From the NCBI GenBank assembly GCA_012838235.1, contig DUPQ01000051.1, forward strand, positions 1 to 64,000: a stretch of DNA of 64,000 bases, given 5' to 3'. This document shows positions 1-64,000 of this stretch, piece by piece; within the stretch, counting starts at the first letter, position 1, and each line of letters opens with the position of its first letter. The notes under the pieces are model-generated. The model was not told where the DNA came from, did not search any database, and saw only the letters and a list, made by a program, of their open reading frames with translations. The translations under genes and the position numbers were made by a program. The DNA is from Clostridiaceae bacterium. Lineage in GTDB: Bacteria > Bacillota > Clostridia > DUPQ01.

Positions 1-1811
<1,811 letters not shown>

Positions 1812-1825
1812 TTATCATATTTAAG

Positions 1826-1854
1826 TGGATAATAATTGATATTTTCAGTATAAT
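1826..1854 (+). promoter_or_regulatory. Probable sigma-A promoter of rpsT
   Basis: A perfect -10 TATAAT lies at 1849-1854, with TGGATA 17 bases upstream as a weak -35 (4 of 6 matches). It sits between the divergent ligA and rpsT starts, about 40 bases before the rpsT start codon. Inferred from sequence only. Confidence 0.5.
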
Positions 1855-1894
1855 GTGTTATAAATATTCAGTAATTCATTTGGAGGTGGATACT

Positions 1895-2146
1895 TTGGCA
1901 AATAAAAAATCAGCGGAAAAAAGAGTTAGTGTCTCAATGAAGAAAAGATTGGTTAATTCGGCAAAAAAATCTTCTACCAGAAAGCAGTTAAGAGATGCCA
2001 GACTGGCAATAGAAAATGACTCGCCGGATAAAAAGCAACTTATCATGGAAGCAATGAAAGCTGTTGATAAAGCGGCTTCCGACGGCATAATACACAGAAA
2101 TAAAGCTGCCAGACATAAATCTAAATTATCGGTTCATCTTAAATAA
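1895..2146 (+). CDS. rpsT: 30S ribosomal protein S20
   Basis: Small basic 83-residue protein binding 16S rRNA in the 30S body. The product begins ANKKSAEKRV after the initiator and is Lys/Arg/Ala rich, as expected for S20. The chosen start is TTG at 1895: GGAGG at 1882-1886 lies 8 bases upstream and the mature N-terminus matches the family; a GTG three codons earlier overlaps the SD. S20 of E. coli also starts with UUG, so the weak start may matter for autoregulation. The gene faces away from holA and comEC across the URO-D gene, and a strong hairpin follows it. Confidence 0.95.
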   Translation: MANKKSAEKRVSVSMKKRLVNSAKKSSTRKQLRDARLAIENDSPDKKQLIMEAMKAVDKAASDGIIHRNKAARHKSKLSVHLK

Positions 2147-2180
2147 TCGTTTAAGAAATAAATCTATATTTATTAATATA

Positions 2181-2215
2181 AATCCGAACGGACTCCGTTC
2201 GGATTGTGTTTTATA
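2181..2215 (+). terminator. Intrinsic terminator of rpsT, possibly bidirectional
   Basis: A perfect 10-bp inverted repeat (AATCCGAACG at 2181-2190, CGTTCGGATT at 2196-2205) with a 5-base loop is followed by GTGTTTTAT. It lies between the convergent rpsT and URO-D genes and can fold from either strand. The T tract is better on the plus strand. Confidence 0.8.
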
Positions 2216-2250
2216 TATTTCTGCATAAATGATGTATTACCGGTTACACC

Positions 2251-3372
2251 TTATATAGCCTGTCTCATCCAACCTTTGTTTTTCTTATCCAGCGGTTCTC
2301 TTCCTAAAATCTCTCTTGCAGTTTTAACATAGTATCTGTACAACTCCAGTGAGGAACCGTTGGGTATTCTGTGATCCAGACCGAAAACAATACCGCCTTT
2401 TAACATTGAAGGTTGCATCTTATACTCCAACTCTTTTAATACCGCAAGTTTACTGTCTCTTAAAATGAACTTATCTATACCGCCTTTAAGTGATAACCTT
2501 GTACCATATTTTGCGTGTACTTTTACTATATCCATTCCAGCAGCAGGTTCCATTGGATACATCTGATTCAATCCGCAATTCAGAAAAGCATCTATGACGG
2601 AATTCATGTTTCCGTCGGAGTCCTGAACAAATATTGTACACCCGTTATTTTTGTAAGCATCCCATATTTTAAGATAATAAGGCTGTAAGAATTCTTCTAT
2701 ATGAACAGGCCCTATAAGCGAACCGGATTTTCCCGCCATATCCTCATGAATGTGTAAATGATCGACAATTAAGTGCTTGGAAAGTCTCTCGCAACATTTA
2801 ATAGCGGTATCCGCCGCGGTATTGAGAATATCTTCTATCAGTTCCGGTTGTTCATAGTAGGCATAACAGAGTTCCTCTTCTCCCATCAATTGTCTGGGTA
2901 AATCGAATCCGCCCGGAACTTCCGCCCGCACCATAACACCTTGTTTTTGCTGTTCTTTAGCGTTTTCTACCTGGTTATAATCTATCCTTTCTTCCCTGAA
3001 CTGATACAGATGCTTCAATTTTAACCAGTCATCCATATTTTTAACGGGATAATCCATTGGTAGCGGTATGGTTGCGGCTCCTTTCATCAATTTCATTTTT
3101 CTTCCCAAGGCATCGATAGTGATAATATGTTCCTTTGTTTCTTCTATTACTCTTTCTTCAGGACCGTCAAATATATCGCAATTTGCACCGCAGTTAACAT
3201 ACGGAACATAGTCCCAGTCAAATGCCGTCATATTTATTTCATCTTCGGTAGCGCCCTGTTCAATCCATTCCTCTTCCAGACCTATAAGCGGTCCGAACAG
3301 TTCTACAAACATAGGCCTTTTATTCTCTTTAAACGTTACATAATCCAAATATTCTTTTCTGTCCCAGCGCAT
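2251..3372 (-). CDS. Uroporphyrinogen decarboxylase (URO-D) family protein, not HemE
   Basis: A 373-residue URO-D fold protein resembling the methyltransferase-like URO-D families (MtaA/CmuA-type superfamily) more than the heme enzyme HemE. Visible segments include VPGGFDLPRQLMG, VDHLHIHEDMAGKSG, FVQDSDGN and the C-terminal GLDHRIPNGSSLE. The usual GCDH-type zinc-ligand segment of corrinoid methyltransferases reads GLDHR here, so metal binding is uncertain. No corrinoid protein or heme gene lies nearby, so the substrate is unknown. The start at 3372 has GGAGG upstream. The gene lies between holA and rpsT, which are adjacent in many Firmicutes, suggesting an insertion at that junction. Soluble; no signal peptide. 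Confidence 0.8.
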   Translation of the reverse strand: MRWDRKEYLDYVTFKENKRPMFVELFGPLIGLEEEWIEQGATEDEINMTAFDWDYVPYVNCGANCDIFDGPEERVIEETKEHIITIDALGRKMKLMKGAATIPLPMDYPVKNMDDWLKLKHLYQFREERIDYNQVENAKEQQKQGVMVRAEVPGGFDLPRQLMGEEELCYAYYEQPELIEDILNTAADTAIKCCERLSKHLIVDHLHIHEDMAGKSGSLIGPVHIEEFLQPYYLKIWDAYKNNGCTIFVQDSDGNMNSVIDAFLNCGLNQMYPMEPAAGMDIVKVHAKYGTRLSLKGGIDKFILRDSKLAVLKELEYKMQPSMLKGGIVFGLDHRIPNGSSLELYRYYVKTAREILGREPLDKKNKGWMRQAI

Positions 3373-3407
3373 ATTTTTACCTCAACCTCCGGTATTATAA
3401 CATAATA

Positions 3408-4367
3408 TTAAGAATTTACTATTGTTGACATCAATGTTACCATTGCCGAATCCTGACCGAGTTTTCCCGACTTGAAATCATGATCGGCTTCCGATATGGC
3501 ATATATAATATTCTTTAATTGTTCTATACTGAACTCTTTGGAATTCTGAATGGCTTTTCTCACTCGAAAATCGTTTGAGGATGTAATATTATTAACTATA
3601 ATCGTATACATTTCATAGAAAGTATTGAAAAGAATAGCGGTAAAATACGGTAAAGCGTATTTTAAAGATACCATATCGTAATAGACATCCAGTGCCGCAG
3701 ATAAATCTCTCTTACAAAGATTATTGGTAAGTTCATATCCTTTTACATCGGTAATACCGGTGCATAACAATTTTATCGTTTCCGCGGTTACTTCATTGGA
3801 GGGCTGAATATATAGCAGAATCTTATCTATACTTAATGTCACAAAGGAAAGATTAAGACCGGAATATTCCAGAAAAAGATTGAGATTTTCCGAAGATATG
3901 TTCTTCCCCTCTTTTCTGAAAGCGGAATATACAAATCTCTTAATGTCCTCAGCGGTTCCTTTGGTTATCTCGTAAGCACTGTTTTTGGAATTATAGTGCT
4001 TAAAGCCTGACAGTCTTTTATTGATGTCGTTTTCAATGAAGAATAAGTAGACACCTTCGGTAACATAATCGCTAAGACTGATAATTTTATCACTAAATTC
4101 CTCTTTGTTGAAAAATCCGGTATTCCTGCAGGTTATAAATTTATTGTTACCGCTGAAGGAATAAGTGGCACATTCGTTAATGATATCCTCTATTTTTGAA
4201 GTATCATCAAACTTTACATTGTCATATTCCGCTTGTGTGTATCGTATAATTGCGGTTTTTAAAGCATTTACTACCGATTGCTTAAGATACTCGTCGTCCC
4301 CGTAAAACAGATACACCTGTTTAAAAATGTTGCCCGATATTTCATTTTTAATATCTTCGTATTTCAC
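3408..4367 (-). CDS. holA: DNA polymerase III delta subunit
   Basis: Clamp-loader delta subunit that opens the beta sliding clamp; 319 residues, normal length. The N-terminus carries the family signature VYLFYGDDEYLKQSVV (about residues 17-32), which replaces a functional Walker A motif, followed by AAA+ lid and collar helices. Adjacent downstream of comEC with an 18-base gap, the order seen in Bacillus (comEC-holA). The C-terminus ends MVTLMSTIVNS. No anomalies. Confidence 0.93.
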   Translation of the reverse strand: MKYEDIKNEISGNIFKQVYLFYGDDEYLKQSVVNALKTAIIRYTQAEYDNVKFDDTSKIEDIINECATYSFSGNNKFITCRNTGFFNKEEFSDKIISLSDYVTEGVYLFFIENDINKRLSGFKHYNSKNSAYEITKGTAEDIKRFVYSAFRKEGKNISSENLNLFLEYSGLNLSFVTLSIDKILLYIQPSNEVTAETIKLLCTGITDVKGYELTNNLCKRDLSAALDVYYDMVSLKYALPYFTAILFNTFYEMYTIIVNNITSSNDFRVRKAIQNSKEFSIEQLKNIIYAISEADHDFKSGKLGQDSAMVTLMSTIVNS

Positions 4368-4386
4368 ACATAGATTTTAACACATT

Positions 4387-6708
4387 TCATCTGTATTTAA
4401 ACAGATAGTATTTTCTGTTTATAAGATATACGGTAACCGATCCGTTAATATCCGTTCGCAAGGTATTTATACCTTTTTCCGCAAGTGTATCCAGAGTTTT
4501 TCTTCCCGGATGACCGTACCTGTTATGTTTTCCGACCGATATAACCGCTATTTTCGGAGATATATAATGAATTATTTCCGAATTTATAGCCTTATCATCT
4601 CCGTGATGGGGCATCTTAATTATGTCACATTTTAAAAATATATCTGAAGGTATCTTTTTTATGTCCGCATCTCCGGTAAAAAGAAAACTACCGGCTTTTG
4701 TATACAGATTAAAAACTACCGAACCGTCATTTGCATTTGTATAAACGATATCAGTATCGGGGTTTAGTACTTTGATACAGACTCCTTCGGTTCTTATCTC
4801 ATCACCTCTTTTGAGCATACCGCAATATGTATCCGGATAATTCATGCTCAATTGGTCAGATAGTTTAATATTGTCCTTATGATTTGTATATGGAAGATAA
4901 ACATTATCCACCGAGAAGTTATCCAAAACATCTTCAATTGCACCGCAATGATCGGAATCGGAATGTGTAAGTATAATCATATCTATTTTATGTCCTGTAC
5001 GATATGCAACAGCGGATAAATCTATATATTCGCCTGTATCAATCATTATGTTATATCCGTTTGACAAGGTTATAACGGCGCAATCACCCTGCCCTACATC
5101 CATAAAAACGACTTTCGGAGTATTATTTATACAAATAGTTATTACGCATAATAGCGTTGCAACACTGATAACGATATATTTATTTATCCTGCTTTTAAAA
5201 GGTTTATACTTTATATACAAAAATGTGCATATAATAATGATAAGGAAAATATCGGGTATATGTTTAACATAGAGCTTTGAGTAAGGTAAATTGCCGATAT
5301 ATTCGGCAAACTTAATTAGAAAATTCGCCAACAACCCGAATAGGGGGCACATTATCCGGGGAAATAATATAGCGGTCCAAAGCGATAAAAGTAACGGAGT
5401 TATGAGTATAAAGATTATAAGATTGGAAAAGAGAGAGTAAGGATATATACAGTGAAACAACCTGTATGATATAAACACCGTTAAAGGTTGAACGGATAAT
5501 AGAAGACTTAGTGCGGATAGTACTTTTAGAATTACTGCTTTCAACTTTGTCTTCCTTATTCTTCTGTAATAGTCTTCCAATACAATATGTTTCTTCAGCA
5601 CCTTTTCCTGCAGGGTTTTCTTTAATTTATCAATCTGCAATACAAAAAATGAACGGATTTTTCTGCTGAACAATGCTATCGATACCACACAGCAGTAGGA
5701 CATAATAAAGCCGTAATCGTAAACAGATAAAGGATTTATCAAAATAATGATTAATGAAGAGAGACATATAGGCAGATACCTGTTGGAGTCGAAATAGAGC
5801 ATATTGGAGAAGAATAATGTAACAATACATAATGCCGCTCTGATTGCACTTATTCTTAAGCCTGTAAATACAAGTAAAAATAATACTGCAAATATTGTGA
5901 ATATCATAGAGAATCTGTTGTTCTTTGATAATAAAGTTAATAAATAATAAAACGGAATGATTAATATGTTGAAGTGGGTGCCGGATATGCTTAAGATGTG
6001 CGATAATCCGCTTTTTTGGAATGTACTTGTTGTGTTTCTGTCCAGATAAGTACGTGAACCGGCTATAAGTGCTGTAACAATTCCTCTTTTATCTTCATTT
6101 AGATGCTTCATTACCCTTTCTACCGCTTTTTCTCTTATATTCCCTATAAACCCGATAAACGGTTTACTACCTATCTTTGATATATTTCCCCTGTTTACGT
6201 ATATATCCGCCGATATATTCTTTGAATAACAGTATTTTTGATAATCAAACTGTCCTTTATTACCTGCACTTTCCGGCTTATACAACAGTCCTGACAGTTC
6301 AATAATATCCCCTATCCTTATATAATCATCCTTCATAGTGACAAAATAGTTAAAACCGTTATTGCATTTCAATATAACTTTAAACTTATTCACTTGATCC
6401 TTAACTATTTCCGTTACATACCCCGTCAATCGAACTTCTTTCCGGTTTTCATCTGAATAGTCATTTTCTATATTCATAAACAGAAGACGTGAAAAGAAGA
6501 AAAATACGGTAAATGCAATTACAAAGAATGAAAGAAGCAAAACCTTAATAATCTTTGCTACGGATTTATCCTTAGTATAAATAAAAAGAACGGTAACGGA
6601 AATCAACCCTGAAATCAATAAAACCGTAATATTAAAGTTTGTACTCAATATTATTGCCGTTATTGAATATAGCGTTAACAAAGGAATAAAGGATTTTTTT
6701 ATTACCAT
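4387..6708 (-). CDS. comEC: ComEC/Rec2 family DNA-uptake channel protein
   Basis: Polytopic membrane protein of the competence machinery that passes single-stranded DNA across the membrane; 773 residues, full length. Order: N-terminal membrane helices and OB-like DUF4131 region (1-190), competence domain with multiple TM segments including SGLSHILSISGTHFNI (about 225-510), and a C-terminal metallo-beta-lactamase domain with VFMDVGQGDCAV, ILTHSDSDHCGAI, FTGDAD and MPHHGDD, so the metal ligands are present. The start at 6708 has no convincing Shine-Dalgarno sequence, which is odd for this AG-rich-leader genome. The rest of the com machinery is not in the window, so whether the organism is transformable cannot be told. 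Confidence 0.9.
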   Translation of the reverse strand: MVIKKSFIPLLTLYSITAIILSTNFNITVLLISGLISVTVLFIYTKDKSVAKIIKVLLLSFFVIAFTVFFFFSRLLFMNIENDYSDENRKEVRLTGYVTEIVKDQVNKFKVILKCNNGFNYFVTMKDDYIRIGDIIELSGLLYKPESAGNKGQFDYQKYCYSKNISADIYVNRGNISKIGSKPFIGFIGNIREKAVERVMKHLNEDKRGIVTALIAGSRTYLDRNTTSTFQKSGLSHILSISGTHFNILIIPFYYLLTLLSKNNRFSMIFTIFAVLFLLVFTGLRISAIRAALCIVTLFFSNMLYFDSNRYLPICLSSLIIILINPLSVYDYGFIMSYCCVVSIALFSRKIRSFFVLQIDKLKKTLQEKVLKKHIVLEDYYRRIRKTKLKAVILKVLSALSLLLSVQPLTVFISYRLFHCIYPYSLFSNLIIFILITPLLLSLWTAILFPRIMCPLFGLLANFLIKFAEYIGNLPYSKLYVKHIPDIFLIIIICTFLYIKYKPFKSRINKYIVISVATLLCVITICINNTPKVVFMDVGQGDCAVITLSNGYNIMIDTGEYIDLSAVAYRTGHKIDMIILTHSDSDHCGAIEDVLDNFSVDNVYLPYTNHKDNIKLSDQLSMNYPDTYCGMLKRGDEIRTEGVCIKVLNPDTDIVYTNANDGSVVFNLYTKAGSFLFTGDADIKKIPSDIFLKCDIIKMPHHGDDKAINSEIIHYISPKIAVISVGKHNRYGHPGRKTLDTLAEKGINTLRTDINGSVTVYLINRKYYLFKYR

Positions 6709-6788
6709 TGTTATACGATATTTTATTAAACTGTATTAATGAATAAACAAAACCAAAAAGGTATTAGTAAATAAAGATAACTTTTATA

Positions 6789-8459
6789 TTATTTCTTTTC
6801 AGTGAGCTTATCTATTTCCTTATTTACTCTTTCTCTAAGATTGATAATATATTCGATATCTTCAGGGAATTTACTGAAGGATATTTTCCCGTTACTCTCA
6901 ATAATTTTCATCACATGCTCATAGGAAGTCAGTGACTCCAACTTTAAGAATGCTCTCAAATCCTGTAATGCTTCATTAAATACTACAAGTCTTAAGGATT
7001 TAAGCGGTTTACCGTCATGTCCCGGATATACCGAATATGCATCTCCCGCAGGAGCGAAGAAATCACCGTCGGTTATAAGGAAGGGATTAACAAGTTTTCT
7101 GGAATATTGGTTATAGTAGAAATTATAGCCCCATTGTAAAAATCCTGAAATTCTGTATTTATATAACTGTGTGCCTATTATTCTGTTTCTCTGTGACGGC
7201 ATTGCAATAAATCTGTTACTGACGTCAATAAACTGACCGCAACAGTAATATATCCATAGATTATCTATGTTTTGTTTAAGAAAGGGTTCAATCTTATCCG
7301 TTGCGGGAATGGGAGATGTTACAATTCCCTGTTTGTAGAATTCTATGGAAGATAAGGCATCGGTTACAAGATAACCGTCTAAAAGATCGATAATGCTGTT
7401 TCTTGCATTTCTGTACCCTTCTATATTCTTCTCATTAGGCTCGTCGGAAATATGAAAGAAACACCTTTTATCTACACCTTTATTCTTAAGATAAACCAAA
7501 AGATTGGATATGAAGTCCCTTAGAAAAGAAATATATTCATCGGAAGTTGCATCGGTCTCCCATCCGAATATTCTTTTCTTCCTACCGTTGACATATGCTA
7601 CAACTTTCGGTGCATGCTTTGCACCCCATTGGGTAAAAAAGTGAGAGATTTCGAAATATTCAAATCCTATCTCATTACACATATCTATCCATTTATCCAG
7701 TAAATCATATGAGTATTCATAACCGGAAGATGTTTTTGTAATATCCACCAGTTGCATTGTCGGTCGCTCCCCTCCTATCTTGGTATCTAAAGGCGGGGTA
7801 AGTACCGGAGTCAGTATGGCATTAATACCGTACTCATAAGCCGTTTTGAGAAAATTCTTCATAATTGCAAAATGTTTTTTGCTTAACGGTTTAACTGCGT
7901 AATAAGAAGCTAAACAGTCACCGTGAAACCACTGTGTAAATGTAATTCTTTTATCGGATAACATAGAATTGATTATATTAACCGATACATTCGTTGAAGC
8001 AACCGTATTACCGTCATTATCGGTAAAATAGCATTTAATAACATAATCTCCGTAAAAACATGTGTTATTACTTAAATCCACCTCTATAAACAGCGACTGC
8101 AGAAGATCAGGTACGAAATAGACATTGTCTTTTTTATCATACGGACATAATAAATCGGGATAACAATGGGGTACTTTACGCTGATAATTATCGGTCGGTA
8201 AATTGTGATATACGGGCAGCCTGACAGCAACCGATTCCACTTTATAAACCCGTATAAATTCCTTCAACTCCGATTTTATATGAAAATAACAGGGGCTTTT
8301 ATCCTTTAAAGTATCGCTTGTCATAGTATATGCAATCTGGAAATTAAGTTTTTCATTCAGTAAACAGGAAAATGAAGTATATTGCTTCTTGTCTTGTATA
8401 TTATCGTCCAAAAAACATTTCTCCAATGATGATACACACTTTACAATGTAATTATTCAC
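6789..8459 (-). CDS. GH123-like (DUF4091) glycosidase, probable beta-N-acetylgalactosaminidase
   Basis: A 556-residue protein of the family once called DUF4091 and now GH123 catalytic domain. An N-terminal beta-rich region (1-165) precedes the barrel. The FHISDEP motif places an Asp-Glu pair at residues 339-340, matching the adjacent acid/base pair of GH123 enzymes, where the 2-acetamido group acts as nucleophile. The C-terminal YPGHDGKPLKSLRL segment is a family hallmark. GTG start overlaps the kinase stop by 4 bases (GTGA), so the two are translationally coupled. No signal peptide: it should act in the cytoplasm on imported GalNAc-containing oligosaccharides. Substrate is inferred from family and neighbours; GlcNAc linkage or another beta-HexNAc substrate is possible. 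Confidence 0.75.
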   Translation of the reverse strand: MNNYIVKCVSSLEKCFLDDNIQDKKQYTSFSCLLNEKLNFQIAYTMTSDTLKDKSPCYFHIKSELKEFIRVYKVESVAVRLPVYHNLPTDNYQRKVPHCYPDLLCPYDKKDNVYFVPDLLQSLFIEVDLSNNTCFYGDYVIKCYFTDNDGNTVASTNVSVNIINSMLSDKRITFTQWFHGDCLASYYAVKPLSKKHFAIMKNFLKTAYEYGINAILTPVLTPPLDTKIGGERPTMQLVDITKTSSGYEYSYDLLDKWIDMCNEIGFEYFEISHFFTQWGAKHAPKVVAYVNGRKKRIFGWETDATSDEYISFLRDFISNLLVYLKNKGVDKRCFFHISDEPNEKNIEGYRNARNSIIDLLDGYLVTDALSSIEFYKQGIVTSPIPATDKIEPFLKQNIDNLWIYYCCGQFIDVSNRFIAMPSQRNRIIGTQLYKYRISGFLQWGYNFYYNQYSRKLVNPFLITDGDFFAPAGDAYSVYPGHDGKPLKSLRLVVFNEALQDLRAFLKLESLTSYEHVMKIIESNGKISFSKFPEDIEYIINLRERVNKEIDKLTEKK

Positions 8460-9547
8460 AGCTCACTTCCCATTTTTTGCACTATTTCATTCATTTTGGG
8501 TAAATACCCTTCTATTTCCTTAACCAGCTTAAATTGCGTTCTGGCGCGTATAAGATTATGGTTTTCTTTGTGTACCGCAAAATATATGTCGTTATTCAGA
8601 TAATCGGTGAGAAATCTCATGCCTATCTCCATGGTTATAAGTTTAATGGAAAACGGCAAAAGTGATAACTCAACAGCATTAATACTGTTCTTTACGGCTG
8701 CTAAAAAACCTTTTGTGAAATATATGAAGTTGTCCGTAACGAAATGAACTTTATCAAGATTCTCTTCATCTTCCTCAGCGGAAGATGAGGAAATTCTCAA
8801 CGCATCACCGTAATCGTAAAGTATTGAGCCCGGCATGACGGTATCCAGATCCAAAATACAGATAGGTTTATCGGTCGCATTATCAAATAAAAGATTGTTC
8901 AGTTTTGTATCATTGTGCGTAACTCTTAAAGGTATTTTACCCGACTTTATGTTCTCCAATATTATTCCACAATCGGCTTTTCTTTGATATAAAAAGTTAA
9001 TTTCATCGGAAACAGATGAGACTCTTCCCGCAACATCCCTCTTTACGGACATTTCGAAGTCACGGAATCGTTTTACTGTGTTATGAAAGTCTTTAATTGT
9101 TTCATGAAGAGTGCTCATATCGTAATCGGAAAGCATATTCAAAAAATCACCGAATGCGTAGCCGCTGTCGCGTACTACCTGAAGATTCTTAGGTTGCTGA
9201 TATGTCGTAACATCGTCAATGTATAAATATGAGCGCCAGTAACAGTTGTCCGAATCCACATAAAACAATTTATTATCTTTTGTTTTGACAACGGATAACG
9301 TTTCTCTTCTTATATCGCCACCCCGTGCGGCAATCTTCTTTTTTAAAAACTCCGTCACATTATATATATTTTCCATAAGAGCGACGGGATTGGTAAAAAC
9401 CGTTGTGTTTATAAGTTGAAGGGTATATTTATCGCATGTTGTTTCCACTACATATGTTTTATTAATATGACCCGCACCTATGGGTTTTATTGAAATAATA
9501 TCTCCCTCATAACGAAATCTGCCTGCAACGGAAGTTTCTCTGTTCAT
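8456..9547 (-). CDS. nahK: N-acetylhexosamine 1-kinase-like protein (NahK-like, APH fold)
   Basis: Aminoglycoside-phosphotransferase-fold kinase of 363 residues. It resembles bifidobacterial NahK, which phosphorylates GlcNAc and GalNAc at C1. Shared features are GAGHINKTYVV near residue 24, PLRVTHNDTKLNN with the catalytic HND at 211-213, the metal-binding DLDTVMPGS at 233-241, and EEDEENLDKVHF. ATG at 9547 is preceded by GGAGGAG. It lies between the NagB-like gene and the GH123-like gene, so an amino-sugar substrate fits better than an antibiotic. A GalT/GalE pair or a phosphomutase would be needed downstream but is not in this cluster. Kinase fold is certain; exact sugar is inferred. Confidence 0.82.
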   Translation of the reverse strand: MNRETSVAGRFRYEGDIISIKPIGAGHINKTYVVETTCDKYTLQLINTTVFTNPVALMENIYNVTEFLKKKIAARGGDIRRETLSVVKTKDNKLFYVDSDNCYWRSYLYIDDVTTYQQPKNLQVVRDSGYAFGDFLNMLSDYDMSTLHETIKDFHNTVKRFRDFEMSVKRDVAGRVSSVSDEINFLYQRKADCGIILENIKSGKIPLRVTHNDTKLNNLLFDNATDKPICILDLDTVMPGSILYDYGDALRISSSSAEEDEENLDKVHFVTDNFIYFTKGFLAAVKNSINAVELSLLPFSIKLITMEIGMRFLTDYLNNDIYFAVHKENHNLIRARTQFKLVKEIEGYLPKMNEIVQKMGSEL

Positions 9548-9559
9548 ATGCTCCTCCTG

Positions 9560-10324
9560 CTATAGCTTAGATGCGCTGTCTTTGTCTAAATAGAGCTTTG
9601 CAGCTAAATGCAGTCTCAGTATACTTGCAGGACACTTCTCCTCTATTTTGCCGTTTAAAGTGTCATAAACCGCATTTGCTTTGGTAGGTGCCGGCACAAT
9701 ACAGAAAAGTTTTTTTCCCTCAAAAAGAGCCGGTATTGTTAATGTAATGGCATATTTAGGTACCTGATGAATATTTTCAAAGCACTTATCGTTAACCTGC
9801 TGCTGACGACATAACTCATCCAGTTTTACTATTTTAACTTTGACTTTATCGGAAAAATCCGCAACCGGAGGATCATTAAAAGCGATATGTCCGTTCTCCC
9901 CTATTCCCATACAGACAATATCAATAGTGTTATTGTTCAACAATTCTTCATAACGCATACATTCTTTTGTCACATCTTCCGCCGTACCGTCAATATAGTT
10001 GACCGTCTTAAAGTTTAATTTTGAAAAAAGAGCATTCATAAGAAAATTACCGAATGCCTGCGGTGCATCCTTATCAATACCTAAATATTCATCCATATGA
10101 TAAGCATTTATTCTTGTCCAGTCTATATCCTTATACGATATAAGGGTTTGCAAAAAGTCATTCTGTGACGGTGCCGCGGCAAAGAGCATATTAATTTCAT
10201 CTTTTGTTTTAAATAATTTCAATATCTCACTGCGTACATCCTGAGCGGCTTTTAAGCCCATCTCTCTTCTTGTATCAAATACCGATACTTCCAAATTGTC
10301 TTTTTTGAAATTTTTAATTAACAT
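9560..10324 (-). CDS. nagB: Glucosamine-6-phosphate deaminase family protein (NagB-like)
   Basis: A 254-residue enzyme of the NagB/6-phosphogluconolactonase family, expected to convert an amino-sugar 6-phosphate to a ketose 6-phosphate plus ammonia. Catalytic segments are present: YHMDEYLG (about 88-95) and GIGENGHIAFNDPP (about 141-154) with the Asp/Glu/His set. It is first in a three-gene operon with the NahK-like kinase and GH123-like glycosidase; 12 bases separate it from the kinase. It ends in TAG, which shows TAG works as a stop in this genome. SD AAAGGAG precedes ATG at 10324. Galactosamine-6-phosphate could also be the substrate given the GH123 partner. Confidence 0.85.
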   Translation of the reverse strand: MLIKNFKKDNLEVSVFDTRREMGLKAAQDVRSEILKLFKTKDEINMLFAAAPSQNDFLQTLISYKDIDWTRINAYHMDEYLGIDKDAPQAFGNFLMNALFSKLNFKTVNYIDGTAEDVTKECMRYEELLNNNTIDIVCMGIGENGHIAFNDPPVADFSDKVKVKIVKLDELCRQQQVNDKCFENIHQVPKYAITLTIPALFEGKKLFCIVPAPTKANAVYDTLNGKIEEKCPASILRLHLAAKLYLDKDSASKL

Positions 10325-10352
10325 AACAACTCCTTTAATTTGATATATCTCT

Positions 10353-10380
10353 ATTATATCTCAAATCAAAAAAGGCACAA
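10353..10380 (-). promoter_or_regulatory. Promoter of the amino-sugar operon, overlapping a terminator
   Basis: On the minus strand a perfect -10 TATAAT (10358-10353) lies 16 bases after TTGTGC (10380-10375), a partial -35. The -35 falls inside the descending arm of the lipoprotein terminator and the T tract forms the spacer. The same arrangement recurs at 13213-13240. Confidence 0.55.
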
Positions 10381-10397
10381 TCGGAATAGTGCCTTTT
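10370..10397 (-). terminator. Intrinsic terminator of the lipoprotein pair
   Basis: Minus strand: AAAAGGCAC and GTGCCTTTT arms (9 bp) around a 10-base loop, then TTGATTT. It lies about 60 bases after the stop of the second lipoprotein gene. The stem is nearly the same as the eno terminator at 13230-13256. Confidence 0.85.
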
Positions 10398-10457
10398 CAG
10401 AATAAAACAAAAAACAGGATTGAAAATAAAAAATTAATTTTATAAATAAAGATAATG

Positions 10458-11876
10458 TTAATCTGTAAAACGTATCTCGGTTCTCGGTATAAAATATGAT
10501 GTCTGGTCATGTACATTGTTTATATCACCGTATTTATACAGATTAACTACATAGTATTCTCTATATTGATAAATTGAAGATATATTATACTCCAGAGGAA
10601 CCGATATCACACATCTTTTACCTGTAACTAAATCCAGAATTACCGCTTCATGATATATCGGATTGTTCTCTTGCGGGTAGGCATATCTTAAAAGCAGAAG
10701 ATTTGTGTTGGGAACGACGGTTATATTATCACACCTTTGATATTTCGAATCCTCGAATTTCCTTTTACTTCCGTCATTCAGATTAATAATCTCGGAGAAG
10801 ATATTTCTGTCTTTATCTAAAACCGAATTGAAAACATAGGGATAAATCATATTAAAGGAATTACTTCCGGCTTCTTCGTTATCAAATACGGTCCTGGCAG
10901 TAAGTTCAACAGTATCAATCTCAATTATTTTTCCGAAGCTTTGTAAATACGCATACCTGTTTTCTCTCCATTGCAGTACTCTTGTAAATGCCGGCGTATT
11001 CGGAACAGGTTTTTCTTCACCGGTAACGGTATCTTTTACCCATACATAACCTACTTCTTCCGTAGCTCTTTCAGTATAGAATAACATTTTTGTTCCGTCT
11101 CTGTTGAAGGAAGGTCTTATCGCCCACACTTTCAGATACTTAATTCCGTCTATCTCCCAAAAATTATCGTACATGGAATATCCCATTGTTTCGCTGAGAC
11201 AATATAGGTCCATTGTTTCCGCATCCAAATCCACCCAGAATAAAAAGCCGCCTTTCACCACAGCATATTTATTTGTCATCGGAATTCTTGTCAACTGTAA
11301 ATCAGTTCCATGAGAAAAAACCGGTTGTCTTCGACCGTCTTTTTCAATGTATGTATACTTGAATTCATAATCATACGGTCCTGCATAAATAACCAATGAA
11401 TCGGCATTTACAGGCTCTTCTCCGTCAACCGACAATACTTCATTGGGTAAACTTCCCGTTATTTCATGCGTTACGGGATCTCTTGAAGCCTGTAAGTTTT
11501 TAAAATCTTGGTTTGTAGGTTTCCTGACCAGATTGCCGTCAAGTGAGCGGAATACTCCCGGTAATGCAAATACGGGTAGGCTTTTACCGTTTACGAAAAT
11601 CATATTATCGATATATGTTCTTGAAGGTTTACCTGGTACTTCGGTACCGGTATTATCCGTTACAACTTCCTTCTGTGAGTCTGTTTGCTCTTCTTCGGTA
11701 ACTTCAAGATTAGGGGTACTTACCGTATCCGACTCAACGGGAACAACTGCGGTTTCCGTACCGGCCGTCTCTATCGGAATACTACTTTCTTTAACCTTTT
11801 CCTGACAACCTGTATAAGAAAATAACATGGACAACAGGATAAATAAAATAACGATAAATCTAAATATTTTTCTCAT
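10458..11876 (-). CDS. Uncharacterised lipoprotein, paralogue of its upstream neighbour
   Basis: Predicted surface lipoprotein of about 472 residues. The start is taken at ATG 11876 (MRKIFRFIVILF) because GGAG lies 7 bases upstream; a TTG 12 codons earlier lacks this. A hydrophobic signal ends in FSYTGC, a weak but plausible lipobox, followed by a Thr/Glu/Pro-rich linker of about 75 residues. The mature domain shares WVKDTVTG, PVPNT, RVLQWR, RYAYL and YPYVFN with the gene at 11909-13195, so the two arose by tandem duplication. Regularly spaced Tyr/Trp-rich strands suggest a beta-propeller-like fold, but I recognise no family. 32 bases follow the neighbour's stop. Confidence 0.8.
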   Translation of the reverse strand: MRKIFRFIVILFILLSMLFSYTGCQEKVKESSIPIETAGTETAVVPVESDTVSTPNLEVTEEEQTDSQKEVVTDNTGTEVPGKPSRTYIDNMIFVNGKSLPVFALPGVFRSLDGNLVRKPTNQDFKNLQASRDPVTHEITGSLPNEVLSVDGEEPVNADSLVIYAGPYDYEFKYTYIEKDGRRQPVFSHGTDLQLTRIPMTNKYAVVKGGFLFWVDLDAETMDLYCLSETMGYSMYDNFWEIDGIKYLKVWAIRPSFNRDGTKMLFYTERATEEVGYVWVKDTVTGEEKPVPNTPAFTRVLQWRENRYAYLQSFGKIIEIDTVELTARTVFDNEEAGSNSFNMIYPYVFNSVLDKDRNIFSEIINLNDGSKRKFEDSKYQRCDNITVVPNTNLLLLRYAYPQENNPIYHEAVILDLVTGKRCVISVPLEYNISSIYQYREYYVVNLYKYGDINNVHDQTSYFIPRTEIRFTD

Positions 11877-11908
11877 ATTCTTTCTCCGTTTATTATTTAT
11901 GAAACTAC

Positions 11909-13195
11909 TCAATCCGAATCTACCAATTCAATACCGGATATCGGTATGAAATATGCGGTCTGTATTATAATATCATCTTCCGGCTTATATATACTCAACA
12001 TTAAACAATCATTATGTTGCTTAAATGTTGAAACGGAATACTCATCGGGTACAGATATTATGCATATCTTACGTGTAGACAAATCCAAAACAACGGCTTC
12101 GCTATGCCATTTATTCTTGCTTACGGGATAAAGATATTTAAGAAGTAATAAATCAGAGCCGTTTACTCGTTCAATTTCCATGCACTTTGCATATTTGATA
12201 TCATCAAAATGATAAACTTCACCGTCATCATGTATGTCTATTATATGTGTTCCTCCGGGCATATCGGGAACAAAAACATAAGGATAAATGAAACCCAGTG
12301 TATCTTTAGAAAAAATCTTTGTGTCATGGATAACCTTTGAAGTTAAATTTACGGTATCAATTTCCTCGACTTTGCCGAATGGCGATGTTATATAGGCATA
12401 TCTGCCGTCTCTCCAACTTAAAACTCTGCTGTATCCTGTTGTGTTAGGTACCGGGTTCTCTTTTCCCGTTATTATATTTTTTACCCAGACTTTTCCTGTC
12501 TCTTTATCCGCTCTTCCCGAGTAAAATATCATAACCGTTCCATTGTCGTTAAAATACGGATTTGATGCCCATACATCATATTCCGACTTTAATTGTGAAT
12601 ATCCGTTTGTTTGAACATGACAATAGAAATCCAAAGACTCTCTATCGGGGTCTAATGAGAATAAGAAACCACCCTTTTCCACAAGGTATTTGTTTGAATT
12701 TGGAATTTTTATAAGATTCAAATAATCTGAATGGTTTGTCTGTATTATATACTTTTTCCCGTCTTTATTAATATACTCAAATTCCATTTCAAATATAACA
12801 CTAAAATTAACCCTTATACTACAGGTAAATGAATCTTTAATCAAAGTTATTTCTTCACTATCTAAGGAGAAAATAACGGAAGGCTGTTTTTTTACAGTTT
12901 CATCATCAGTTCTATCTATTTTTATATTCAGCTTTTCTATATCTTCTTCCGTCGCATATCTGATCAAAAAATCGTCCGATGTATAAAGTCCTTGAAAACA
13001 TTTACACTTGATGCTTCTTCCGTTCATTTTGATAATGCTGACTTTGTCGGTCTTAACAGGAATATATTCATAAGTATATTTTTCACTATCAGTAATGTAA
13101 TCGGTTTCATGTATGTTTTTTACACAACCGACAGAAACCGACAACAGTGCAAATATCAGCCATATCAGAATAGTGCTTGTTAAAAATTTTCTCAT
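11909..13195 (-). CDS. Uncharacterised lipoprotein, first of a tandem pair
   Basis: Predicted lipoprotein of 428 residues. Signal helix MRKFLTSTILIWLIFALLSV ends in SVGC (cysteine about residue 24), a good lipobox. Compared with the paralogue downstream it lacks the long Thr/Glu linker. The two share the order WVK-ITG, PVPNTT, RVLSWRDGRYAY, EEIDTVNLTSK, IYPYVF and an end of the form YFIP-I. It has its own promoter at 13213-13240, fused to the eno terminator, so the pair is transcribed separately from the glycolytic cluster. Function unknown; no enzyme motif seen. Confidence 0.8.
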   Translation of the reverse strand: MRKFLTSTILIWLIFALLSVSVGCVKNIHETDYITDSEKYTYEYIPVKTDKVSIIKMNGRSIKCKCFQGLYTSDDFLIRYATEEDIEKLNIKIDRTDDETVKKQPSVIFSLDSEEITLIKDSFTCSIRVNFSVIFEMEFEYINKDGKKYIIQTNHSDYLNLIKIPNSNKYLVEKGGFLFSLDPDRESLDFYCHVQTNGYSQLKSEYDVWASNPYFNDNGTVMIFYSGRADKETGKVWVKNIITGKENPVPNTTGYSRVLSWRDGRYAYITSPFGKVEEIDTVNLTSKVIHDTKIFSKDTLGFIYPYVFVPDMPGGTHIIDIHDDGEVYHFDDIKYAKCMEIERVNGSDLLLLKYLYPVSKNKWHSEAVVLDLSTRKICIISVPDEYSVSTFKQHNDCLMLSIYKPEDDIIIQTAYFIPISGIELVDSD

Positions 13196-13212
13196 AAAAT
13201 AACTCCGTATAT

Positions 13213-13240
13213 ATTATATCCGAAAATCAAAAAGGCACAA
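13213..13240 (-). promoter_or_regulatory. Promoter of the lipoprotein pair, overlapping the eno terminator
   Basis: Minus strand TTGTGC (13240-13235), 16-base spacer and TATAAT (13218-13213), about 18 bases before the lipoprotein start. The -35 sits within the terminator stem. Geometry and much of the sequence match 10353-10380. Confidence 0.55.
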
Positions 13241-13256
13241 ACTTAATCGTGCCTTT
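13230..13256 (-). terminator. Intrinsic terminator after eno
   Basis: Minus strand AAAGGCAC and GTGCCTTT arms (8 bp) with a 10-base loop, followed by a T-rich tract (TTGATTTT), 70 bases past the eno stop. Confidence 0.85.
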
Positions 13257-13325
13257 AATGATAATTGTTTATTCTCTTTTTTATCTTCACCGTTACATTC
13301 ATATATACTATAACGGCTTAATTTG

Positions 13326-15405
<2,080 letters not shown>

Positions 15406-15409
<4 letters not shown>

Positions 15410-16596
15410 TTGTCCTCCAATACATCAATACCCGGCAGTACTTTTCCTTCCAGGAATTCCAATGATGCACCGCCGCCGGTGGAAATATGTGTTACTTTAT
15501 CGGCATAACCTAAAATCTCTATTGCCGCTGCACTGTCTCCTCCTCCGATAATAGATACCGAACCGGAATCGGCAACCGCTTTTGCTATCTTTCTTGTTCC
15601 GTTGGCAAAATTTTCAAACTCGAAAACTCCCATAGGTCCGTTCCAGACAACCGTTTTAGCCTTAAGAATTTCCTTAGTGAATAACTTAACGGTTTTTTCA
15701 CCTATATCCATTCCCATCATATCAGCCGGTATGGCATTGAAATCCACTGTCTTTTTCATTGCATCATTCTTAAACTCGTCGGCTACAACAGTGTCAAGCG
15801 GTAAAAGAAGATTAACTTTTTTCTTCTTTGCTTTTGCAATGAGCTCATTGGCAAAATCCAGTTTGTCCAATTCGCAAATAGATGTTCCGATATCATGTCC
15901 CTGTGCCTTGAAGAATGTATATGCCATTCCGCCGCCTATAAGAATAGTATCGACTTTATCCAGAAGGCTCTCTATAACACCGATCTTATCGGAAACTTTG
16001 GCACCGCCTAAAATAGCAACAAAAGGTCTTGCCGGATGTGCTAAAGCTGCACCCATAATCTCAATCTCTTTTTTGATAAGGAAACCGCATACCGCAGGAA
16101 GGTAATCTGCTATACCTGCTGTTGATGAATGTGCTCTGTGAGCGGTTCCGAAAGCGTCATTTACAAAAATCTCGGCCATAGAAGCCAGTTTCTTGGAAAA
16201 TTCCTTATCATTCTGCTCTTCCTCTGCATGGAAACGTACATTTTCCAGCAACATTACATCTCCGTCCTTAAGTGCTGCCGCCTTTGCTTTCGCATCTTCA
16301 CCGATTACATCCTTAGCAAGTGTAACGGGTTTTCCCAATAACTCGGAAATCCTTGCGGCGATAGGTGCCAGGGAGTATTTGGGATTGAACTCTCCTTTAG
16401 GACGACCCAGATGCGATACCAGAATTGTTTTGGCACCGTGGTCGGAAAGATACTTTATTGTTTTCATTGCTTCACGGATTCGTTTGTCGTCGGTTATAAC
16501 GCCGTCTTTCAGGGGAACATTAAAATCCATTCTGGCTATAACCTTTTTACCGGAAACATTAATATCTTCTACTGTTTTCTTTTTTAATTCTGCCAT
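15406..16596 (-). CDS. pgk: Phosphoglycerate kinase
   Basis: Makes ATP and 3-phosphoglycerate from 1,3-bisphosphoglycerate; 396 residues. N-terminal [39 protein letters not shown] (substrate site), [12 protein letters not shown] and C-terminal [12 protein letters not shown] with [15 protein letters not shown] match the family throughout. Separated from gap by a hairpin with a T tract (16611-16637), so its dose relative to gap may be lowered by partial termination. Confidence 0.97.
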
Positions 16597-16610
16597 GATA
16601 GTCTCCTTTA

Positions 16611-16637
16611 TAAAAAAGACCCGTATTCACGGGCCTT
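16611..16637 (-). terminator. Terminator-like hairpin between gap and pgk
   Basis: Minus strand: a 9-bp stem with one mismatch (core GGCCCGT and ACGGGTC, loop GAAT) followed by a six-T run, inside the short gap-pgk intergenic space and just before the pgk SD (AAAGGAG). Likely partial terminator or processing site. Confidence 0.75.
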
Positions 16638-16648
16638 AGTTTGTTATT

Positions 16649-17662
<1,014 letters not shown>

Positions 17663-17703
17663 TTATTTTTCCTCCTAATTATAATCTATTAATTATCCAT
17701 ATC

Positions 17704-17732
17704 ATTTTATAATATTCCTCTGCCTTTTACAA
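17704..17732 (-). promoter_or_regulatory. Probable sigma-A promoter of gap
   Basis: Minus strand TTGTAA (17732-17727), 17-base spacer, TAAAAT (17709-17704), about 40 bases before the gap start and after the trmL stop. Confidence 0.55.
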
Positions 17733-17770
17733 TATGCAAAATGAGGTTTTACGACTAATTTGTTAAAATT

Positions 17771-18256
17771 TTAACTATTTTTCAGATTTCCATAAAGCTG
17801 CATCTGTGAAAAACCTCTCTGTCTGAGTATCTCATAAGTTACTATTGCAACACTGTTGGACAAATTCAACGACCTTATACTGTTATTCATGGGAATGCGT
17901 ATAGCGAATTCATAGTTATCTCTCAAGAGTTGCTCATCCAATCCTTTGGTTTCTTTTCCGAAAAGAATATAGCAATCATCGGGATAAATAACTTCGGTAT
18001 ATGTTTTTGCGGCTTTTGTAGATGCAAAAAACATATTGTCACGTTTATGCATTTCCAAAAACTCGTAAAGCGAATCGTAATAATAAATATCCACATCCTG
18101 CCAGTAATCCAGGCCTGCTCTTTTTAAGTGAGCATCGGATACATCAAAACCCAAAGGCTTAACAAGATGCAGCTTACTTCCCGTAGCTGCACAGGTTCTT
18201 GCAATGTTTCCGGTATTTTGCGGAATTTCCGGTTCCACCAAAACAATATTAATCAT
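17771..18256 (-). CDS. trmL: tRNA (cytidine(34)-2'-O)-methyltransferase TrmL
   Basis: SPOUT-family methyltransferase of 161 residues acting on the wobble base of certain leucine tRNAs. Visible motifs: NIVLVEPEIPQNTGNIARTC at the N-terminus, LFGKETKGLDEQLL and IRIPMNNSIRSLNLSNSVA forming the knotted AdoMet site. It starts directly after the DUF1858 stop and is the last gene of a run that begins with the broken methyltransferase at 22419. Confidence 0.93.
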   Translation of the reverse strand: MINIVLVEPEIPQNTGNIARTCAATGSKLHLVKPLGFDVSDAHLKRAGLDYWQDVDIYYYDSLYEFLEMHKRDNMFFASTKAAKTYTEVIYPDDCYILFGKETKGLDEQLLRDNYEFAIRIPMNNSIRSLNLSNSVAIVTYEILRQRGFSQMQLYGNLKNS

Positions 18257-18457
18257 TCAGTGAGAAAAATACTCGTTAAGCTTTTCAATAAGCAAGGCGG
18301 TATCCACACCGTGTGCTCTGGTTGCCTGTCCTAAGCTTTCTCCGCTTGCATGGGGACAACCTATACAATGCATTCCGAATTCAAAGAATATTTCGGCAGT
18401 GTTGGGATCCATTTTAAGAACTTCGATTATTTTAGTATTCTCGGTAATTTTTTTCAT
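18257..18457 (-). CDS. DUF1858 domain protein (hybrid-cluster-associated redox disulfide family)
   Basis: A 66-residue protein that is essentially one DUF1858 domain, with a CxxC pair in GMHCIGCPHASGE (about residues 30-40). The family is named for small proteins often found near hybrid-cluster proteins and is thought to be redox active; no hybrid-cluster gene is seen here. The start overlaps the icd stop by 4 bases and trmL follows without a gap, so it is part of the same transcript. Specific function unknown. Confidence 0.85.
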   Translation of the reverse strand: MKKITENTKIIEVLKMDPNTAEIFFEFGMHCIGCPHASGESLGQATRAHGVDTALLIEKLNEYFSH

Positions 18458-19665
18458 TTTACTTTCTCCTCTAATCTTTCTGCTATTTTATTAATAAAAT
18501 CTTCCGTATTCATAACAGTGTTTTTTTCACCTGTTACAAGATTTTGTAAATCTTTTGTAATATATCCTTGTTCTATCGACTCAATACAGGATGCCTCTAA
18601 ATTGTCTGCAAAAGTTACCAGTCTGTCCGAGTTGTCCAACTCTCCCCTTTTTCTTAATGCGCCTGTCCAGGCAAATATTGTGGCAATGGGATTTGTAGAT
18701 GTCTTTTCACCTTTCAGATGTCTGTAATAGTGTCTTGTTACCGTACCGTGAGCCGCCTCATACTCATATTCTCCTTGAGGTGATACCAATACCGATGTCA
18801 TCATGGCAAGCGAGCCGAATGCGGATGAAACCATATCGCTCATTACATCGCCGTCATAATTCTTCAATGCCCATATAAAGCCGCCTTCCGAGCGTACCAC
18901 TCTGGCAACGGCATCATCAATAAGGGTATAGAAATATTCGATACCGGCTTTCTTAAATCTGTCTGCATATTCCTTTTCATATATATCGGCAAATATATCT
19001 TTAAAATGATGATCATATTGCTTGGAAATGGTATCTTTAGCGGAAAACCATAAATCCATATTTCTGTCCAGTGCAAAGTTAAAACAGGATCTGGCGAAAG
19101 ATTCAATGGATTTATCTTTATTATGCATAATCTGAACTATGCCTTCGGAATCGAAGTCAAAACCTTGTATATCTTCCGTTTTACCATCTTTAAAAACAAA
19201 TTCCGCTTTAAGTTTACCTGCCGACGTAACTCTGTATTCTTTAGCCGAATAAACATCACCGTATGCATGTCTGGCAATTATTATGGATTTCTTCCATGTA
19301 GAAACCGTAGGAGCGATGTTCTTAACAAGAATAGGCTCTCTGAAAACCGTTCCGTCAAGTATTCCTCTTATTGTCGCGTTAGGACTTTTCCACATACTTT
19401 TAAGATTATATTCGCCCATTCTTTGTGCATTGGGTGTAATTGTTGCACATTTAACGCCTACTTTATGCTTTTTAATTGCATACGCGCATTGCACTGTAAC
19501 CGAGTCATCGGTTACGTTTCTGTTAACCAGTCCCAGATCGTAATATTCGGTATTAAGGTCTATATACGGTAAAAGTAACTTATCTTTTATCATTGACCAG
19601 ATAATCCTGGTCATTTCATCTCCGTCTATTTCTACAATGGGTTTCGGCATCTTTATTTTTTCCAT
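18454..19665 (-). CDS. icd: NADP-dependent isocitrate dehydrogenase (eukaryote-like type)
   Basis: Oxidative decarboxylation of isocitrate to 2-oxoglutarate; 403 residues, homodimer type. KPIVEIDGDEMTRIIW at the N-terminus, CATITPNAQRMGEYNLK, SPNATIRGILDGTVFREP (substrate serine and arginines), IDDAVARVVRS and EAAHGTVTRHYYRHL are characteristic of the type found in eukaryotes and many Clostridia. Lies 1 base after the fumarase beta stop (transcription order fumarase, then icd), so two TCA steps are co-expressed, likely for 2-oxoglutarate and glutamate synthesis. Confidence 0.95.
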   Translation of the reverse strand: MEKIKMPKPIVEIDGDEMTRIIWSMIKDKLLLPYIDLNTEYYDLGLVNRNVTDDSVTVQCAYAIKKHKVGVKCATITPNAQRMGEYNLKSMWKSPNATIRGILDGTVFREPILVKNIAPTVSTWKKSIIIARHAYGDVYSAKEYRVTSAGKLKAEFVFKDGKTEDIQGFDFDSEGIVQIMHNKDKSIESFARSCFNFALDRNMDLWFSAKDTISKQYDHHFKDIFADIYEKEYADRFKKAGIEYFYTLIDDAVARVVRSEGGFIWALKNYDGDVMSDMVSSAFGSLAMMTSVLVSPQGEYEYEAAHGTVTRHYYRHLKGEKTSTNPIATIFAWTGALRKRGELDNSDRLVTFADNLEASCIESIEQGYITKDLQNLVTGEKNTVMNTEDFINKIAERLEEKVK

Positions 19666-19666
19666 A

Positions 19667-20182
19667 TTATCCGTCTCTTTCGTAAATCGATTCTCCTTCG
19701 CAGTTTATTATAACAACAGCGGGGAAATTTTCAACATAGATTTCTCTCAGAGCTTCCGTACCTAAAGATTCATAAGCAATAATTCTTTGTTTCTTTATGC
19801 ACTTGGATAGTTTTGCACCCAGACCGCCTATAGCTCCGAAGTATACGCATCTGTTTTGCTTTATGCTTTCAACAACCGCATCACTTACTTTACCTTTGCC
19901 TATAAATGCTCTTATTCCGTTTTCGAACATATACGGCATATATTCATTCATCCGATAACTGGATGTGGGACCTGCCGAACCGATAACTTCATTATTCTTT
20001 GCTTCCGACGGTCCGCAATGATAAATACATTGTCCCGCAGCATCAAAAGGTATTCCTTCCATATACATTCTTTTATGAGCCTGATCTCTGGCAATATACA
20101 TATATCCGGTTATAAGAACCTTATCGAAAGGTTTTAATTTACACAGTATTTCATCATTAAAAGGTGTATGTATTTTTATCAT
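19667..20182 (-). CDS. fumB: Class I fumarate hydratase, beta (C-terminal) subunit
   Basis: Beta subunit of the oxygen-sensitive two-subunit fumarase/tartrate dehydratase family. Start ATG 20182 (MIKIHTPFNDEIL) overlaps the alpha stop as ATGA; an ATG 11 codons upstream lies inside the alpha gene and lacks family similarity. Visible: KVLITGYMYIARDQAHKR, GPTSSYRMNEYMPYMFE (substrate loop) and FGAIGGLGAKLSKCIK. 171 residues. Tartrate dehydratase activity cannot be excluded, but the icd neighbour favours fumarase. Confidence 0.9.
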   Translation of the reverse strand: MIKIHTPFNDEILCKLKPFDKVLITGYMYIARDQAHKRMYMEGIPFDAAGQCIYHCGPSEAKNNEVIGSAGPTSSYRMNEYMPYMFENGIRAFIGKGKVSDAVVESIKQNRCVYFGAIGGLGAKLSKCIKKQRIIAYESLGTEALREIYVENFPAVVIINCEGESIYERDG

Positions 20183-21021
20183 AATATTATTTCTCTGTGT
20201 CTTAAAGCATGACACTGTATTGTAACGGCAACAGGTAATCCTGCAATATGAGTCGGATAAGCCAAAATTGCGACCGAAAGAGCGGTGGTCTTTCCGTCAT
20301 ATCCCGCAGGCCCTATATTTGATTTATTTAATTTATCCAGAATTCTCTCTTCCATATCGGAATATACGGGATTGATATTGCTCTCGTTTAACGGTCTTAA
20401 CAGCGCTTTCTTGGACAGTACACAGGCATAATCCATTGTACCGGCTATACCGATACCTATGAATAAGGGCGGACAGGCGTTGTATGATCTGTTGCATATT
20501 TCATCGGATATAATGTCTACAACTTCATTTTGTGAAAGTGAAGGATTAAGCATTTTTACAAAACTCATGTTCTCGCTTCCGAAACCTTTCAACATAAGGT
20601 TAATCTTTAACTTATCACCTTCTGTCTGTTTGATATAGACAATTGCAGGAGTATTATCTTTTGTGTTAATTCTCTCAAATGGATCCTTTACAACCGACTT
20701 CCTGAGCACCCCTTCTTCATAGCCTTTCTTTATCCCTTTGTTAATCAAATCTTCTACAGGCTCTTCAAGTTGCACTTTAATGCCCATTTCCACGAAAGAT
20801 ATAACCATACCGGTATCCTGGCAAAGAGGAATACAGTCTCTTTCTGCAATATCTGCATTATCCAGCAGTTCACTCAAGACATATTTTGCGGTCTCATTAT
20901 CTTCATTCAAAAGAGATGATTCAATGGCATTATATGCCTGTTTATCCAATATACAGGCAGCTTCAATACATGCTCTTGCAACCGAGTCGATTATTATATC
21001 GGAATTAATCTTCCTGGTCAT
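20179..21021 (-). CDS. fumA: Class I fumarate hydratase, alpha (N-terminal) subunit
   Basis: Catalytic [4Fe-4S] subunit of 280 residues. Candidate cluster cysteines are in IPLCQDTGMV, YNACPPLFIGIG and MDYACVLSKKALLRPL, and the C-terminus has GPAGYDGKTTALSV. Together with the beta subunit it interconverts fumarate and malate. The start lies inside the HU gene (17-base overlap) and the stop overlaps the beta start, so HU-fumA-fumB are tightly coupled. Confidence 0.92.
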   Translation of the reverse strand: MTRKINSDIIIDSVARACIEAACILDKQAYNAIESSLLNEDNETAKYVLSELLDNADIAERDCIPLCQDTGMVISFVEMGIKVQLEEPVEDLINKGIKKGYEEGVLRKSVVKDPFERINTKDNTPAIVYIKQTEGDKLKINLMLKGFGSENMSFVKMLNPSLSQNEVVDIISDEICNRSYNACPPLFIGIGIAGTMDYACVLSKKALLRPLNESNINPVYSDMEERILDKLNKSNIGPAGYDGKTTALSVAILAYPTHIAGLPVAVTIQCHALRHREIIL

Positions 21022-21289
21022 TCAAATAATCCTTCATCGATTTGGAAACTCTGAGTTTTAATTCCAGTATATCGGGAATTTCAATAACTTCTTCAGATCC
21101 TATCGCCTTAACTTCCCTGCCTTTTCTCTTTTTTACAAGAAAGGTACCGAAATCTTTTATACATACTTTTCCTTCGTCTTTTAATGCTTGCCTGATGATT
21201 TCGAACAATGTGTTAATAATCTCATCACTTTGAACCTTTGTGATATTTCTTTCCTGTGCCAATCTGATTGATAATTCATTTCTGTTCAT
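21005..21289 (-). CDS. HU/IHF family DNA-binding protein
   Basis: Small basic histone-like protein that bends DNA. About 94 residues: MNRNELSIRLAQERNITK helix pair, IKDFGTFLVKKRKGRE beta arm, then a short C-terminal helix. The start is set at the second of two adjacent ATGs (21289), 6 bases after GGGGG; the first ATG (21292) would be only 3 bases away. The SD is formed directly after the final stop of the broken methyltransferase. It is unusual to find HU in front of fumarase genes; this copy may be an accessory HU. Confidence 0.88.
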   Translation of the reverse strand: MNRNELSIRLAQERNITKVQSDEIINTLFEIIRQALKDEGKVCIKDFGTFLVKKRKGREVKAIGSEEVIEIPDILELKLRVSKSMKDYLNDQED

Positions 21290-21303
21290 CATGTTCCCCC
21301 AAA

Positions 21304-22419
21304 CTATTTTGTTCCGAAATATTGATATAAATTGCAAATTATTTTTCCGTTGTATAGTTTTCTTCTTTTATCCGCTTTTTTACCGTATGCATCCTCAAAT
21401 ATCTTTTCAGGTGCAAGTATATATATACTCCAATTATTGAATTCTTCGAATTTTTTACCCATATCCGAATATATCATCTTTGCTGTGCTTTCATCTTCCA
21501 GTCGCTCACCGTAAGGAGGATTACAGATTATAACACCTTTTTCCTATGGAACGGTAATATCCTTAAAATCCCTTACGGAAAAGTTAATAACATCCGAAAC
21601 CTTTGCTTTACGAGCATTATGTCTTGCAGCAGCTATTACGGAACTATCTATATCCGAACCATATAGTCTAACTTTATTATCTTCTTTAATCACGGACTTG
21701 TAAAACTGACGTACTTTACTCCATTCGTTATTGCTAAAAACAGGCCATCTTTCCGAAACAAAGTCTCTGTATAATCCGGGAGCAATATTTTTTAATATCA
21801 TAGCCGCCTCAATAAGTATTGTTCCTGTTCCGCAAAAAGGATCGATTAGTATTCTGTTTTTATTCCAGTAAGAGAGTTGAACAATGGCACTTGCCAATGT
21901 TTCTTTTAACGGAGCTTCCCCTCCTCTTTTTCTGTATCCTCGTTTATATAGGGAACTTCCGGATGTATCCAGATAAATCCTTACATTATCTTTCATTATG
22001 AACACATTTACCGGATATCTTGCACCGGTTTCAGGGAAAGTATCTATTTTGTAATATTTACCCAAGGATTTTATAATTGCCTTTTTTACTATCGATTGAC
22101 AATTAGGTATGCTTTTCAGTACCGATGATACCGAGGAAACATTAACAACAATCGCTCCGTACCTGTCAATGTATTTATGAAACGGTATTCTCTCGGTATT
22201 ATCGAATAATTGATCAAAAGTAACGGCATTGAATACAGCCAATTCTATATATATCCTTTCTGCTGTACGCAAATTGATATTGGCTTTTGCAATACCTTCT
22301 AAATCGGAACTAAAATTGACTCGTCCGTTCTCCGCCGCAATATTCTCAAACTCCATTTTCTTTAATTCTGCAGATAACACCGATTCAAGACCGAAACTGC
22401 AAGTGGCCGTACAATTCAT
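21304..22419 (-). pseudogene. Class I SAM-dependent RNA methyltransferase (RlmL/YpsC-like) split by in-frame TAG
   Basis: Family of THUMP-containing 23S rRNA m2G methyltransferases. The first 291 codons encode the THUMP region, the SAM site DPFCGTGTILIEAA (about 193-206) and YGSDIDSSVI, ending DFKDITVP. A TAG at 21544-21546 follows, and the same frame continues for 79 codons, starting EKGVIICNPPYGERL and ending YQYFGTK before TAG at 21304-21306. Total would be 371 residues, normal for the family. The lost part holds the catalytic NPPY motif, so the 291-residue product should be inactive. Other genes here end in TAG (nagB, rimP, DUF2284), so recoding is not favoured. Confidence 0.85.
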
Positions 22420-22465
22420 ACTTAATCCTTAACCATTAATTGATACAATTTCTACGCTTACGTAT

Positions 22466-22493
22466 ATTATATCGTTTTATTCTATATTGCAAA
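22466..22493 (-). promoter_or_regulatory. Possible promoter of the methyltransferase-HU-fumarase-icd run
   Basis: Minus strand -10 TATAAT (22471-22466) with TTTGCA about 16 bases upstream as a weak -35, 45 bases before the methyltransferase start. Confidence 0.4.
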
Positions 22494-22554
22494 TGTTAAT
22501 TGTCATTATATTTAAAAAAGTATACTTTGACAGACATATTATAGGAAAATCTTT

Positions 22555-23235
22555 TTAATTGTTTAGGAATGAATTAACTGCATCATTAAATTCTTCCGGC
22601 TTTTTGGATACAATAAAGTGGTCACCTTTTATGAATACCAATTTTGAATCGGGTATTGCGGATGCTATAAGCCTTGTGTGTTCTTCCTTGATAAGATCAT
22701 TTGTCCCCGCTATTACCAATGTCGGTACGGATATTTTCTTCAGACCATTCACATCGATATCCGGTTCATTTACCATCAGACTCATCATTTCCAGATACTT
22801 ATTCGAATTCTTACTGATTTTTGACAAACACTTAAAAATTTTATACATGAATTTTAAGAATACATTGAAATATCCTTTTACTCCGTCAGGATTCAGATTT
22901 GCTCCGTTAAGAATAAGTTTTGAAACTTTTTCGGGGTATTTCATTGTAAATATCATTGCAATGTTACCGCCATCGGAAAAGCCCAGTATATTTGCTTTAC
23001 TGATTTTATGTTGCAAAAAGAAATCATTTAAATCTTCAGCAAATTGGTTAAGTGTAAACGGTGCATCTCCTCTGGGAGAATTTCCGTGTCCCCTTGTATC
23101 TATAGCTATTACGCGATATTTTGAACTGAAATAATCTATCTGATGCTTAAATATTTCATAGTTTTCACTGTTACCGTGAAGAAGAATCAAAACATCCCCG
23201 GTTCCGCTTTCTACATAGTTTAATGATATATTCAT
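22555..23235 (-). CDS. Alpha/beta-fold hydrolase
   Basis: A 226-residue hydrolase. Oxyanion region LLHGNSENY, nucleophile elbow LGFSDGGNIA (Ser about residue 94), an acid at VIAGTNDLI and the catalytic His in KGDHFIV complete the triad. No signal peptide, so cytoplasmic. It resembles 3-oxoadipate enol-lactonase or carboxylesterase-like proteins, but the substrate cannot be told. It is not clearly in an operon: 135 bases separate it from the methyltransferase, and it diverges from the deacetylase-like gene. Confidence 0.85.
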   Translation of the reverse strand: MNISLNYVESGTGDVLILLHGNSENYEIFKHQIDYFSSKYRVIAIDTRGHGNSPRGDAPFTLNQFAEDLNDFFLQHKISKANILGFSDGGNIAMIFTMKYPEKVSKLILNGANLNPDGVKGYFNVFLKFMYKIFKCLSKISKNSNKYLEMMSLMVNEPDIDVNGLKKISVPTLVIAGTNDLIKEEHTRLIASAIPDSKLVFIKGDHFIVSKKPEEFNDAVNSFLNN

Positions 23236-23336
23236 ATATTTATCCCCCGGATGATTATATCATAAATAAATCTTCTCATTCTTGTTCAGATTTTTTCCGA
23301 ATCAATAACGTGCATATTTATTTTTTCTTTATTAGG

Positions 23337-23345
23337 TGGTAAAAT
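23337..23345 (+). promoter_or_regulatory. Possible extended -10 promoter of the deacetylase-like gene
   Basis: TGGTAAAAT, a TGn extended -10 followed by TAAAAT at 23340-23345, about 30 bases before the ATG at 23377. No clear -35. Confidence 0.35.
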
Positions 23346-23376
23346 ATTATTAAATTGATATACAAAGGAAAAAGAA

Positions 23377-25335
23377 ATGAAAAAGAAGACACAAAAGAAT
23401 ACTGCAAAGAAAAGCAAAACAAAAACCAAACCGAAAAAGGCAATATCCAAGTTCAGCTACAGCATGGGCAAAATTATTCTCGTAATTCTTTTTGTTGCAG
23501 TTGTGGCTTTAGCCCTTTATTTCATACTTGACGGATCGCTGAAATTAATAAACAAAAGACATATTTACAATGAAAAATCCGTTGATGCACTTGTTATGGC
23601 CGTAGAAAAGAATGATTATGGCAAAGCTGTGGAGATTTATGAACAACTGTCTGAGGAAGATAAAATATCCCTGCATAACAATCAGTCTTTTTTAACTGCT
23701 GTTGACAATAGATTTTCCGATGTTCTTGCGTATGATTATAATAATGGGAAAAATGATTATAAAGAGGAAAATGCATATAAATTCGTAAAATATTTCTGCA
23801 GTTTTTTACATCCTGATACCGTAAGGGAAAATGTCTACTATTTCTTTAACACGTATAAAATGTATAATTCCCCTCCTTATGAAAATTACAGGAACTTCAT
23901 CGGTATATTGAACGAATTACTTAAAGACGGCAATTTCGAGGAGCAGATTAATCTTTATAATAATGAAGCTGAAGTAATAAAAGCATCCAGAGAGCAGTAT
24001 TTCAAAGGCAAAACATATGAAGAGCAAAAGGATTACAATAATGCATATCTGTGTTATGCAAATGTTGTTATTGAAGATACGTATGCTTATGAACTTGCTA
24101 AGGAAGATATAGCCAGAATCAAAGGTTTTATGGCAAAGGAGATTCTTGATCAGGCAAAAACTTTTGAGAGCGAAGGCGATATAGAAAATGCATACTATAC
24201 TATGAAATCCGCTCCCGAAATACTTTCGGATGTACCTGAAGTTTCGGAGTATAAAAGCTATATTACCGAACTATATCAGAGAGCAAACTATGTTCCGTAT
24301 ACAGGAGTTGTCTATAATATTTTTTTCCATTCTCTCGCCCTTTATCCCGATATAGCTTTTTCCTCTTCTAGAGGTCAGGAATTATTCAATATAATGACAA
24401 CAAGATACGAATTTAAGAAAACTCTGGAAAAATTATATGAGCACGGTTTTATCCTTATTAATGCTACTGATTTATATGAAATCTATATTAAAGACGGAAA
24501 AGAGCACTTAAAGATTAAAGAACAACTGTTACTGCCCGAAGGTAAAAAACCCCTTATAATGTCCTTTGATAATATGGCCTGTACACATGCAAGTGTAGGT
24601 TTCTGCAAAATGCTGACTTTGGATGAGAATAACAACTTGGCTTCAATCGTTACGATAGACGGTGTGGATACACTCACCTATGACGGTGAACATGTACTGA
24701 TTCTTTATGATTTTGTTAAGAAACATCCGGATTTTTCCTATAACAATGCACTGGCTATAATAGGTATGTCCGGCTATGAGAGTATGTTCGGATATGCTAC
24801 GGCAGACTTAAACTCACCATCCCGTCAGTCGGACTTGGATAAAGCAAAGAAAGTTGCCGACAAGTTAAAAGAGATGGGTTACGTTTTTGCCAATCACTCT
24901 TATTATCATTACACTAAAAGTTCCGATATTCCCGATACTTATACGGATTTACAATGGTTAACTTACGATACAAATTTGTGGAAGGAACATATTGAGCCTG
25001 TGCTCGGAAAGACGAATATATATATAACACCCGGCGGAAAGAATTATTCCGTGGCAAAATATATTGACGGTGACAGAACAGACCCCTGTTATAACTATCT
25101 TGTGGATGCAGGTTATCAGATTATTTTAAGTGTGGGAAGAGGTCAATTTTATGCAAATAATATTATAGGTATCGCCAATCCCAGATTTTTCTTCGGTACA
25201 TCCTTATACATGGACAGATACAATATTGACGGTAAAAGCTTTTATAAAACCGATGTGGTACTTGAACAGGTATTCGGTTTCCCCTATTCCGATATAATTG
25301 ACCCTATAAGAGAAAAGTATAAGCAGTCCTACTGA
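23377..25335 (+). CDS. Membrane-anchored protein with helical repeats and a polysaccharide-deacetylase-like domain
   Basis: A 652-residue protein: Lys-rich cytoplasmic start (1-25), one TM helix (about 30-53), an extracellular helical repeat region with TPR-like pairs (about 65-300), then a NodB-like domain (about 310-640). Motif 1 reads SFDNM, so the putative base Asp is kept but the second, metal-ligand Asp is Asn. Motif 2 NHSYYH keeps both His ligands. Motif 3 reads TPGGKN instead of the usual RxPYG. It may act on, or only bind, a cell-wall polysaccharide. One of two plus-strand genes; it ends convergent with clpE with no clear terminator in the 63-base gap. Confidence 0.8.
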   Translation: MKKKTQKNTAKKSKTKTKPKKAISKFSYSMGKIILVILFVAVVALALYFILDGSLKLINKRHIYNEKSVDALVMAVEKNDYGKAVEIYEQLSEEDKISLHNNQSFLTAVDNRFSDVLAYDYNNGKNDYKEENAYKFVKYFCSFLHPDTVRENVYYFFNTYKMYNSPPYENYRNFIGILNELLKDGNFEEQINLYNNEAEVIKASREQYFKGKTYEEQKDYNNAYLCYANVVIEDTYAYELAKEDIARIKGFMAKEILDQAKTFESEGDIENAYYTMKSAPEILSDVPEVSEYKSYITELYQRANYVPYTGVVYNIFFHSLALYPDIAFSSSRGQELFNIMTTRYEFKKTLEKLYEHGFILINATDLYEIYIKDGKEHLKIKEQLLLPEGKKPLIMSFDNMACTHASVGFCKMLTLDENNNLASIVTIDGVDTLTYDGEHVLILYDFVKKHPDFSYNNALAIIGMSGYESMFGYATADLNSPSRQSDLDKAKKVADKLKEMGYVFANHSYYHYTKSSDIPDTYTDLQWLTYDTNLWKEHIEPVLGKTNIYITPGGKNYSVAKYIDGDRTDPCYNYLVDAGYQIILSVGRGQFYANNIIGIANPRFFFGTSLYMDRYNIDGKSFYKTDVVLEQVFGFPYSDIIDPIREKYKQSY

Positions 25336-25398
25336 TTATACTTTCTTAACTATTTTTTCATTCAATTTATAATAGTATTAAATCTTATAAGTAAATAT

Positions 25399-27624
25399 TT
25401 AAATACACTCGTATTTCAGAGTCCCGTCTTCAACCGATATCATAACCATCATACCGTCTTTCAGTTCGTTCTTGATATACATCTCGGAAAGAACATCTTC
25501 TATGTTGGTCTGCATGCTTCTTCTTAACGGTCTTGCACCGTATTTATCATCATAATTCTCACCGATTATATGTTTTACGGCTTGATCACTGACTTTCAGA
25601 AGAATATTCTTTTCTTTCAGATCTTCCGCATATTCTTCAGCCATAAGTTTGCCTATTTCGAATATTTCCTGTTCGCTTAAACTTGTAAATACAATTATAT
25701 CATCCACTCTGTTAAGGAACTCCGGACGGAATATTTCCTTTAAAGCATCCCTTACCCTGTCGGAAGAATCGGTTTGATCCTGAACATATCCGAATCCGGT
25801 GTTTTTATATGATGTCCCGGCATTGGATGTCATTATTATGATTGTGTTTTCAAACTTCACTACTCTTCCTTTGCTGTCGGTAAGTCTTCCGTCTTCCAAT
25901 ATCTGCAACAGTATATTGAATACATCGGGATGTGCCTTTTCAATTTCGTCAAACAGTAATAATGAATAGGGATTTCTTCGTACTTTTTCGGTTAACTGGC
26001 CTGTTTCATCGTAACCTATATATCCCGGCGGTGAACCTATCAATTTGGATACAGAATGCTTTTCCATATATTCACTCATATCCAGCCTTATCATTGATTC
26101 TTCATTGACAAACAGTTCCTGTGCAAGTATCTTTGCAAGATATGTTTTTCCTACACCTGTCGGTCCGACAAAAATGAATGAAGCAGGTCTCTTTTTCACT
26201 TTAATACCGGATCTTGCTCTTCTCACGGATTTCGCCACGGCATGGATAGCTTGTTTCTGGCCTACAATCTTCTTCTCCAGTTTCTTTTCCAAATCCAGTA
26301 AAGCGGCGGATTCAATCTGTGTTATCTTGGTAACAGGTACTTTTGTCCACATCTCTATTACATCCGCTATATCCTGAACCGTAACTTCCGTTTTATCCAA
26401 TATGTCTTTATACTTCTGTATATCTTCTCTGACTCTACATTCTTTTTCCTTTAATTCCGCAGCTCTTTTATAGTCGTCTATGGAATCGGCTGAAGCGGCG
26501 GATTCTTTTTCCTGTAATATCTCATCCAGTTCATTATTCAACATCTGCAGTTTAACCAATGCTTCATTATTTAAATTTGCTCTGGATGCCGCTTCATCGA
26601 TAACATCTATTGCTTTATCGGGCAGAAATCTGTCGGGTATATATCTTTCCGACAATATTGCCGCCTGTCTTATTGCTTCATCGGAGAATGTTACGAAATG
26701 GAACTGCTCATAATATTTTTTGATACCGTGTAATATCTCAATAGTATCTTGAACGGACGGTTCATCAACCATAATAGGTTGAAAACGTCTTTCCAAAGCG
26801 GAATCTTTTTCGATATGCCTTCTGTACTCGTCAATGGTTGTTGCACCTATTATCTGTACTTCATCTCTGGAAAGTGCAGGCTTTAAAATATTTGCGGCAT
26901 TCATTCCGCCTTCGGCATCTCCGGCTGATATAATATTATGTATTTCATCAATTACAAGTATTATGTTGCCCAATTCTTTAACTTCGTTTATGATATTACG
27001 CATTCTGGATTCGAATTGTCCCCGGAACTGCGTACCGGCAACTATTCCCGTCATATCCAGTACATATATTTCTTTATTCAACAACTTTGCAGGTACCTGC
27101 TGATTTACAATTTTAAGTGCCAAACCTTCGGCAATCGCGGTTTTACCTACTCCGGCTTCTCCGATAAGACAAGGATTGTTCTTTTGACGTCTGTTAAGTA
27201 TCTGAATCATGCGATCAATTTCTTTGGTCCTGCCTATTATGTTATCTATTTTTCCTTCCATTGCTTTTTTGTTCAGATTGGTACCGAAAGCATCCAGGAA
27301 CTTTCTTTTATCGTCCTTTTTAGGTTCTTTTACTTTTGTCTTCTTGGATGATTCCGACTTGGAAGGCAGAATATTTTCTCTGAAATTATTGGGCAATACC
27401 ATATCATCGAAATCTAACGATTGAAGAAATTGTCCCATCTGATTATTTATATTACCCAATTCCTCATCGGACATTCCCGTATTTTTTATGAGGTGGTCAA
27501 TGGGAGATATACCTGCCGTTTTTGCACAAGGTATACAATATCCTATCTGTGTATGTTTATTGTTCTGTATTCTTGTGACAAACACTACTGCCACGTTCTT
27601 TTTGCAAATGTCACATAATTTCAT
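25399..27624 (-). CDS. clpE: ATP-dependent Clp protease ATP-binding subunit, ClpE-like
   Basis: HSP100 unfoldase of 741 residues that feeds ClpP. An N-terminal C4 zinc finger (CDICKKN, YCIPCAK) replaces the ClpC repeat domain, as in ClpE. AAA-1 has GEAGVGKTAI and LVIDEIHN; a UVR-type coiled linker follows (about 385-425); AAA-2 has GPTGVGKTYL and LLFDEIEKAH. A GFG segment after SYKNT may be the ClpP-docking loop. 76 bases after uvrA; no CtsR operator was found, unlike in Bacillus. Ends in the Clp C-terminal D2-small domain. Confidence 0.9.
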   Translation of the reverse strand: MKLCDICKKNVAVVFVTRIQNNKHTQIGYCIPCAKTAGISPIDHLIKNTGMSDEELGNINNQMGQFLQSLDFDDMVLPNNFRENILPSKSESSKKTKVKEPKKDDKRKFLDAFGTNLNKKAMEGKIDNIIGRTKEIDRMIQILNRRQKNNPCLIGEAGVGKTAIAEGLALKIVNQQVPAKLLNKEIYVLDMTGIVAGTQFRGQFESRMRNIINEVKELGNIILVIDEIHNIISAGDAEGGMNAANILKPALSRDEVQIIGATTIDEYRRHIEKDSALERRFQPIMVDEPSVQDTIEILHGIKKYYEQFHFVTFSDEAIRQAAILSERYIPDRFLPDKAIDVIDEAASRANLNNEALVKLQMLNNELDEILQEKESAASADSIDDYKRAAELKEKECRVREDIQKYKDILDKTEVTVQDIADVIEMWTKVPVTKITQIESAALLDLEKKLEKKIVGQKQAIHAVAKSVRRARSGIKVKKRPASFIFVGPTGVGKTYLAKILAQELFVNEESMIRLDMSEYMEKHSVSKLIGSPPGYIGYDETGQLTEKVRRNPYSLLLFDEIEKAHPDVFNILLQILEDGRLTDSKGRVVKFENTIIIMTSNAGTSYKNTGFGYVQDQTDSSDRVRDALKEIFRPEFLNRVDDIIVFTSLSEQEIFEIGKLMAEEYAEDLKEKNILLKVSDQAVKHIIGENYDDKYGARPLRRSMQTNIEDVLSEMYIKNELKDGMMVMISVEDGTLKYECI

Positions 27625-27700
27625 CTTATGTTCTCCTTCAGCATATTCAAGGTTATTTATATTCTACCATTAATTTGTGAAATTTATGTGAATATTATAT

Positions 27701-30526
27701 TTACAAACCCAGATACTTTTTAAGATATATTCCCGTATAGGAGTTTTTATTATTCATTATTTCATCAACGGTACCTTCCGCAATAATATTACCTCCCATA
27801 TCTCCGCCTCCGGGTCCCAAATCAATGATATAGTCTGCACATTTTATCACATCAAGATTATGCTCTATAATTATAACGGAATTACCGGAAGCAATAAGCC
27901 TGTCAATTATTTTCAATAAGTTTTTCACATCATGTATATGTAAACCCGTTGTCGGTTCATCTAACATATACATTGTCTTTCCCGTACTTCTTTTGGACAA
28001 CTCATATGCAAGTTTTACCCTCTGTGCTTCTCCGCCTGATAATGTAGTTGATGACTGCCCCACTCTTATATATCCCAGTCCCACATCCATCAACACTCTT
28101 AATTTACTTTCAATCTGAGGAATATTCTTAAAGAAATCATATGCTTCTTCTATGGTCATATCCAAAACATCCGATATGTTTTTACCGTCATATTTAACTT
28201 CCAGTGTCTCTCTGTTATACCTCTTTCCTTTGCATACCTCACATGTTACAAAGACATCCGGCAGAAAATGCATTTCTATTTTCTTAACACCGTCTCCGGA
28301 ACAGGATTCACATCTGCCTCCTTTTACATTAAAACTGAAACGACCTTTTTTATATCCTCTTGCCTTGGACTCTTTGGTCATGGCGAATATCTCACGTATA
28401 TCATTGAATACGCCTACATATGTAGCGGGATTGGATCTGGGAGTTCTGCCTATAGGTGACTGATCTATATTGATAACCTTATCCAGATAATTCATTCCCT
28501 CTATTCTGTCATGTTCTCCCGCCTTTATTTTCTTACCGTTAAGAACAAAGGCAAGCTCTTTGTACAGTATCTCGTTTATCAATGAACTCTTTCCCGAACC
28601 GGAGACTCCCGTTACACACACGAATATTCCCAACGGTATCTTTACATCGATATTCTTCAGATTATTCTGTCGGGCTCCGTATATTTCTATGAACTTATCG
28701 CTTGCAGGTCTATACTTTTCAGGTCTCTTTATTTCCAGTTCTCCGGACAGATACTTGCCGGTTATGGACCTCTCGGAGTTTATGAGGTCCTGAACACTTC
28801 CCTCTCCCACAATCTCTCCTCCGTGTATACCGGCTCCGGGACCTATATCTATCACGTAATCGGCTTCGGTGATGGTCTCTATATCATGCTCCACAACTAT
28901 TAAGGTATTTCCCAAATCTCTCATCTCTTTTAACGCATTAAGCAGCTTAATGTTATCCATCTGATGAAGTCCTATACTGGGTTCATCAAGAATATATATT
29001 ACACCTGTCAGTTTGGAGCCTATCTGAGTCGCCAAACGAATTCTCTGTGCTTCACCGCCGGATAATGTTGATGCGTTTCTGCTTAATGTGAGGTAGTCCA
29101 AACCCACATCTGCAAGAAATTTCAGCCTTACCTTAATCTCTTTTAAAAGTATTTCCGCTATATTCTGCTGCATTTCGGTTAGCTTCAGGTTATCAAAAAA
29201 CTTTATGCATTCATTTACCGATAGCTGAGTTACTTCATTGATATTAATACCGCTCACCGTAACGGCTAAAATTTCAGGCTTCAGTCTTTTTCCGTTACAT
29301 TCGGGACAAGCCGAATCGCTCATAAATCCCTCATAGTATGCACGCATATATGAGTGTGCAGTCTCTTTATATCTTCTCTCCACCATTCTTAAAATACCTT
29401 CAAAAGGTTCGTTGGCGGAAAAAGCACGTGTTTTGGTCTCATACTCCACATACAGCGGATTACCGTCGGTTCCGTATAGCAATATATTCTGTACTTCCAA
29501 AGGTAAATCGTTAAAAGAACATTCCATATCAAAGTTAAACTTCTTTGACAGCATTTTATATATCGAATACATCATGGAGCCTTTTTCGAAAGACATCCCC
29601 GCTACAACAAATGCTCCGTCAAGGACGGAAATATTCCTGTCGGGTATAATCAAATCACTATCGGCTTTTAATAATACGCCAAGCCCCGTACATTTTTCAC
29701 ATGCACCTAACGGACTGTTGAAGGAGAACATCGCAGGAGTAAGATCATCAATGCTAATTGAACAATCGGGACAGGCCAGCTTGGTGGAAAACAGAATATC
29801 CTCACTTAAATCTTTATTTATAAGAACAATTCCGTCAGCTTCATTTAATGCGGTCTCCACCGATTCGGTTAACCGTTTCCTTATGCCCTCCCGTATAATC
29901 AACCTGTCTACGATAAGAGTAATATCATGTCTTTTATTCTTGTCCAGCTTTATTTTATCTTCATTTAAATCATATTGTATACTATCCGCAATAACTCTCG
30001 TGTACCCTTGCTTTGTCAATGAATCAAACAGTTTCTGAAATTCGCCCTTTTTCGCTTTAACAATCGGTGCATTTACCATTATTTTTGTTCCTTCGGGAAA
30101 TAACAGAATACTGTCAATTATCTGGTCAATGGATTGTGATGATATCTCTCTTCCGCATATATGGCAATGCGGTATGCCTATTCTTGCATACAGCAGTCGT
30201 AAATAGTCATATATTTCCGTAATAGTACCTACAGTTGATCTGGGATTATGACTGGTGGTTTTTTGATTAATGGATATTGACGGTGACAAACCTTCAATAT
30301 ATTCTACATCGGGCTTATTCATTAAGCCCAGAAACTGACGTGCGTAAGAAGAAAGACTTTCTACATATCTTCTTTGACCCTCGGCATAAATTGTATCAAA
30401 AGCCAATGTTGTTTTACCCGATCCCGATATACCGGTCAGCACTACCAATTTATCTTTCGGTATTCTGACATCAATATTTTTAAGGTTATTCTCTTTTGCA
30501 CCTTTAACGAATATGTATTTCTGCAT
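27701..30526 (-). CDS. uvrA: Excinuclease ABC subunit A
   Basis: Damage-sensing ATPase of nucleotide excision repair; 941 residues, full length. Two ABC modules: GISGSGKTTLAFDT near 31 with signature STLSGGEAQRIRLA, and GVSGSGKSSLINE near 640 with STTLSGGEAQRVKLA. Zinc-finger cysteines occur at CPDC, CEKC, CPECNGKR, CESCSGDG and CEVCKGKR. Its ATG shares a base with the guaB TAA (TAATG), so it is translationally coupled to IMP dehydrogenase. uvrB is not in the window. Confidence 0.97.
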   Translation of the reverse strand: MQKYIFVKGAKENNLKNIDVRIPKDKLVVLTGISGSGKTTLAFDTIYAEGQRRYVESLSSYARQFLGLMNKPDVEYIEGLSPSISINQKTTSHNPRSTVGTITEIYDYLRLLYARIGIPHCHICGREISSQSIDQIIDSILLFPEGTKIMVNAPIVKAKKGEFQKLFDSLTKQGYTRVIADSIQYDLNEDKIKLDKNKRHDITLIVDRLIIREGIRKRLTESVETALNEADGIVLINKDLSEDILFSTKLACPDCSISIDDLTPAMFSFNSPLGACEKCTGLGVLLKADSDLIIPDRNISVLDGAFVVAGMSFEKGSMMYSIYKMLSKKFNFDMECSFNDLPLEVQNILLYGTDGNPLYVEYETKTRAFSANEPFEGILRMVERRYKETAHSYMRAYYEGFMSDSACPECNGKRLKPEILAVTVSGININEVTQLSVNECIKFFDNLKLTEMQQNIAEILLKEIKVRLKFLADVGLDYLTLSRNASTLSGGEAQRIRLATQIGSKLTGVIYILDEPSIGLHQMDNIKLLNALKEMRDLGNTLIVVEHDIETITEADYVIDIGPGAGIHGGEIVGEGSVQDLINSERSITGKYLSGELEIKRPEKYRPASDKFIEIYGARQNNLKNIDVKIPLGIFVCVTGVSGSGKSSLINEILYKELAFVLNGKKIKAGEHDRIEGMNYLDKVINIDQSPIGRTPRSNPATYVGVFNDIREIFAMTKESKARGYKKGRFSFNVKGGRCESCSGDGVKKIEMHFLPDVFVTCEVCKGKRYNRETLEVKYDGKNISDVLDMTIEEAYDFFKNIPQIESKLRVLMDVGLGYIRVGQSSTTLSGGEAQRVKLAYELSKRSTGKTMYMLDEPTTGLHIHDVKNLLKIIDRLIASGNSVIIIEHNLDVIKCADYIIDLGPGGGDMGGNIIAEGTVDEIMNNKNSYTGIYLKKYLGL

Positions 30527-32025
30527 TAAAAATCGGTTTTATCCTTTAATATGACGTCATGCGCTCCGCCTTCTACAATACTTGTAGATGAAACCATGGA
30601 AATCCTTGCAGTATCATGCAGTTCCTTGATATTCTTGGAACCGCAACTGGACATAGTATTTTTTATCTTTGCTATGGATTTATCGAGGTTATCAGCTAAC
30701 TTTCCTGCATACGGAACATAACTGTCAACGCCTTCCTCAAATTTCATACCCGTATCGGTGCCGACATCATATCTTTGCCAATTTCTTGCCCGTTCGGAAC
30801 CTTCTCCCCAGTATTCCTTAACATAATTATTTCCTATTTTTATTACTTTGGTCGGTGACTCGTCAAACCTTGCAAAATATCTGCCCATCATAACGAAATC
30901 CGCACCCATGGCCAATGCCATAGCGATATGATAGTCATATACTATTCCGCCGTCGGAACAGATAGGAACATATATACCTGTCTTTTTAAAATATTCATTT
31001 CTGGCCTTAACGGTCTCTATTACCGCTGTAGCCTGCCCTATTCCTATTCCCTTTTGTTCTCTTGTGATACAGATACTGCCTCCGCCGATACCTACCTTAA
31101 TAAAATCCGCTCCCGCATCAGCCAGATATTTGAAGCCTTCGGCATCAACAACGTTTCCGCCACCTACCAAGACTTTACCTTTATATGTTTCTTTTACGAA
31201 TCTTATGGTATCATACTGCCATTCACTGAATCCGTCAGACGAATCCACACAAAGTACATCGGCACCGGCTTCAACAAGTGCGGGAACCCTTTCTTTATAG
31301 TCTCTTGTATTGATACCTGCACCGCACATATATCTTTTCTCATGGTCCAACAGCTCCATGGGATTTTCTTTATGTTCATCGTAGTCTTTTCTGAAGACAA
31401 GATATCGTAAATTGTTTTCTTCATCAATTATAGGGAGACAATTTAACTTATGGTCCCATATGATATCGTTTGCTTCTCTCAGAGTAATACCCATTTTTCC
31501 CGTTATCAATTTGGAAAAAGGAGTCATAAAATCCGTAACTTTTTTATCTAAAGGATCTCTGGATATCCTGTAATCCCTGCTGGTAATCAATCCTAACAGT
31601 TTTCCCTGAGAGGTACCGTCATGTGTTACGGGTATTGTTGAATGTCCGCTTTTTGCCTTTAAAGCCAATACATCCTTCAATGTACAGTCGGGATTAAGAT
31701 TGGAATCGGATATAACGAAGCCCGCTTTGAATTTCTTAACTCTTCTTACCATTTCAGCCTGTTCTTCAATAGGTTGTGAACAGTAAATGAAGCTTAAACC
31801 GCCCCTTTTAGCCAATGCTATTGCAAGAGTATCATTGGAAACCGACTGCATGATTGCCGACGTAAAAGGTATATTCAAATATATCTCCGGTTCCTCACCT
31901 GCTTTAAATCTGGTCAACGGCGTTTTAAGACTGATATTATCGGGATAACAGTCCTTTGTAGTCAAATTGGGTATCAACAAATATTCGCTGAATGTTCTGG
32001 AAATTTCATCATATATTTTAGCCAT
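30526..32025 (-). CDS. guaB: IMP dehydrogenase
   Basis: Oxidises IMP to XMP, the committed step of GMP synthesis; 499 residues. Barrel with the catalytic loop [17 protein letters not shown] (nucleophilic Cys), [20 protein letters not shown] (phosphate loop) and flap region [18 protein letters not shown] pair occupies about 95-230. The flap sequence is of the subtype seen in some anaerobes and protists rather than the common bacterial type. A consensus promoter at 32050-32078 drives it; the leader is only about 18 bases, leaving no room for a riboswitch. Confidence 0.94.
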
Positions 32026-32049
32026 GTCACACCTCTTACACTTTTTTTG

Positions 32050-32078
32050 ATTATACTATTTGTAACAAACAGTGTCAA
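32050..32078 (-). promoter_or_regulatory. Consensus sigma-A promoter of guaB-uvrA-clpE
   Basis: Minus strand TTGACA (32078-32073), exact 17-base spacer, TATAAT (32055-32050). Both hexamers are perfect, and the -35 begins right after the MBL hydrolase stop codon. Expected start about 32043; SD AGAGGTG is 4 bases before the guaB ATG. Confidence 0.85.
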
Positions 32079-32663
32079 TCAGACAAAGGGATTATTGGCT
32101 CTTTCATGTCCTACCCTGGATTTTACTCCATGACCAGGTAATATAACCGTTTCTTCGGGAAGTGTGTAAATTCTGTTTTTAATAGAATCAATCAGCATAT
32201 CGGTATTGCCTGTACCTAAATCGGTTCTTCCCACCGACTCATAAAACAATGTATCTCCGGTAAAGAGTGAGTTATTGACATGAATACATATCGAGCCCAT
32301 TGTATGTCCCGGAGTATGTATTACAACGGCTTGTTTATCACCAATTTTAAATACCTGATTATCCGACAGTTCAATATCATAAACATCAAATTTTTTATTC
32401 ATTCCGAAAAGAACGGCACCGTTTTTATATACATTTCCGTACAAGTCTTTATCACCGATATGTCCGTATGTTTTAGCACCTGTTATTTTTTTTAAGTCAT
32501 CACCGTAATATACATGATCAATATGAGCATGAGTATATATTATCTTCTCGATCTTCGCAGAATATTCATCAACTCTATTCACTATTAAATCCGGCTCAAT
32601 ACACGGATCAATTACAGTTGCTTCATCTTTTGATATCAAAATATAGCAATTGGATGAAAGCAT
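32079..32663 (-). CDS. MBL-fold metallo-hydrolase (glyoxalase II-like), probably starts upstream at 32702
   Basis: Zinc hydrolase of the glyoxalase II-like group. Metal motif THAHIDHVY, then HTPGHTMGS, FTGDTLF and LPGHG, complete. The first canonical start (ATG 32663) gives 194 residues beginning MLSSNCYIL, which lacks the first beta strand and has no SD. The frame is open upstream and encodes DTELKIIRITSP, which fits the family N-terminus; GGAG at 32711-32714 is 8 bases before an ATA at 32700-32702. I therefore think translation begins at that ATA (207 residues). The dtd-MBL neighbourhood next to relA is conserved in Firmicutes. Substrate unknown. Confidence 0.88.
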   Translation of the reverse strand: MLSSNCYILISKDEATVIDPCIEPDLIVNRVDEYSAKIEKIIYTHAHIDHVYYGDDLKKITGAKTYGHIGDKDLYGNVYKNGAVLFGMNKKFDVYDIELSDNQVFKIGDKQAVVIHTPGHTMGSICIHVNNSLFTGDTLFYESVGRTDLGTGNTDMLIDSIKNRIYTLPEETVILPGHGVKSRVGHERANNPFV

Positions 32664-32699
32664 CGGACTGGTTATTCTTATTATCTTTAATTCAGTATC

Positions 32700-32714
32700 T
32701 ATTTTATTTTCTCC
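32700..32714 (-). promoter_or_regulatory. SD and candidate AUA start of the MBL hydrolase
   Basis: GGAG (32714-32711), 8-base spacer, ATA (32702-32700). No ATG, GTG or TTG occurs in frame between this SD and the ATG at 32663. Confidence 0.45.
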
Positions 32715-32737
32715 TATTCTTATACAAAAAACATATG

Positions 32738-33193
32738 TTATTTCCTGTGTTGTGTACTGTCTATAATAACGGTTACCGGTCCGTCATTAACTATATGAAC
32801 CTGCATGTTTGCTGCAAATACTCCGGTTTTAGGATTAATATCATACTTTTCTTTAATGTAACTTACAAAAAGTTGATATAATCTATTACCTTTTTCCGGT
32901 TCCGCCGCATTTGTAAAAGAAGGTCTGTTACCTTTTTTAGTATCTGCCGCTAATGTAAATTGGCTTATTACCAACAGTTCCTTATTTAAGTCCAGAAGTG
33001 ACAGGTTCATCTTATCCTGCTCGTCTGCAAATATTCGAAGTTTTACTATCTTATCGGCAAGATAATACACATCCGATTCGCTGTCATCCTGTGTAACGCA
33101 GAGCAGTACATTTAAGCCTGACTTTATTTCCGAGTATTTTTCATTGTCGATATATACGGAACTTTCTTTTACTCTTTGAATAACCGCTATCAT
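32738..33193 (-). CDS. dtd: D-aminoacyl-tRNA deacylase
   Basis: Removes D-amino acids (and glycine) from mischarged tRNAs; 151 residues. MIAVIQRVKESSVY start, LLVISQFTLAADTKKG (SQFTL motif), GNRPSFTNAAEP and the NDGPVT motif are all present. Overlaps relA by 4 bases at its start. Normal length. Confidence 0.96.
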   Translation of the reverse strand: MIAVIQRVKESSVYIDNEKYSEIKSGLNVLLCVTQDDSESDVYYLADKIVKLRIFADEQDKMNLSLLDLNKELLVISQFTLAADTKKGNRPSFTNAAEPEKGNRLYQLFVSYIKEKYDINPKTGVFAANMQVHIVNDGPVTVIIDSTQHRK

Positions 33194-35373
33194 CTTATCT
33201 TCTGCCTCTTTGAAAATCTGTTAATTTCATATATTCCGTTTATTTTTCTCAGTTTTCTGTTGAGCTCGGCAATCTCGTCTTTGTTCCTGATCATAACAAT
33301 AATATGAATATTCGCATAACCGTCTGTGGCTATTCTTGCTTTGATTCCGTTACACTGAATCTTCTGCTCGGATAAAAGTTTCATTATATCGGTAACAAGA
33401 TTGGCTCTGTCATAAGCTTTTATTTCCAATCGTGTCTCATATTTATCATCGGAATCCATATTCCAATATACATCAATTTTCCTTTCGGCAAATTCCTCAT
33501 CATTGATTATATTTATGCAATCCGCTCTATGTACCGATACACCTCTTCCTCTTGTTATATAACCGACAATATCATCACCGGGAACGGGATTGCAGCATTT
33601 ACTGATTCTTAACAGACAATTAGGTATATCTCTTACTATGATACCTTCAGTGCTTTTATATGTTTTAACAATCTCCGGAACTTCGGGTATCTCCAATTTC
33701 GGTTCTTCTTTATTATGTCTCTTATATTCTTCTTTCAGTCTGGATATGACTTTATTGGAAGTAATACCGCCATATCCTATTGCGCACATTACATCTTCCA
33801 ATTCAGGAAAATTATATCTCTCCAGAACTTTCTCATAGTACTGCGGTTTAAGAAGTTCTGACGGATTAAGACCTTGTCTTCTTATTTCTTTATATAATTG
33901 CTCTTTTCCTTTTTCAATATTTTCTTCTTTTCGCTCTTTTCTGAAGAATTGTTTAATTTTTGTTCTTGCCTGACTTGTCTTTACAAGCTTCAACCAATCT
34001 CTGCTTGGCCCTTTTGAGGTATTGGATGTTATTATTTCTACAATATCCCCTGTTTGCAGTACATAAGTAATGGGAACCATTTTACCGTTTACTTTTGCAC
34101 CTACCATTTTGTTACCTATTGCGGAATGCACACTGTATGCAAAGTCCATTGTATTTGAGCCCTGAGGCAAATTGATAACATCTCCTTTAGGTGTGAAAAC
34201 AAAAACCTCCATATCAAAAAGTTCATTTTTTAAATTGGAGTAAAATTCATCTTCATCTCTTGTCTCTTTCTGCCATTCCATCCATTGTGAAATCCATTCC
34301 AATGAAGATGACTGTTCCGCATCATCAATCTTTTGTTTATACTTCCAGTGGGCAGCAATACCGAATTCGGCTACTCTGTGCATTTCCCATGTTCTTATCT
34401 GTACTTCAAAAGGTCTTCCGTTTTTGTTTATGAGGGTGGTATGTAAGGATTGATACATATTCTTCTTGGGCATTGCTATATAGTCCTTGAATCTTCCGGG
34501 TATCGGCTTATAATTCTCATGAAGCATTCCTAAAGCAAAATAGCAGTCTTTTACATTATTAACAATAATACGTAGTGCGAAGATATCATAAATCTGGTCC
34601 AGAGATTTATTTTGTGAAATCATTTTACGGTATATGCTGTATAGGTGTTTTACTCTTCCTTCCACATGGCCTTCTATATTGCTGTTTTTCAAATCCGATT
34701 CCAGATCGCCTTTAATACTATCAATCATATTAAATCTTTGTTCTTTATCTCTCTCCATTTTCATTGTGAGATCGGCATATTCTTCGGGATAAAGATGCAT
34801 AAAAGCCAGATCTTCCAGTTCCGTTCTGAAAGAAGACATACCTAATCTATGAGCAATCGGAGCATAAATATCCAGTGTTTCTTTGGATTTCTCAATCTGA
34901 CTCTTCCTTGTCTTATACTCCAGAGTTCTCATATTATGCAACCGGTCGGCAAGTTTAACAATTATTACACGTATATCTTTACTCATTGCCATGAACATAT
35001 TTCGGATATTTTCCATCTGTTGCTCTTTTTGGCTATGTAAAGGTATGTTTGTAAGTTTGCTGACTCCTTCAACTATTAGTGCGATTTCATTACCGAACAT
35101 CTCTTTTATATCTTTTGCGGTAAATCTTGTATCTTCTATAACATCATGCAGCATTGCCGCTGCAATGGATTTGGAGTTTAATTCCAGTGAAGCAATTATT
35201 CTGGCTACTTCAATACAGTGAACGATATACGGCTCTCCTGAGGCCCTTTTCTGTTCCATATGCCCTTCAAGAGCTACTTTATAAGCTTTATCAATCAAAT
35301 CGAAATTACTGTTCGGATTGTACAGTTTAATCTCTTCTATTAATTTTGCATACAATTTCTCATAATCTTCCAT
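33190..35373 (-). CDS. relA: Bifunctional (p)ppGpp synthetase/hydrolase
   Basis: RelA/SpoT homologue of 727 residues controlling the stringent response. The HD hydrolase domain is intact (AAMLHDVIEDTRFTA near 72-86; LADRLHNMRTL), the synthetase domain follows (SIYRKMISQNKSLDQIYDIF; IHTTLINKNGRPFEVQIRTW), then TGS (VFTPKGDVINLPQGS, about 395) and a C-terminal ACT domain. Both activities are therefore predicted. The start overlaps the recJ stop by 14 bases. Confidence 0.95.
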   Translation of the reverse strand: MEDYEKLYAKLIEEIKLYNPNSNFDLIDKAYKVALEGHMEQKRASGEPYIVHCIEVARIIASLELNSKSIAAAMLHDVIEDTRFTAKDIKEMFGNEIALIVEGVSKLTNIPLHSQKEQQMENIRNMFMAMSKDIRVIIVKLADRLHNMRTLEYKTRKSQIEKSKETLDIYAPIAHRLGMSSFRTELEDLAFMHLYPEEYADLTMKMERDKEQRFNMIDSIKGDLESDLKNSNIEGHVEGRVKHLYSIYRKMISQNKSLDQIYDIFALRIIVNNVKDCYFALGMLHENYKPIPGRFKDYIAMPKKNMYQSLHTTLINKNGRPFEVQIRTWEMHRVAEFGIAAHWKYKQKIDDAEQSSSLEWISQWMEWQKETRDEDEFYSNLKNELFDMEVFVFTPKGDVINLPQGSNTMDFAYSVHSAIGNKMVGAKVNGKMVPITYVLQTGDIVEIITSNTSKGPSRDWLKLVKTSQARTKIKQFFRKERKEENIEKGKEQLYKEIRRQGLNPSELLKPQYYEKVLERYNFPELEDVMCAIGYGGITSNKVISRLKEEYKRHNKEEPKLEIPEVPEIVKTYKSTEGIIVRDIPNCLLRISKCCNPVPGDDIVGYITRGRGVSVHRADCINIINDEEFAERKIDVYWNMDSDDKYETRLEIKAYDRANLVTDIMKLLSEQKIQCNGIKARIATDGYANIHIIVMIRNKDEIAELNRKLRKINGIYEINRFSKRQKIR

Positions 35374-37396
35374 TGTCGTTTGTTTTCTTTGTCTTCATAT
35401 ATGTCGGAGAATCCGTCAAATTTCTCCTTTTCCTGTCATTCAGTTCATTGATGTATATGAACTTGTAACCTATGTTATTGTAATTAATAATACCTAATTC
35501 CTGCAAAATATCAAGGCAAATCAGAAAATGAGGTATATTCGGTAATGTTTCCAACTCTATTTTAAAGGGCAAAGTATTGCTTCTTATCAATCTATAGACT
35601 TTTGCTATATCCTCTCTTTCTATATTTGCATCAGATTTTGAATACTTAACCAAGTCATCCATAATAGCTAAAGGAATATCTTTGATTCTCATATCTGCAA
35701 TCTCGCAATTTACGTAATATCTGACGTCCTTGGTAAATGAATTTGAATCCCGTACCGTATTTAAGGACATCTTGAATACCAAATCATAACTTAATCCGTT
35801 AAGCAATAATTTGCTGTATTTTGCACTGTTGAAAGAAATACAGTTCATATATCTGCCGTCTTTTTTAAATGACATAGTCATATGATCTTTTGTCTTGCCT
35901 ATCAGGCGCCAATTTGCCAGTATCATATCTTCTATGTAGAAGAGATTTAATTCATTTTCCGAACCGTAAGGCTCCATACAGGACAGAATCCGTGCATTAT
36001 CCGCATTAATATCAGATATGTTGACTTTATAGTCGGGACTGAGCAACTTTCGTTCAGAAACCGTAAATCCCTTATCTTTTGCATATTGATTAATAATATT
36101 GCGAAATTTATCCACACTTGATTCCTTTAATTCATTACCGGCTGCGAAATAGTGACCTCCGCATGTTTCTACATCTTTATCCAAAAAAGAATGACAGTGA
36201 ATAAGTGCTTCAATCAGATTGAAACCTTCAACGGAACGTCCGGTACCTTTTATTATTCTCTCCTCACCGAAGTATTTTTCGTTACCTCCCAGCAATATAC
36301 ACGGTCTGTTATATTTATCCACTATTTTAGAAGCTACTATTCCCAGTATTCCTATCTCCCATTGTTCATTATAAAGAACAATAACCGAATCATTTTTTAT
36401 ACTTTCGTTGCTTTCTATCTTGTCCAGAACCGAATCGGTTATTTCTTTCTGGAGTATTTTCCTTTCTTCGTTTAATTGAATTAATTTTTCCGATAATTTT
36501 CTGCATTCCTCATAATCATCCGATATAAGCAGTTTAATTGCATATTCCGGTGACTCCATTCTTCCGGATGCATTAATCTTGGGTATTATATTAAACATAA
36601 GATTAGACGAGTTTACTTTATTGATTCCATTGGGATAGGATTGACTTATCAGTTCTTTCAAACCGACATTCTGTGTAAAAGGAATACTGTCCATGCCTAT
36701 TTTGGCAATGGTCCTGTTTTCGTCAATTAACGGTACCTGATCGGCAATTGTACCTAATGCCGCCAAATCAATATACTTTGCATATTCCTGCGGGTTATTC
36801 AGTTTGATGGACAAAGCCTGCACAATCTTCAATGCTATTCCGACTCCGCTTAATTCATTGAAAGGATAAGATTTTGAAACTTTCGGAGATATAATGCAAT
36901 ATGCATCGGGAATTTCTTCCTGTACTGTATGATGATCGGAAATGATACAGTCTATTCCTATTTCATTTATAAAGTCCACTTCTTTAACAGACGGAATACC
37001 GCAATCAACCGTTATTATCAATCCGATATCTTCATTCAGTATATTCTCCAATACTTCCGTTATTAATCCGTATCCTTCGCTTCTTTTAGGTATGTAGTAT
37101 GTTGCTTCTGCGTCCAAGTTTTTTAGAAATCTATATATTACAGCCGTTGCCGTGATACCGTCGGTATCATAGTCACCGTATATCAGAATTAATTCTTTAT
37201 CTTCAATTGCACGCATAATACGTTCAACGGCTTTATCCATATCTTTAAGCAGAAACGGATCATGTAAATCACTCAGTTTAGGATAAAGATATGTATTGAG
37301 GTCTTCTATATTGCGACGCTTTAAAATTGATTGCGCTAAATTGGTGTTGCTTATATCAACTATATTTGAAAGATCCCATTGGTTATTAAACATCAT
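35360..37396 (-). CDS. recJ: Single-stranded-DNA-specific exonuclease RecJ
   Basis: DHH-family 5'-3' exonuclease for recombination and mismatch repair; 678 residues. Motifs: YGDYDTDGITATAV (about 75), TVDCGI, ISDHHTVQEE, NASGRMESPEYA, and DHHA1 glycine segment TCGGHYFAAG. C-terminal OB and Firmicutes-type extension present. Start overlaps the WG-repeat lipoprotein by 4 bases. recJ-relA-dtd is a conserved Firmicutes order; the apt gene that often lies between recJ and relA is missing. Confidence 0.93.
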   Translation of the reverse strand: MMFNNQWDLSNIVDISNTNLAQSILKRRNIEDLNTYLYPKLSDLHDPFLLKDMDKAVERIMRAIEDKELILIYGDYDTDGITATAVIYRFLKNLDAEATYYIPKRSEGYGLITEVLENILNEDIGLIITVDCGIPSVKEVDFINEIGIDCIISDHHTVQEEIPDAYCIISPKVSKSYPFNELSGVGIALKIVQALSIKLNNPQEYAKYIDLAALGTIADQVPLIDENRTIAKIGMDSIPFTQNVGLKELISQSYPNGINKVNSSNLMFNIIPKINASGRMESPEYAIKLLISDDYEECRKLSEKLIQLNEERKILQKEITDSVLDKIESNESIKNDSVIVLYNEQWEIGILGIVASKIVDKYNRPCILLGGNEKYFGEERIIKGTGRSVEGFNLIEALIHCHSFLDKDVETCGGHYFAAGNELKESSVDKFRNIINQYAKDKGFTVSERKLLSPDYKVNISDINADNARILSCMEPYGSENELNLFYIEDMILANWRLIGKTKDHMTMSFKKDGRYMNCISFNSAKYSKLLLNGLSYDLVFKMSLNTVRDSNSFTKDVRYYVNCEIADMRIKDIPLAIMDDLVKYSKSDANIEREDIAKVYRLIRSNTLPFKIELETLPNIPHFLICLDILQELGIINYNNIGYKFIYINELNDRKRRNLTDSPTYMKTKKTNDNGRL

Positions 37397-38409
37397 CTGT
37401 ATTCCACCATTCCGACCGGTGCTACACCGTCTATAAAGGATGATGCCGAACTGTAGTCATTTTTAATCACAAGCTTACCTTCAGTGTCTATATACATCCA
37501 TCCCGAGTTCTCATAATAATCGGTTTTAACGGCCGCCAAACCTTCGGAAAAGGAATATGCCATATAGTATTTAGGTTTTATAACCATCTCATTATCAACG
37601 TTAATATAGCCGTACAGTGCGTCCTTGAAGGTTTCTCCTGCAAGTACGGGTGCCAATCCGTCACTGAATGTGGAAGTATTATAGTATATTAAAGGTATTA
37701 CTATATTACCCTGTCTGTCTATATATCCGGCATCGTTTGTCTCCTGGTCCATACTCAGTTTTACCGAAGCCAAACCGCCTGAAAAAAGTCCCGCATAGGA
37801 AAACTGAGGTTCTATCACTATTTCGCCGGTCTTGTCTATATATCCGCATAAACCTGCCGATCCGGATCCTGTCTGTATTTTGGCAAGCCCTTCGGAAAAG
37901 GAAGCGGCAATCTGAAATTGAGGTTCTATGACATATTCCCCTGTTTTATCGATATATCCCCATAAGTTGTATGTTGAATCTCTTGCCGACGATTGAACAC
38001 ATGCAAGTCCTTCCGAGAACGGTAAAGCATATTTGAATTGCTTCTCAAATACTTGATTGTTCTCTTTATCTATAAATATCCATAATTCCGATTGGTCATA
38101 TACTTGTACAGGTGCCATTCCTTCGCTGAACATGCTTGCATCTCTGTATTGAGGTTCTATTACTATATTACCGTTCTTGTCACAAAATCCCCATTTATAG
38201 TATTCGTTAATACCTTGTCTTATAGGATACAGACCTTCCTTTCCTATCTTTATTCCGGTAAACTCCGGTTGCACAAGATAGTTACCCTCCGTGTCTATAA
38301 GACCGTAAACATATACGGGAAACTTAACAATGTCGCAACTGCTTATAAATATCAGACTTAAAAGTATTATAAAAACTGATAATAGTTTTAAGTAACATTT
38401 AAACCTCAT
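37393..38409 (-). CDS. WG-repeat lipoprotein
   Basis: Predicted lipoprotein of 338 residues: signal helix followed by FISSC lipobox (Cys about 25), then about eight WG-type repeats of roughly 35-40 residues (WGFCDKNG, WIFIDKEN, WGYIDKTG, CGYIDKTG, AGYIDRQG, YGYINVDN, WMYIDTEG), each with an F-EGLA segment. WG repeats are probable binding scaffolds; no enzyme motif is present. It overlaps aspS by 11 bases and recJ by 4, so a surface protein is translated within a tRNA synthetase and DNA repair operon. Role unknown. Confidence 0.88.
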   Translation of the reverse strand: MRFKCYLKLLSVFIILLSLIFISSCDIVKFPVYVYGLIDTEGNYLVQPEFTGIKIGKEGLYPIRQGINEYYKWGFCDKNGNIVIEPQYRDASMFSEGMAPVQVYDQSELWIFIDKENNQVFEKQFKYALPFSEGLACVQSSARDSTYNLWGYIDKTGEYVIEPQFQIAASFSEGLAKIQTGSGSAGLCGYIDKTGEIVIEPQFSYAGLFSGGLASVKLSMDQETNDAGYIDRQGNIVIPLIYYNTSTFSDGLAPVLAGETFKDALYGYINVDNEMVIKPKYYMAYSFSEGLAAVKTDYYENSGWMYIDTEGKLVIKNDYSSASSFIDGVAPVGMVEYR

Positions 38410-40186
38410 CTTTTCTTTCCTTCAAGCATATACCCAATTCATCCAACTGTTTCTTCTCTACGATATTAGGCGCATCGGTTAACGGACAGGCACCGCTTTG
38501 AATTTTCGGGAAAGCTATAACATCGCGTATATTGTCGGTTTTGGTTATGCTCATCACCAGTCTGTCCAAACCGTATGCCATTCCGCCGTGAGGAGGTGCC
38601 CCGTATTTTAATGCATTCAGAAGAAAACCGAAAGATTCTTGTGCTTTATCTTTTGTAAATCCTAACACTTCCAACATTTCCTCCTGAAAGACCGAATCAT
38701 GTATCCTTATACTGCCTCCACCTATCTCTTCACCGTTCAAGACTATATCATAAGCTTTAGCTCTGACTTTTTCCGGATGGGTGTGCAATAACGGTATATC
38801 CTCATCCATGGGTGATGTGAACGGATGATGTTTTGCATAATATCTGTTTGTTTCTTCATCAAACTCCAATAAAGGAAACTCGGTAACCCACAGAAACTCC
38901 CATCTTTCGTGATCTGCAAGATTCATTCTCTTTGCTATTTCCGTTCTCAGTGCACCGAGCGAATCGAAAACAGTTTCATTTCTGTCCGCTATTATCAGTA
39001 TCAAATCGTTTTCTTCGCCATTAAACGCATCAACTATAGACGTTAACTGCTCCTTATCAAAGAATTTAACTATGGACCCGGTGATTTCATTATCTACTCC
39101 TACTTTCAACCATGCCAAACCCTTTGCTCTGTAGTCTTTAACAAAATCCGTTAATTTATCTATATCTTTTCTGGAAAAATCCGCACAGCCTTTTGCATTT
39201 ATTCCTCTTACCGATCCGTTATTTTTACAGGCATCGGAAAATACTTTAAACTCCGAATCTTTTACCAATTCTGAAATATCGGTTAATTCCATGCCGTATC
39301 TCAAATCGGGCTTATCACTGCCGAATCTGTTCATGGCTTCTTCATAGGTCATTCTTGCAAAAGGAATATTTACATCGACATTCAGTGTTTCTTTGAATAG
39401 TTTCTTTATGAATTTTTCATTGACTGCAATTACATCATCTACATCCACGAAACTCATTTCCAGATCTATCTGCGTAAATTCCGGCTGTCTGTTTGCTCTT
39501 AAATCTTCATCACGGAAACATTTTACAATCTGATAGTATCTGTCCAGTCCGGAAATCATAAGCAGTTGTTTTAAAAGTTGAGGCGATTGAGGTAATGCAT
39601 AGAATTTTCCTTGATTTACTCTGCTCGGAACAAGATAGTCCCTTGCTCCTTCCGGTGTGCTTCTTGTCAGAACCGGTGTTTCCACTTCAATAAATCCGTT
39701 CTCCGAAAAGAAATCTCTGGTGCATTTTGCAACTTTATTTCTCATGATTAGATAGTACTGCTGCTTGGGTTTTCTTAAATCCAGATAACGATATTTTAAT
39801 CTCATTAATTCATTTGTAGCCGTATTTTCGGCAATATCTATTGCGGGAACGGCACTTTCCGACAATATTCTTAATTCTTCTGCTTCAATCTCAATATCTC
39901 CGGTCTTTATATTAGGATTCTTATCTTCACGCTCGTTTACAATACCTGTTACGGCTATTACATATTCGGATTTGAGATTGGTCGCCTTATTGAAAAGACT
40001 TTTATTTTTTTCTTCTCTGAAGACAACCTGAATAAGACCTGTCCTGTCTCTCATATCGCAGAATATAATGCTGCCCAAGTTTCTTGATCTGTTAACCCAT
40101 CCCATAAGAACGACTTTTTTACCGATATCTTTTATATCATATTCCGCACAATATCCGGTTCTTGTTAAGCCTTTTATGTTCTCCAT
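38399..40186 (-). CDS. aspS: Aspartyl-tRNA synthetase
   Basis: Class II synthetase of 595 residues with N-terminal OB anticodon domain (VVLMGWVNRSRNLGSIIF), motif 2 (FRDEDLRANRQPEFTQIDLEM), the bacterial GAD insertion (about 290-420), and motif 3 (GLDRLVMSIT). Start ATG 40186 follows GAGG by 7 bases; an ATG four codons earlier overlaps hisS. Discrimination between Asp-only and Asp/Asn charging cannot be settled by eye. Directly follows hisS, a common Firmicutes pair. Confidence 0.95.
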   Translation of the reverse strand: MENIKGLTRTGYCAEYDIKDIGKKVVLMGWVNRSRNLGSIIFCDMRDRTGLIQVVFREEKNKSLFNKATNLKSEYVIAVTGIVNEREDKNPNIKTGDIEIEAEELRILSESAVPAIDIAENTATNELMRLKYRYLDLRKPKQQYYLIMRNKVAKCTRDFFSENGFIEVETPVLTRSTPEGARDYLVPSRVNQGKFYALPQSPQLLKQLLMISGLDRYYQIVKCFRDEDLRANRQPEFTQIDLEMSFVDVDDVIAVNEKFIKKLFKETLNVDVNIPFARMTYEEAMNRFGSDKPDLRYGMELTDISELVKDSEFKVFSDACKNNGSVRGINAKGCADFSRKDIDKLTDFVKDYRAKGLAWLKVGVDNEITGSIVKFFDKEQLTSIVDAFNGEENDLILIIADRNETVFDSLGALRTEIAKRMNLADHERWEFLWVTEFPLLEFDEETNRYYAKHHPFTSPMDEDIPLLHTHPEKVRAKAYDIVLNGEEIGGGSIRIHDSVFQEEMLEVLGFTKDKAQESFGFLLNALKYGAPPHGGMAYGLDRLVMSITKTDNIRDVIAFPKIQSGACPLTDAPNIVEKKQLDELGICLKERKDEV

Positions 40187-40194
40187 ATTATACC

Positions 40195-41457
40195 TCATAT
40201 TATATTTTCCACAACTCTTCTTACAATGGAATCAATACTGACTTCTTTTGTTTCCTGTGTTTTCATATTCTTAATAATTGCTTTATTTGTATCTATTTCA
40301 GCATCACCTAATACAACACTGTATAAAGCATCCTTTTTGTCGGCAAATTTCAGTTGAGCCTTTAAACTTCTGTCATTTATATCAATCTCGCAATATATTC
40401 CTTTAAGCCTCAGTTCATTTGCAATAGTTCTTGCTACTTTAAATGCTTTTTCGCCTATGTAACCGATAAAAATTACAGGGGTTTTTGCAGTCGGAAACTT
40501 AAAGCCGGAATTCTTCATGGTTTCCACAAGTCTCTCCAGTCCCATGGCAAAACCTATTCCGGGAGTATCGGTACCGCCCAGCTGTTCAACAAGACCGTCA
40601 TATCTTCCGCCCGCACAAACGGTATTCTGTGCACCTAAACCTTCCGCAATAAACTCAAATACCGTCCTTACATAGTAATCCAGTCCCCTGACAATCCTTT
40701 TATTGATAATATACGGTATATTAATTTCATCCAGTCCTGCCGTAACATTATAAAAATGTTCCTTGCAATTATCACAAAGATTATCTAAAAGCATGGGAGC
40801 ATCTTTAGCAATCTCAATACATTTATCTACTTTACAATCCAACAACCTCATCGGATTGGTTATATATCTTCTTTTACAGTCCGCACACATGTTATCCGTT
40901 TTATCGGAAAAATACTCTTTGAGTATACTGTTATATTCCGCTCTGCATGTTTTGCATCCGATACTGTTTATGTTCAGATGTAATCCCTGAATACCTAATC
41001 CGTTAAAGAAAGAGTACAGCATAAATAATACTTCCACATCCGCATTACATGAATCGGAACCTAATATTTCCGCTCCTAATTGATTAAATTCTCTGTATCT
41101 GCCTTTTTGCACATTTTCATATCTGTAAGCCGTAATATCATAGTATAGCTTTACAGGTTGGGTATTGGATGACATGCCGTTTTCTATATAGCTTCTGACT
41201 ACCGATGCCGTACCTTCAGGTCTCAATGTAACGGATCTGCCGCCTTTATCATTAAAAGTATACATCTCTTTTTGTACTATATCGGTTGTATCGCCTACCC
41301 CTCTTTGAAATAACTCAGTGTATTCGAAAACAGGAAATCTTATCTGTGAATATCCGAAATTTTCCAGCATATCTGCAAATGCAGTCTGAACATATTTATA
41401 TTTCTCTATCTCTCCGGGCAGTATATCTTTAGTTCCCTTCGGTATGGATATCTTCAT
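40195..41457 (-). CDS. hisS: Histidyl-tRNA synthetase
   Basis: Class II synthetase of 420 residues. Motif 1 and KGTKDILPGE at the N-terminus, motif 2 RYENVQKGRYREFNQLGAE, histidine-A signatures RGLDYYVRTVFEF, motif 3 GIGFAMGLERL, and C-terminal anticodon-binding domain. A Cys-rich insertion (CKTC, CADCKRR, CDNCKEH, about 170-235) is typical of a Clostridial subtype and may bind zinc. Preceded by its own promoter and a terminator-like hairpin, with SD AGGAGG 5 bases before ATG. Confidence 0.95.
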   Translation of the reverse strand: MKISIPKGTKDILPGEIEKYKYVQTAFADMLENFGYSQIRFPVFEYTELFQRGVGDTTDIVQKEMYTFNDKGGRSVTLRPEGTASVVRSYIENGMSSNTQPVKLYYDITAYRYENVQKGRYREFNQLGAEILGSDSCNADVEVLFMLYSFFNGLGIQGLHLNINSIGCKTCRAEYNSILKEYFSDKTDNMCADCKRRYITNPMRLLDCKVDKCIEIAKDAPMLLDNLCDNCKEHFYNVTAGLDEINIPYIINKRIVRGLDYYVRTVFEFIAEGLGAQNTVCAGGRYDGLVEQLGGTDTPGIGFAMGLERLVETMKNSGFKFPTAKTPVIFIGYIGEKAFKVARTIANELRLKGIYCEIDINDRSLKAQLKFADKKDALYSVVLGDAEIDTNKAIIKNMKTQETKEVSIDSIVRRVVENII

Positions 41458-41470
41458 TGGGCCTCCTTTT

Positions 41471-41504
41471 AAAAAAAGTCTCTTACCGATAAATTGTAAA
41501 AGAC
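41471..41504 (-). terminator. Terminator hairpin in the hisS leader (possible attenuator)
   Basis: Minus strand 9-bp stem (GTCTTTTAC with GTAAGAGAC, one GU pair), 9-base loop and seven Ts, ending about 5 bases before the hisS SD. It lies downstream of the hisS promoter, so it would act on hisS transcripts. No T-box sequence is visible. Confidence 0.65.
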
Positions 41505-41569
41505 GATTAAATCTTGATACATGCTTTTAAAACGCCTTTTTGTTTTGCATATATCCTTTATCCTGATTA

Positions 41570-41598
41570 ATTTAATATCAAAAGCGGTTATTTGTCAA
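41570..41598 (-). promoter_or_regulatory. Probable sigma-A promoter of hisS-aspS operon
   Basis: Minus strand TTGACA (41598-41593), 17-base spacer, TTAAAT (41575-41570), about 110 bases before hisS and after the LCP stop. Confidence 0.6.
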
Positions 41599-41622
41599 TA
41601 GTAAGGGTACTTAGATTGAAAG

Positions 41623-42729
41623 CTATTCACATATAGATATCAGTTGCTTTCTTACTTCCTCATCGGAATATATATAGAAACTGCGAATAATATCATTGCC
41701 GTCCGAATCTTTTACTTGAGTATTGACCATATCTTCATAACCTCTCAGAGTATGGAAAGAAATCTTTTCACTGTTAAGACTAAGCGAGAATGTTATAAAG
41801 GAAGTCAGCTGATCTTTTCCGAAATTGGTCCTTATATTATTTTTTGCAACCTCAATAACGGCGGATATATTGGATAATGTGAAAGCCTTTTTAATTATGG
41901 TTTTTACCATATCCTGTTGTCTGTTAATTCTTGCTATATCGGAAATGTAATCATATCCGGTTCCCTGACGGAATCGTAAAAACTTAACAACATTCTCGCC
42001 GTTCAATACTTGTAATCCTTCGTCAATCTCGATTATAAGTTCATGACCGGGTGTTAAATCATAATATTCCATTCTGAACGGAACATCATACTCAATACCG
42101 CCCATGGAATCCACAATTTTTTCTATTGTGTCATATGATACCCTTACATAATAGTCCATATCTATATTCAGCAATGCTTCACATGCACCCATCAAATACA
42201 TGGATGATGCGGAGTCGCTCGTCTTTACCCATTGGTCATTCACATAGTTGTTGTAATAGGAATTTATCTTCCAATGATCGGGATTATTTCTGTCCTTATA
42301 CCTTAGATAAGTATCCCTGGGTATACTTAAAAAATCTATTTTATTGTCAGTTTTATTGACAATTCCTATCCATATGGTATCCGCTAAATCATACTCGGCC
42401 AATCCGAACAAAAGAAGAAACTCTATGTCATCCTGCGGTTTATACATAGGTATAGGCGTCGATGCCGGTGTTTCCGTAACTTGCGTTTCGACAGGTTCCG
42501 TTGAAGTTGTCTCACTGGGAGGCAAAGTAATGGTCTCGGCAACCTTACTCGGAGTGGGACTGGGAGTTTCATAAATTGATGTATGCATGGAATTAAAGAA
42601 AATTATGAGTGAGATAATAATACAAATAACAAACAACGTTACTAAACTCAGTATGAAAATAACTTTACTGCTCAATTTTCGTGTATTGGTCTTCTTTGCC
42701 TTTTTTACCGATTTTTCATTTTCCGTCAT
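41623..42729 (-). CDS. LytR-CpsA-Psr (LCP) family protein
   Basis: Membrane-anchored enzyme that attaches teichoic acid or other glycopolymers to peptidoglycan. 368 residues: Lys-rich start, TM helix (about 24-47), Thr/Pro/Ser linker, then the LCP domain with SIPRDTYLRY, GACEALLNIDMDYYVRV and RFRQGTGYDYISDIARINRQQ carrying the conserved arginines. Start at ATG 42729, 2 bases after the pgi stop. Upstream TTG overlaps pgi and is less likely. Confidence 0.9.
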   Translation of the reverse strand: MTENEKSVKKAKKTNTRKLSSKVIFILSLVTLFVICIIISLIIFFNSMHTSIYETPSPTPSKVAETITLPPSETTSTEPVETQVTETPASTPIPMYKPQDDIEFLLLFGLAEYDLADTIWIGIVNKTDNKIDFLSIPRDTYLRYKDRNNPDHWKINSYYNNYVNDQWVKTSDSASSMYLMGACEALLNIDMDYYVRVSYDTIEKIVDSMGGIEYDVPFRMEYYDLTPGHELIIEIDEGLQVLNGENVVKFLRFRQGTGYDYISDIARINRQQDMVKTIIKKAFTLSNISAVIEVAKNNIRTNFGKDQLTSFITFSLSLNSEKISFHTLRGYEDMVNTQVKDSDGNDIIRSFYIYSDEEVRKQLISICE

Positions 42730-42731
42730 AA

Positions 42732-43994
42732 TCAATATCCCGGTTTCCCCAATAATTTGAACATACTCTTCTTATAGGCTTCCACACCGGGTTGATCAAA
42801 AGGATTAACACCTAAGATATATCCGCTTATTCCGCATGCTCTTTCAAAGAAATATATAAGTTTACCGAATGTAAATGCATCCATTTTTTCCAATTCAATA
42901 AGAATAACGGGAACATCCCCTTCCAAATGAGCGGATTTGGTTCCTCTCATAGCCATTTCATTTACATATTTAAGGCTTTTATTCTTAATATAGTCCAGAC
43001 CGTCGGAGTTATCTGATATATCTGGAACGGTTATTGTGGACATATCGTCTTTTATGTATACAACAGTTTCGAAAATGTTTCTTATTCCCTCCTGGATATA
43101 TTGCCCCATTGAATGAAGGTCTGTGGTATTATCTACGCCTGCCGGGAAAATACCTTTATTTTCTTTTCCCTCCGATTCTCCGTAAAGCTGTTTCCACCAC
43201 TCGGTAAAAAAGTGCATGGAAGGGTCGTAATTAACCATAATCTCTATGGTCTTTTTGCTCTTGTACATCAAGTTTCTGGCTGCCGCATATGTTACGGACA
43301 TCTCTGTGCAATTCTTTAATGCATCTTTGGCACCTGAAATCATCTGCTCTATATCTATACCGGCTACTGCAATGGGAAGTAAACCGCAAGGTGTAAGTAT
43401 ACTGTATCTTCCGCCTATATCGGCAGGTATTTCAAAACTTGTATATCCTTCTTTTTCCACTATCGACCGTAAAGCACCTTTAACAGGGTCGGTTGTAATA
43501 TAGATTCTGTCTTTAGCTTTTTCTTTATATTTTTCATATAAAGCTTCTTTGAATATTCTGAAGGCTATAGCAGGTTCTACGGTTGTTCCCGATTTGCTTA
43601 TAACATTCAGAGAATAGTCTTTGTCTTTCAGATACTCCAAAACAGACTCAACATATTTACCGCTTATATTATTTCCGACAAATATGACTTCCGTGCCTTT
43701 AATATTTCTGACATCGGTAAGAGCCTCAATTGCAGCTCTTGCTCCTAAATAGGAGCCGCCTATACCTATAACAACAAGTACATCCGACTGCTGTTGAATC
43801 TTTGCAGCGGCTTTATTGATAAGCTTTATATCTTCTTTTTTTATTCTTTTAGGTAAATCCAGCCACCCTAAATAATCCGAGCCGGCACCTTTTCCGCTTT
43901 TTAATAATCTGTCCGCTTTTTTTGCCTTTCTCAGCATACTTTCGAATTTTTTTCCGTCTGAAAAACGTATACAATCGTCTATATTTATCTTCAT
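42732..43994 (-). CDS. pgi: Glucose-6-phosphate isomerase
   Basis: Interconverts glucose 6-phosphate and fructose 6-phosphate. 420 residues, shorter than the usual 440-450 but with all core motifs: VVIGIGGSYLGARAAIE, NVISKSGTTVEPAIAFR, GGRYSILTPCGLLPIAVAGID and HLEGDVPVI region to PFDQPGVEAYK at the C-terminus. Overlaps the SSB-like stop by 4 bases. Physically separate from the gap-eno cluster. Confidence 0.95.
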   Translation of the reverse strand: MKINIDDCIRFSDGKKFESMLRKAKKADRLLKSGKGAGSDYLGWLDLPKRIKKEDIKLINKAAAKIQQQSDVLVVIGIGGSYLGARAAIEALTDVRNIKGTEVIFVGNNISGKYVESVLEYLKDKDYSLNVISKSGTTVEPAIAFRIFKEALYEKYKEKAKDRIYITTDPVKGALRSIVEKEGYTSFEIPADIGGRYSILTPCGLLPIAVAGIDIEQMISGAKDALKNCTEMSVTYAAARNLMYKSKKTIEIMVNYDPSMHFFTEWWKQLYGESEGKENKGIFPAGVDNTTDLHSMGQYIQEGIRNIFETVVYIKDDMSTITVPDISDNSDGLDYIKNKSLKYVNEMAMRGTKSAHLEGDVPVILIELEKMDAFTFGKLIYFFERACGISGYILGVNPFDQPGVEAYKKSMFKLLGKPGY

Positions 43995-44641
43995 TTGTTC
44001 TCCTCTACTTTTTCCAGTTTTATAACCGACACCTCGTAGGCGGTTTTGGTTACTATATTTCCGTAATGATCTTTCTTTTCATATTCTCTGCTTTGAAATC
44101 TTCCCCATATTCTTAAGCGGGTACCTACTTTCATATTCTCACAGTACCTGGCATTTCTTCCCCAGCATATACAGGGTATATAGTCGCTTTTTTTGTATGC
44201 TCTGTTTACAGCTATAAGCAGGTCACATATTTCCCTGCCGAAAGGCGTAATCCTGAAATTGGGCTCTTTACATATAAAGGAATCAAAAAAAACACTATTA
44301 AAACTTTCTATGCCTTCCAGTGTCTGCAAAATCCTTGCTTCCCTTGCAAATACATTGACTACCAGTCTCTTCTTTTCGTTTTTATCAATATTATTGTATG
44401 AACGGACCTGACCGTTAATCTCAATCAATGTGTCCGGTTTTAATAAATCAATGTCCAGTAGATGACTGGAAATCAAAACAGGTACCATATCGGTCTGTTT
44501 ACTCAGTCTTTGAACTTCTACTATTATGTTATAAAAAGACTCTCCGTATATCTGATGATTGAATACGGGAGCAGAAGCAATGCTTCCCGCAATATATATC
44601 TTATTATTCTCCAAAAGTTCGATTTCGCTTATCATTTGCAT
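43991..44641 (-). CDS. Two-OB single-stranded DNA-binding-like protein
   Basis: A 216-residue protein with two OB-like halves. The second half (about 118-205) has the SSB pattern: NFRITPFGREICDLLIAVNR, YIPCICWGRNARYCENM and GRFQSREYEKKD. The first half (about 10-100) is a diverged OB (IYIAGSIASAPVFNHQ ... LIEINGQVRSY). It lacks the acidic DDIPF-type C-terminal tail of SSB (ends EKVEENK), so it is probably not the main replicative SSB. Coupled to pgi by a 4-base overlap, an unexpected partner. Confidence 0.8.
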   Translation of the reverse strand: MQMISEIELLENNKIYIAGSIASAPVFNHQIYGESFYNIIVEVQRLSKQTDMVPVLISSHLLDIDLLKPDTLIEINGQVRSYNNIDKNEKKRLVVNVFAREARILQTLEGIESFNSVFFDSFICKEPNFRITPFGREICDLLIAVNRAYKKSDYIPCICWGRNARYCENMKVGTRLRIWGRFQSREYEKKDHYGNIVTKTAYEVSVIKLEKVEENK

Positions 44642-44820
44642 ACCAGACTTTCTTTTGTATTTAACACTAATATGTAAGTCTAATGACTTTTCTCCTATTA
44701 TATTATCACTTTATGTAAAAATAAAGGGAAATTTTTCAATTACTCATATATTTATTTTATAAATAATCATTTTACCTGTTTTGTATGTGTTTTTTAAATA
44801 TTTTCAACTGTTGCATATAT

Positions 44821-45363
44821 CTATTTAAGCAGAAAACAACTTGTAAACGTAAGGGTATTTTTTCCGTAATAGTAAGGAATTGATGACATCTCACATACTT
44901 TACTGACCCATAACCCGTATGATTCCATGGAACCTATGGCCTTATCGGGAAATCTGCACGGCTTATCGGGATAAGTACATTTATTGCATATCGTACATGT
45001 ACCCGCTCCCATAGGAAGAACCGATGAATATTTATTTCTGAGTAATGTTACCAGTTCAAAAAAGTTATTTTTATGTTTTTTCTGTGTATCCCGAATGGTT
45101 TCATAATCAAACTCGTCTTGCATAAATGCGGTTGTCTGAACAATCATACCGAAGCTGTATTCTCTTACTTTAACGGCGGATTGTTCAAGTGTTCCTATTG
45201 CCGGCGGACACATCCAATTCTTATTATAACTTGTGCATGAGTCGGAATTGCACATCTGACGAACTTCAGGCATGAAAACCAATGCATCCATATTAAGTTG
45301 TCCGGCATTGGAAAAACCCATAGATATTGCCAGTTTTTTAAATTCTTCAACGTTGTATTGCAT
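44821..45363 (-). CDS. DUF2284 family Cys-rich metal-binding protein
   Basis: A 180-residue protein with two cysteine clusters: CNSDSC followed by WMCPP (about 38-53) and CTICNKCTYPDKPCRFP (about 122-138), typical of DUF2284. The second cluster resembles an iron-sulfur ligand set. Soluble. Lies downstream of tRNA-Pro across a strong hairpin and upstream of the SSB-like gene across 179 bases. Ends in TAG. Function unknown; redox or metal handling in an anaerobe is a guess. Confidence 0.85.
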   Translation of the reverse strand: MQYNVEEFKKLAISMGFSNAGQLNMDALVFMPEVRQMCNSDSCTSYNKNWMCPPAIGTLEQSAVKVREYSFGMIVQTTAFMQDEFDYETIRDTQKKHKNNFFELVTLLRNKYSSVLPMGAGTCTICNKCTYPDKPCRFPDKAIGSMESYGLWVSKVCEMSSIPYYYGKNTLTFTSCFLLK

Positions 45364-45387
45364 TATTCCTGTTTAACCTCCAAATAA

Positions 45388-45416
45388 CAATCGATTATCA
45401 TGAAGATAATCGATTG
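45388..45416 (-). terminator. Hairpin terminator after tRNA-Pro
   Basis: Perfect 12-bp inverted repeat (CAATCGATTATC with GATAATCGATTG) and 5-base loop, directly after the encoded CCA, followed on the minus strand by TTATTT. The T tract is short, so it may be partial. Confidence 0.7.
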
Positions 45417-45418
45417 TC

Positions 45419-45495
45419 TGGTCGGAGTGACAAGATTCGAACTTGCGACCCCTTGAACCCCATTCAAGTACTCTACCAAACTGAGCCACACCCCG
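45419..45495 (-). tRNA. tRNA-Pro, anticodon GGG
   Basis: Cloverleaf on the minus strand from 45495 to 45419. Acceptor CGGGGTG pairs with CACTCCG (one GU), D stem GCTC, anticodon stem CTTGA/TCAAG around loop ATGGGGT giving anticodon GGG, T arm with GTTCGAAT. Discriminator A at 45422 and CCA encoded at 45421-45419. Reads CCC and CCU. Own consensus promoter upstream. Confidence 0.93.
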
Positions 45496-45504
45496 ACTTG
45501 TTTT

Positions 45505-45532
45505 ATTATAACTTTAACTTATTATTTGTCAA
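45505..45532 (-). promoter_or_regulatory. Consensus promoter of tRNA-Pro inside the lgt 3' end
   Basis: Minus strand TTGACA (45532-45527), 16-base spacer, TATAAT (45510-45505), 10 bases before the tRNA 5' end. The -35 is formed by the last lgt codons (GTT GAC AAA). Confidence 0.8.
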
Positions 45533-46610
45533 CCGATTGTTCTTCTTCGGATACAATATCTTTTTCCGATTCTTCTTTCTCCGTTGTTTCCTCAGTATTA
45601 TTCTCACTTACATATGTGTCTTTATCTACAAGGAGATCCTTATAGTCGGATTTACCTATATCTGTTTCTTCCTCATCAAGTAAAGCTTTTATAAACAACT
45701 TTTTATCTTTAGCACGTAATATTGATATAATAATCAGTAATGTTCCGAAGAATATGGCACTTATCAATGCAAGTAAGCGTGAGAGCTTAATATCCGTATC
45801 AAACAGATATAGAGGGTCTATCCTTATTCCCTCAATGAAAAACCTGTATATTCCGTATGAAGCCATATATATGCATAATGAACGACCGTTGAAGTACTTT
45901 CCGTTCCTTGCCACCAATATAAGAACTAAAAACAAAATGAGATTTAAGACCGACTCGTAAAAGAATGTCGGATGAACTCCTATATAATCAAATGTATTAC
46001 CGTTTACCGTTGCTACCAATGAGGTATCAACAAATCCTAATTTTAATAATTCTTCCTCTATTGAGCCGGCCACATTGCCTCCTATTTTCATACTTGTCAT
46101 AGCCAGAGTACTGAAAATACTGTTTGGATTAACAGGTACACCGAAAGCTTCTTTATTGATGAAGTTACCCCATCTGCCTATTGCCTGTGCTAAAGCAATA
46201 TAGGGAACCACAAGATCGGCCAGTTTCAGAAAATTCATTTTTCTGATCTTACAATATATTGCCGTAGCTATAAATCCGCCTATTAATGCTCCGTAAATGG
46301 ACATACCGCCGTCACGTACATTTAATATATCTGCAAATGTCCAATCTCTGTCCAAACGTCCCAGTACATAAAGCAGTCTTGAGCATATTACTCCTACAAT
46401 AATACCTATAAGACATATATTCAATAAATCATCTTCATTTATACCGTATTTCTTTGCGTTTTTTAAAACCAGCACAACTGCAAGACAAACAGCAATTGCT
46501 ATTATCAATCCGTACCAGTAAACTTCAAATTTGCCTATGGAAAAAGCAATTCTGCTAACCGATAACTCAATACCTCCGAACAGATTGGGAAAAGCTATTA
46601 TACTTTTCAT
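45522..46610 (-). CDS. lgt: Prolipoprotein diacylglyceryl transferase
   Basis: Transfers diacylglycerol to the lipobox cysteine of prelipoproteins; seven-TM membrane protein. 362 residues. VYWYGLIIAIAV at the start, GRWGNFINKEAFG (the Lgt signature with conserved Arg/Asn/Glu, about 145-157), and HPTFFYESVLNLILF. A C-terminal acidic tail of about 50 residues, rich in Glu/Asp/Ser/Thr, extends past the last TM helix and is not part of the core enzyme. Its substrates in this window include the lipoproteins at 10458, 11909 and 37393. Confidence 0.95.
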   Translation of the reverse strand: MKSIIAFPNLFGGIELSVSRIAFSIGKFEVYWYGLIIAIAVCLAVVLVLKNAKKYGINEDDLLNICLIGIIVGVICSRLLYVLGRLDRDWTFADILNVRDGGMSIYGALIGGFIATAIYCKIRKMNFLKLADLVVPYIALAQAIGRWGNFINKEAFGVPVNPNSIFSTLAMTSMKIGGNVAGSIEEELLKLGFVDTSLVATVNGNTFDYIGVHPTFFYESVLNLILFLVLILVARNGKYFNGRSLCIYMASYGIYRFFIEGIRIDPLYLFDTDIKLSRLLALISAIFFGTLLIIISILRAKDKKLFIKALLDEEETDIGKSDYKDLLVDKDTYVSENNTEETTEKEESEKDIVSEEEQSVDK

Positions 46611-46633
46611 TCTTACACCTCATTTCCGTACTT

Positions 46634-46654
46634 AAATACATAAAGTATGTATTT
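46634..46654 (-). repeat. Inverted repeat between ribF and lgt
   Basis: Perfect 9-bp AT-rich palindrome (AAATACATA with TATGTATTT, 3-base loop) in the 53-base space between ribF and lgt. Weak stem with no T run; could be a processing site or an operator. Confidence 0.4.
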
Positions 46655-46663
46655 TAGAGTATA

Positions 46664-47593
46664 CTACTTATAGTATGATTTAACAAGTAAAATATCTCGG
46701 GCTATTGCTTTCTTAAGTGCCTCAATATCGGGATATTTCTGCTCTTTTCTTATCATTTTTATAAAATCAATATAAATTTTCTTACCGTATAATTTCAGCC
46801 CGAATTTGTCTATTATATGGGTTTCGCATGTTATTTTATCAATATCCTCTTTATTAACAGTAGGGTTATTACCTATATTGGTTATACTGTCGTATCCGAT
46901 ACCGTCAACTGTTGTAACTGTCTGATAAACTCCGAATGCCGGTATCTGCATTTCATCTTTCAGTATTATATTCGCGGTAGGATAACCGATTTTCGAGCCT
47001 ATCAGTTTGCCTTTCTCCACCGTTCCTCTGATTTGGTACTCTCTTCCCAATAAATTATTTACATATTGTATATCACCGATTTCCAAAAGTTCCCTTATTC
47101 TTGATGCACTTACCGGCTGACCCAGATAATCAATTCTTTCCAGGATTTTTACTTTTATATCATGCTTACTGCCGATATTCTTAATTGTATCCGTATCGCC
47201 TTCAGCCTTATATCCGAATTTATAGTCGTAGCCGGAAACGGCATAAGCACAGGATAATCGTTTTTTTAATATATCGGTTATAAAATGTTCAGGTTGCATT
47301 TTGGAAAATTCATAATCGAATTTCTGAATATATATAATGTCCACACCCAGACCGCTTATCAGTTCCAGTTTTTGCTCAAGATTGGTTATAAGTCGTTGTT
47401 TTGTATTTCCCACTATCGTCATAGGATGTATGTCAAAGACATAGACAAGTGATAAAAGATTGTTCTTTCTTGCAATACTTACCGCCGTTTCTATAAGTTT
47501 TCGATGTGCTATATGAAGACCGTCAAAGTTACCCAACGCTATGACATTGCTCTTTTCAAATATATAATTGTCTTCACTTTTAATAATCTTCAT
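46664..47593 (-). CDS. ribF: Bifunctional riboflavin kinase/FAD synthetase
   Basis: Makes FMN then FAD. 309 residues: N-terminal adenylyltransferase domain with IALGNFDGLHIAHR (HxGH-like), YVFDIHP and VSASRIRELLEIGDI; C-terminal kinase domain with GSKIGYPTANI and CETHIIDKFGLKLYGKKI. Start overlaps truB by 14 bases. truB-ribF is a standard Firmicutes pair. Confidence 0.94.
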   Translation of the reverse strand: MKIIKSEDNYIFEKSNVIALGNFDGLHIAHRKLIETAVSIARKNNLLSLVYVFDIHPMTIVGNTKQRLITNLEQKLELISGLGVDIIYIQKFDYEFSKMQPEHFITDILKKRLSCAYAVSGYDYKFGYKAEGDTDTIKNIGSKHDIKVKILERIDYLGQPVSASRIRELLEIGDIQYVNNLLGREYQIRGTVEKGKLIGSKIGYPTANIILKDEMQIPAFGVYQTVTTVDGIGYDSITNIGNNPTVNKEDIDKITCETHIIDKFGLKLYGKKIYIDFIKMIRKEQKYPDIEALKKAIARDILLVKSYYK

Positions 47594-48479
47594 TTAATAA
47601 TATTTTCCCTTTTAATATATTATTCTCATCAATATATCCGATTCCTATAACCGTATCGTTTACATCCTTTATTATATATTCTCCCTTTTTAAGTTTCTTC
47701 TCAATTTTAACACCGTTAATATACTTCTTAATTTCATCGGCAGTCAAATAAATATCATTAATATCAATTGCGTTTTCAATCGGTGTAAAGATAGTCTGCA
47801 AATTATTTTCAGATGCCTTTTTTAATATTTCATCAACTGTATAGCTGTCGGTAATTTTGAAATTTCCCACCTGCAGTCTTGTCAATGCCGACATTGTACC
47901 GCCTTTTTTCAGCATTTCACCTATATCATGGCATAGACTTCTTATATACGTTCCTCTTGAACATTCCACAGTAAAAGAAATCTTTTTCACAGGTGTATTC
48001 TCGTAAATATAATCGTTTATTAAAATGTTGCTGATATTTTGAATCTCGATATATGATGCTTTTATCTCCACAGGTTGTTGATTTACCGCGTATTGATACA
48101 ATTTTTTCCCTTTAACCTTTTTGGCGGAAAAGACAGGAGGTTTCTGCCATTGCTTTCCGATGAATAATTTAATTGTATTCAGTATTGCCGTCTCAGAAAT
48201 ATCATCCGACGAATTAATGCTTAATATCTTACCTGTAATATCATAAGAATCCGTTGATACACCAAGAAACATTTCCGCCCGGTATACCTTTTTTTGTGCT
48301 TGTATATAATCGGCTATCCTGGTTGCTTTGCCTATACAGACAACAAGTACTCCTTCCGCAATGGGATCCAATGTACCGGTATGACCTATTTTAATACCCG
48401 GGAAAACACTTTTAAGCATATTTAACTGCTTAAACGAAGTCAGTCCCTTTTCTTTGTAAAGATTGATTATTCCGTACAT
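47580..48479 (-). CDS. truB: tRNA pseudouridine(55) synthase
   Basis: Makes the T-loop pseudouridine in tRNAs. 299 residues: GIINLYKEKGLTSF, IGHTGTLDPIAEGVLVV with the catalytic Asp (about 38), KVYRAEMFLGVSTDSYDITG, CSRGTYIRSLCHDIG, and a C-terminal PUA-like region. Overlaps nrnA by 13 bases. Confidence 0.95.
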   Translation of the reverse strand: MYGIINLYKEKGLTSFKQLNMLKSVFPGIKIGHTGTLDPIAEGVLVVCIGKATRIADYIQAQKKVYRAEMFLGVSTDSYDITGKILSINSSDDISETAILNTIKLFIGKQWQKPPVFSAKKVKGKKLYQYAVNQQPVEIKASYIEIQNISNILINDYIYENTPVKKISFTVECSRGTYIRSLCHDIGEMLKKGGTMSALTRLQVGNFKITDSYTVDEILKKASENNLQTIFTPIENAIDINDIYLTADEIKKYINGVKIEKKLKKGEYIIKDVNDTVIGIGYIDENNILKGKILLNEDY

Positions 48480-49456
48480 CCGTACACTTCATTCAATTTT
48501 TCTATCATTCCGTCATAAACCTGGTCTAAGGTCATATTACAACTGAGACCTGCTGCTCTTGCATGTCCTCCTCCTCCGAAGGTTTTAGCTATAACGGATA
48601 CATCAATTTCATCCGTATTGGATCGTAAGCTCCCTTTGACTTCTCTATCACTGTTTCGCTCTCTTAAGAACACCCCAACTTCCACACCCTCTATATTCTT
48701 GACAACATTAACAAGTCCCTCAAAGTCTTCATCCGCAACATCAAGATGCATATATTCTTCACGTCTTAAAACGGATATTGCCACTCTGTTATCAAAATAC
48801 AGTTTTATGTTTTTTATGGTATTCTTAAACAGGTACAGTTTATTCATGCTTGTACGTTCAAACACCCATTCGGATATCTTTTCCACATTAATATCGTAAT
48901 CCATAAGTCGGGAGGATATAATAAAACAGTTTTTATTGGTGTTCTGATATCGGAATCCGCCTGTATCGGTGGCAATTGCAACATATATTGCCTGAGCGAT
49001 ATCATGGTCAATAGAAGCTTTCATCTTAGTAAAAAGATCATATATAATCTCGCCTACTGAAGAAACATCGGCATTTATAAAATTATACATAGCATAACCG
49101 TCGTTGGTTTTATGATGGTCTATATTATATGATACCTTGTTTTTCAGAAAACTTTTTCGTCTGCCTAATCTGTTTATATCCGCTGTATCCAATACAATGC
49201 AAACATCAAAGTTATACTCCTTATCGGGAACATACACTTCCATGTCACAGGAATCTTCCATAAAACTGTATATATACGGGATTTTTTCTTCCAACAACAT
49301 TAATGCTTTTTTACCTCTTGAAGTAATATATCTGGCCATGGCAATACAGCAGCCTATTGTATCTCCGTCAGCCATTATATGAGGCAATATTAAGAAACTG
49401 TCATATTTCTTAATATCTTTATTCAGTTGCTTTGCTATCTTTGATAACTTCATCAA
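48467..49456 (-). CDS. nrnA: DHH-family phosphoesterase NrnA-like (nanoRNase/pAp phosphatase)
   Basis: Degrades short oligoribonucleotides and dephosphorylates pAp. 329 residues: HIMADGDTIGCCIAMA (DHH motif I region), VLDTADINRLG, YNIDHHKTND (DHH, about 112), ATDTGGFRY, and GGGGHARAAG in the DHHA1 domain. The ATG-ATG start gives a 38-base overlap with rbfA and lacks a clear SD; a later start would cut into the conserved N-terminal helix, so coupling to rbfA termination is likely. Confidence 0.92.
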   Translation of the reverse strand: MMKLSKIAKQLNKDIKKYDSFLILPHIMADGDTIGCCIAMARYITSRGKKALMLLEEKIPYIYSFMEDSCDMEVYVPDKEYNFDVCIVLDTADINRLGRRKSFLKNKVSYNIDHHKTNDGYAMYNFINADVSSVGEIIYDLFTKMKASIDHDIAQAIYVAIATDTGGFRYQNTNKNCFIISSRLMDYDINVEKISEWVFERTSMNKLYLFKNTIKNIKLYFDNRVAISVLRREEYMHLDVADEDFEGLVNVVKNIEGVEVGVFLRERNSDREVKGSLRSNTDEIDVSVIAKTFGGGGHARAAGLSCNMTLDQVYDGMIEKLNEVYGCTE

Positions 49457-49781
49457 TCAGTTTACTTATCCTTATTCCCTCTTCAATATAATCGTTGTAT
49501 TTGAATCTTAACTGAGGAATATATCTTATCTTCATTCTTTGTCCCAGCAATCTTCGTATATATCCTGCCGAACTTAAAATTGCTTCAAAACTTTCTTTTT
49601 TCTGCTCCTCTGTTCCGATCATGCTTACATGTATATCGGCATAAGAAAGATCTCTTGTAACATTAACATTCAAAACGGATACAATAGCTGTAAGTCTCGG
49701 ATCTTTTATCTCGTCGGCAAGAATGGAAGATATTTCTCTCTTAAATTCACTGTTCAGTTGTTCCACTCTTCTTGTCTTCAC
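49419..49781 (-). CDS. rbfA: 30S ribosome-binding factor A
   Basis: Assembly factor for the 30S subunit, 120 residues. RRVEQLNSEFKREISSIL start, KDPRLTAIVSVLNVNVTRDLSYADIHV core, and IRRLLGQRMKIRYIPQLRF characteristic of the KH-like fold. GTG start overlaps the infB stop as GTGA. Normal length. Confidence 0.96.
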   Translation of the reverse strand: MKTRRVEQLNSEFKREISSILADEIKDPRLTAIVSVLNVNVTRDLSYADIHVSMIGTEEQKKESFEAILSSAGYIRRLLGQRMKIRYIPQLRFKYNDYIEEGIRISKLIDEVIKDSKATE

Positions 49782-52651
49782 TTCTTGACCACCTCAATCT
49801 TGTAGCATTCGATTATATCATCAATTTTTATATCATTGAATTTTTCAATGGACATACCGCATTCATAACCTGCAGCTACTTCCTTAACATCGTCTTTAAA
49901 CCTCTTGAGTGAACTGAGCGCTCCGTCAAATATCGTAATCCCGTCTCTGACCAGTCGTACATTGGTGTTCCTGAGTATTTTACCGTCCAGAACCATGCAT
50001 CCCGCCACCGTTCCCACTCCGGTTATCTTAAAGGTTTCTCTTACCTGTGCATGACCGTATACAACCTCTTTTGTTAACGGTTCCAACATACCTGCCATTG
50101 CCTTCTTAACATCTTCGATTGCATCATATATGATACTGTAAAGTCTTATATCCACAGAAGCTTCTTTTGCCAGATCCGTAACATTACCTAAAGGTCTGAC
50201 ATTAAAGCCTATAATGATGGAATTTGTTACTTCTGCAAGAGCTACATCGGTCTCCGTAATAGTTCCTACAGCTGCATGAATAATATGCACTTTTACCTTG
50301 TCACCGGAAAGTTTTACAAATGAATCGGTTAATGCTTCTACAGAACCCTGAACATCGGCTTTGACAATAAGATTAAGATCTTTAATATTTCCGGCCTTAA
50401 TCTGTTCATACAAATCGTCTAAAGTAGTAAGCTTATGAGCTGTCTTAGCCATCTGACGTTCGTACTTTCTTCTCTCTGCTAATGACTTTGCCGTTCTCTC
50501 ATCATCTACGGCATAGAATATCTCACCTGCTTCAGGAGGAGTATCCAGACCTAATATTTCTACAGGCATTGAAGGACCTGCAGAATCAATGCTATTTCCT
50601 CTGTCATCTGTAAGTGCCCTTATATTTCCCACCGATGTTCCGGAGATAATATAGTCGGTCTTTTTGAGAGTACCTCTTTGAACAAGAAGTGTTGTCACAG
50701 TTCCTGCTCTTTCCACACGTGATTCCAGTACAATTCCTTTTGCCTGTCTTTTAGGATTGGCCTTTAACTCCAGTATATCGGCGGATAAGAGTATTGTATC
50801 CAAAAGTGTATCTATACCTTCACCGGTTTTTGCGGATACCGGAATACATTCGATATCGCCGCCGTATTTTGTTGCGACAAGATTATGCTCCATAAGTTGC
50901 TGCATTACCCTATCGGGATTTGCGGTAGGCAGATCGATTTTGTTTATAGCAATAATAATATTGACATTTGCGGCTTTTGCATGATTTATAGCCTCAATTG
51001 TCTGCGGCATTATTCCGTCATCGGCTGCTACAGTAATTATTGCTATATCTGTTACATCCGCTCCTCTTTTTCTCATAGCGGTAAATGCTTCATGACCGGG
51101 AGTATCCAGGAATGTAATATACCTTTCACCTATTTTAACTCTGTAAGCGCCTATATGCTGAGTAATTCTTCCGGCTTCGGTAGCTGCAACATTGGAATTT
51201 TTAATATAATCCAATAATGACGTTTTTCCGTGGTCAACATGTCCCATTACAACTACAACGGGAGGTCTCTCTACAAGATCTTTCGGATCACATTCTTTAT
51301 CGTCATCAAATAAGATATCTTCTTCTGTAATAATGTTTTCCATTTCACATGTGATACCGAACTCATCGGCTATTAAAGCAGCCGTATCAAAATCGATACT
51401 TTCATTTATACTCATAATACCTGATCCCATATCCAGCAATTTGGATAATACATCGGAACCTGTTTTCTTAATGGTTTCCGCAAATTCCTTAACAGTCATT
51501 TCCGGAGGAAGTTTTACAAACTTGAGTACTTCAATTTTGGGTTGACTTGCATCTCTTTTTTTTCTTTTCCTTCTTGTTCCGCCATCTCTGTAAAATGTAC
51601 TGAACAGTTCATCATCCGTAAGCATGAAAGTATCTATTGCACCTTTCGGAGTTAATATTTCTCTCTTTTCATATTTAGTTTGTTTTGAAGCCATAGATCT
51701 TGCAACGGCTGTTTCCTTCTTTGTTTCTTTATTCAGTACCTTTTCCTGATCTTTTTTTATGTATTCTTTCTTTATTACCCTCGGCTTTTCAATTCTTGTA
51801 GAAGTATCGTCATCGCTATCCCTGTCAATCGTCCTCCTGGCTGCAGGTTTCTGTTTACCGTCATGTAAATCGGTACGTGTATATCCGCTCTTTTTATCGC
51901 CCGGTTTCTGTGCATAAGGTCTGTCTGTCCTGTTGTCTCTTTGTTGATATGAGCCTTTATCGGTTCTGGTATCCCTCGGCGGATAGGGCTTATCGGTTCT
52001 TTCCTTCGGAATAAATGTTTTGTCTTTATATGCTTTTTGTTCTATATAGGTCTTTTCTTTTTTGTCTTCCTTTTTAGTTATAACTTCCTTATCCGATGTC
52101 TTTTGTTCGGTTTTTTGAGGTGCCGCCACTTGAGGCTTCTTAATTTCCTGTTCTTCAGCTTTTAACGGTTTCGCCGTCTGTCCGGCACTCTCTTTTTGGG
52201 GAACAGTAACTTCAGGTGTTTTAACTACGACTACTTTCTTTTCCTGGGGTTTTTGAGGTGTTTCTTTCTTTGTTTCCGGGCTTTTTTGCGGTTCTTGCTT
52301 TATGTGTCTGATTGTGGATTTGGTTTCGCCGCCCTTGGTAGTTTTTACAACAACAACCATCGGTTTATCACTTTCGTCTTTATGCTCGGTTTTTGTTTTC
52401 GGCTTAACGGGAGCTTTAACTATAACGGTTTTGACAGGTGATGCGGCATCAGACGAAGTTATTACGGTTGCTCTGACCTTATTTCCGGTTGCAGGATTCT
52501 TTATTCTGTAAATATCATAAATCATCTGCACCTGTTCATCTGTTAAAACAGTATTGACATTAGATTCGATACCCATCTGCTCTAATTTTCTTAGAACTTC
52601 ACTCGGTTTCTTGTCTATTTCTTTTGCTAACTCGTTTACTCTTTTCCCCAT
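49778..52651 (-). CDS. infB: Translation initiation factor IF-2
   Basis: GTPase that brings fMet-tRNA to the 30S subunit; 957 residues. N-terminal IF2-N motif (VNELAKEIDKKPSEVLRKLE), a long Lys/Glu/Thr/Pro-rich low-complexity linker (about 60-355), a second IF2-N-like segment, then the G domain: GHVDHGKTSLLDYI, DTPGHEAFTAMR, NKIDLPTANP, SAKTGEGI; domains II-IV complete to EVVKK. The linker is variable in the family. ylxQ precedes with no gap. Confidence 0.97.
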   Translation of the reverse strand: MGKRVNELAKEIDKKPSEVLRKLEQMGIESNVNTVLTDEQVQMIYDIYRIKNPATGNKVRATVITSSDAASPVKTVIVKAPVKPKTKTEHKDESDKPMVVVVKTTKGGETKSTIRHIKQEPQKSPETKKETPQKPQEKKVVVVKTPEVTVPQKESAGQTAKPLKAEEQEIKKPQVAAPQKTEQKTSDKEVITKKEDKKEKTYIEQKAYKDKTFIPKERTDKPYPPRDTRTDKGSYQQRDNRTDRPYAQKPGDKKSGYTRTDLHDGKQKPAARRTIDRDSDDDTSTRIEKPRVIKKEYIKKDQEKVLNKETKKETAVARSMASKQTKYEKREILTPKGAIDTFMLTDDELFSTFYRDGGTRRKRKKRDASQPKIEVLKFVKLPPEMTVKEFAETIKKTGSDVLSKLLDMGSGIMSINESIDFDTAALIADEFGITCEMENIITEEDILFDDDKECDPKDLVERPPVVVVMGHVDHGKTSLLDYIKNSNVAATEAGRITQHIGAYRVKIGERYITFLDTPGHEAFTAMRKRGADVTDIAIITVAADDGIMPQTIEAINHAKAANVNIIIAINKIDLPTANPDRVMQQLMEHNLVATKYGGDIECIPVSAKTGEGIDTLLDTILLSADILELKANPKRQAKGIVLESRVERAGTVTTLLVQRGTLKKTDYIISGTSVGNIRALTDDRGNSIDSAGPSMPVEILGLDTPPEAGEIFYAVDDERTAKSLAERRKYERQMAKTAHKLTTLDDLYEQIKAGNIKDLNLIVKADVQGSVEALTDSFVKLSGDKVKVHIIHAAVGTITETDVALAEVTNSIIIGFNVRPLGNVTDLAKEASVDIRLYSIIYDAIEDVKKAMAGMLEPLTKEVVYGHAQVRETFKITGVGTVAGCMVLDGKILRNTNVRLVRDGITIFDGALSSLKRFKDDVKEVAAGYECGMSIEKFNDIKIDDIIECYKIEVVKK

Positions 52652-52939
52652 TTAGTTCTCCTTGGTTATCTTGTCGCTTATACCTTTTGCAAAATTTACA
52701 TCGCTTATTCCTATCACTGATATTTCTTCTTTGTTTATAATACTACCTAATTGTTCTTTGGAAAACATCTCCGATATCTCTATATTTTTTTCTTTTATTG
52801 CTCTTAATATCTTCTCCCTTGTATTATCCGAACAATCATGAGCCATAAAAACAAGCATTATTCTTTTCTTCTTTATTTGTGTTATGCAACCGGATGTACC
52901 GGTTACCGCTGCTCCGGCTTTTATTGCCAATCCTATCAT
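52652..52939 (-). CDS. ylxQ: L7Ae-family protein YlxQ, may start upstream at 52963
   Basis: Small RNA-binding protein of the L7Ae/L30e fold found before infB in Firmicutes. The canonical ATG at 52939 gives 95 residues starting MIGLAIKAGAAVTGTSG. In frame upstream lie eight more codons (ATA then EKNNILK) back to a TAA at 52964-52966. The family normally begins with such a helix (N-x-hydrophobic-L-GLA-AG), and GGAGG at 52973-52977 lies 9 bases before the ATA at 52961-52963. I suspect an AUA start giving 103 residues. The rest, LVFMAHDCSDNTREKI, is typical. Confidence 0.88.
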   Translation of the reverse strand: MIGLAIKAGAAVTGTSGCITQIKKKRIMLVFMAHDCSDNTREKILRAIKEKNIEISEMFSKEQLGSIINKEEISVIGISDVNFAKGISDKITKEN

Positions 52940-52949
52940 TTTCAGAATA

Positions 52950-53219
52950 TTATTCTTTTCTATTTATGTATTCCTCCATCTCGTTGTATATAGTATCATC
53001 ATGCTCTATGGAAAATGTTCTTTCAATGCTTTTGGATTTCTTTGCTTTGTTCAGACATTGTAAATCATCGCAAATATATGCTCCTCGTCCGTTCTTCTTA
53101 CCTGTCAAATCCATAGTTGCTTTATTTTCTTCCGTAAGCACAATACGAATCAATTCTTTCTTAGGTTTCATTATTCTGCATGATAAGCACATCCTCATGG
53201 GAATCTTTTTACTCTTCAT
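52950..53219 (-). CDS. ylxR: YlxR/RnpM family protein (DUF448)
   Basis: Small basic RNA-binding protein between nusA and ylxQ; the Bacillus protein RnpM modulates RNase P. Start ATG 53219 (MKSKKIPMRMCLSC) has AGGAG 4 bases upstream and overlaps nusA by 11 bases; an ATG 12 codons earlier lies deeper in nusA. Family motifs MRMCLSCRIMKPKKELIRI and GKKNGRGAYICDD are present. 89 residues. Confidence 0.93.
   Translation of the reverse strand: MKSKKIPMRMCLSCRIMKPKKELIRIVLTEENKATMDLTGKKNGRGAYICDDLQCLNKAKKSKSIERTFSIEHDDTIYNEMEEYINRKE
52961..52977 (-). promoter_or_regulatory. SD and candidate AUA start of ylxQ
   Basis: GGAGG (52977-52973) within the ylxR 3' end, 9-base spacer, ATA (52963-52961) directly after an in-frame TAA. 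An ATT and a CTG lie in frame before the ATG and are less well spaced. Confidence 0.4.
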
Positions 53220-54411
53220 CTTTCTCCTTTTCGGCGGGATGATCAAACAAAGCATCCAACTCGCTTACCGGTTTTGTGTCTTTGGCAAGTAAATCATCCG
53301 ATAAGAGTTGCTCTTCAATGATTCTTCTTAATTCCGTTTCGGGAATGATATCAATTTTCCAGTTGGTAAGTTTTGCGGCCAGTCTGGCATTCTGTCCCTC
53401 TTTACCTATAGCAAGCGATAATTGATTATCCGGAACGGTGACTCTTGCTTTTATCTCACTCTCCCCTTCGGCATTTACAACTTCAATAACATCCACTCTG
53501 GAAACATCCGCAGGACTTAATGCAGATGATATGTATTGAGCCGGATTGGGACTCCATTCTATGATATCTATCTTCTCGCCTCTTAATTCCTCTACTACAT
53601 TGGAAACCCTTATTCCTTTATGTCCTATGCATGCACCGGTGGCATCAACATTCGGGTCATTTGAGTAAACCGCTATTTTTGTCCTTGCACCCGGTTCACG
53701 TGCTATATCCTTAATTTCCACTATTCCGCTCTGAATTTCCGGTACCTCCATTTCAAACAGGCGCTTTATAAGGTCGGGGTGTGTTCTGGAAACAAATATT
53801 TTAGGTTCTTTGCTGGTTTTCTTAACATCATAAACAAAAGCTTTGAACTTGAAATTAACTCCGTAACGTTCACTGGGTACCTGTTCCTTCTTGGGCATAA
53901 TCGCTTCGGAATTACCTAAATCAAGATACACCGTATCGTTTTCCACTCTTCTTACGACACCGTAAACAATCTCCTTAAGCTTATTCTCATATATATCCAG
54001 TATTTTAATTCTCTCGGCATCTTTTATTCTCTGTAAAATGACCTGTTTTGCGGTTTGTGCGGCAATACGACCGAAATCTCTCGGTACCATTTCTTCTTCA
54101 AATTTCAGGCAATAACCTACTTCCACATCCGCATATTGTCTTGCTTCATCAATCAGCATATCATTTTCTTCATCTTCAATCTCGTCTACGATATTCTTTA
54201 TTTTAAACAGTTTCACCTGTCCGGTGTTCACATCAAGACTCACTTCGATATTCTGTTCCGTTTTTGTATGTTTCTTATATGCCGATGCCAATGCCGCTTC
54301 GATAGCTTCTATCAAAGTTTCGGAATCTATACCTCTTTCTCTTTCTATTTGCTTTATCGCATCAATTAAATCAGTGTTTTGTCTTGAATCCGATACAGAC
54401 TCTCTTTTCAT
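53209..54411 (-). CDS. nusA: Transcription termination/antitermination factor NusA
   Basis: RNA polymerase-binding regulator of pausing; 400 residues. N-terminal domain (LIDAIKQIERERGID), S1 domain (about 135-200, GVVRRVENDTVYLDLG), and two KH domains with IGHKGIRVSNVVEELRGEKID and SLAIGKEGQNARLAAKLTNW. Short acidic C-terminus (HPAEKEKDEE), no proteobacterial repeats. 10 bases after rimP, standard order. Confidence 0.97.
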   Translation of the reverse strand: MKRESVSDSRQNTDLIDAIKQIERERGIDSETLIEAIEAALASAYKKHTKTEQNIEVSLDVNTGQVKLFKIKNIVDEIEDEENDMLIDEARQYADVEVGYCLKFEEEMVPRDFGRIAAQTAKQVILQRIKDAERIKILDIYENKLKEIVYGVVRRVENDTVYLDLGNSEAIMPKKEQVPSERYGVNFKFKAFVYDVKKTSKEPKIFVSRTHPDLIKRLFEMEVPEIQSGIVEIKDIAREPGARTKIAVYSNDPNVDATGACIGHKGIRVSNVVEELRGEKIDIIEWSPNPAQYISSALSPADVSRVDVIEVVNAEGESEIKARVTVPDNQLSLAIGKEGQNARLAAKLTNWKIDIIPETELRRIIEEQLLSDDLLAKDTKPVSELDALFDHPAEKEKDEE

Positions 54412-54421
54412 TTCATTCCTC

Positions 54422-54877
54422 CTATAACTTAAATGCTCGGGTTATCTTTGCAATATTCTTATTATCAAAAATCTTCAGGGAATCATTAATTAAAAGAGTC
54501 GTGTTTTCCGAATCTCTATCTTTCAAAGTTCCCGTAAATTTCTTTTGATTATCCATAGCTTTATATAAAGAAACTTCCACTTCACTGTTCATATATATCT
54601 CAAACTCTCTCTCCGTACGTAAATTCTTATCATATCCCGGCGAACTCACTTCCAGATAATATGATTCTCTGATATCCAGATCATCAATTTCCTTATCAAT
54701 AGCTTTGTGCACAAACTCACAATCATCAACGGAAATACCTTCGGGTTTATACAAATACACTCTGAGATATCTCTCATTACCTTCCTTAACATATTCCGCA
54801 TCCAACACTTCAATATTCATCTTTTTCGCATGTCCGGCTGCTATTTCCAACGCCTGTTTTGCTATACTTTTACTCAT
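54422..54877 (-). CDS. rimP: Ribosome maturation factor RimP
   Basis: 30S assembly factor, 151 residues from ATG 54877 (MSKSIAKQALEIA), which follows GAGGAC. An ATG 12 codons upstream falls inside the leader hairpin and its translation (MARHSLIYDED) is not family-like. Motifs: EVLDAEYVKEGNERYLRVYLY, DCEFVHKAID, YYLEVSSPGYDKNLRTEREF. Ends in TAG. First gene of the rimP-nusA-infB transcript, with its own promoter at 54930-54958. Confidence 0.94.
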   Translation of the reverse strand: MSKSIAKQALEIAAGHAKKMNIEVLDAEYVKEGNERYLRVYLYKPEGISVDDCEFVHKAIDKEIDDLDIRESYYLEVSSPGYDKNLRTEREFEIYMNSEVEVSLYKAMDNQKKFTGTLKDRDSENTTLLINDSLKIFDNKNIAKITRAFKL

Positions 54878-54896
54878 TTTGTCCTCATCATAAATT

Positions 54897-54918
54897 AAAG
54901 AGTGGCGAGCCACTCTTT
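54897..54918 (-). terminator. Hairpin between the polC-like gene and rimP
   Basis: 9-bp stem (AAAGAGTGG with CCACTCTTT) and 4-base loop; the minus strand continues AATTTAT, a poor T tract. It begins about 5 bases after the predicted rimP transcript start, so it may be a 5' stem-loop rather than a terminator. Confidence 0.5.
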
Positions 54919-54929
54919 TGTACTATCTT

Positions 54930-54958
54930 AATTTAGCATATATGATTTTCTTTGTCAA
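54930..54958 (-). promoter_or_regulatory. Probable promoter of rimP-nusA-infB
   Basis: Minus strand TTGACA (54958-54953), 17-base spacer ending in TGC, TAAATT (54935-54930), an extended -10. It lies between the polC-like stop and rimP. Confidence 0.6.
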
Positions 54959-54983
54959 CTTCCAGTTTTCATGCCTGATATAC

Positions 54984-57900
54984 CTAACATATATCAGTGA
55001 TTAAGATTTGATCCGTTTTATCCAGACTGTCCAGATAACCGTCGGTTTTAAGCTTTTCCAATAACTCGGAATCTATTCGATTTCTTAAAGCAAAATCATC
55101 CACACTGGAATACGGTCTGTTAATTATAATATTATCTATCATTTTATCGTCTAAATATGTTATTACATCTAACGGTTGGGTAATTGCAGTTAATTCTTCA
55201 TCATGCAGATACCTGCTTTTTAATGAATCGGATATATCGGCTTTTTTAATTATAAAATGATTTTCCGGTGTATCTAAGTCCCTATACCTGTTTATATATT
55301 CAAACTGAAATTGCTTTGGATAATTATCATGATACCATTTTAATATCATCATATTTTTGGAATGAATCAATGCTTCCTCGTATGTAATACAGTATTTAAT
55401 CTTTCTTTTAGATTCCTTATGCATATCATCATCTTTTTTCTCGTCATCAAGTTCGTGTTTAAAACATATGACGTCATATATATCCGTAAGTCGTTCATGA
55501 ATCAGTCTTTCCGCATTATCATACCAGCAACCTTGTCCGTATATAAGGCCTACACAACGAACAAATTCCATACTCGATGCCGGTTTAATCATGGTCAATA
55601 TATCATGTGTTTTACTGTCCGTTGTTATGGAACCGATATCATCATATGTCATTGCACCAATCAAGTCATCTGTCGGATAGACATTTGTTGATTTTAAGAG
55701 ATTACTTATCATCTGCATATCCTCATCCGCCTGTAAAATGAATGTGGAAAAATATTTTCGCAATACTTCATTATCGTAAAGAGTTACCATCTCATTATTT
55801 CTCATAACCATAGGCGAAAAATCATATATAGTATGTTCCAAAGGAAGTAAGTGTATTGCCGTATATCTGTCATATTTAACCGAGAAGGGCCTGTGATCGG
55901 TACATAATTCTTTTAGAATTTCATATACATCATCATATGCATCATTTTGAACATGTATCTTGAAATCATTTTTAAGAAGATAATTATAGCTGTCATCGTT
56001 TAATAATTTACTTAAAATATACGGTGCAGGAGTCGATTCGATACGGAACATTATGTCTTTATCTTTTAAACTCTCTATCAGTTGTTTAATAACCGTTAAA
56101 ATCCCTGCGGTTTTTTCCGAGGTTATCATCTTAAATTCTTTCTCATATGCTTCCGTCTTATCATTCATGTTGGTCAAATATGCGATACTGATAATATCAT
56201 CCTTATAATCCGATTTGATAATGGGAGGAACATTTTCTATTTTTGCATCCAGTAATACGGTATTTTCAACAACTGCCTTGTACGCATTTTCTTTTTCCAG
56301 ATATGAGAATTCCGATAACATTTCGTTGGTAGTCATAAATTCTATCTTTGAAATGTCCTTTGAAAAACATGTGGCTATCGGAATAACATTACACTCAGTT
56401 GCACATTTGTATAAGAATTTATTAAAATTCCTGAATTCATTTATTGTTTTAATTATATTCTTTTCTTTAAGCAACTCTGCATGTCTGTCTGTCAGGAGAT
56501 TGACATAATCATAGAAAGCCGCTTTGGCATATATACTTTCGGTACCCGCATCCTGTAAAAGCATTGAATATAATTCACCGTCCGCATCGGAAGATCCTAA
56601 CAACAAACCGTGTCTGTGTGCTTCAAGATAACTCCTCGGAACTATACTCCAGATACAGTTTCTTTTTGTCAGTATTTTATACAGATTTCTTAAGCCTTCT
56701 TTGTTCTTTACTGTAACTGAAAGCGGATAAACACTCATATTCTCATTCTTAACATTATTGTTTGCAATATTTATACATATCTCTTCATATGTATCAAAGG
56801 ATTTATTTAATATGCCGGAAACATTGTATGCAGCGCTTTGAATATTATCCGATGATGCGTTTAATCTGAGCAGCAGCGTGTTTACCGTAAATGTCTTCTT
56901 CTCCAATATTTCAAATAATCTCTTTACATTGATAACGGTTATTCCGATCTTTGCCAACATTGTCGCAACATAATCGTCATCGGCTTCGGAGAAAATATAA
57001 AGAGCCTTTTGTTCACAGAAATTTCTTATGCCGATGTAATCGTTCTTTTTGAATACTTCCTTTCTCTTTGCTGTTTTATCGGATATATCGCTAATGAAAA
57101 TATTATCTTCTTTGACATAACCTGCACATATATTTTGTGATATCTCTGTCTTATATGGATTAAATATTGCGGTATTATCATCCATCAATACATTCAGCGT
57201 AACCCCTAAAATCATTTTCAGTTTCTGTCTGTTAACAAAATTTTTACTGTAAATATCCACAAATGATTGAATATTTTCTTTAGGCATTATTCCGAAGGCT
57301 TTATGTTTCCATCTTTTTAATTGTTCTAATAGCAAGTCGGCATTAACATGGTCGGTATCAATATTCATCTCAATTCGTTTAATTCTTGCTTTATCGGTTC
57401 TGACACCCAATTTGACCTCGGTTACTTTGTCTGCATTTATAAAGTATCTGGGTGAATTCTTCTCAATCTGATGTTTTCCGGAAACACTGACATATTTATT
57501 TTCCACAATAATTGTTTCGTATTTTTCTATTATATTCCTGTCTTTTTCTCTACTGAAAAACCTTTTACATACTATGGAACCGCTTAAATCATTTACACCG
57601 AACTCAAACAATTGATATCCTTGATTCTTATGTATTTTCACATAAGTGATTGTACCTTCTATTACCACTTTGTAGGAATTACTGTCCAGTTCACAAATAC
57701 GTGTAATTTTCCTTCCTGACGGCTGTTCAATCACCTCCTCTTCAGGCTGAGGCATTACTACCTCAGGTTTTTCATTCCGTATACCGGCAATCGATGCATC
57801 CCTTATTTTAGTCGCATCTTCATTGACGGTTTCAGAAATAATGAATCTTACGTCATTTCCCAAACGTTTTGAACACTTGAAAAGATAGGCATTTATCTTG

Positions 57901-58253
57901 GACATATCGGCAATCATACTTGCCTCTTTCGGTAGGAAAATATATACGGTATTGCTCTTTATTTCATAGTTCATTGTAGATTTATAGAGAATCAAATAAT
58001 TGAACTCATTAAACAAATTTTCATAAATATCTTCTATGTATTCATCTGTTTTTTCTTTATTAAATGTTACATCAATAAAATCAAAAACAATATCGGAAAA
58101 TTCCTTTCCTATATTGTATTCCGACCTTATATCTTTTTTTAATGCAGTTTCTTCCCGGAAAAATATATATCTCTTTACAGATAATTCTATGAAAAGAGTA
58201 TGATTTTCCTTTTCATATCTGAATTTTATGATATTAATGTCGTCACTCAGCAT
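54984..58253 (-). CDS. PolC-type DNA polymerase III homologue, predicted catalytically inactive
   Basis: A 1089-residue homologue at the usual polC locus; active PolC is about 1430. Order kept: N-terminal domain (1-160), OB (about 185-280), PHP part 1 (288-365), exonuclease-like (375-500), PHP part 2 (500-680), shortened polymerase remnant (700-890), tail. PHP metal motif HLHTPMS reads NIDTDHV (298-304); TDHAVVQSF reads MPKENIQSF (323-331). The exonuclease FDVETTG is replaced near ISDISDK. GSRGSVGSS reads RIESTPAPY; PDIDLNF and the zinc finger are missing; KLDILG reads STFILQ (836-841). Retained: MTTNEMLSEFSYL, IYDFSPM, DGYLDSLD. The clamp motif QLSLF reads QILIT. Its start overlaps ispG. Probably a structural or regulatory PolC relative. 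Confidence 0.82.
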   Translation of the reverse strand: MLSDDINIIKFRYEKENHTLFIELSVKRYIFFREETALKKDIRSEYNIGKEFSDIVFDFIDVTFNKEKTDEYIEDIYENLFNEFNYLILYKSTMNYEIKSNTVYIFLPKEASMIADMSKINAYLFKCSKRLGNDVRFIISETVNEDATKIRDASIAGIRNEKPEVVMPQPEEEVIEQPSGRKITRICELDSNSYKVVIEGTITYVKIHKNQGYQLFEFGVNDLSGSIVCKRFFSREKDRNIIEKYETIIVENKYVSVSGKHQIEKNSPRYFINADKVTEVKLGVRTDKARIKRIEMNIDTDHVNADLLLEQLKRWKHKAFGIMPKENIQSFVDIYSKNFVNRQKLKMILGVTLNVLMDDNTAIFNPYKTEISQNICAGYVKEDNIFISDISDKTAKRKEVFKKNDYIGIRNFCEQKALYIFSEADDDYVATMLAKIGITVINVKRLFEILEKKTFTVNTLLLRLNASSDNIQSAAYNVSGILNKSFDTYEEICINIANNNVKNENMSVYPLSVTVKNKEGLRNLYKILTKRNCIWSIVPRSYLEAHRHGLLLGSSDADGELYSMLLQDAGTESIYAKAAFYDYVNLLTDRHAELLKEKNIIKTINEFRNFNKFLYKCATECNVIPIATCFSKDISKIEFMTTNEMLSEFSYLEKENAYKAVVENTVLLDAKIENVPPIIKSDYKDDIISIAYLTNMNDKTEAYEKEFKMITSEKTAGILTVIKQLIESLKDKDIMFRIESTPAPYILSKLLNDDSYNYLLKNDFKIHVQNDAYDDVYEILKELCTDHRPFSVKYDRYTAIHLLPLEHTIYDFSPMVMRNNEMVTLYDNEVLRKYFSTFILQADEDMQMISNLLKSTNVYPTDDLIGAMTYDDIGSITTDSKTHDILTMIKPASSMEFVRCVGLIYGQGCWYDNAERLIHERLTDIYDVICFKHELDDEKKDDDMHKESKRKIKYCITYEEALIHSKNMMILKWYHDNYPKQFQFEYINRYRDLDTPENHFIIKKADISDSLKSRYLHDEELTAITQPLDVITYLDDKMIDNIIINRPYSSVDDFALRNRIDSELLEKLKTDGYLDSLDKTDQILITDIC

Positions 58254-59311
58254 TTTTCAATCTCAATAAGCAGTTCTTCAATAATTCTGTCTTCCGGAAT
58301 TGTTCTCAGTCTCTTTCCTTTTTTAAACAGGACCGCTTTTCCATCACCGCCGGCTATACCTATATCGGCATATTTCGCCTCATTTATACCGTTAACCGCG
58401 CATCCCATAACGGCAATAACAATATTTTTTTTGATATGCTTGGTCCTTTCTTCAATGATTGATGCTATTTTTATTATATCAATCTTAGTCCTTCCGCATG
58501 TAGGACAACTTATTATATTAACTCCGTACTCTTTAATACCCGTAAATTTCAGAATATCTTTCGCTACAGTTACTTCTTTAACCGGATCGTCCGTTAAAGA
58601 GATTCTTATTGTATCGGAAATCCCTTCGTCAAGCAGTATTGATAATGCAACGGTAGATTTTATTGTCCCTTTTATATAGCTGCCCGCCTCGGTTACACCT
58701 GTGTGCAGCGGGAAATCAAATGCTTCATTGAGCTTCCTGTATATTTCCACCGTCTGCATTGCATCGACCGATTTTGCCGCTATGACAATATTATCAAAAT
58801 CATAGTTTAAGAACATATCAACCTGGTCTTTTACTGCATGCAATACAGCCTCAGATGTCGGACCGTTATACATATCGTACAAATGCTCTGGCAAAGAACC
58901 TGTATTTACACCTATTCTTATAGGAACTTTGTATTCCTTTGCAGTATTAATAATGGCTTTTATGTCGTTTTTATCGGTTATATTACCCGGATTTATCCTG
59001 ATTTTATCAATTCCGGCCTTTATACTTTCTATTGCCAGTATGTGATTATAGTGAATATCCGCAACAAGAGGTACTTCAACGGCTTTCTTGATCAATGGAA
59101 TATTACTTACACAATCATTATCAAAAACCGATATTCTGACTATATCACAACCAGCATCTTTTAATCGGGCAATCTGATTTACGGTTGCATTCAGGTCTCT
59201 TGTATCCGTATTTGTCATAGACTGAATAGCGATATCATTTTTTCCGCCTATGGTAATATCGCCGATATTTATTTCTTTCTTTACTTTTCTTTTTTCATTA
59301 AAAGTTTTCAT
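58247..59311 (-). CDS. ispG: (E)-4-hydroxy-3-methylbut-2-enyl-diphosphate synthase
   Basis: Penultimate step of the MEP isoprenoid pathway; [4Fe-4S] enzyme of 354 residues. Barrel start NIGDITIGGKNDIAIQSMTNTDT region, DIHYNHILAIESIKAGIDKIRINPGNI, and C-terminal cluster ligands ISCPTCGRTKID and VMGCAVNGINEAKYAD. Overlaps rseP by 4 bases upstream and the polC-like gene by 7 bases downstream. Together with dxr in this cluster it supports the MEP route. Confidence 0.96.
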   Translation of the reverse strand: MKTFNEKRKVKKEINIGDITIGGKNDIAIQSMTNTDTRDLNATVNQIARLKDAGCDIVRISVFDNDCVSNIPLIKKAVEVPLVADIHYNHILAIESIKAGIDKIRINPGNITDKNDIKAIINTAKEYKVPIRIGVNTGSLPEHLYDMYNGPTSEAVLHAVKDQVDMFLNYDFDNIVIAAKSVDAMQTVEIYRKLNEAFDFPLHTGVTEAGSYIKGTIKSTVALSILLDEGISDTIRISLTDDPVKEVTVAKDILKFTGIKEYGVNIISCPTCGRTKIDIIKIASIIEERTKHIKKNIVIAVMGCAVNGINEAKYADIGIAGGDGKAVLFKKGKRLRTIPEDRIIEELLIEIEKC

Positions 59312-60594
59312 TTAAACAACCTTACAATGTCATTAAAAGTGACAAATACAAGCAGCAGTATAAGCAACACAAATCCCGCAAGTGTAACATACTTCATCTT
59401 ATCCTGATTAAAAGGTTTTCCCATTATCCATTCGATGGAGTGTATAACTATCTTTGAGCCGTCAAGTGCGGGAAAAGGTATAAGGTTCATAATTCCCAGA
59501 TTTATGGATATAAATGCCATCATATTTACAAGATTCAGCATGAACAGCACAAATGTGGGTTGCTTTATCTGTTCTCCCATTGTGGATATTATACCTATAG
59601 GTCCCATCATTTCCGACATTTTCACAATTCCGGTTATAAGCCAGACTATTGATACAATAACGGTTTTGACAACGGAAAAGGAGTACAATACCGCATGTTT
59701 AATCGCCTGTAATACATTAATCTCCGTACTGTAATAATATATTCCCAGATCCAGATATTCCGTTGATTCGGTTTCTATCGTATCAAACACAAATGACAAT
59801 TTTTCTTCACCTCTTAATACGGTGACTTTAACAGGCCCTTCTCCGTTGGCATTTACCTGTTCGCGTAATTCTCTCGGTGAATTAATCTTAATATCATTAA
59901 TGTGAGTGATTTTGTCATTTAATCTCAACCCGGCAATATATCCGTTGGAGTCTTCTTTTATCTCCACAATAACGGTATCGGCGTTAGTTGTGGAAATATT
60001 GAGCATTATACGTTTTCCTCCCTGCTTTACCGGAACCACCGTTACGATATTTTTAATGCCTTCTCGTTCATACACGACTTCAATCTCTTCCGCTTCTTTC
60101 AGAGGATAAAGAACCATGTTAATATCCGAAGGATCTATTATTGCTTTTTTATCTACGGATATAATCTTATCGCCGTCTCTTAAGCCCGCTTCATATAACG
60201 GTCCGTCCGGTACAATGACCGTATTTGTATCCAGAGCATAACCTGTGAAACTGAATAGAATTGTAAGAATCAAAAATGAAAAAATTATGTTGGATAGCGG
60301 TCCGGCAACCGATACAAAAATCTTTTTATACGGTTTTGCGGAAGAATAAGATGTCGGACTGACTACATTATCTTCCTCACCTTCCAGTGCGACAAAACCT
60401 CCTATGGGAATAGCTCTTATACTGTATACCGTACCTTTAATTTTTTTACTGAAAATTTTAGGTCCCATGAAAAGACTGAATTCCAATACATTAATTCCGG
60501 ATATTTTCGCTGCGAAGAAATGCCCAGATTCATGTACTATTATTATTATGCTGAGCGCCAGTAGTGCAATTAAGATACTGGTGAAAGTACTCAT
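59308..60594 (-). CDS. rseP: Site-2 zinc metalloprotease RseP/RasP
   Basis: Intramembrane protease that cleaves anti-sigma factors and signal peptides. 428 residues: first TM with zinc motif IVHESGHFFAAK (HExxH, about 20-24), PIGGFVALEGEED, two PDZ-like segments (YEAGLRDGDKIISVD about 137, YIAGLRLNDKITHIN about 220), and the third-ligand region NLIPFPALDGSKI near 372. Overlaps dxr by 4 bases. The two PDZ segments are judged by eye. Confidence 0.94.
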   Translation of the reverse strand: MSTFTSILIALLALSIIIIVHESGHFFAAKISGINVLEFSLFMGPKIFSKKIKGTVYSIRAIPIGGFVALEGEEDNVVSPTSYSSAKPYKKIFVSVAGPLSNIIFSFLILTILFSFTGYALDTNTVIVPDGPLYEAGLRDGDKIISVDKKAIIDPSDINMVLYPLKEAEEIEVVYEREGIKNIVTVVPVKQGGKRIMLNISTTNADTVIVEIKEDSNGYIAGLRLNDKITHINDIKINSPRELREQVNANGEGPVKVTVLRGEEKLSFVFDTIETESTEYLDLGIYYYSTEINVLQAIKHAVLYSFSVVKTVIVSIVWLITGIVKMSEMMGPIGIISTMGEQIKQPTFVLFMLNLVNMMAFISINLGIMNLIPFPALDGSKIVIHSIEWIMGKPFNQDKMKYVTLAGFVLLILLLVFVTFNDIVRLFK

Positions 60595-61724
60595 ATGCGT
60601 GCCTCCGTTTTAGCCCAATCGCTTATACTTAAAACGTCCTCAATGCTTTCGGCTTTTATATTATCATGTTTATTCATTACTTTCTCAATAATATCCGCTA
60701 TGTCGGTAAAGGCGATCTTTCCTTTCAGAAAGTATTCGACACATTCATCATTGGCTGCATTTATTACCGTTCCGAGCGAATTACCTTCTTTTACAGCTTC
60801 ATATGCCAGTTTAAGACACTTAAATTTGTCAAAATCCGGTTTATGGAAAGTAAGATTATATTCAGTTAAATCCAACTCCTCATATCCGTTATTAATTCGC
60901 TCGGGATATGTTAATGCATACTGTATATGCAGTTTCATATCGCATGTGCTCAGTTGTGCCTTTATACTGTTATCGTAAAACTCCACCATGGAATGTATTA
61001 TACTTTGCGGATGTATGAGTACTTTTATCTTTTCCTTTGTCAAATTATACAGTTTCGATGCTTCAATAACTTCAAAGCCTTTATTCATCATAGTCGCACT
61101 GTCAATGGTAATTTTTGTCCCCATTTTCCATACAGGATGATTCAATGCCTGCTCTACGGTTACTTTCGATAATTGTGCTTTGTCCAAATTCCAGAACGGA
61201 CCTCCGCTTGCGGTTATATAAATCCTTTTTATCGGATTGTGCTCTATACATTGCAAGATTGCTCCGTGTTCCGAGTCGACGGGCACAACCTGACAGGAAT
61301 ATTGTGCCGCTCTGTCAAGAATTATATCTCCTGCCGCTACGATTGTCTCCTTATTTGCCAATGCAAGCCGCTTACAATTGGATACGGCATAGTATGAAGG
61401 TTCTATACCGTTACTGCCGTTTAGAGCATTGACAATGATGTCATACTTCATACTTTGTATACAATGAATATTAGCTTTTTCACCGCCGAAAACCTTCGCC
61501 TTTAAGTTCAATCCCAATAATTTAAATTTGTCACAACTTTCGTTATCGGAAATACCTATATATTTCAGATTATCTCCAAGTTCATACCTTTCAATAATAT
61601 CCGCAAGCCCGGTATAACTTGTTTTGCAGGTAACACCGATTATCCTGTATCCGATATCCTTACAGACTTTAACGGTATTTTCCCCTATTGAACCTGTGCA
61701 ACCTAAGATTAGAACGTTCATCAT
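60591..61724 (-). CDS. dxr: 1-deoxy-D-xylulose-5-phosphate reductoisomerase
   Basis: First committed step of the MEP pathway; NADPH and divalent-metal enzyme of 377 residues. NADPH site LILGCTGSIGENT, ALANKETIVAAG, PVDSEHGAILQCIEH (metal Asp/Glu), ITASGGPFW, HPVWKMGTKITIDSATMMNKGFE region and IHPQSIIHSMVEF. Overlaps cdsA by 4 bases. Standard length. Confidence 0.96.
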   Translation of the reverse strand: MMNVLILGCTGSIGENTVKVCKDIGYRIIGVTCKTSYTGLADIIERYELGDNLKYIGISDNESCDKFKLLGLNLKAKVFGGEKANIHCIQSMKYDIIVNALNGSNGIEPSYYAVSNCKRLALANKETIVAAGDIILDRAAQYSCQVVPVDSEHGAILQCIEHNPIKRIYITASGGPFWNLDKAQLSKVTVEQALNHPVWKMGTKITIDSATMMNKGFEVIEASKLYNLTKEKIKVLIHPQSIIHSMVEFYDNSIKAQLSTCDMKLHIQYALTYPERINNGYEELDLTEYNLTFHKPDFDKFKCLKLAYEAVKEGNSLGTVINAANDECVEYFLKGKIAFTDIADIIEKVMNKHDNIKAESIEDVLSISDWAKTEARI

Positions 61725-62551
61725 TTAAACTCCGATATGAGAAAGATTGAATAGATGAACGGCAAAATGAATAATAAGGAGTCCAATCTGTCCAGCGCTC
61801 CTCCATGCCCGGGCATTATCTTTCCGAAATCCTTTACATTGAATTGCCTTTTTATATATGAAGCACACCAGTCGCCGAACTGACTAAGTATACCGCATGT
61901 TATATACAATGCTACAAGCACATACCAAGGTATTTCCGCATTGAAGTATCTGTTAATTATTATTGTATAAGCGGTTATCATTAATATGGAGCCTACCGCT
62001 CCTCCTATCGCCCCTTCCAATGTCTTACTCGGGCTTACTTCATTAAGTATCTTGGTTTTACCGAATCTTTTACCGATGAGAAAAGCCCATATATCACATC
62101 CGAAAGCTCCCAACCATACATAGACAAACAGCAATCCGCCTTTTTCCATCTTCAGTATAAGGACAACAAACGATAGTAATACAACGGTATATATGTAACC
62201 GAAAATGGTATATGTAACTTCTCTGAATGTCTTTATTTTATAGAACATTGATGCTGACAGAATTGTAAGTGCAAAAAAGACTGTCAGTAAAATATTAAGT
62301 GTATACAGATATTCCTGAGGTATTATTGATAACCCGATGGTCAGATAGAGATTTGCATAGTATAAAAGAGTGAATAAAGAACAAATAATATAATATCCCA
62401 CAGTAACTTTTTCGTTTGTCACATGAAGAAATTCATAAAACATCAATGCGGATATCAAAAAAAGAACTATATATGTGGGCAATCCGGGGAAAACATATAT
62501 AAACACTAATATAGATAACGCAAACAAAGCGCTTATAACTCTAGTCTTCAT
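61721..62551 (-). CDS. cdsA: Phosphatidate cytidylyltransferase
   Basis: Makes CDP-diacylglycerol for phospholipid synthesis; polytopic membrane protein of 276 residues. Signature SPSKTLEGAIGGAVGS and KDFGKIMPGHGGALDRLDSL with the metal-binding Asp residues. The start is ATG 62551 (MKTRVISALFAL), because GGAGG lies 8 bases upstream; an ATG five codons earlier overlaps the SD. Overlaps uppS by 11 bases. Confidence 0.94.
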   Translation of the reverse strand: MKTRVISALFALSILVFIYVFPGLPTYIVLFLISALMFYEFLHVTNEKVTVGYYIICSLFTLLYYANLYLTIGLSIIPQEYLYTLNILLTVFFALTILSASMFYKIKTFREVTYTIFGYIYTVVLLSFVVLILKMEKGGLLFVYVWLGAFGCDIWAFLIGKRFGKTKILNEVSPSKTLEGAIGGAVGSILMITAYTIIINRYFNAEIPWYVLVALYITCGILSQFGDWCASYIKRQFNVKDFGKIMPGHGGALDRLDSLLFILPFIYSIFLISEFK

Positions 62552-63251
62552 CCGTTCTTCCTCCATATCGTCTCTTCCTGCCGTTGTAATCCGTTATGGC
62601 CTGTTTCAGATGTTCGATAGTGAAATCCGGCCATAAAATATCCGAATACCACAACTCCGAGTATGATGCTTGATATAACAGAAAATTGGATAATCGCTTT
62701 TCTCCGCTCGGGCGTATTATAAGGTCGGGATCGGGAATATCCTTTGTGTATAAATAATCACTTATCAGTTGCTCATCAATTTGCGAAATGTCTAAAGTTC
62801 CGGCTTTTACATCTGTACATATTTTCTTTACCGCTTGAGTTATCTCCTGTCTGGCACCGTAATCCAATGCGATTATGAAAGTAAGACCGGTCTTGTTAGC
62901 GGATATTTTTTCAATCCTTTCCATGCTCTCAACCATCTTCTTTTTTATCCTGTCCCTTGAACCGATGAATTTAATACGTATATTTGATCTCTCCAGACGA
63001 CCTGATGTATCATTCAAAAAATCCTGAAGCAACGTCATCAGATAGGCAACTTCACTTTTAGGACGTTTCCAATTTTCCGTAGAAAAAGTATAAGCCGTAA
63101 TATATTTTATTCCCAACTCGTCGCTTTGCTCTATCAGATTTTGTATTGCATCTGCACCACACTTATGTCCGTAACTGACCGGCATATTTCTCTGTTTTGC
63201 CCATCTTCCGTTTCCGTCCATAATAATGGCGATATGTTGCGGTAATTGCAT
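62541..63251 (-). CDS. uppS: Undecaprenyl diphosphate synthase
   Basis: Cis-prenyltransferase making the C55 lipid carrier for cell-wall synthesis; 236 residues. HIAIIMDGNGRWAKQRN with the catalytic Asp (about 12), GHKCGADAI, TAYTFSTENWKRP, and DLIIRPSGEKRLSNFLLYQ plus ELWYSDILWPDF. Located between frr and cdsA, the usual order. Confidence 0.96.
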   Translation of the reverse strand: MQLPQHIAIIMDGNGRWAKQRNMPVSYGHKCGADAIQNLIEQSDELGIKYITAYTFSTENWKRPKSEVAYLMTLLQDFLNDTSGRLERSNIRIKFIGSRDRIKKKMVESMERIEKISANKTGLTFIIALDYGARQEITQAVKKICTDVKAGTLDISQIDEQLISDYLYTKDIPDPDLIIRPSGEKRLSNFLLYQASYSELWYSDILWPDFTIEHLKQAITDYNGRKRRYGGRTDED

Positions 63252-63284
63252 ATAACGTTAAATTCTCCGTTTCCGTAAGAGATA

Positions 63285-63845
63285 TCAGACTTCCATTATC
63301 TCATCGGTCTTTTCTTTTACTATATCATCAATCTTTGCTGTAGATTCGTCTGTAAGTTTTTGTATATCTTTTTCAATAATAATATAGTCATCCTCTGTAA
63401 TTTCGGAATCCTTTTTCTGCTTCTTATACTTGTCCATATCGTCTCTGCGTATGTTTCTTATCCTTACTTTTGCATCTTCACCATATGCTTTGACTCTTTT
63501 CACTAACTCGTTTCTTCTTTCCTGCGATAATATCGGGAATACCAGACGAATTACTCTTCCGTCACTTTGCGGATTAATACCTAAATCCGAAGCCATTATG
63601 GCCTTCTCTATGTCTTTCATAATGCTTGTATCCCAAGGTTGAATAACCAACAACCTGGGTTCCGGAGAAGAAATATTGCCTATCTGCAGTAACGGTGTCT
63701 TCTGACCGTAATAATCCACATATATATTTTTGAGAACAGACGGATTTGCTCGTCCGGCACGTATGACTGAAATCTGTTCGCTGAATGCATCAATTGCCTG
63801 AGACATCAATTCCGTAGTTTTGCTGTATTCATCTTTACTAATCAT
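63285..63845 (-). CDS. frr: Ribosome recycling factor
   Basis: Splits post-termination ribosomes with EF-G; 186 residues, normal. VIRAGRANPSVLKNIYVDYYG, PLLQIGNISSPEPRLLVIQPW, DGRVIRLVFPILSQERRNEL and the C-terminal helix are all present. SD AAAGGAG precedes ATG 63845; 53 bases follow the pyrH stop. No anomalies. Confidence 0.97.
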   Translation of the reverse strand: MISKDEYSKTTELMSQAIDAFSEQISVIRAGRANPSVLKNIYVDYYGQKTPLLQIGNISSPEPRLLVIQPWDTSIMKDIEKAIMASDLGINPQSDGRVIRLVFPILSQERRNELVKRVKAYGEDAKVRIRNIRRDDMDKYKKQKKDSEITEDDYIIIEKDIQKLTDESTAKIDDIVKEKTDEIMEV

Positions 63846-63898
63846 GGCAATAACTCCTTTATGTTTAATATATTAGATATATTTTACACAATATGAAG

Positions 63899-64000
63899 TT
63901 ATTTTTCAATAATAGTCCCTATATTTCCGCCTCTTGCTGCTTGGACTATATTCATGGGTTTCTTAAGCTCGAAAAGGACCGATCTCAAGGAAAACTCATT
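63899..64000 (-). CDS. pyrH: Uridylate kinase, C-terminal fragment (5' part outside window)
   Basis: The last 33 codons of a gene running in from the high-coordinate edge. The end FSLRSVLFELKKP, MNIVQAARGGNIGTIIEK and TAA resembles the C-terminal strand of UMP kinase (NP-NI-RA-G--IGTLV pattern). Its position directly before frr is the standard pyrH-frr order. Only the tail is seen, so the call rests heavily on context. Confidence 0.8.
   Translation of the reverse strand, partial: NEFSLRSVLFELKKPMNIVQAARGGNIGTIIEK

Follow-up and report, generated by a model that had tools for sequence, protein, structure and literature searches.

The window, a 64,000-nucleotide stretch of the genome of an uncultured Clostridiaceae bacterium, carries an operon of three intact genes, surrounded by housekeeping genes, that encode a protein of the NagB superfamily, a NahK-like kinase and a GH123-like glycosidase (Table 1). 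A first-pass annotation had named this gene set; its coordinates and gene order prove exact, and its families are borne out by Pfam and by the nearest solved proteins, with a qualification for the first gene given below. The NagB-like and kinase genes are separated by a gap of 12 bases, whereas the kinase stop and the glycosidase start have GTGA in common, and through this overlap, as originally suggested, we infer that translation of the two genes is coupled.

Table 1. Features of the three-gene operon.
Feature	Position	Strand	Description	Basis
NagB-superfamily protein gene	9560..10324	(-)	254 aa; first in operon	Pfam, NCBIfam, alignment
NahK-like N-acetylhexosamine 1-kinase gene (putative)	8456..9547	(-)	363 aa; APH fold	Pfam, nearest solved protein
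GH123 Group 4-like beta-N-acetylgalactosaminidase gene (predicted)	6789..8459	(-)	556 aa; GTG start	Pfam, nearest solved protein
4-base overlap GTGA, kinase stop and glycosidase start	8456..8459	(-)		Sequence

The order and place of the three genes are kept in all four genomes of the genus that were examined, which rules out chance adjacency, and in genomes G001, G002 and G003 the identical set, in the same order, is flanked by enolase and comEC. Moreover, pN/pS against G002 is 0.19-0.20 for all three genes, indicating that they are maintained and are not chance open reading frames. The operon was not found in any of seven sister-genus genomes. Because comEC and holA lie between the operon and a downstream URO-D gene, the latter is not taken as part of it. 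Scans for an operon-specific promoter and terminator found neither, yielding 10 promoter-like sites versus 16.8 in shuffled sequences and 2 terminator-like sites versus 2.0.

The glycosidase matches Pfam GH123_cat (2.1e-107; 359.7 bits against a cut-off of 23.1), and its nearest solved protein is NgaP2 (8k2l; 2.2e-148, residues 4-549). With NgaP2 of Paenibacillus sp. TS12 and with NgaLy, both GH123 Group 4 MR-beta-N-acetylgalactosaminidases, it has in common full-length similarity, the catalytic Asp-Glu pair and a set of W/D/Q/W substrate contacts (PMC11087588). The pair, already recognised in the first-pass annotation, is placed by sequence alignment at the adjacent residues D339-E340, and inspection by eye shows no hydrophobic segment at the N-terminus (MNNYIVKCVSSLEKCFLDD), in keeping with the earlier reading that a signal peptide is absent; in the NgaP2/NgaLy study five constructs had signal peptides removed, none of them Group 4 (PMC11087588). 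Of five extra substrate contacts in NgaP2, hand-read from the alignment after allowing for a chain offset of 3, four are matched by W177, D225, Q277 and W278, which are invariant in 10 of 10 aligned glycosidases and correspond to NgaP2 W196, D244, residue 297 (D as printed in PMC11087588, Q in the aligned chain) and W298. The NgaP2 positioning residue Phe-489, which belongs to that one enzyme and is not known as a Group 4 requirement, is replaced by Ala-469 with F468 beside it. All four Group 4 enzymes assayed cleave terminal beta-GalNAc, and the activity of NgaP2 on GlcNAc-beta-pNP was 4.7% (PMC11087588). The window enzyme is closest to the Group 4 pocket-type beta-GalNAcases, and its subgroup points to a predicted activity on beta-GalNAc over GlcNAc, which narrows the earlier proposal of either sugar; given its nearest solved relatives, a GlcNAc-specific glycosidase is less likely.

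The kinase matches Pfam APH (1.4e-11), and its nearest solved protein is NahK (4ocu; 5.1e-95, residues 6-355), to which it is similar over its full length. It carries the motifs HND at 211-213 and DLD at 233-235, which we take to have their customary roles, and is a putative NahK-type HexNAc 1-kinase for which phosphorylation at O1 is predicted. NahK of Bifidobacterium longum is likewise an APH-fold HexNAc 1-kinase, and BT4240 of B. thetaiotaomicron, 39% identical to a B. longum NahK, is a GalNAc 1-kinase required for growth on GalNAc (PMC11992087, PMC8106489). From these two systems the window operon differs in lacking a GH112 phosphorylase, a uridylyltransferase and an epimerase; it also has no NagA.

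The proposed link to HexNAc is upheld. Glycosidase and kinase co-occur elsewhere: the kinase is present in 60 of 66 glycosidase-bearing genomes outside the genus versus 55 of 321, in a comparison uncorrected for kinship. In terms of physical linkage, the kinase lies within 8 kb of the glycosidase in 10 of 102 glycosidase loci, one of them from the genus, and no sought gene lies near it in 92 of the 102, many of which are on short contigs. The kinase-linked loci are scattered over the glycosidase tree, with at least six label changes. A gene-neighbourhood survey in Clostridia, as called for in the first-pass annotation, finds GH123 and NahK-type kinase genes that co-occur and sometimes cluster, twice with canonical-type NagB (L131, GH-NagB-NahK-NagA; L229, ROK::NahK-NagB-GH). 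NagB also adjoins NahK in L162, L163, L165 and L176, and some of these six clusters include NagA, a ROK kinase or a nucleotidyltransferase. Their NagB is of the canonical type (that of L131 being the one scored, above cut-off), whereas the window operon carries a subfamily with a different loop.

Membership of this first protein in the NagB superfamily stands (Pfam Glucosamine_iso, 2.9e-14; nearest solved protein NagB, 2bkv, 1.4e-30, residues 62-252), but its assignment to nagB proper does not: it scores below the nagB equivalog TIGR00502 (143 bits versus a cut-off of 236.9), below the AgaI galactosamine-6-phosphate isomerase model NF007291 (74.7 versus 271), and below the cut-off of every NCBIfam nagB/agaI model that it matches. 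In common with the glucosamine-6-phosphate deaminase NagB it has the fold family, as judged by sequence, D78 of MDEY, a GxNGH motif (within the catalytic motif GENGHIAFNDP) and K215; D78, H146 and K215 are invariant in an 11-sequence alignment and presumably the equivalents of NagB catalytic residues D72, H143 and K208. Its identity to three canonical-type NagB proteins is 28-31%, the Glu of FNEP is Asp, and the TGSTP loop, which we take to be the phosphate loop of NagB, is replaced by AAAPS (in FAAAPSQN), with three residues fewer. With proteins of less than 220 aa and near-copies dropped, none of the 29 distinct subfamily proteins has the TGSTP loop and all 13 proteins of the canonical type have it; seven plasmid copies examined lack it as well. 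The subfamily is found in Clostridia, Bacteroidota and Alphaproteobacteria, and its plasmid copies are annotated as 6-phosphogluconolactonase or glucosamine-6-phosphate deaminase. On sequence grounds the NagB-like protein is a separate, little-studied deaminase-like subfamily, and a 6-phosphate may not be its substrate. Two points escaped the first-pass annotation, namely that the gene belongs to a separate subfamily with a changed loop and that contig C65 of this genome carries a canonical NagB, and 6-phosphate deamination is therefore not to be assumed.

Cytoplasmic beta-GalNAc catabolism is well supported by the conservation of the operon, by the nearest relatives of its glycosidase and kinase, and by the co-occurrence and clustering of GH123 and kinase genes, and we consider it reasonably probable that the operon serves such catabolism with the NagB-like protein doing or aiding the final deamination. 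The cell would import a short oligosaccharide that bears a beta-linked GalNAc at its non-reducing end, the Group 4-like enzyme would free GalNAc by substrate-assisted catalysis, as in its close homologues, and the NahK-like kinase would convert it to GalNAc-1-phosphate. Enzymes of general function from other parts of the genome (a GlmU-like uridylyltransferase, GalE-type epimerase, GlmM-type mutase and NagA) could then lead to hexosamine-6-phosphate, and in the weakest step the NagB-like protein would perform or contribute to deamination and isomerisation, giving a ketose phosphate and ammonia. The first-pass annotation's remark that a deacetylase and mutase are missing holds for the operon but not for the genome, which by homology encodes three NagA, GlmM, a GlmM-like mutase, GalE and a GlmU-like transferase. 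Its proposal of import remains conjectural, as no transporter was recognised in the ORF lists of the window, read by eye and, beyond 19 kb, in the first 70 residues only. The Aga pathway for GalNAc-6-P (AgaA, AgaS, LacC) would likewise deacetylate and deaminate GalNAc, with PTS/6-kinase entry and the SIS-family AgaS as its own features (PMC12118421, PMC5583593).

Several observations count against this pathway. The operon has neither transporter nor NagA, most glycosidase loci have no sought genes nearby, and the canonical loop is missing from the NagB-like protein, in a genome that already has a canonical NagB. A kinase-linked nucleotidyltransferase was not found in 11 family genomes, in a search without a positive control, and the mutase/epimerase pair of the type on contig C77 is probably housekeeping, since such a pair also occurs in six of seven sister-genus genomes, which are without the kinase.

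A possible, if unlikely, alternative is that the NagB-like protein and its usual NagA-like partner (here on contig C31) act on an amino sugar that lacks a 6-phosphate, yielding a ketohexose from free GalN or GlcN, or else fructuronate or tagaturonate from a hexosaminuronate, such that GalNAc would have two fates, 1-phosphorylation or free-sugar deacetylation and deamination. The distribution of the TGSTP loop argues for this, as does the replacement of the phosphate-binding Asn by Ser in 13 of 13 clostridial linked NagA-like copies and in the C31 copy, where Asn-212, Ala-213 and Arg-220 of MSNagA are Ser, Cys and Asp. However, the clostridial NagA-like proteins keep an Arg a few residues further on, C31 NagA exceeds the nagA equivalog cut-off (232.2 versus 225.65), and the NagB-like protein keeps K215; in the partners at six alphaproteobacterial plasmid loci both the aligned Asn and an Arg persist, which rules out that the NagA phosphate site has been lost across all phyla. 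Also in favour of the alternative, none of the 27 subfamily loci examined outside the genus, of which 20 extend at least 5 kb to either side, has a homologue of NahK or ROK, the only kinases sought, within 5 kb, and 19 have a NagA-like gene there. Against it, a BadF-like ORF was seen by eye about 6 kb from the NagB-like gene in L156, and in this genus the NagB-like gene adjoins a sugar kinase gene, as canonical-type NagB does in L131 and L229. Gfo/Idh and PF01261 TIM-barrel genes recur near subfamily genes, in line with a non-6-phosphate substrate, and two lineages, L141/L151 and Agrobacterium, have UxuA and a reductase close to the pair; most clusters, however, are without UxuA, and L141 and L151, whose UxuA proteins are 94% identical, are closely related. 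A general rule of UxuA linkage is ruled out, such linkage being found among all ORFs in the loci checked in L141 and L151 only, with Agrobacterium found additionally. It is also unlikely that the widespread pair, seen in Clostridia, Bacteroidota and Alphaproteobacteria, handles non-6-phosphate amino sugars in general, whether free hexosamines or a hexosaminuronate converted to fructuronate and then by the reductase and UxuA to KDG, and that in this genus the deaminase came into the GH123-kinase operon and serves GalNAc.

Improbable, in turn, is a role of the kinase in feeding UDP-GalNAc or UDP-GlcNAc synthesis for surface glycan or wall salvage, with the glycosidase supplying GalNAc and the NagB-like protein trimming the amino-sugar pool. 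Such a role would fit the housekeeping surroundings of the operon and the lack of a recognised transporter, and also the neighbours of NahK-type kinases in Clostridia, where 12 of 18 loci have a sugar-1-phosphate nucleotidyltransferase and 6 have GalE beside the kinase. The clusters L125, L131 and L165, however, look catabolic, the kinase being accompanied by differing combinations of NagB, NagA, a solute-binding protein and an ABC permease, and the growth requirement for BT4240 points the same way. A truncated lacto-N-biose/galacto-N-biose (GLNBP) pathway, of which NahK is the kinase and would here be a remnant, is very improbable for an operon without GH112. A genome search for that family matched 0 of 11 genomes but was equally silent on its 14 controls, and so carries no weight either way.

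The glycosidase and kinase are close to known enzymes, and the NagB-like subfamily is, by sequence, the real oddity. Among the matches listed from the open-access literature no description was found of the NahK/GH123/NagB set, nor was any pathway with exactly these genes named, in agreement with the first-pass annotation; the same matches hold no description of a loop-less NagB-like/NagA-like pair or a 6-phosphate-free hexosamine route. A beta-GalNAc catabolic operon would link Group 4 beta-GalNAcases, for which structures were obtained recently, with a clostridial HexNAc 1-kinase, giving a testable intracellular beta-GalNAc route, and the analysis brings to light a cross-phylum NagB-like subfamily without the canonical TGSTP loop. 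Should this subfamily act on a substrate other than a 6-phosphate, many automatic annotations would be wrong, and an amino-sugar pathway would be absent from current maps.

The operon occupies 6789-10324, and rechecking its coordinates and gene order found the first-pass description of three minus-strand genes to be exact, with a 12-base gap between the NagB-like and kinase genes and a 4-base GTGA overlap between the kinase and GH123 genes. Pfam and solved-structure searches firmly place all three proteins in their families. Of the 67 kb contig C22, the window covers 64 kb; the genome is 2.25 Mb in size and 86% complete. As named by eye, housekeeping genes flank the operon (ligA, comEC and an enolase/tpi/pgk/gap block), and no transporter was recognised by eye in the ORF lists of the window. 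In the window species, a pair of lipoprotein-like genes, neither matching a Pfam family above cut-off, lies between enolase and the operon, and is missing at that position in the genus relatives G001, G002 and G003.

Operon genes, other window features and loci compared with them
Location	Coordinates	Strand	Feature	Length	Details
Window	9560-10324	-	NagB-like	254 aa	transcribed first; Pfam Glucosamine_iso 2.9e-14; solved NagB 1.4e-30
Window	8456-9547	-	NahK-like kinase	363 aa	transcribed second; Pfam APH 1.4e-11; solved NahK 5.1e-95
Window	6789-8459	-	GH123	556 aa	transcribed third; Pfam GH123_cat 2.1e-107; solved NgaP2 2.2e-148
Window	10458-13195	-	two lipoprotein-like genes	484 + 428 aa	adjacent, overlapping, similar-looking
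Window	2251-3372	-	uroporphyrinogen decarboxylase-family (MtaA-like) protein		adjoins holA; ~82% identity in G001 and G002
Own genome C31 (L028)	4760-7952		NagA-like beside PF01261 TIM barrel and Gfo/Idh dehydrogenase		kept in three genus genomes
L131			GH-NagB-NahK-NagA
L229	5069-7132		ROK-family kinase + NahK-like kinase fusion	687 aa	followed by adjoining NagB, then GH123
L125			GH-NagA-NahK		then ABC permease and solute-binding protein
L126			GalE, nucleotidyltransferase, NahK, GH		consecutive; permease-like genes (by cluster) farther upstream
L162	9178-10809		protein matching NagB, clustering with ROK kinases	543 aa	adjoins NahK-like kinase and NagA
L290 (Agrobacterium plasmid)	6992-14741		NagB-like, NagA-like, ABC transporter, UxuA, mannitol-dehydrogenase-family		one run
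L285-L289			LacI, NagB-like, SIS sugar isomerase, NagA-like amidohydrolase, ceramidase-N-like, ABC transporter		conserved alphaproteobacterial run

The operon is real and maintained. At E 1e-30, the glycosidase and the kinase are each present in 4 of 11 family genomes. These are the four genus members; the seven genomes from two sister genera have no match. The NagB-like gene has the identical pattern at 1e-40 (four genus genomes versus 0/7). The trio sits at the identical site, between enolase and comEC, in G001, G002 and G003 (the G003 contig stops within comEC). A relative, the MAG Firmicutes bacterium ADurb.Bin146 (locus L178), encodes a glycosidase that is 72% identical. Compared with G002, where synonymous sites are close to saturation, pN/pS is 0.19 for the NagB-like gene, 0.19 for the kinase and 0.20 for the glycosidase; for comparison, comEC has 0.34 and enolase 0.05. 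Elsewhere in the window, the MtaA-like protein scores under the NCBIfam methyltransferase cut-offs for the models matched.

The gene-neighbourhood survey proposed in the first-pass annotation, run on 391 class genomes drawn evenly out of a larger group, found the glycosidase in 70, the kinase in 119 and a NagB-like match at 1e-40 in 54. GH123 and the NahK-type kinase do co-occur: outside the genus, the kinase is present in 60 of 66 genomes with the glycosidase versus 55 of 321 without it (Fisher 4.8e-31, relatedness ignored). Among 41 genomes outside the genus that carry the NagB-like subfamily, picked by hand from the 1e-40 matches at about 45% identity or higher, 33 have the kinase and 21 the glycosidase. 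The genes also cluster in some loci. Among 102 glycosidase loci (22 from the genome sample and 80 from named contigs, some duplicated), the kinase lies within 8 kb in 10, including the genus member L178, and none of the sought genes is nearby (8 kb) in the other 92; because many contigs are short, this count is a minimum. The 11 linked glycosidases, placed on a tree of 91 distinct sequences, require 9 changes, and well-supported branches force no fewer than 6 of these; linkage has thus arisen, disappeared or persisted on more than one occasion. Of 500 shuffles of the label, 27 scored as low, and the label is thus only weakly clustered. In 18 clostridial kinase loci (17 among the best-scoring and one from genome G219), the neighbours include a nucleotidyltransferase in 12, GalE in 6, NagB in 4 and NagA in 3. 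The L229 fusion is possibly a dual 6-kinase/1-kinase for HexNAc, and the 543-aa protein of L162 is a possible NagB::ROK fusion.

The glycosidase and kinase both resemble characterised enzymes. GH123 has been reconstituted as a single large family, and the β-GalNAcases split into groups, of which Groups 3 and 4 are nearer the main GH123 subfamily (PMC11087588). The window glycosidase shares with NgaP2, a Group 4 enzyme, the DE pair and four of five extra substrate contacts, differing at the fifth (F489 to Ala). The four Group 4 enzymes assayed (NgaBf, NgaBl, NgaLy and NgaP2) yielded a monosaccharide as sole product; three were active on GalNAc-β-pNP only and NgaP2 showed 4.7% activity on GlcNAc-β-pNP, and none of the five constructs that the methods list as stripped of their signal peptide belongs to Group 4 (PMC11087588). 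The window kinase is similar to NahK over its full length. BT4240, a GalNAc kinase with 39% identity to B. longum NahK, is required for growth on GalNAc, and its product from GlcNAc was identified as the 1-phosphate (PMC11992087).

The NagB-like protein is distinct from the canonical NagB of its own genome (contig C65; 270 bits, cut-off 236.9). Subfamily members, about 47-79% identical to it in the 1e-40 match list, carry AAAPS, three residues shorter, in place of the canonical TGSTP loop, which in NagB holds the 6-phosphate. Among distinct proteins of at least 220 aa from the loci examined, genus included, the loop is found in 0 of 29 subfamily proteins versus 13 of 13 canonical-type NagB. 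The catalytic Asp, His and Lys align as retained in the operon protein. The subfamily extends to plasmids: of 55 plasmid records with a match at 1e-20, 31 reach at least 80% query coverage, and of eight examined in detail, seven carry AAAPS or ASAPS (Spirosoma, Microvirga, Ponticoccus, Devosia, Nitratireductor, Martelella and Agrobacterium) and the eighth is from Subdoligranulum (L291).

A NagA-like gene lies within three genes of the NagB-like gene in 13 of 20 clostridial loci chosen among the best-scoring, and in all 13 the nearest NagA of the window genome is the C31 copy (41-48% identity, versus 28-32% to the C68 and 31-41% to the C18 copy). This copy is likely the functional partner of the operon NagB-like gene. 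In MSNagA an Asn binds phosphate, neither MSNagA nor MMNagA was active on unphosphorylated GlcNAc, and modification of Arg-225 abolished MMNagA function (PMC6016474). The Asn position is Ser in all 13 clostridial partners and in the plasmid partners of Spirosoma and Subdoligranulum; the C31 copy likewise has Ser there, and Ala-213 and Arg-220 of MSNagA become Cys and Asp in it, with an Arg present at the Arg-219 position. Against this, partners in six alphaproteobacterial plasmid loci retain the Asn and an Arg. On the sequence evidence, the substrate of the NagB-like protein may lack a 6-phosphate; we regard a 6-phosphate-free reaction as a bold reading of low probability.

Outside the genus, 19 of 27 subfamily genes (44% identity threshold, loci <7 kb excluded, 20 with 5 kb on both sides) have a NagA-like gene within 5 kb, and none has a NahK or ROK homologue within that distance; neither kinase is present at the L290 copy, which at 42% identity falls under the threshold. 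Canonical-type NagB loci contain a kinase in six of eight cases, a biased count, as most were fetched for a kinase or glycosidase. At L156, a BadF-like ORF was seen by eye ~6 kb from the NagB-like gene, NahK and ROK being the kinase families sought. Genes near the NagA-like/NagB-like pair encode, among others, Gfo/Idh dehydrogenases, PF01261 TIM barrels, GH88, GH20 and sulfatases, with UxuA and a reductase in L141/L151 and Agrobacterium; the L290 run is a candidate hexosaminuronate pathway. The NagB-like genes of L285-L289 are annotated as 6-phosphogluconolactonase or glucosamine-6-phosphate deaminase.

The first-pass remark that a deacetylase and mutase are missing holds for the three operon genes but not for the genome, which encodes three NagA that pass the curated cut-off (C18, C68 and C31), GlmM (C6), GalE (C55) and, on C77, a GlmU-N-like transferase, a GlmM-like mutase and a GalE-like epimerase. 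Because 6 of 7 sister-genus genomes also carry a neighbouring mutase and epimerase of the C77 kind, this pair is probably housekeeping. An L126-type nucleotidyltransferase was not found in any of 11 family genomes, in a search run without a positive control. With NagA, GlmM, GalE and the C77 trio encoded, a full route would be possible on paper, in which GalNAc-1-P becomes UDP-GalNAc, then UDP-GlcNAc and finally GlcN-6-P; its use is putative.

The constituent protein families are already known; among the open-access papers listed by literature searches, none was on the three-gene set or the loop-less NagB subfamily. Since canonical-type NagB adjoins NahK and GH123 in L131 and L229, positional evidence says that the NagB-like protein fills NagB's place in HexNAc catabolism, and the operon as a whole probably, in our moderately confident reading, serves intracellular β-GalNAc catabolism.
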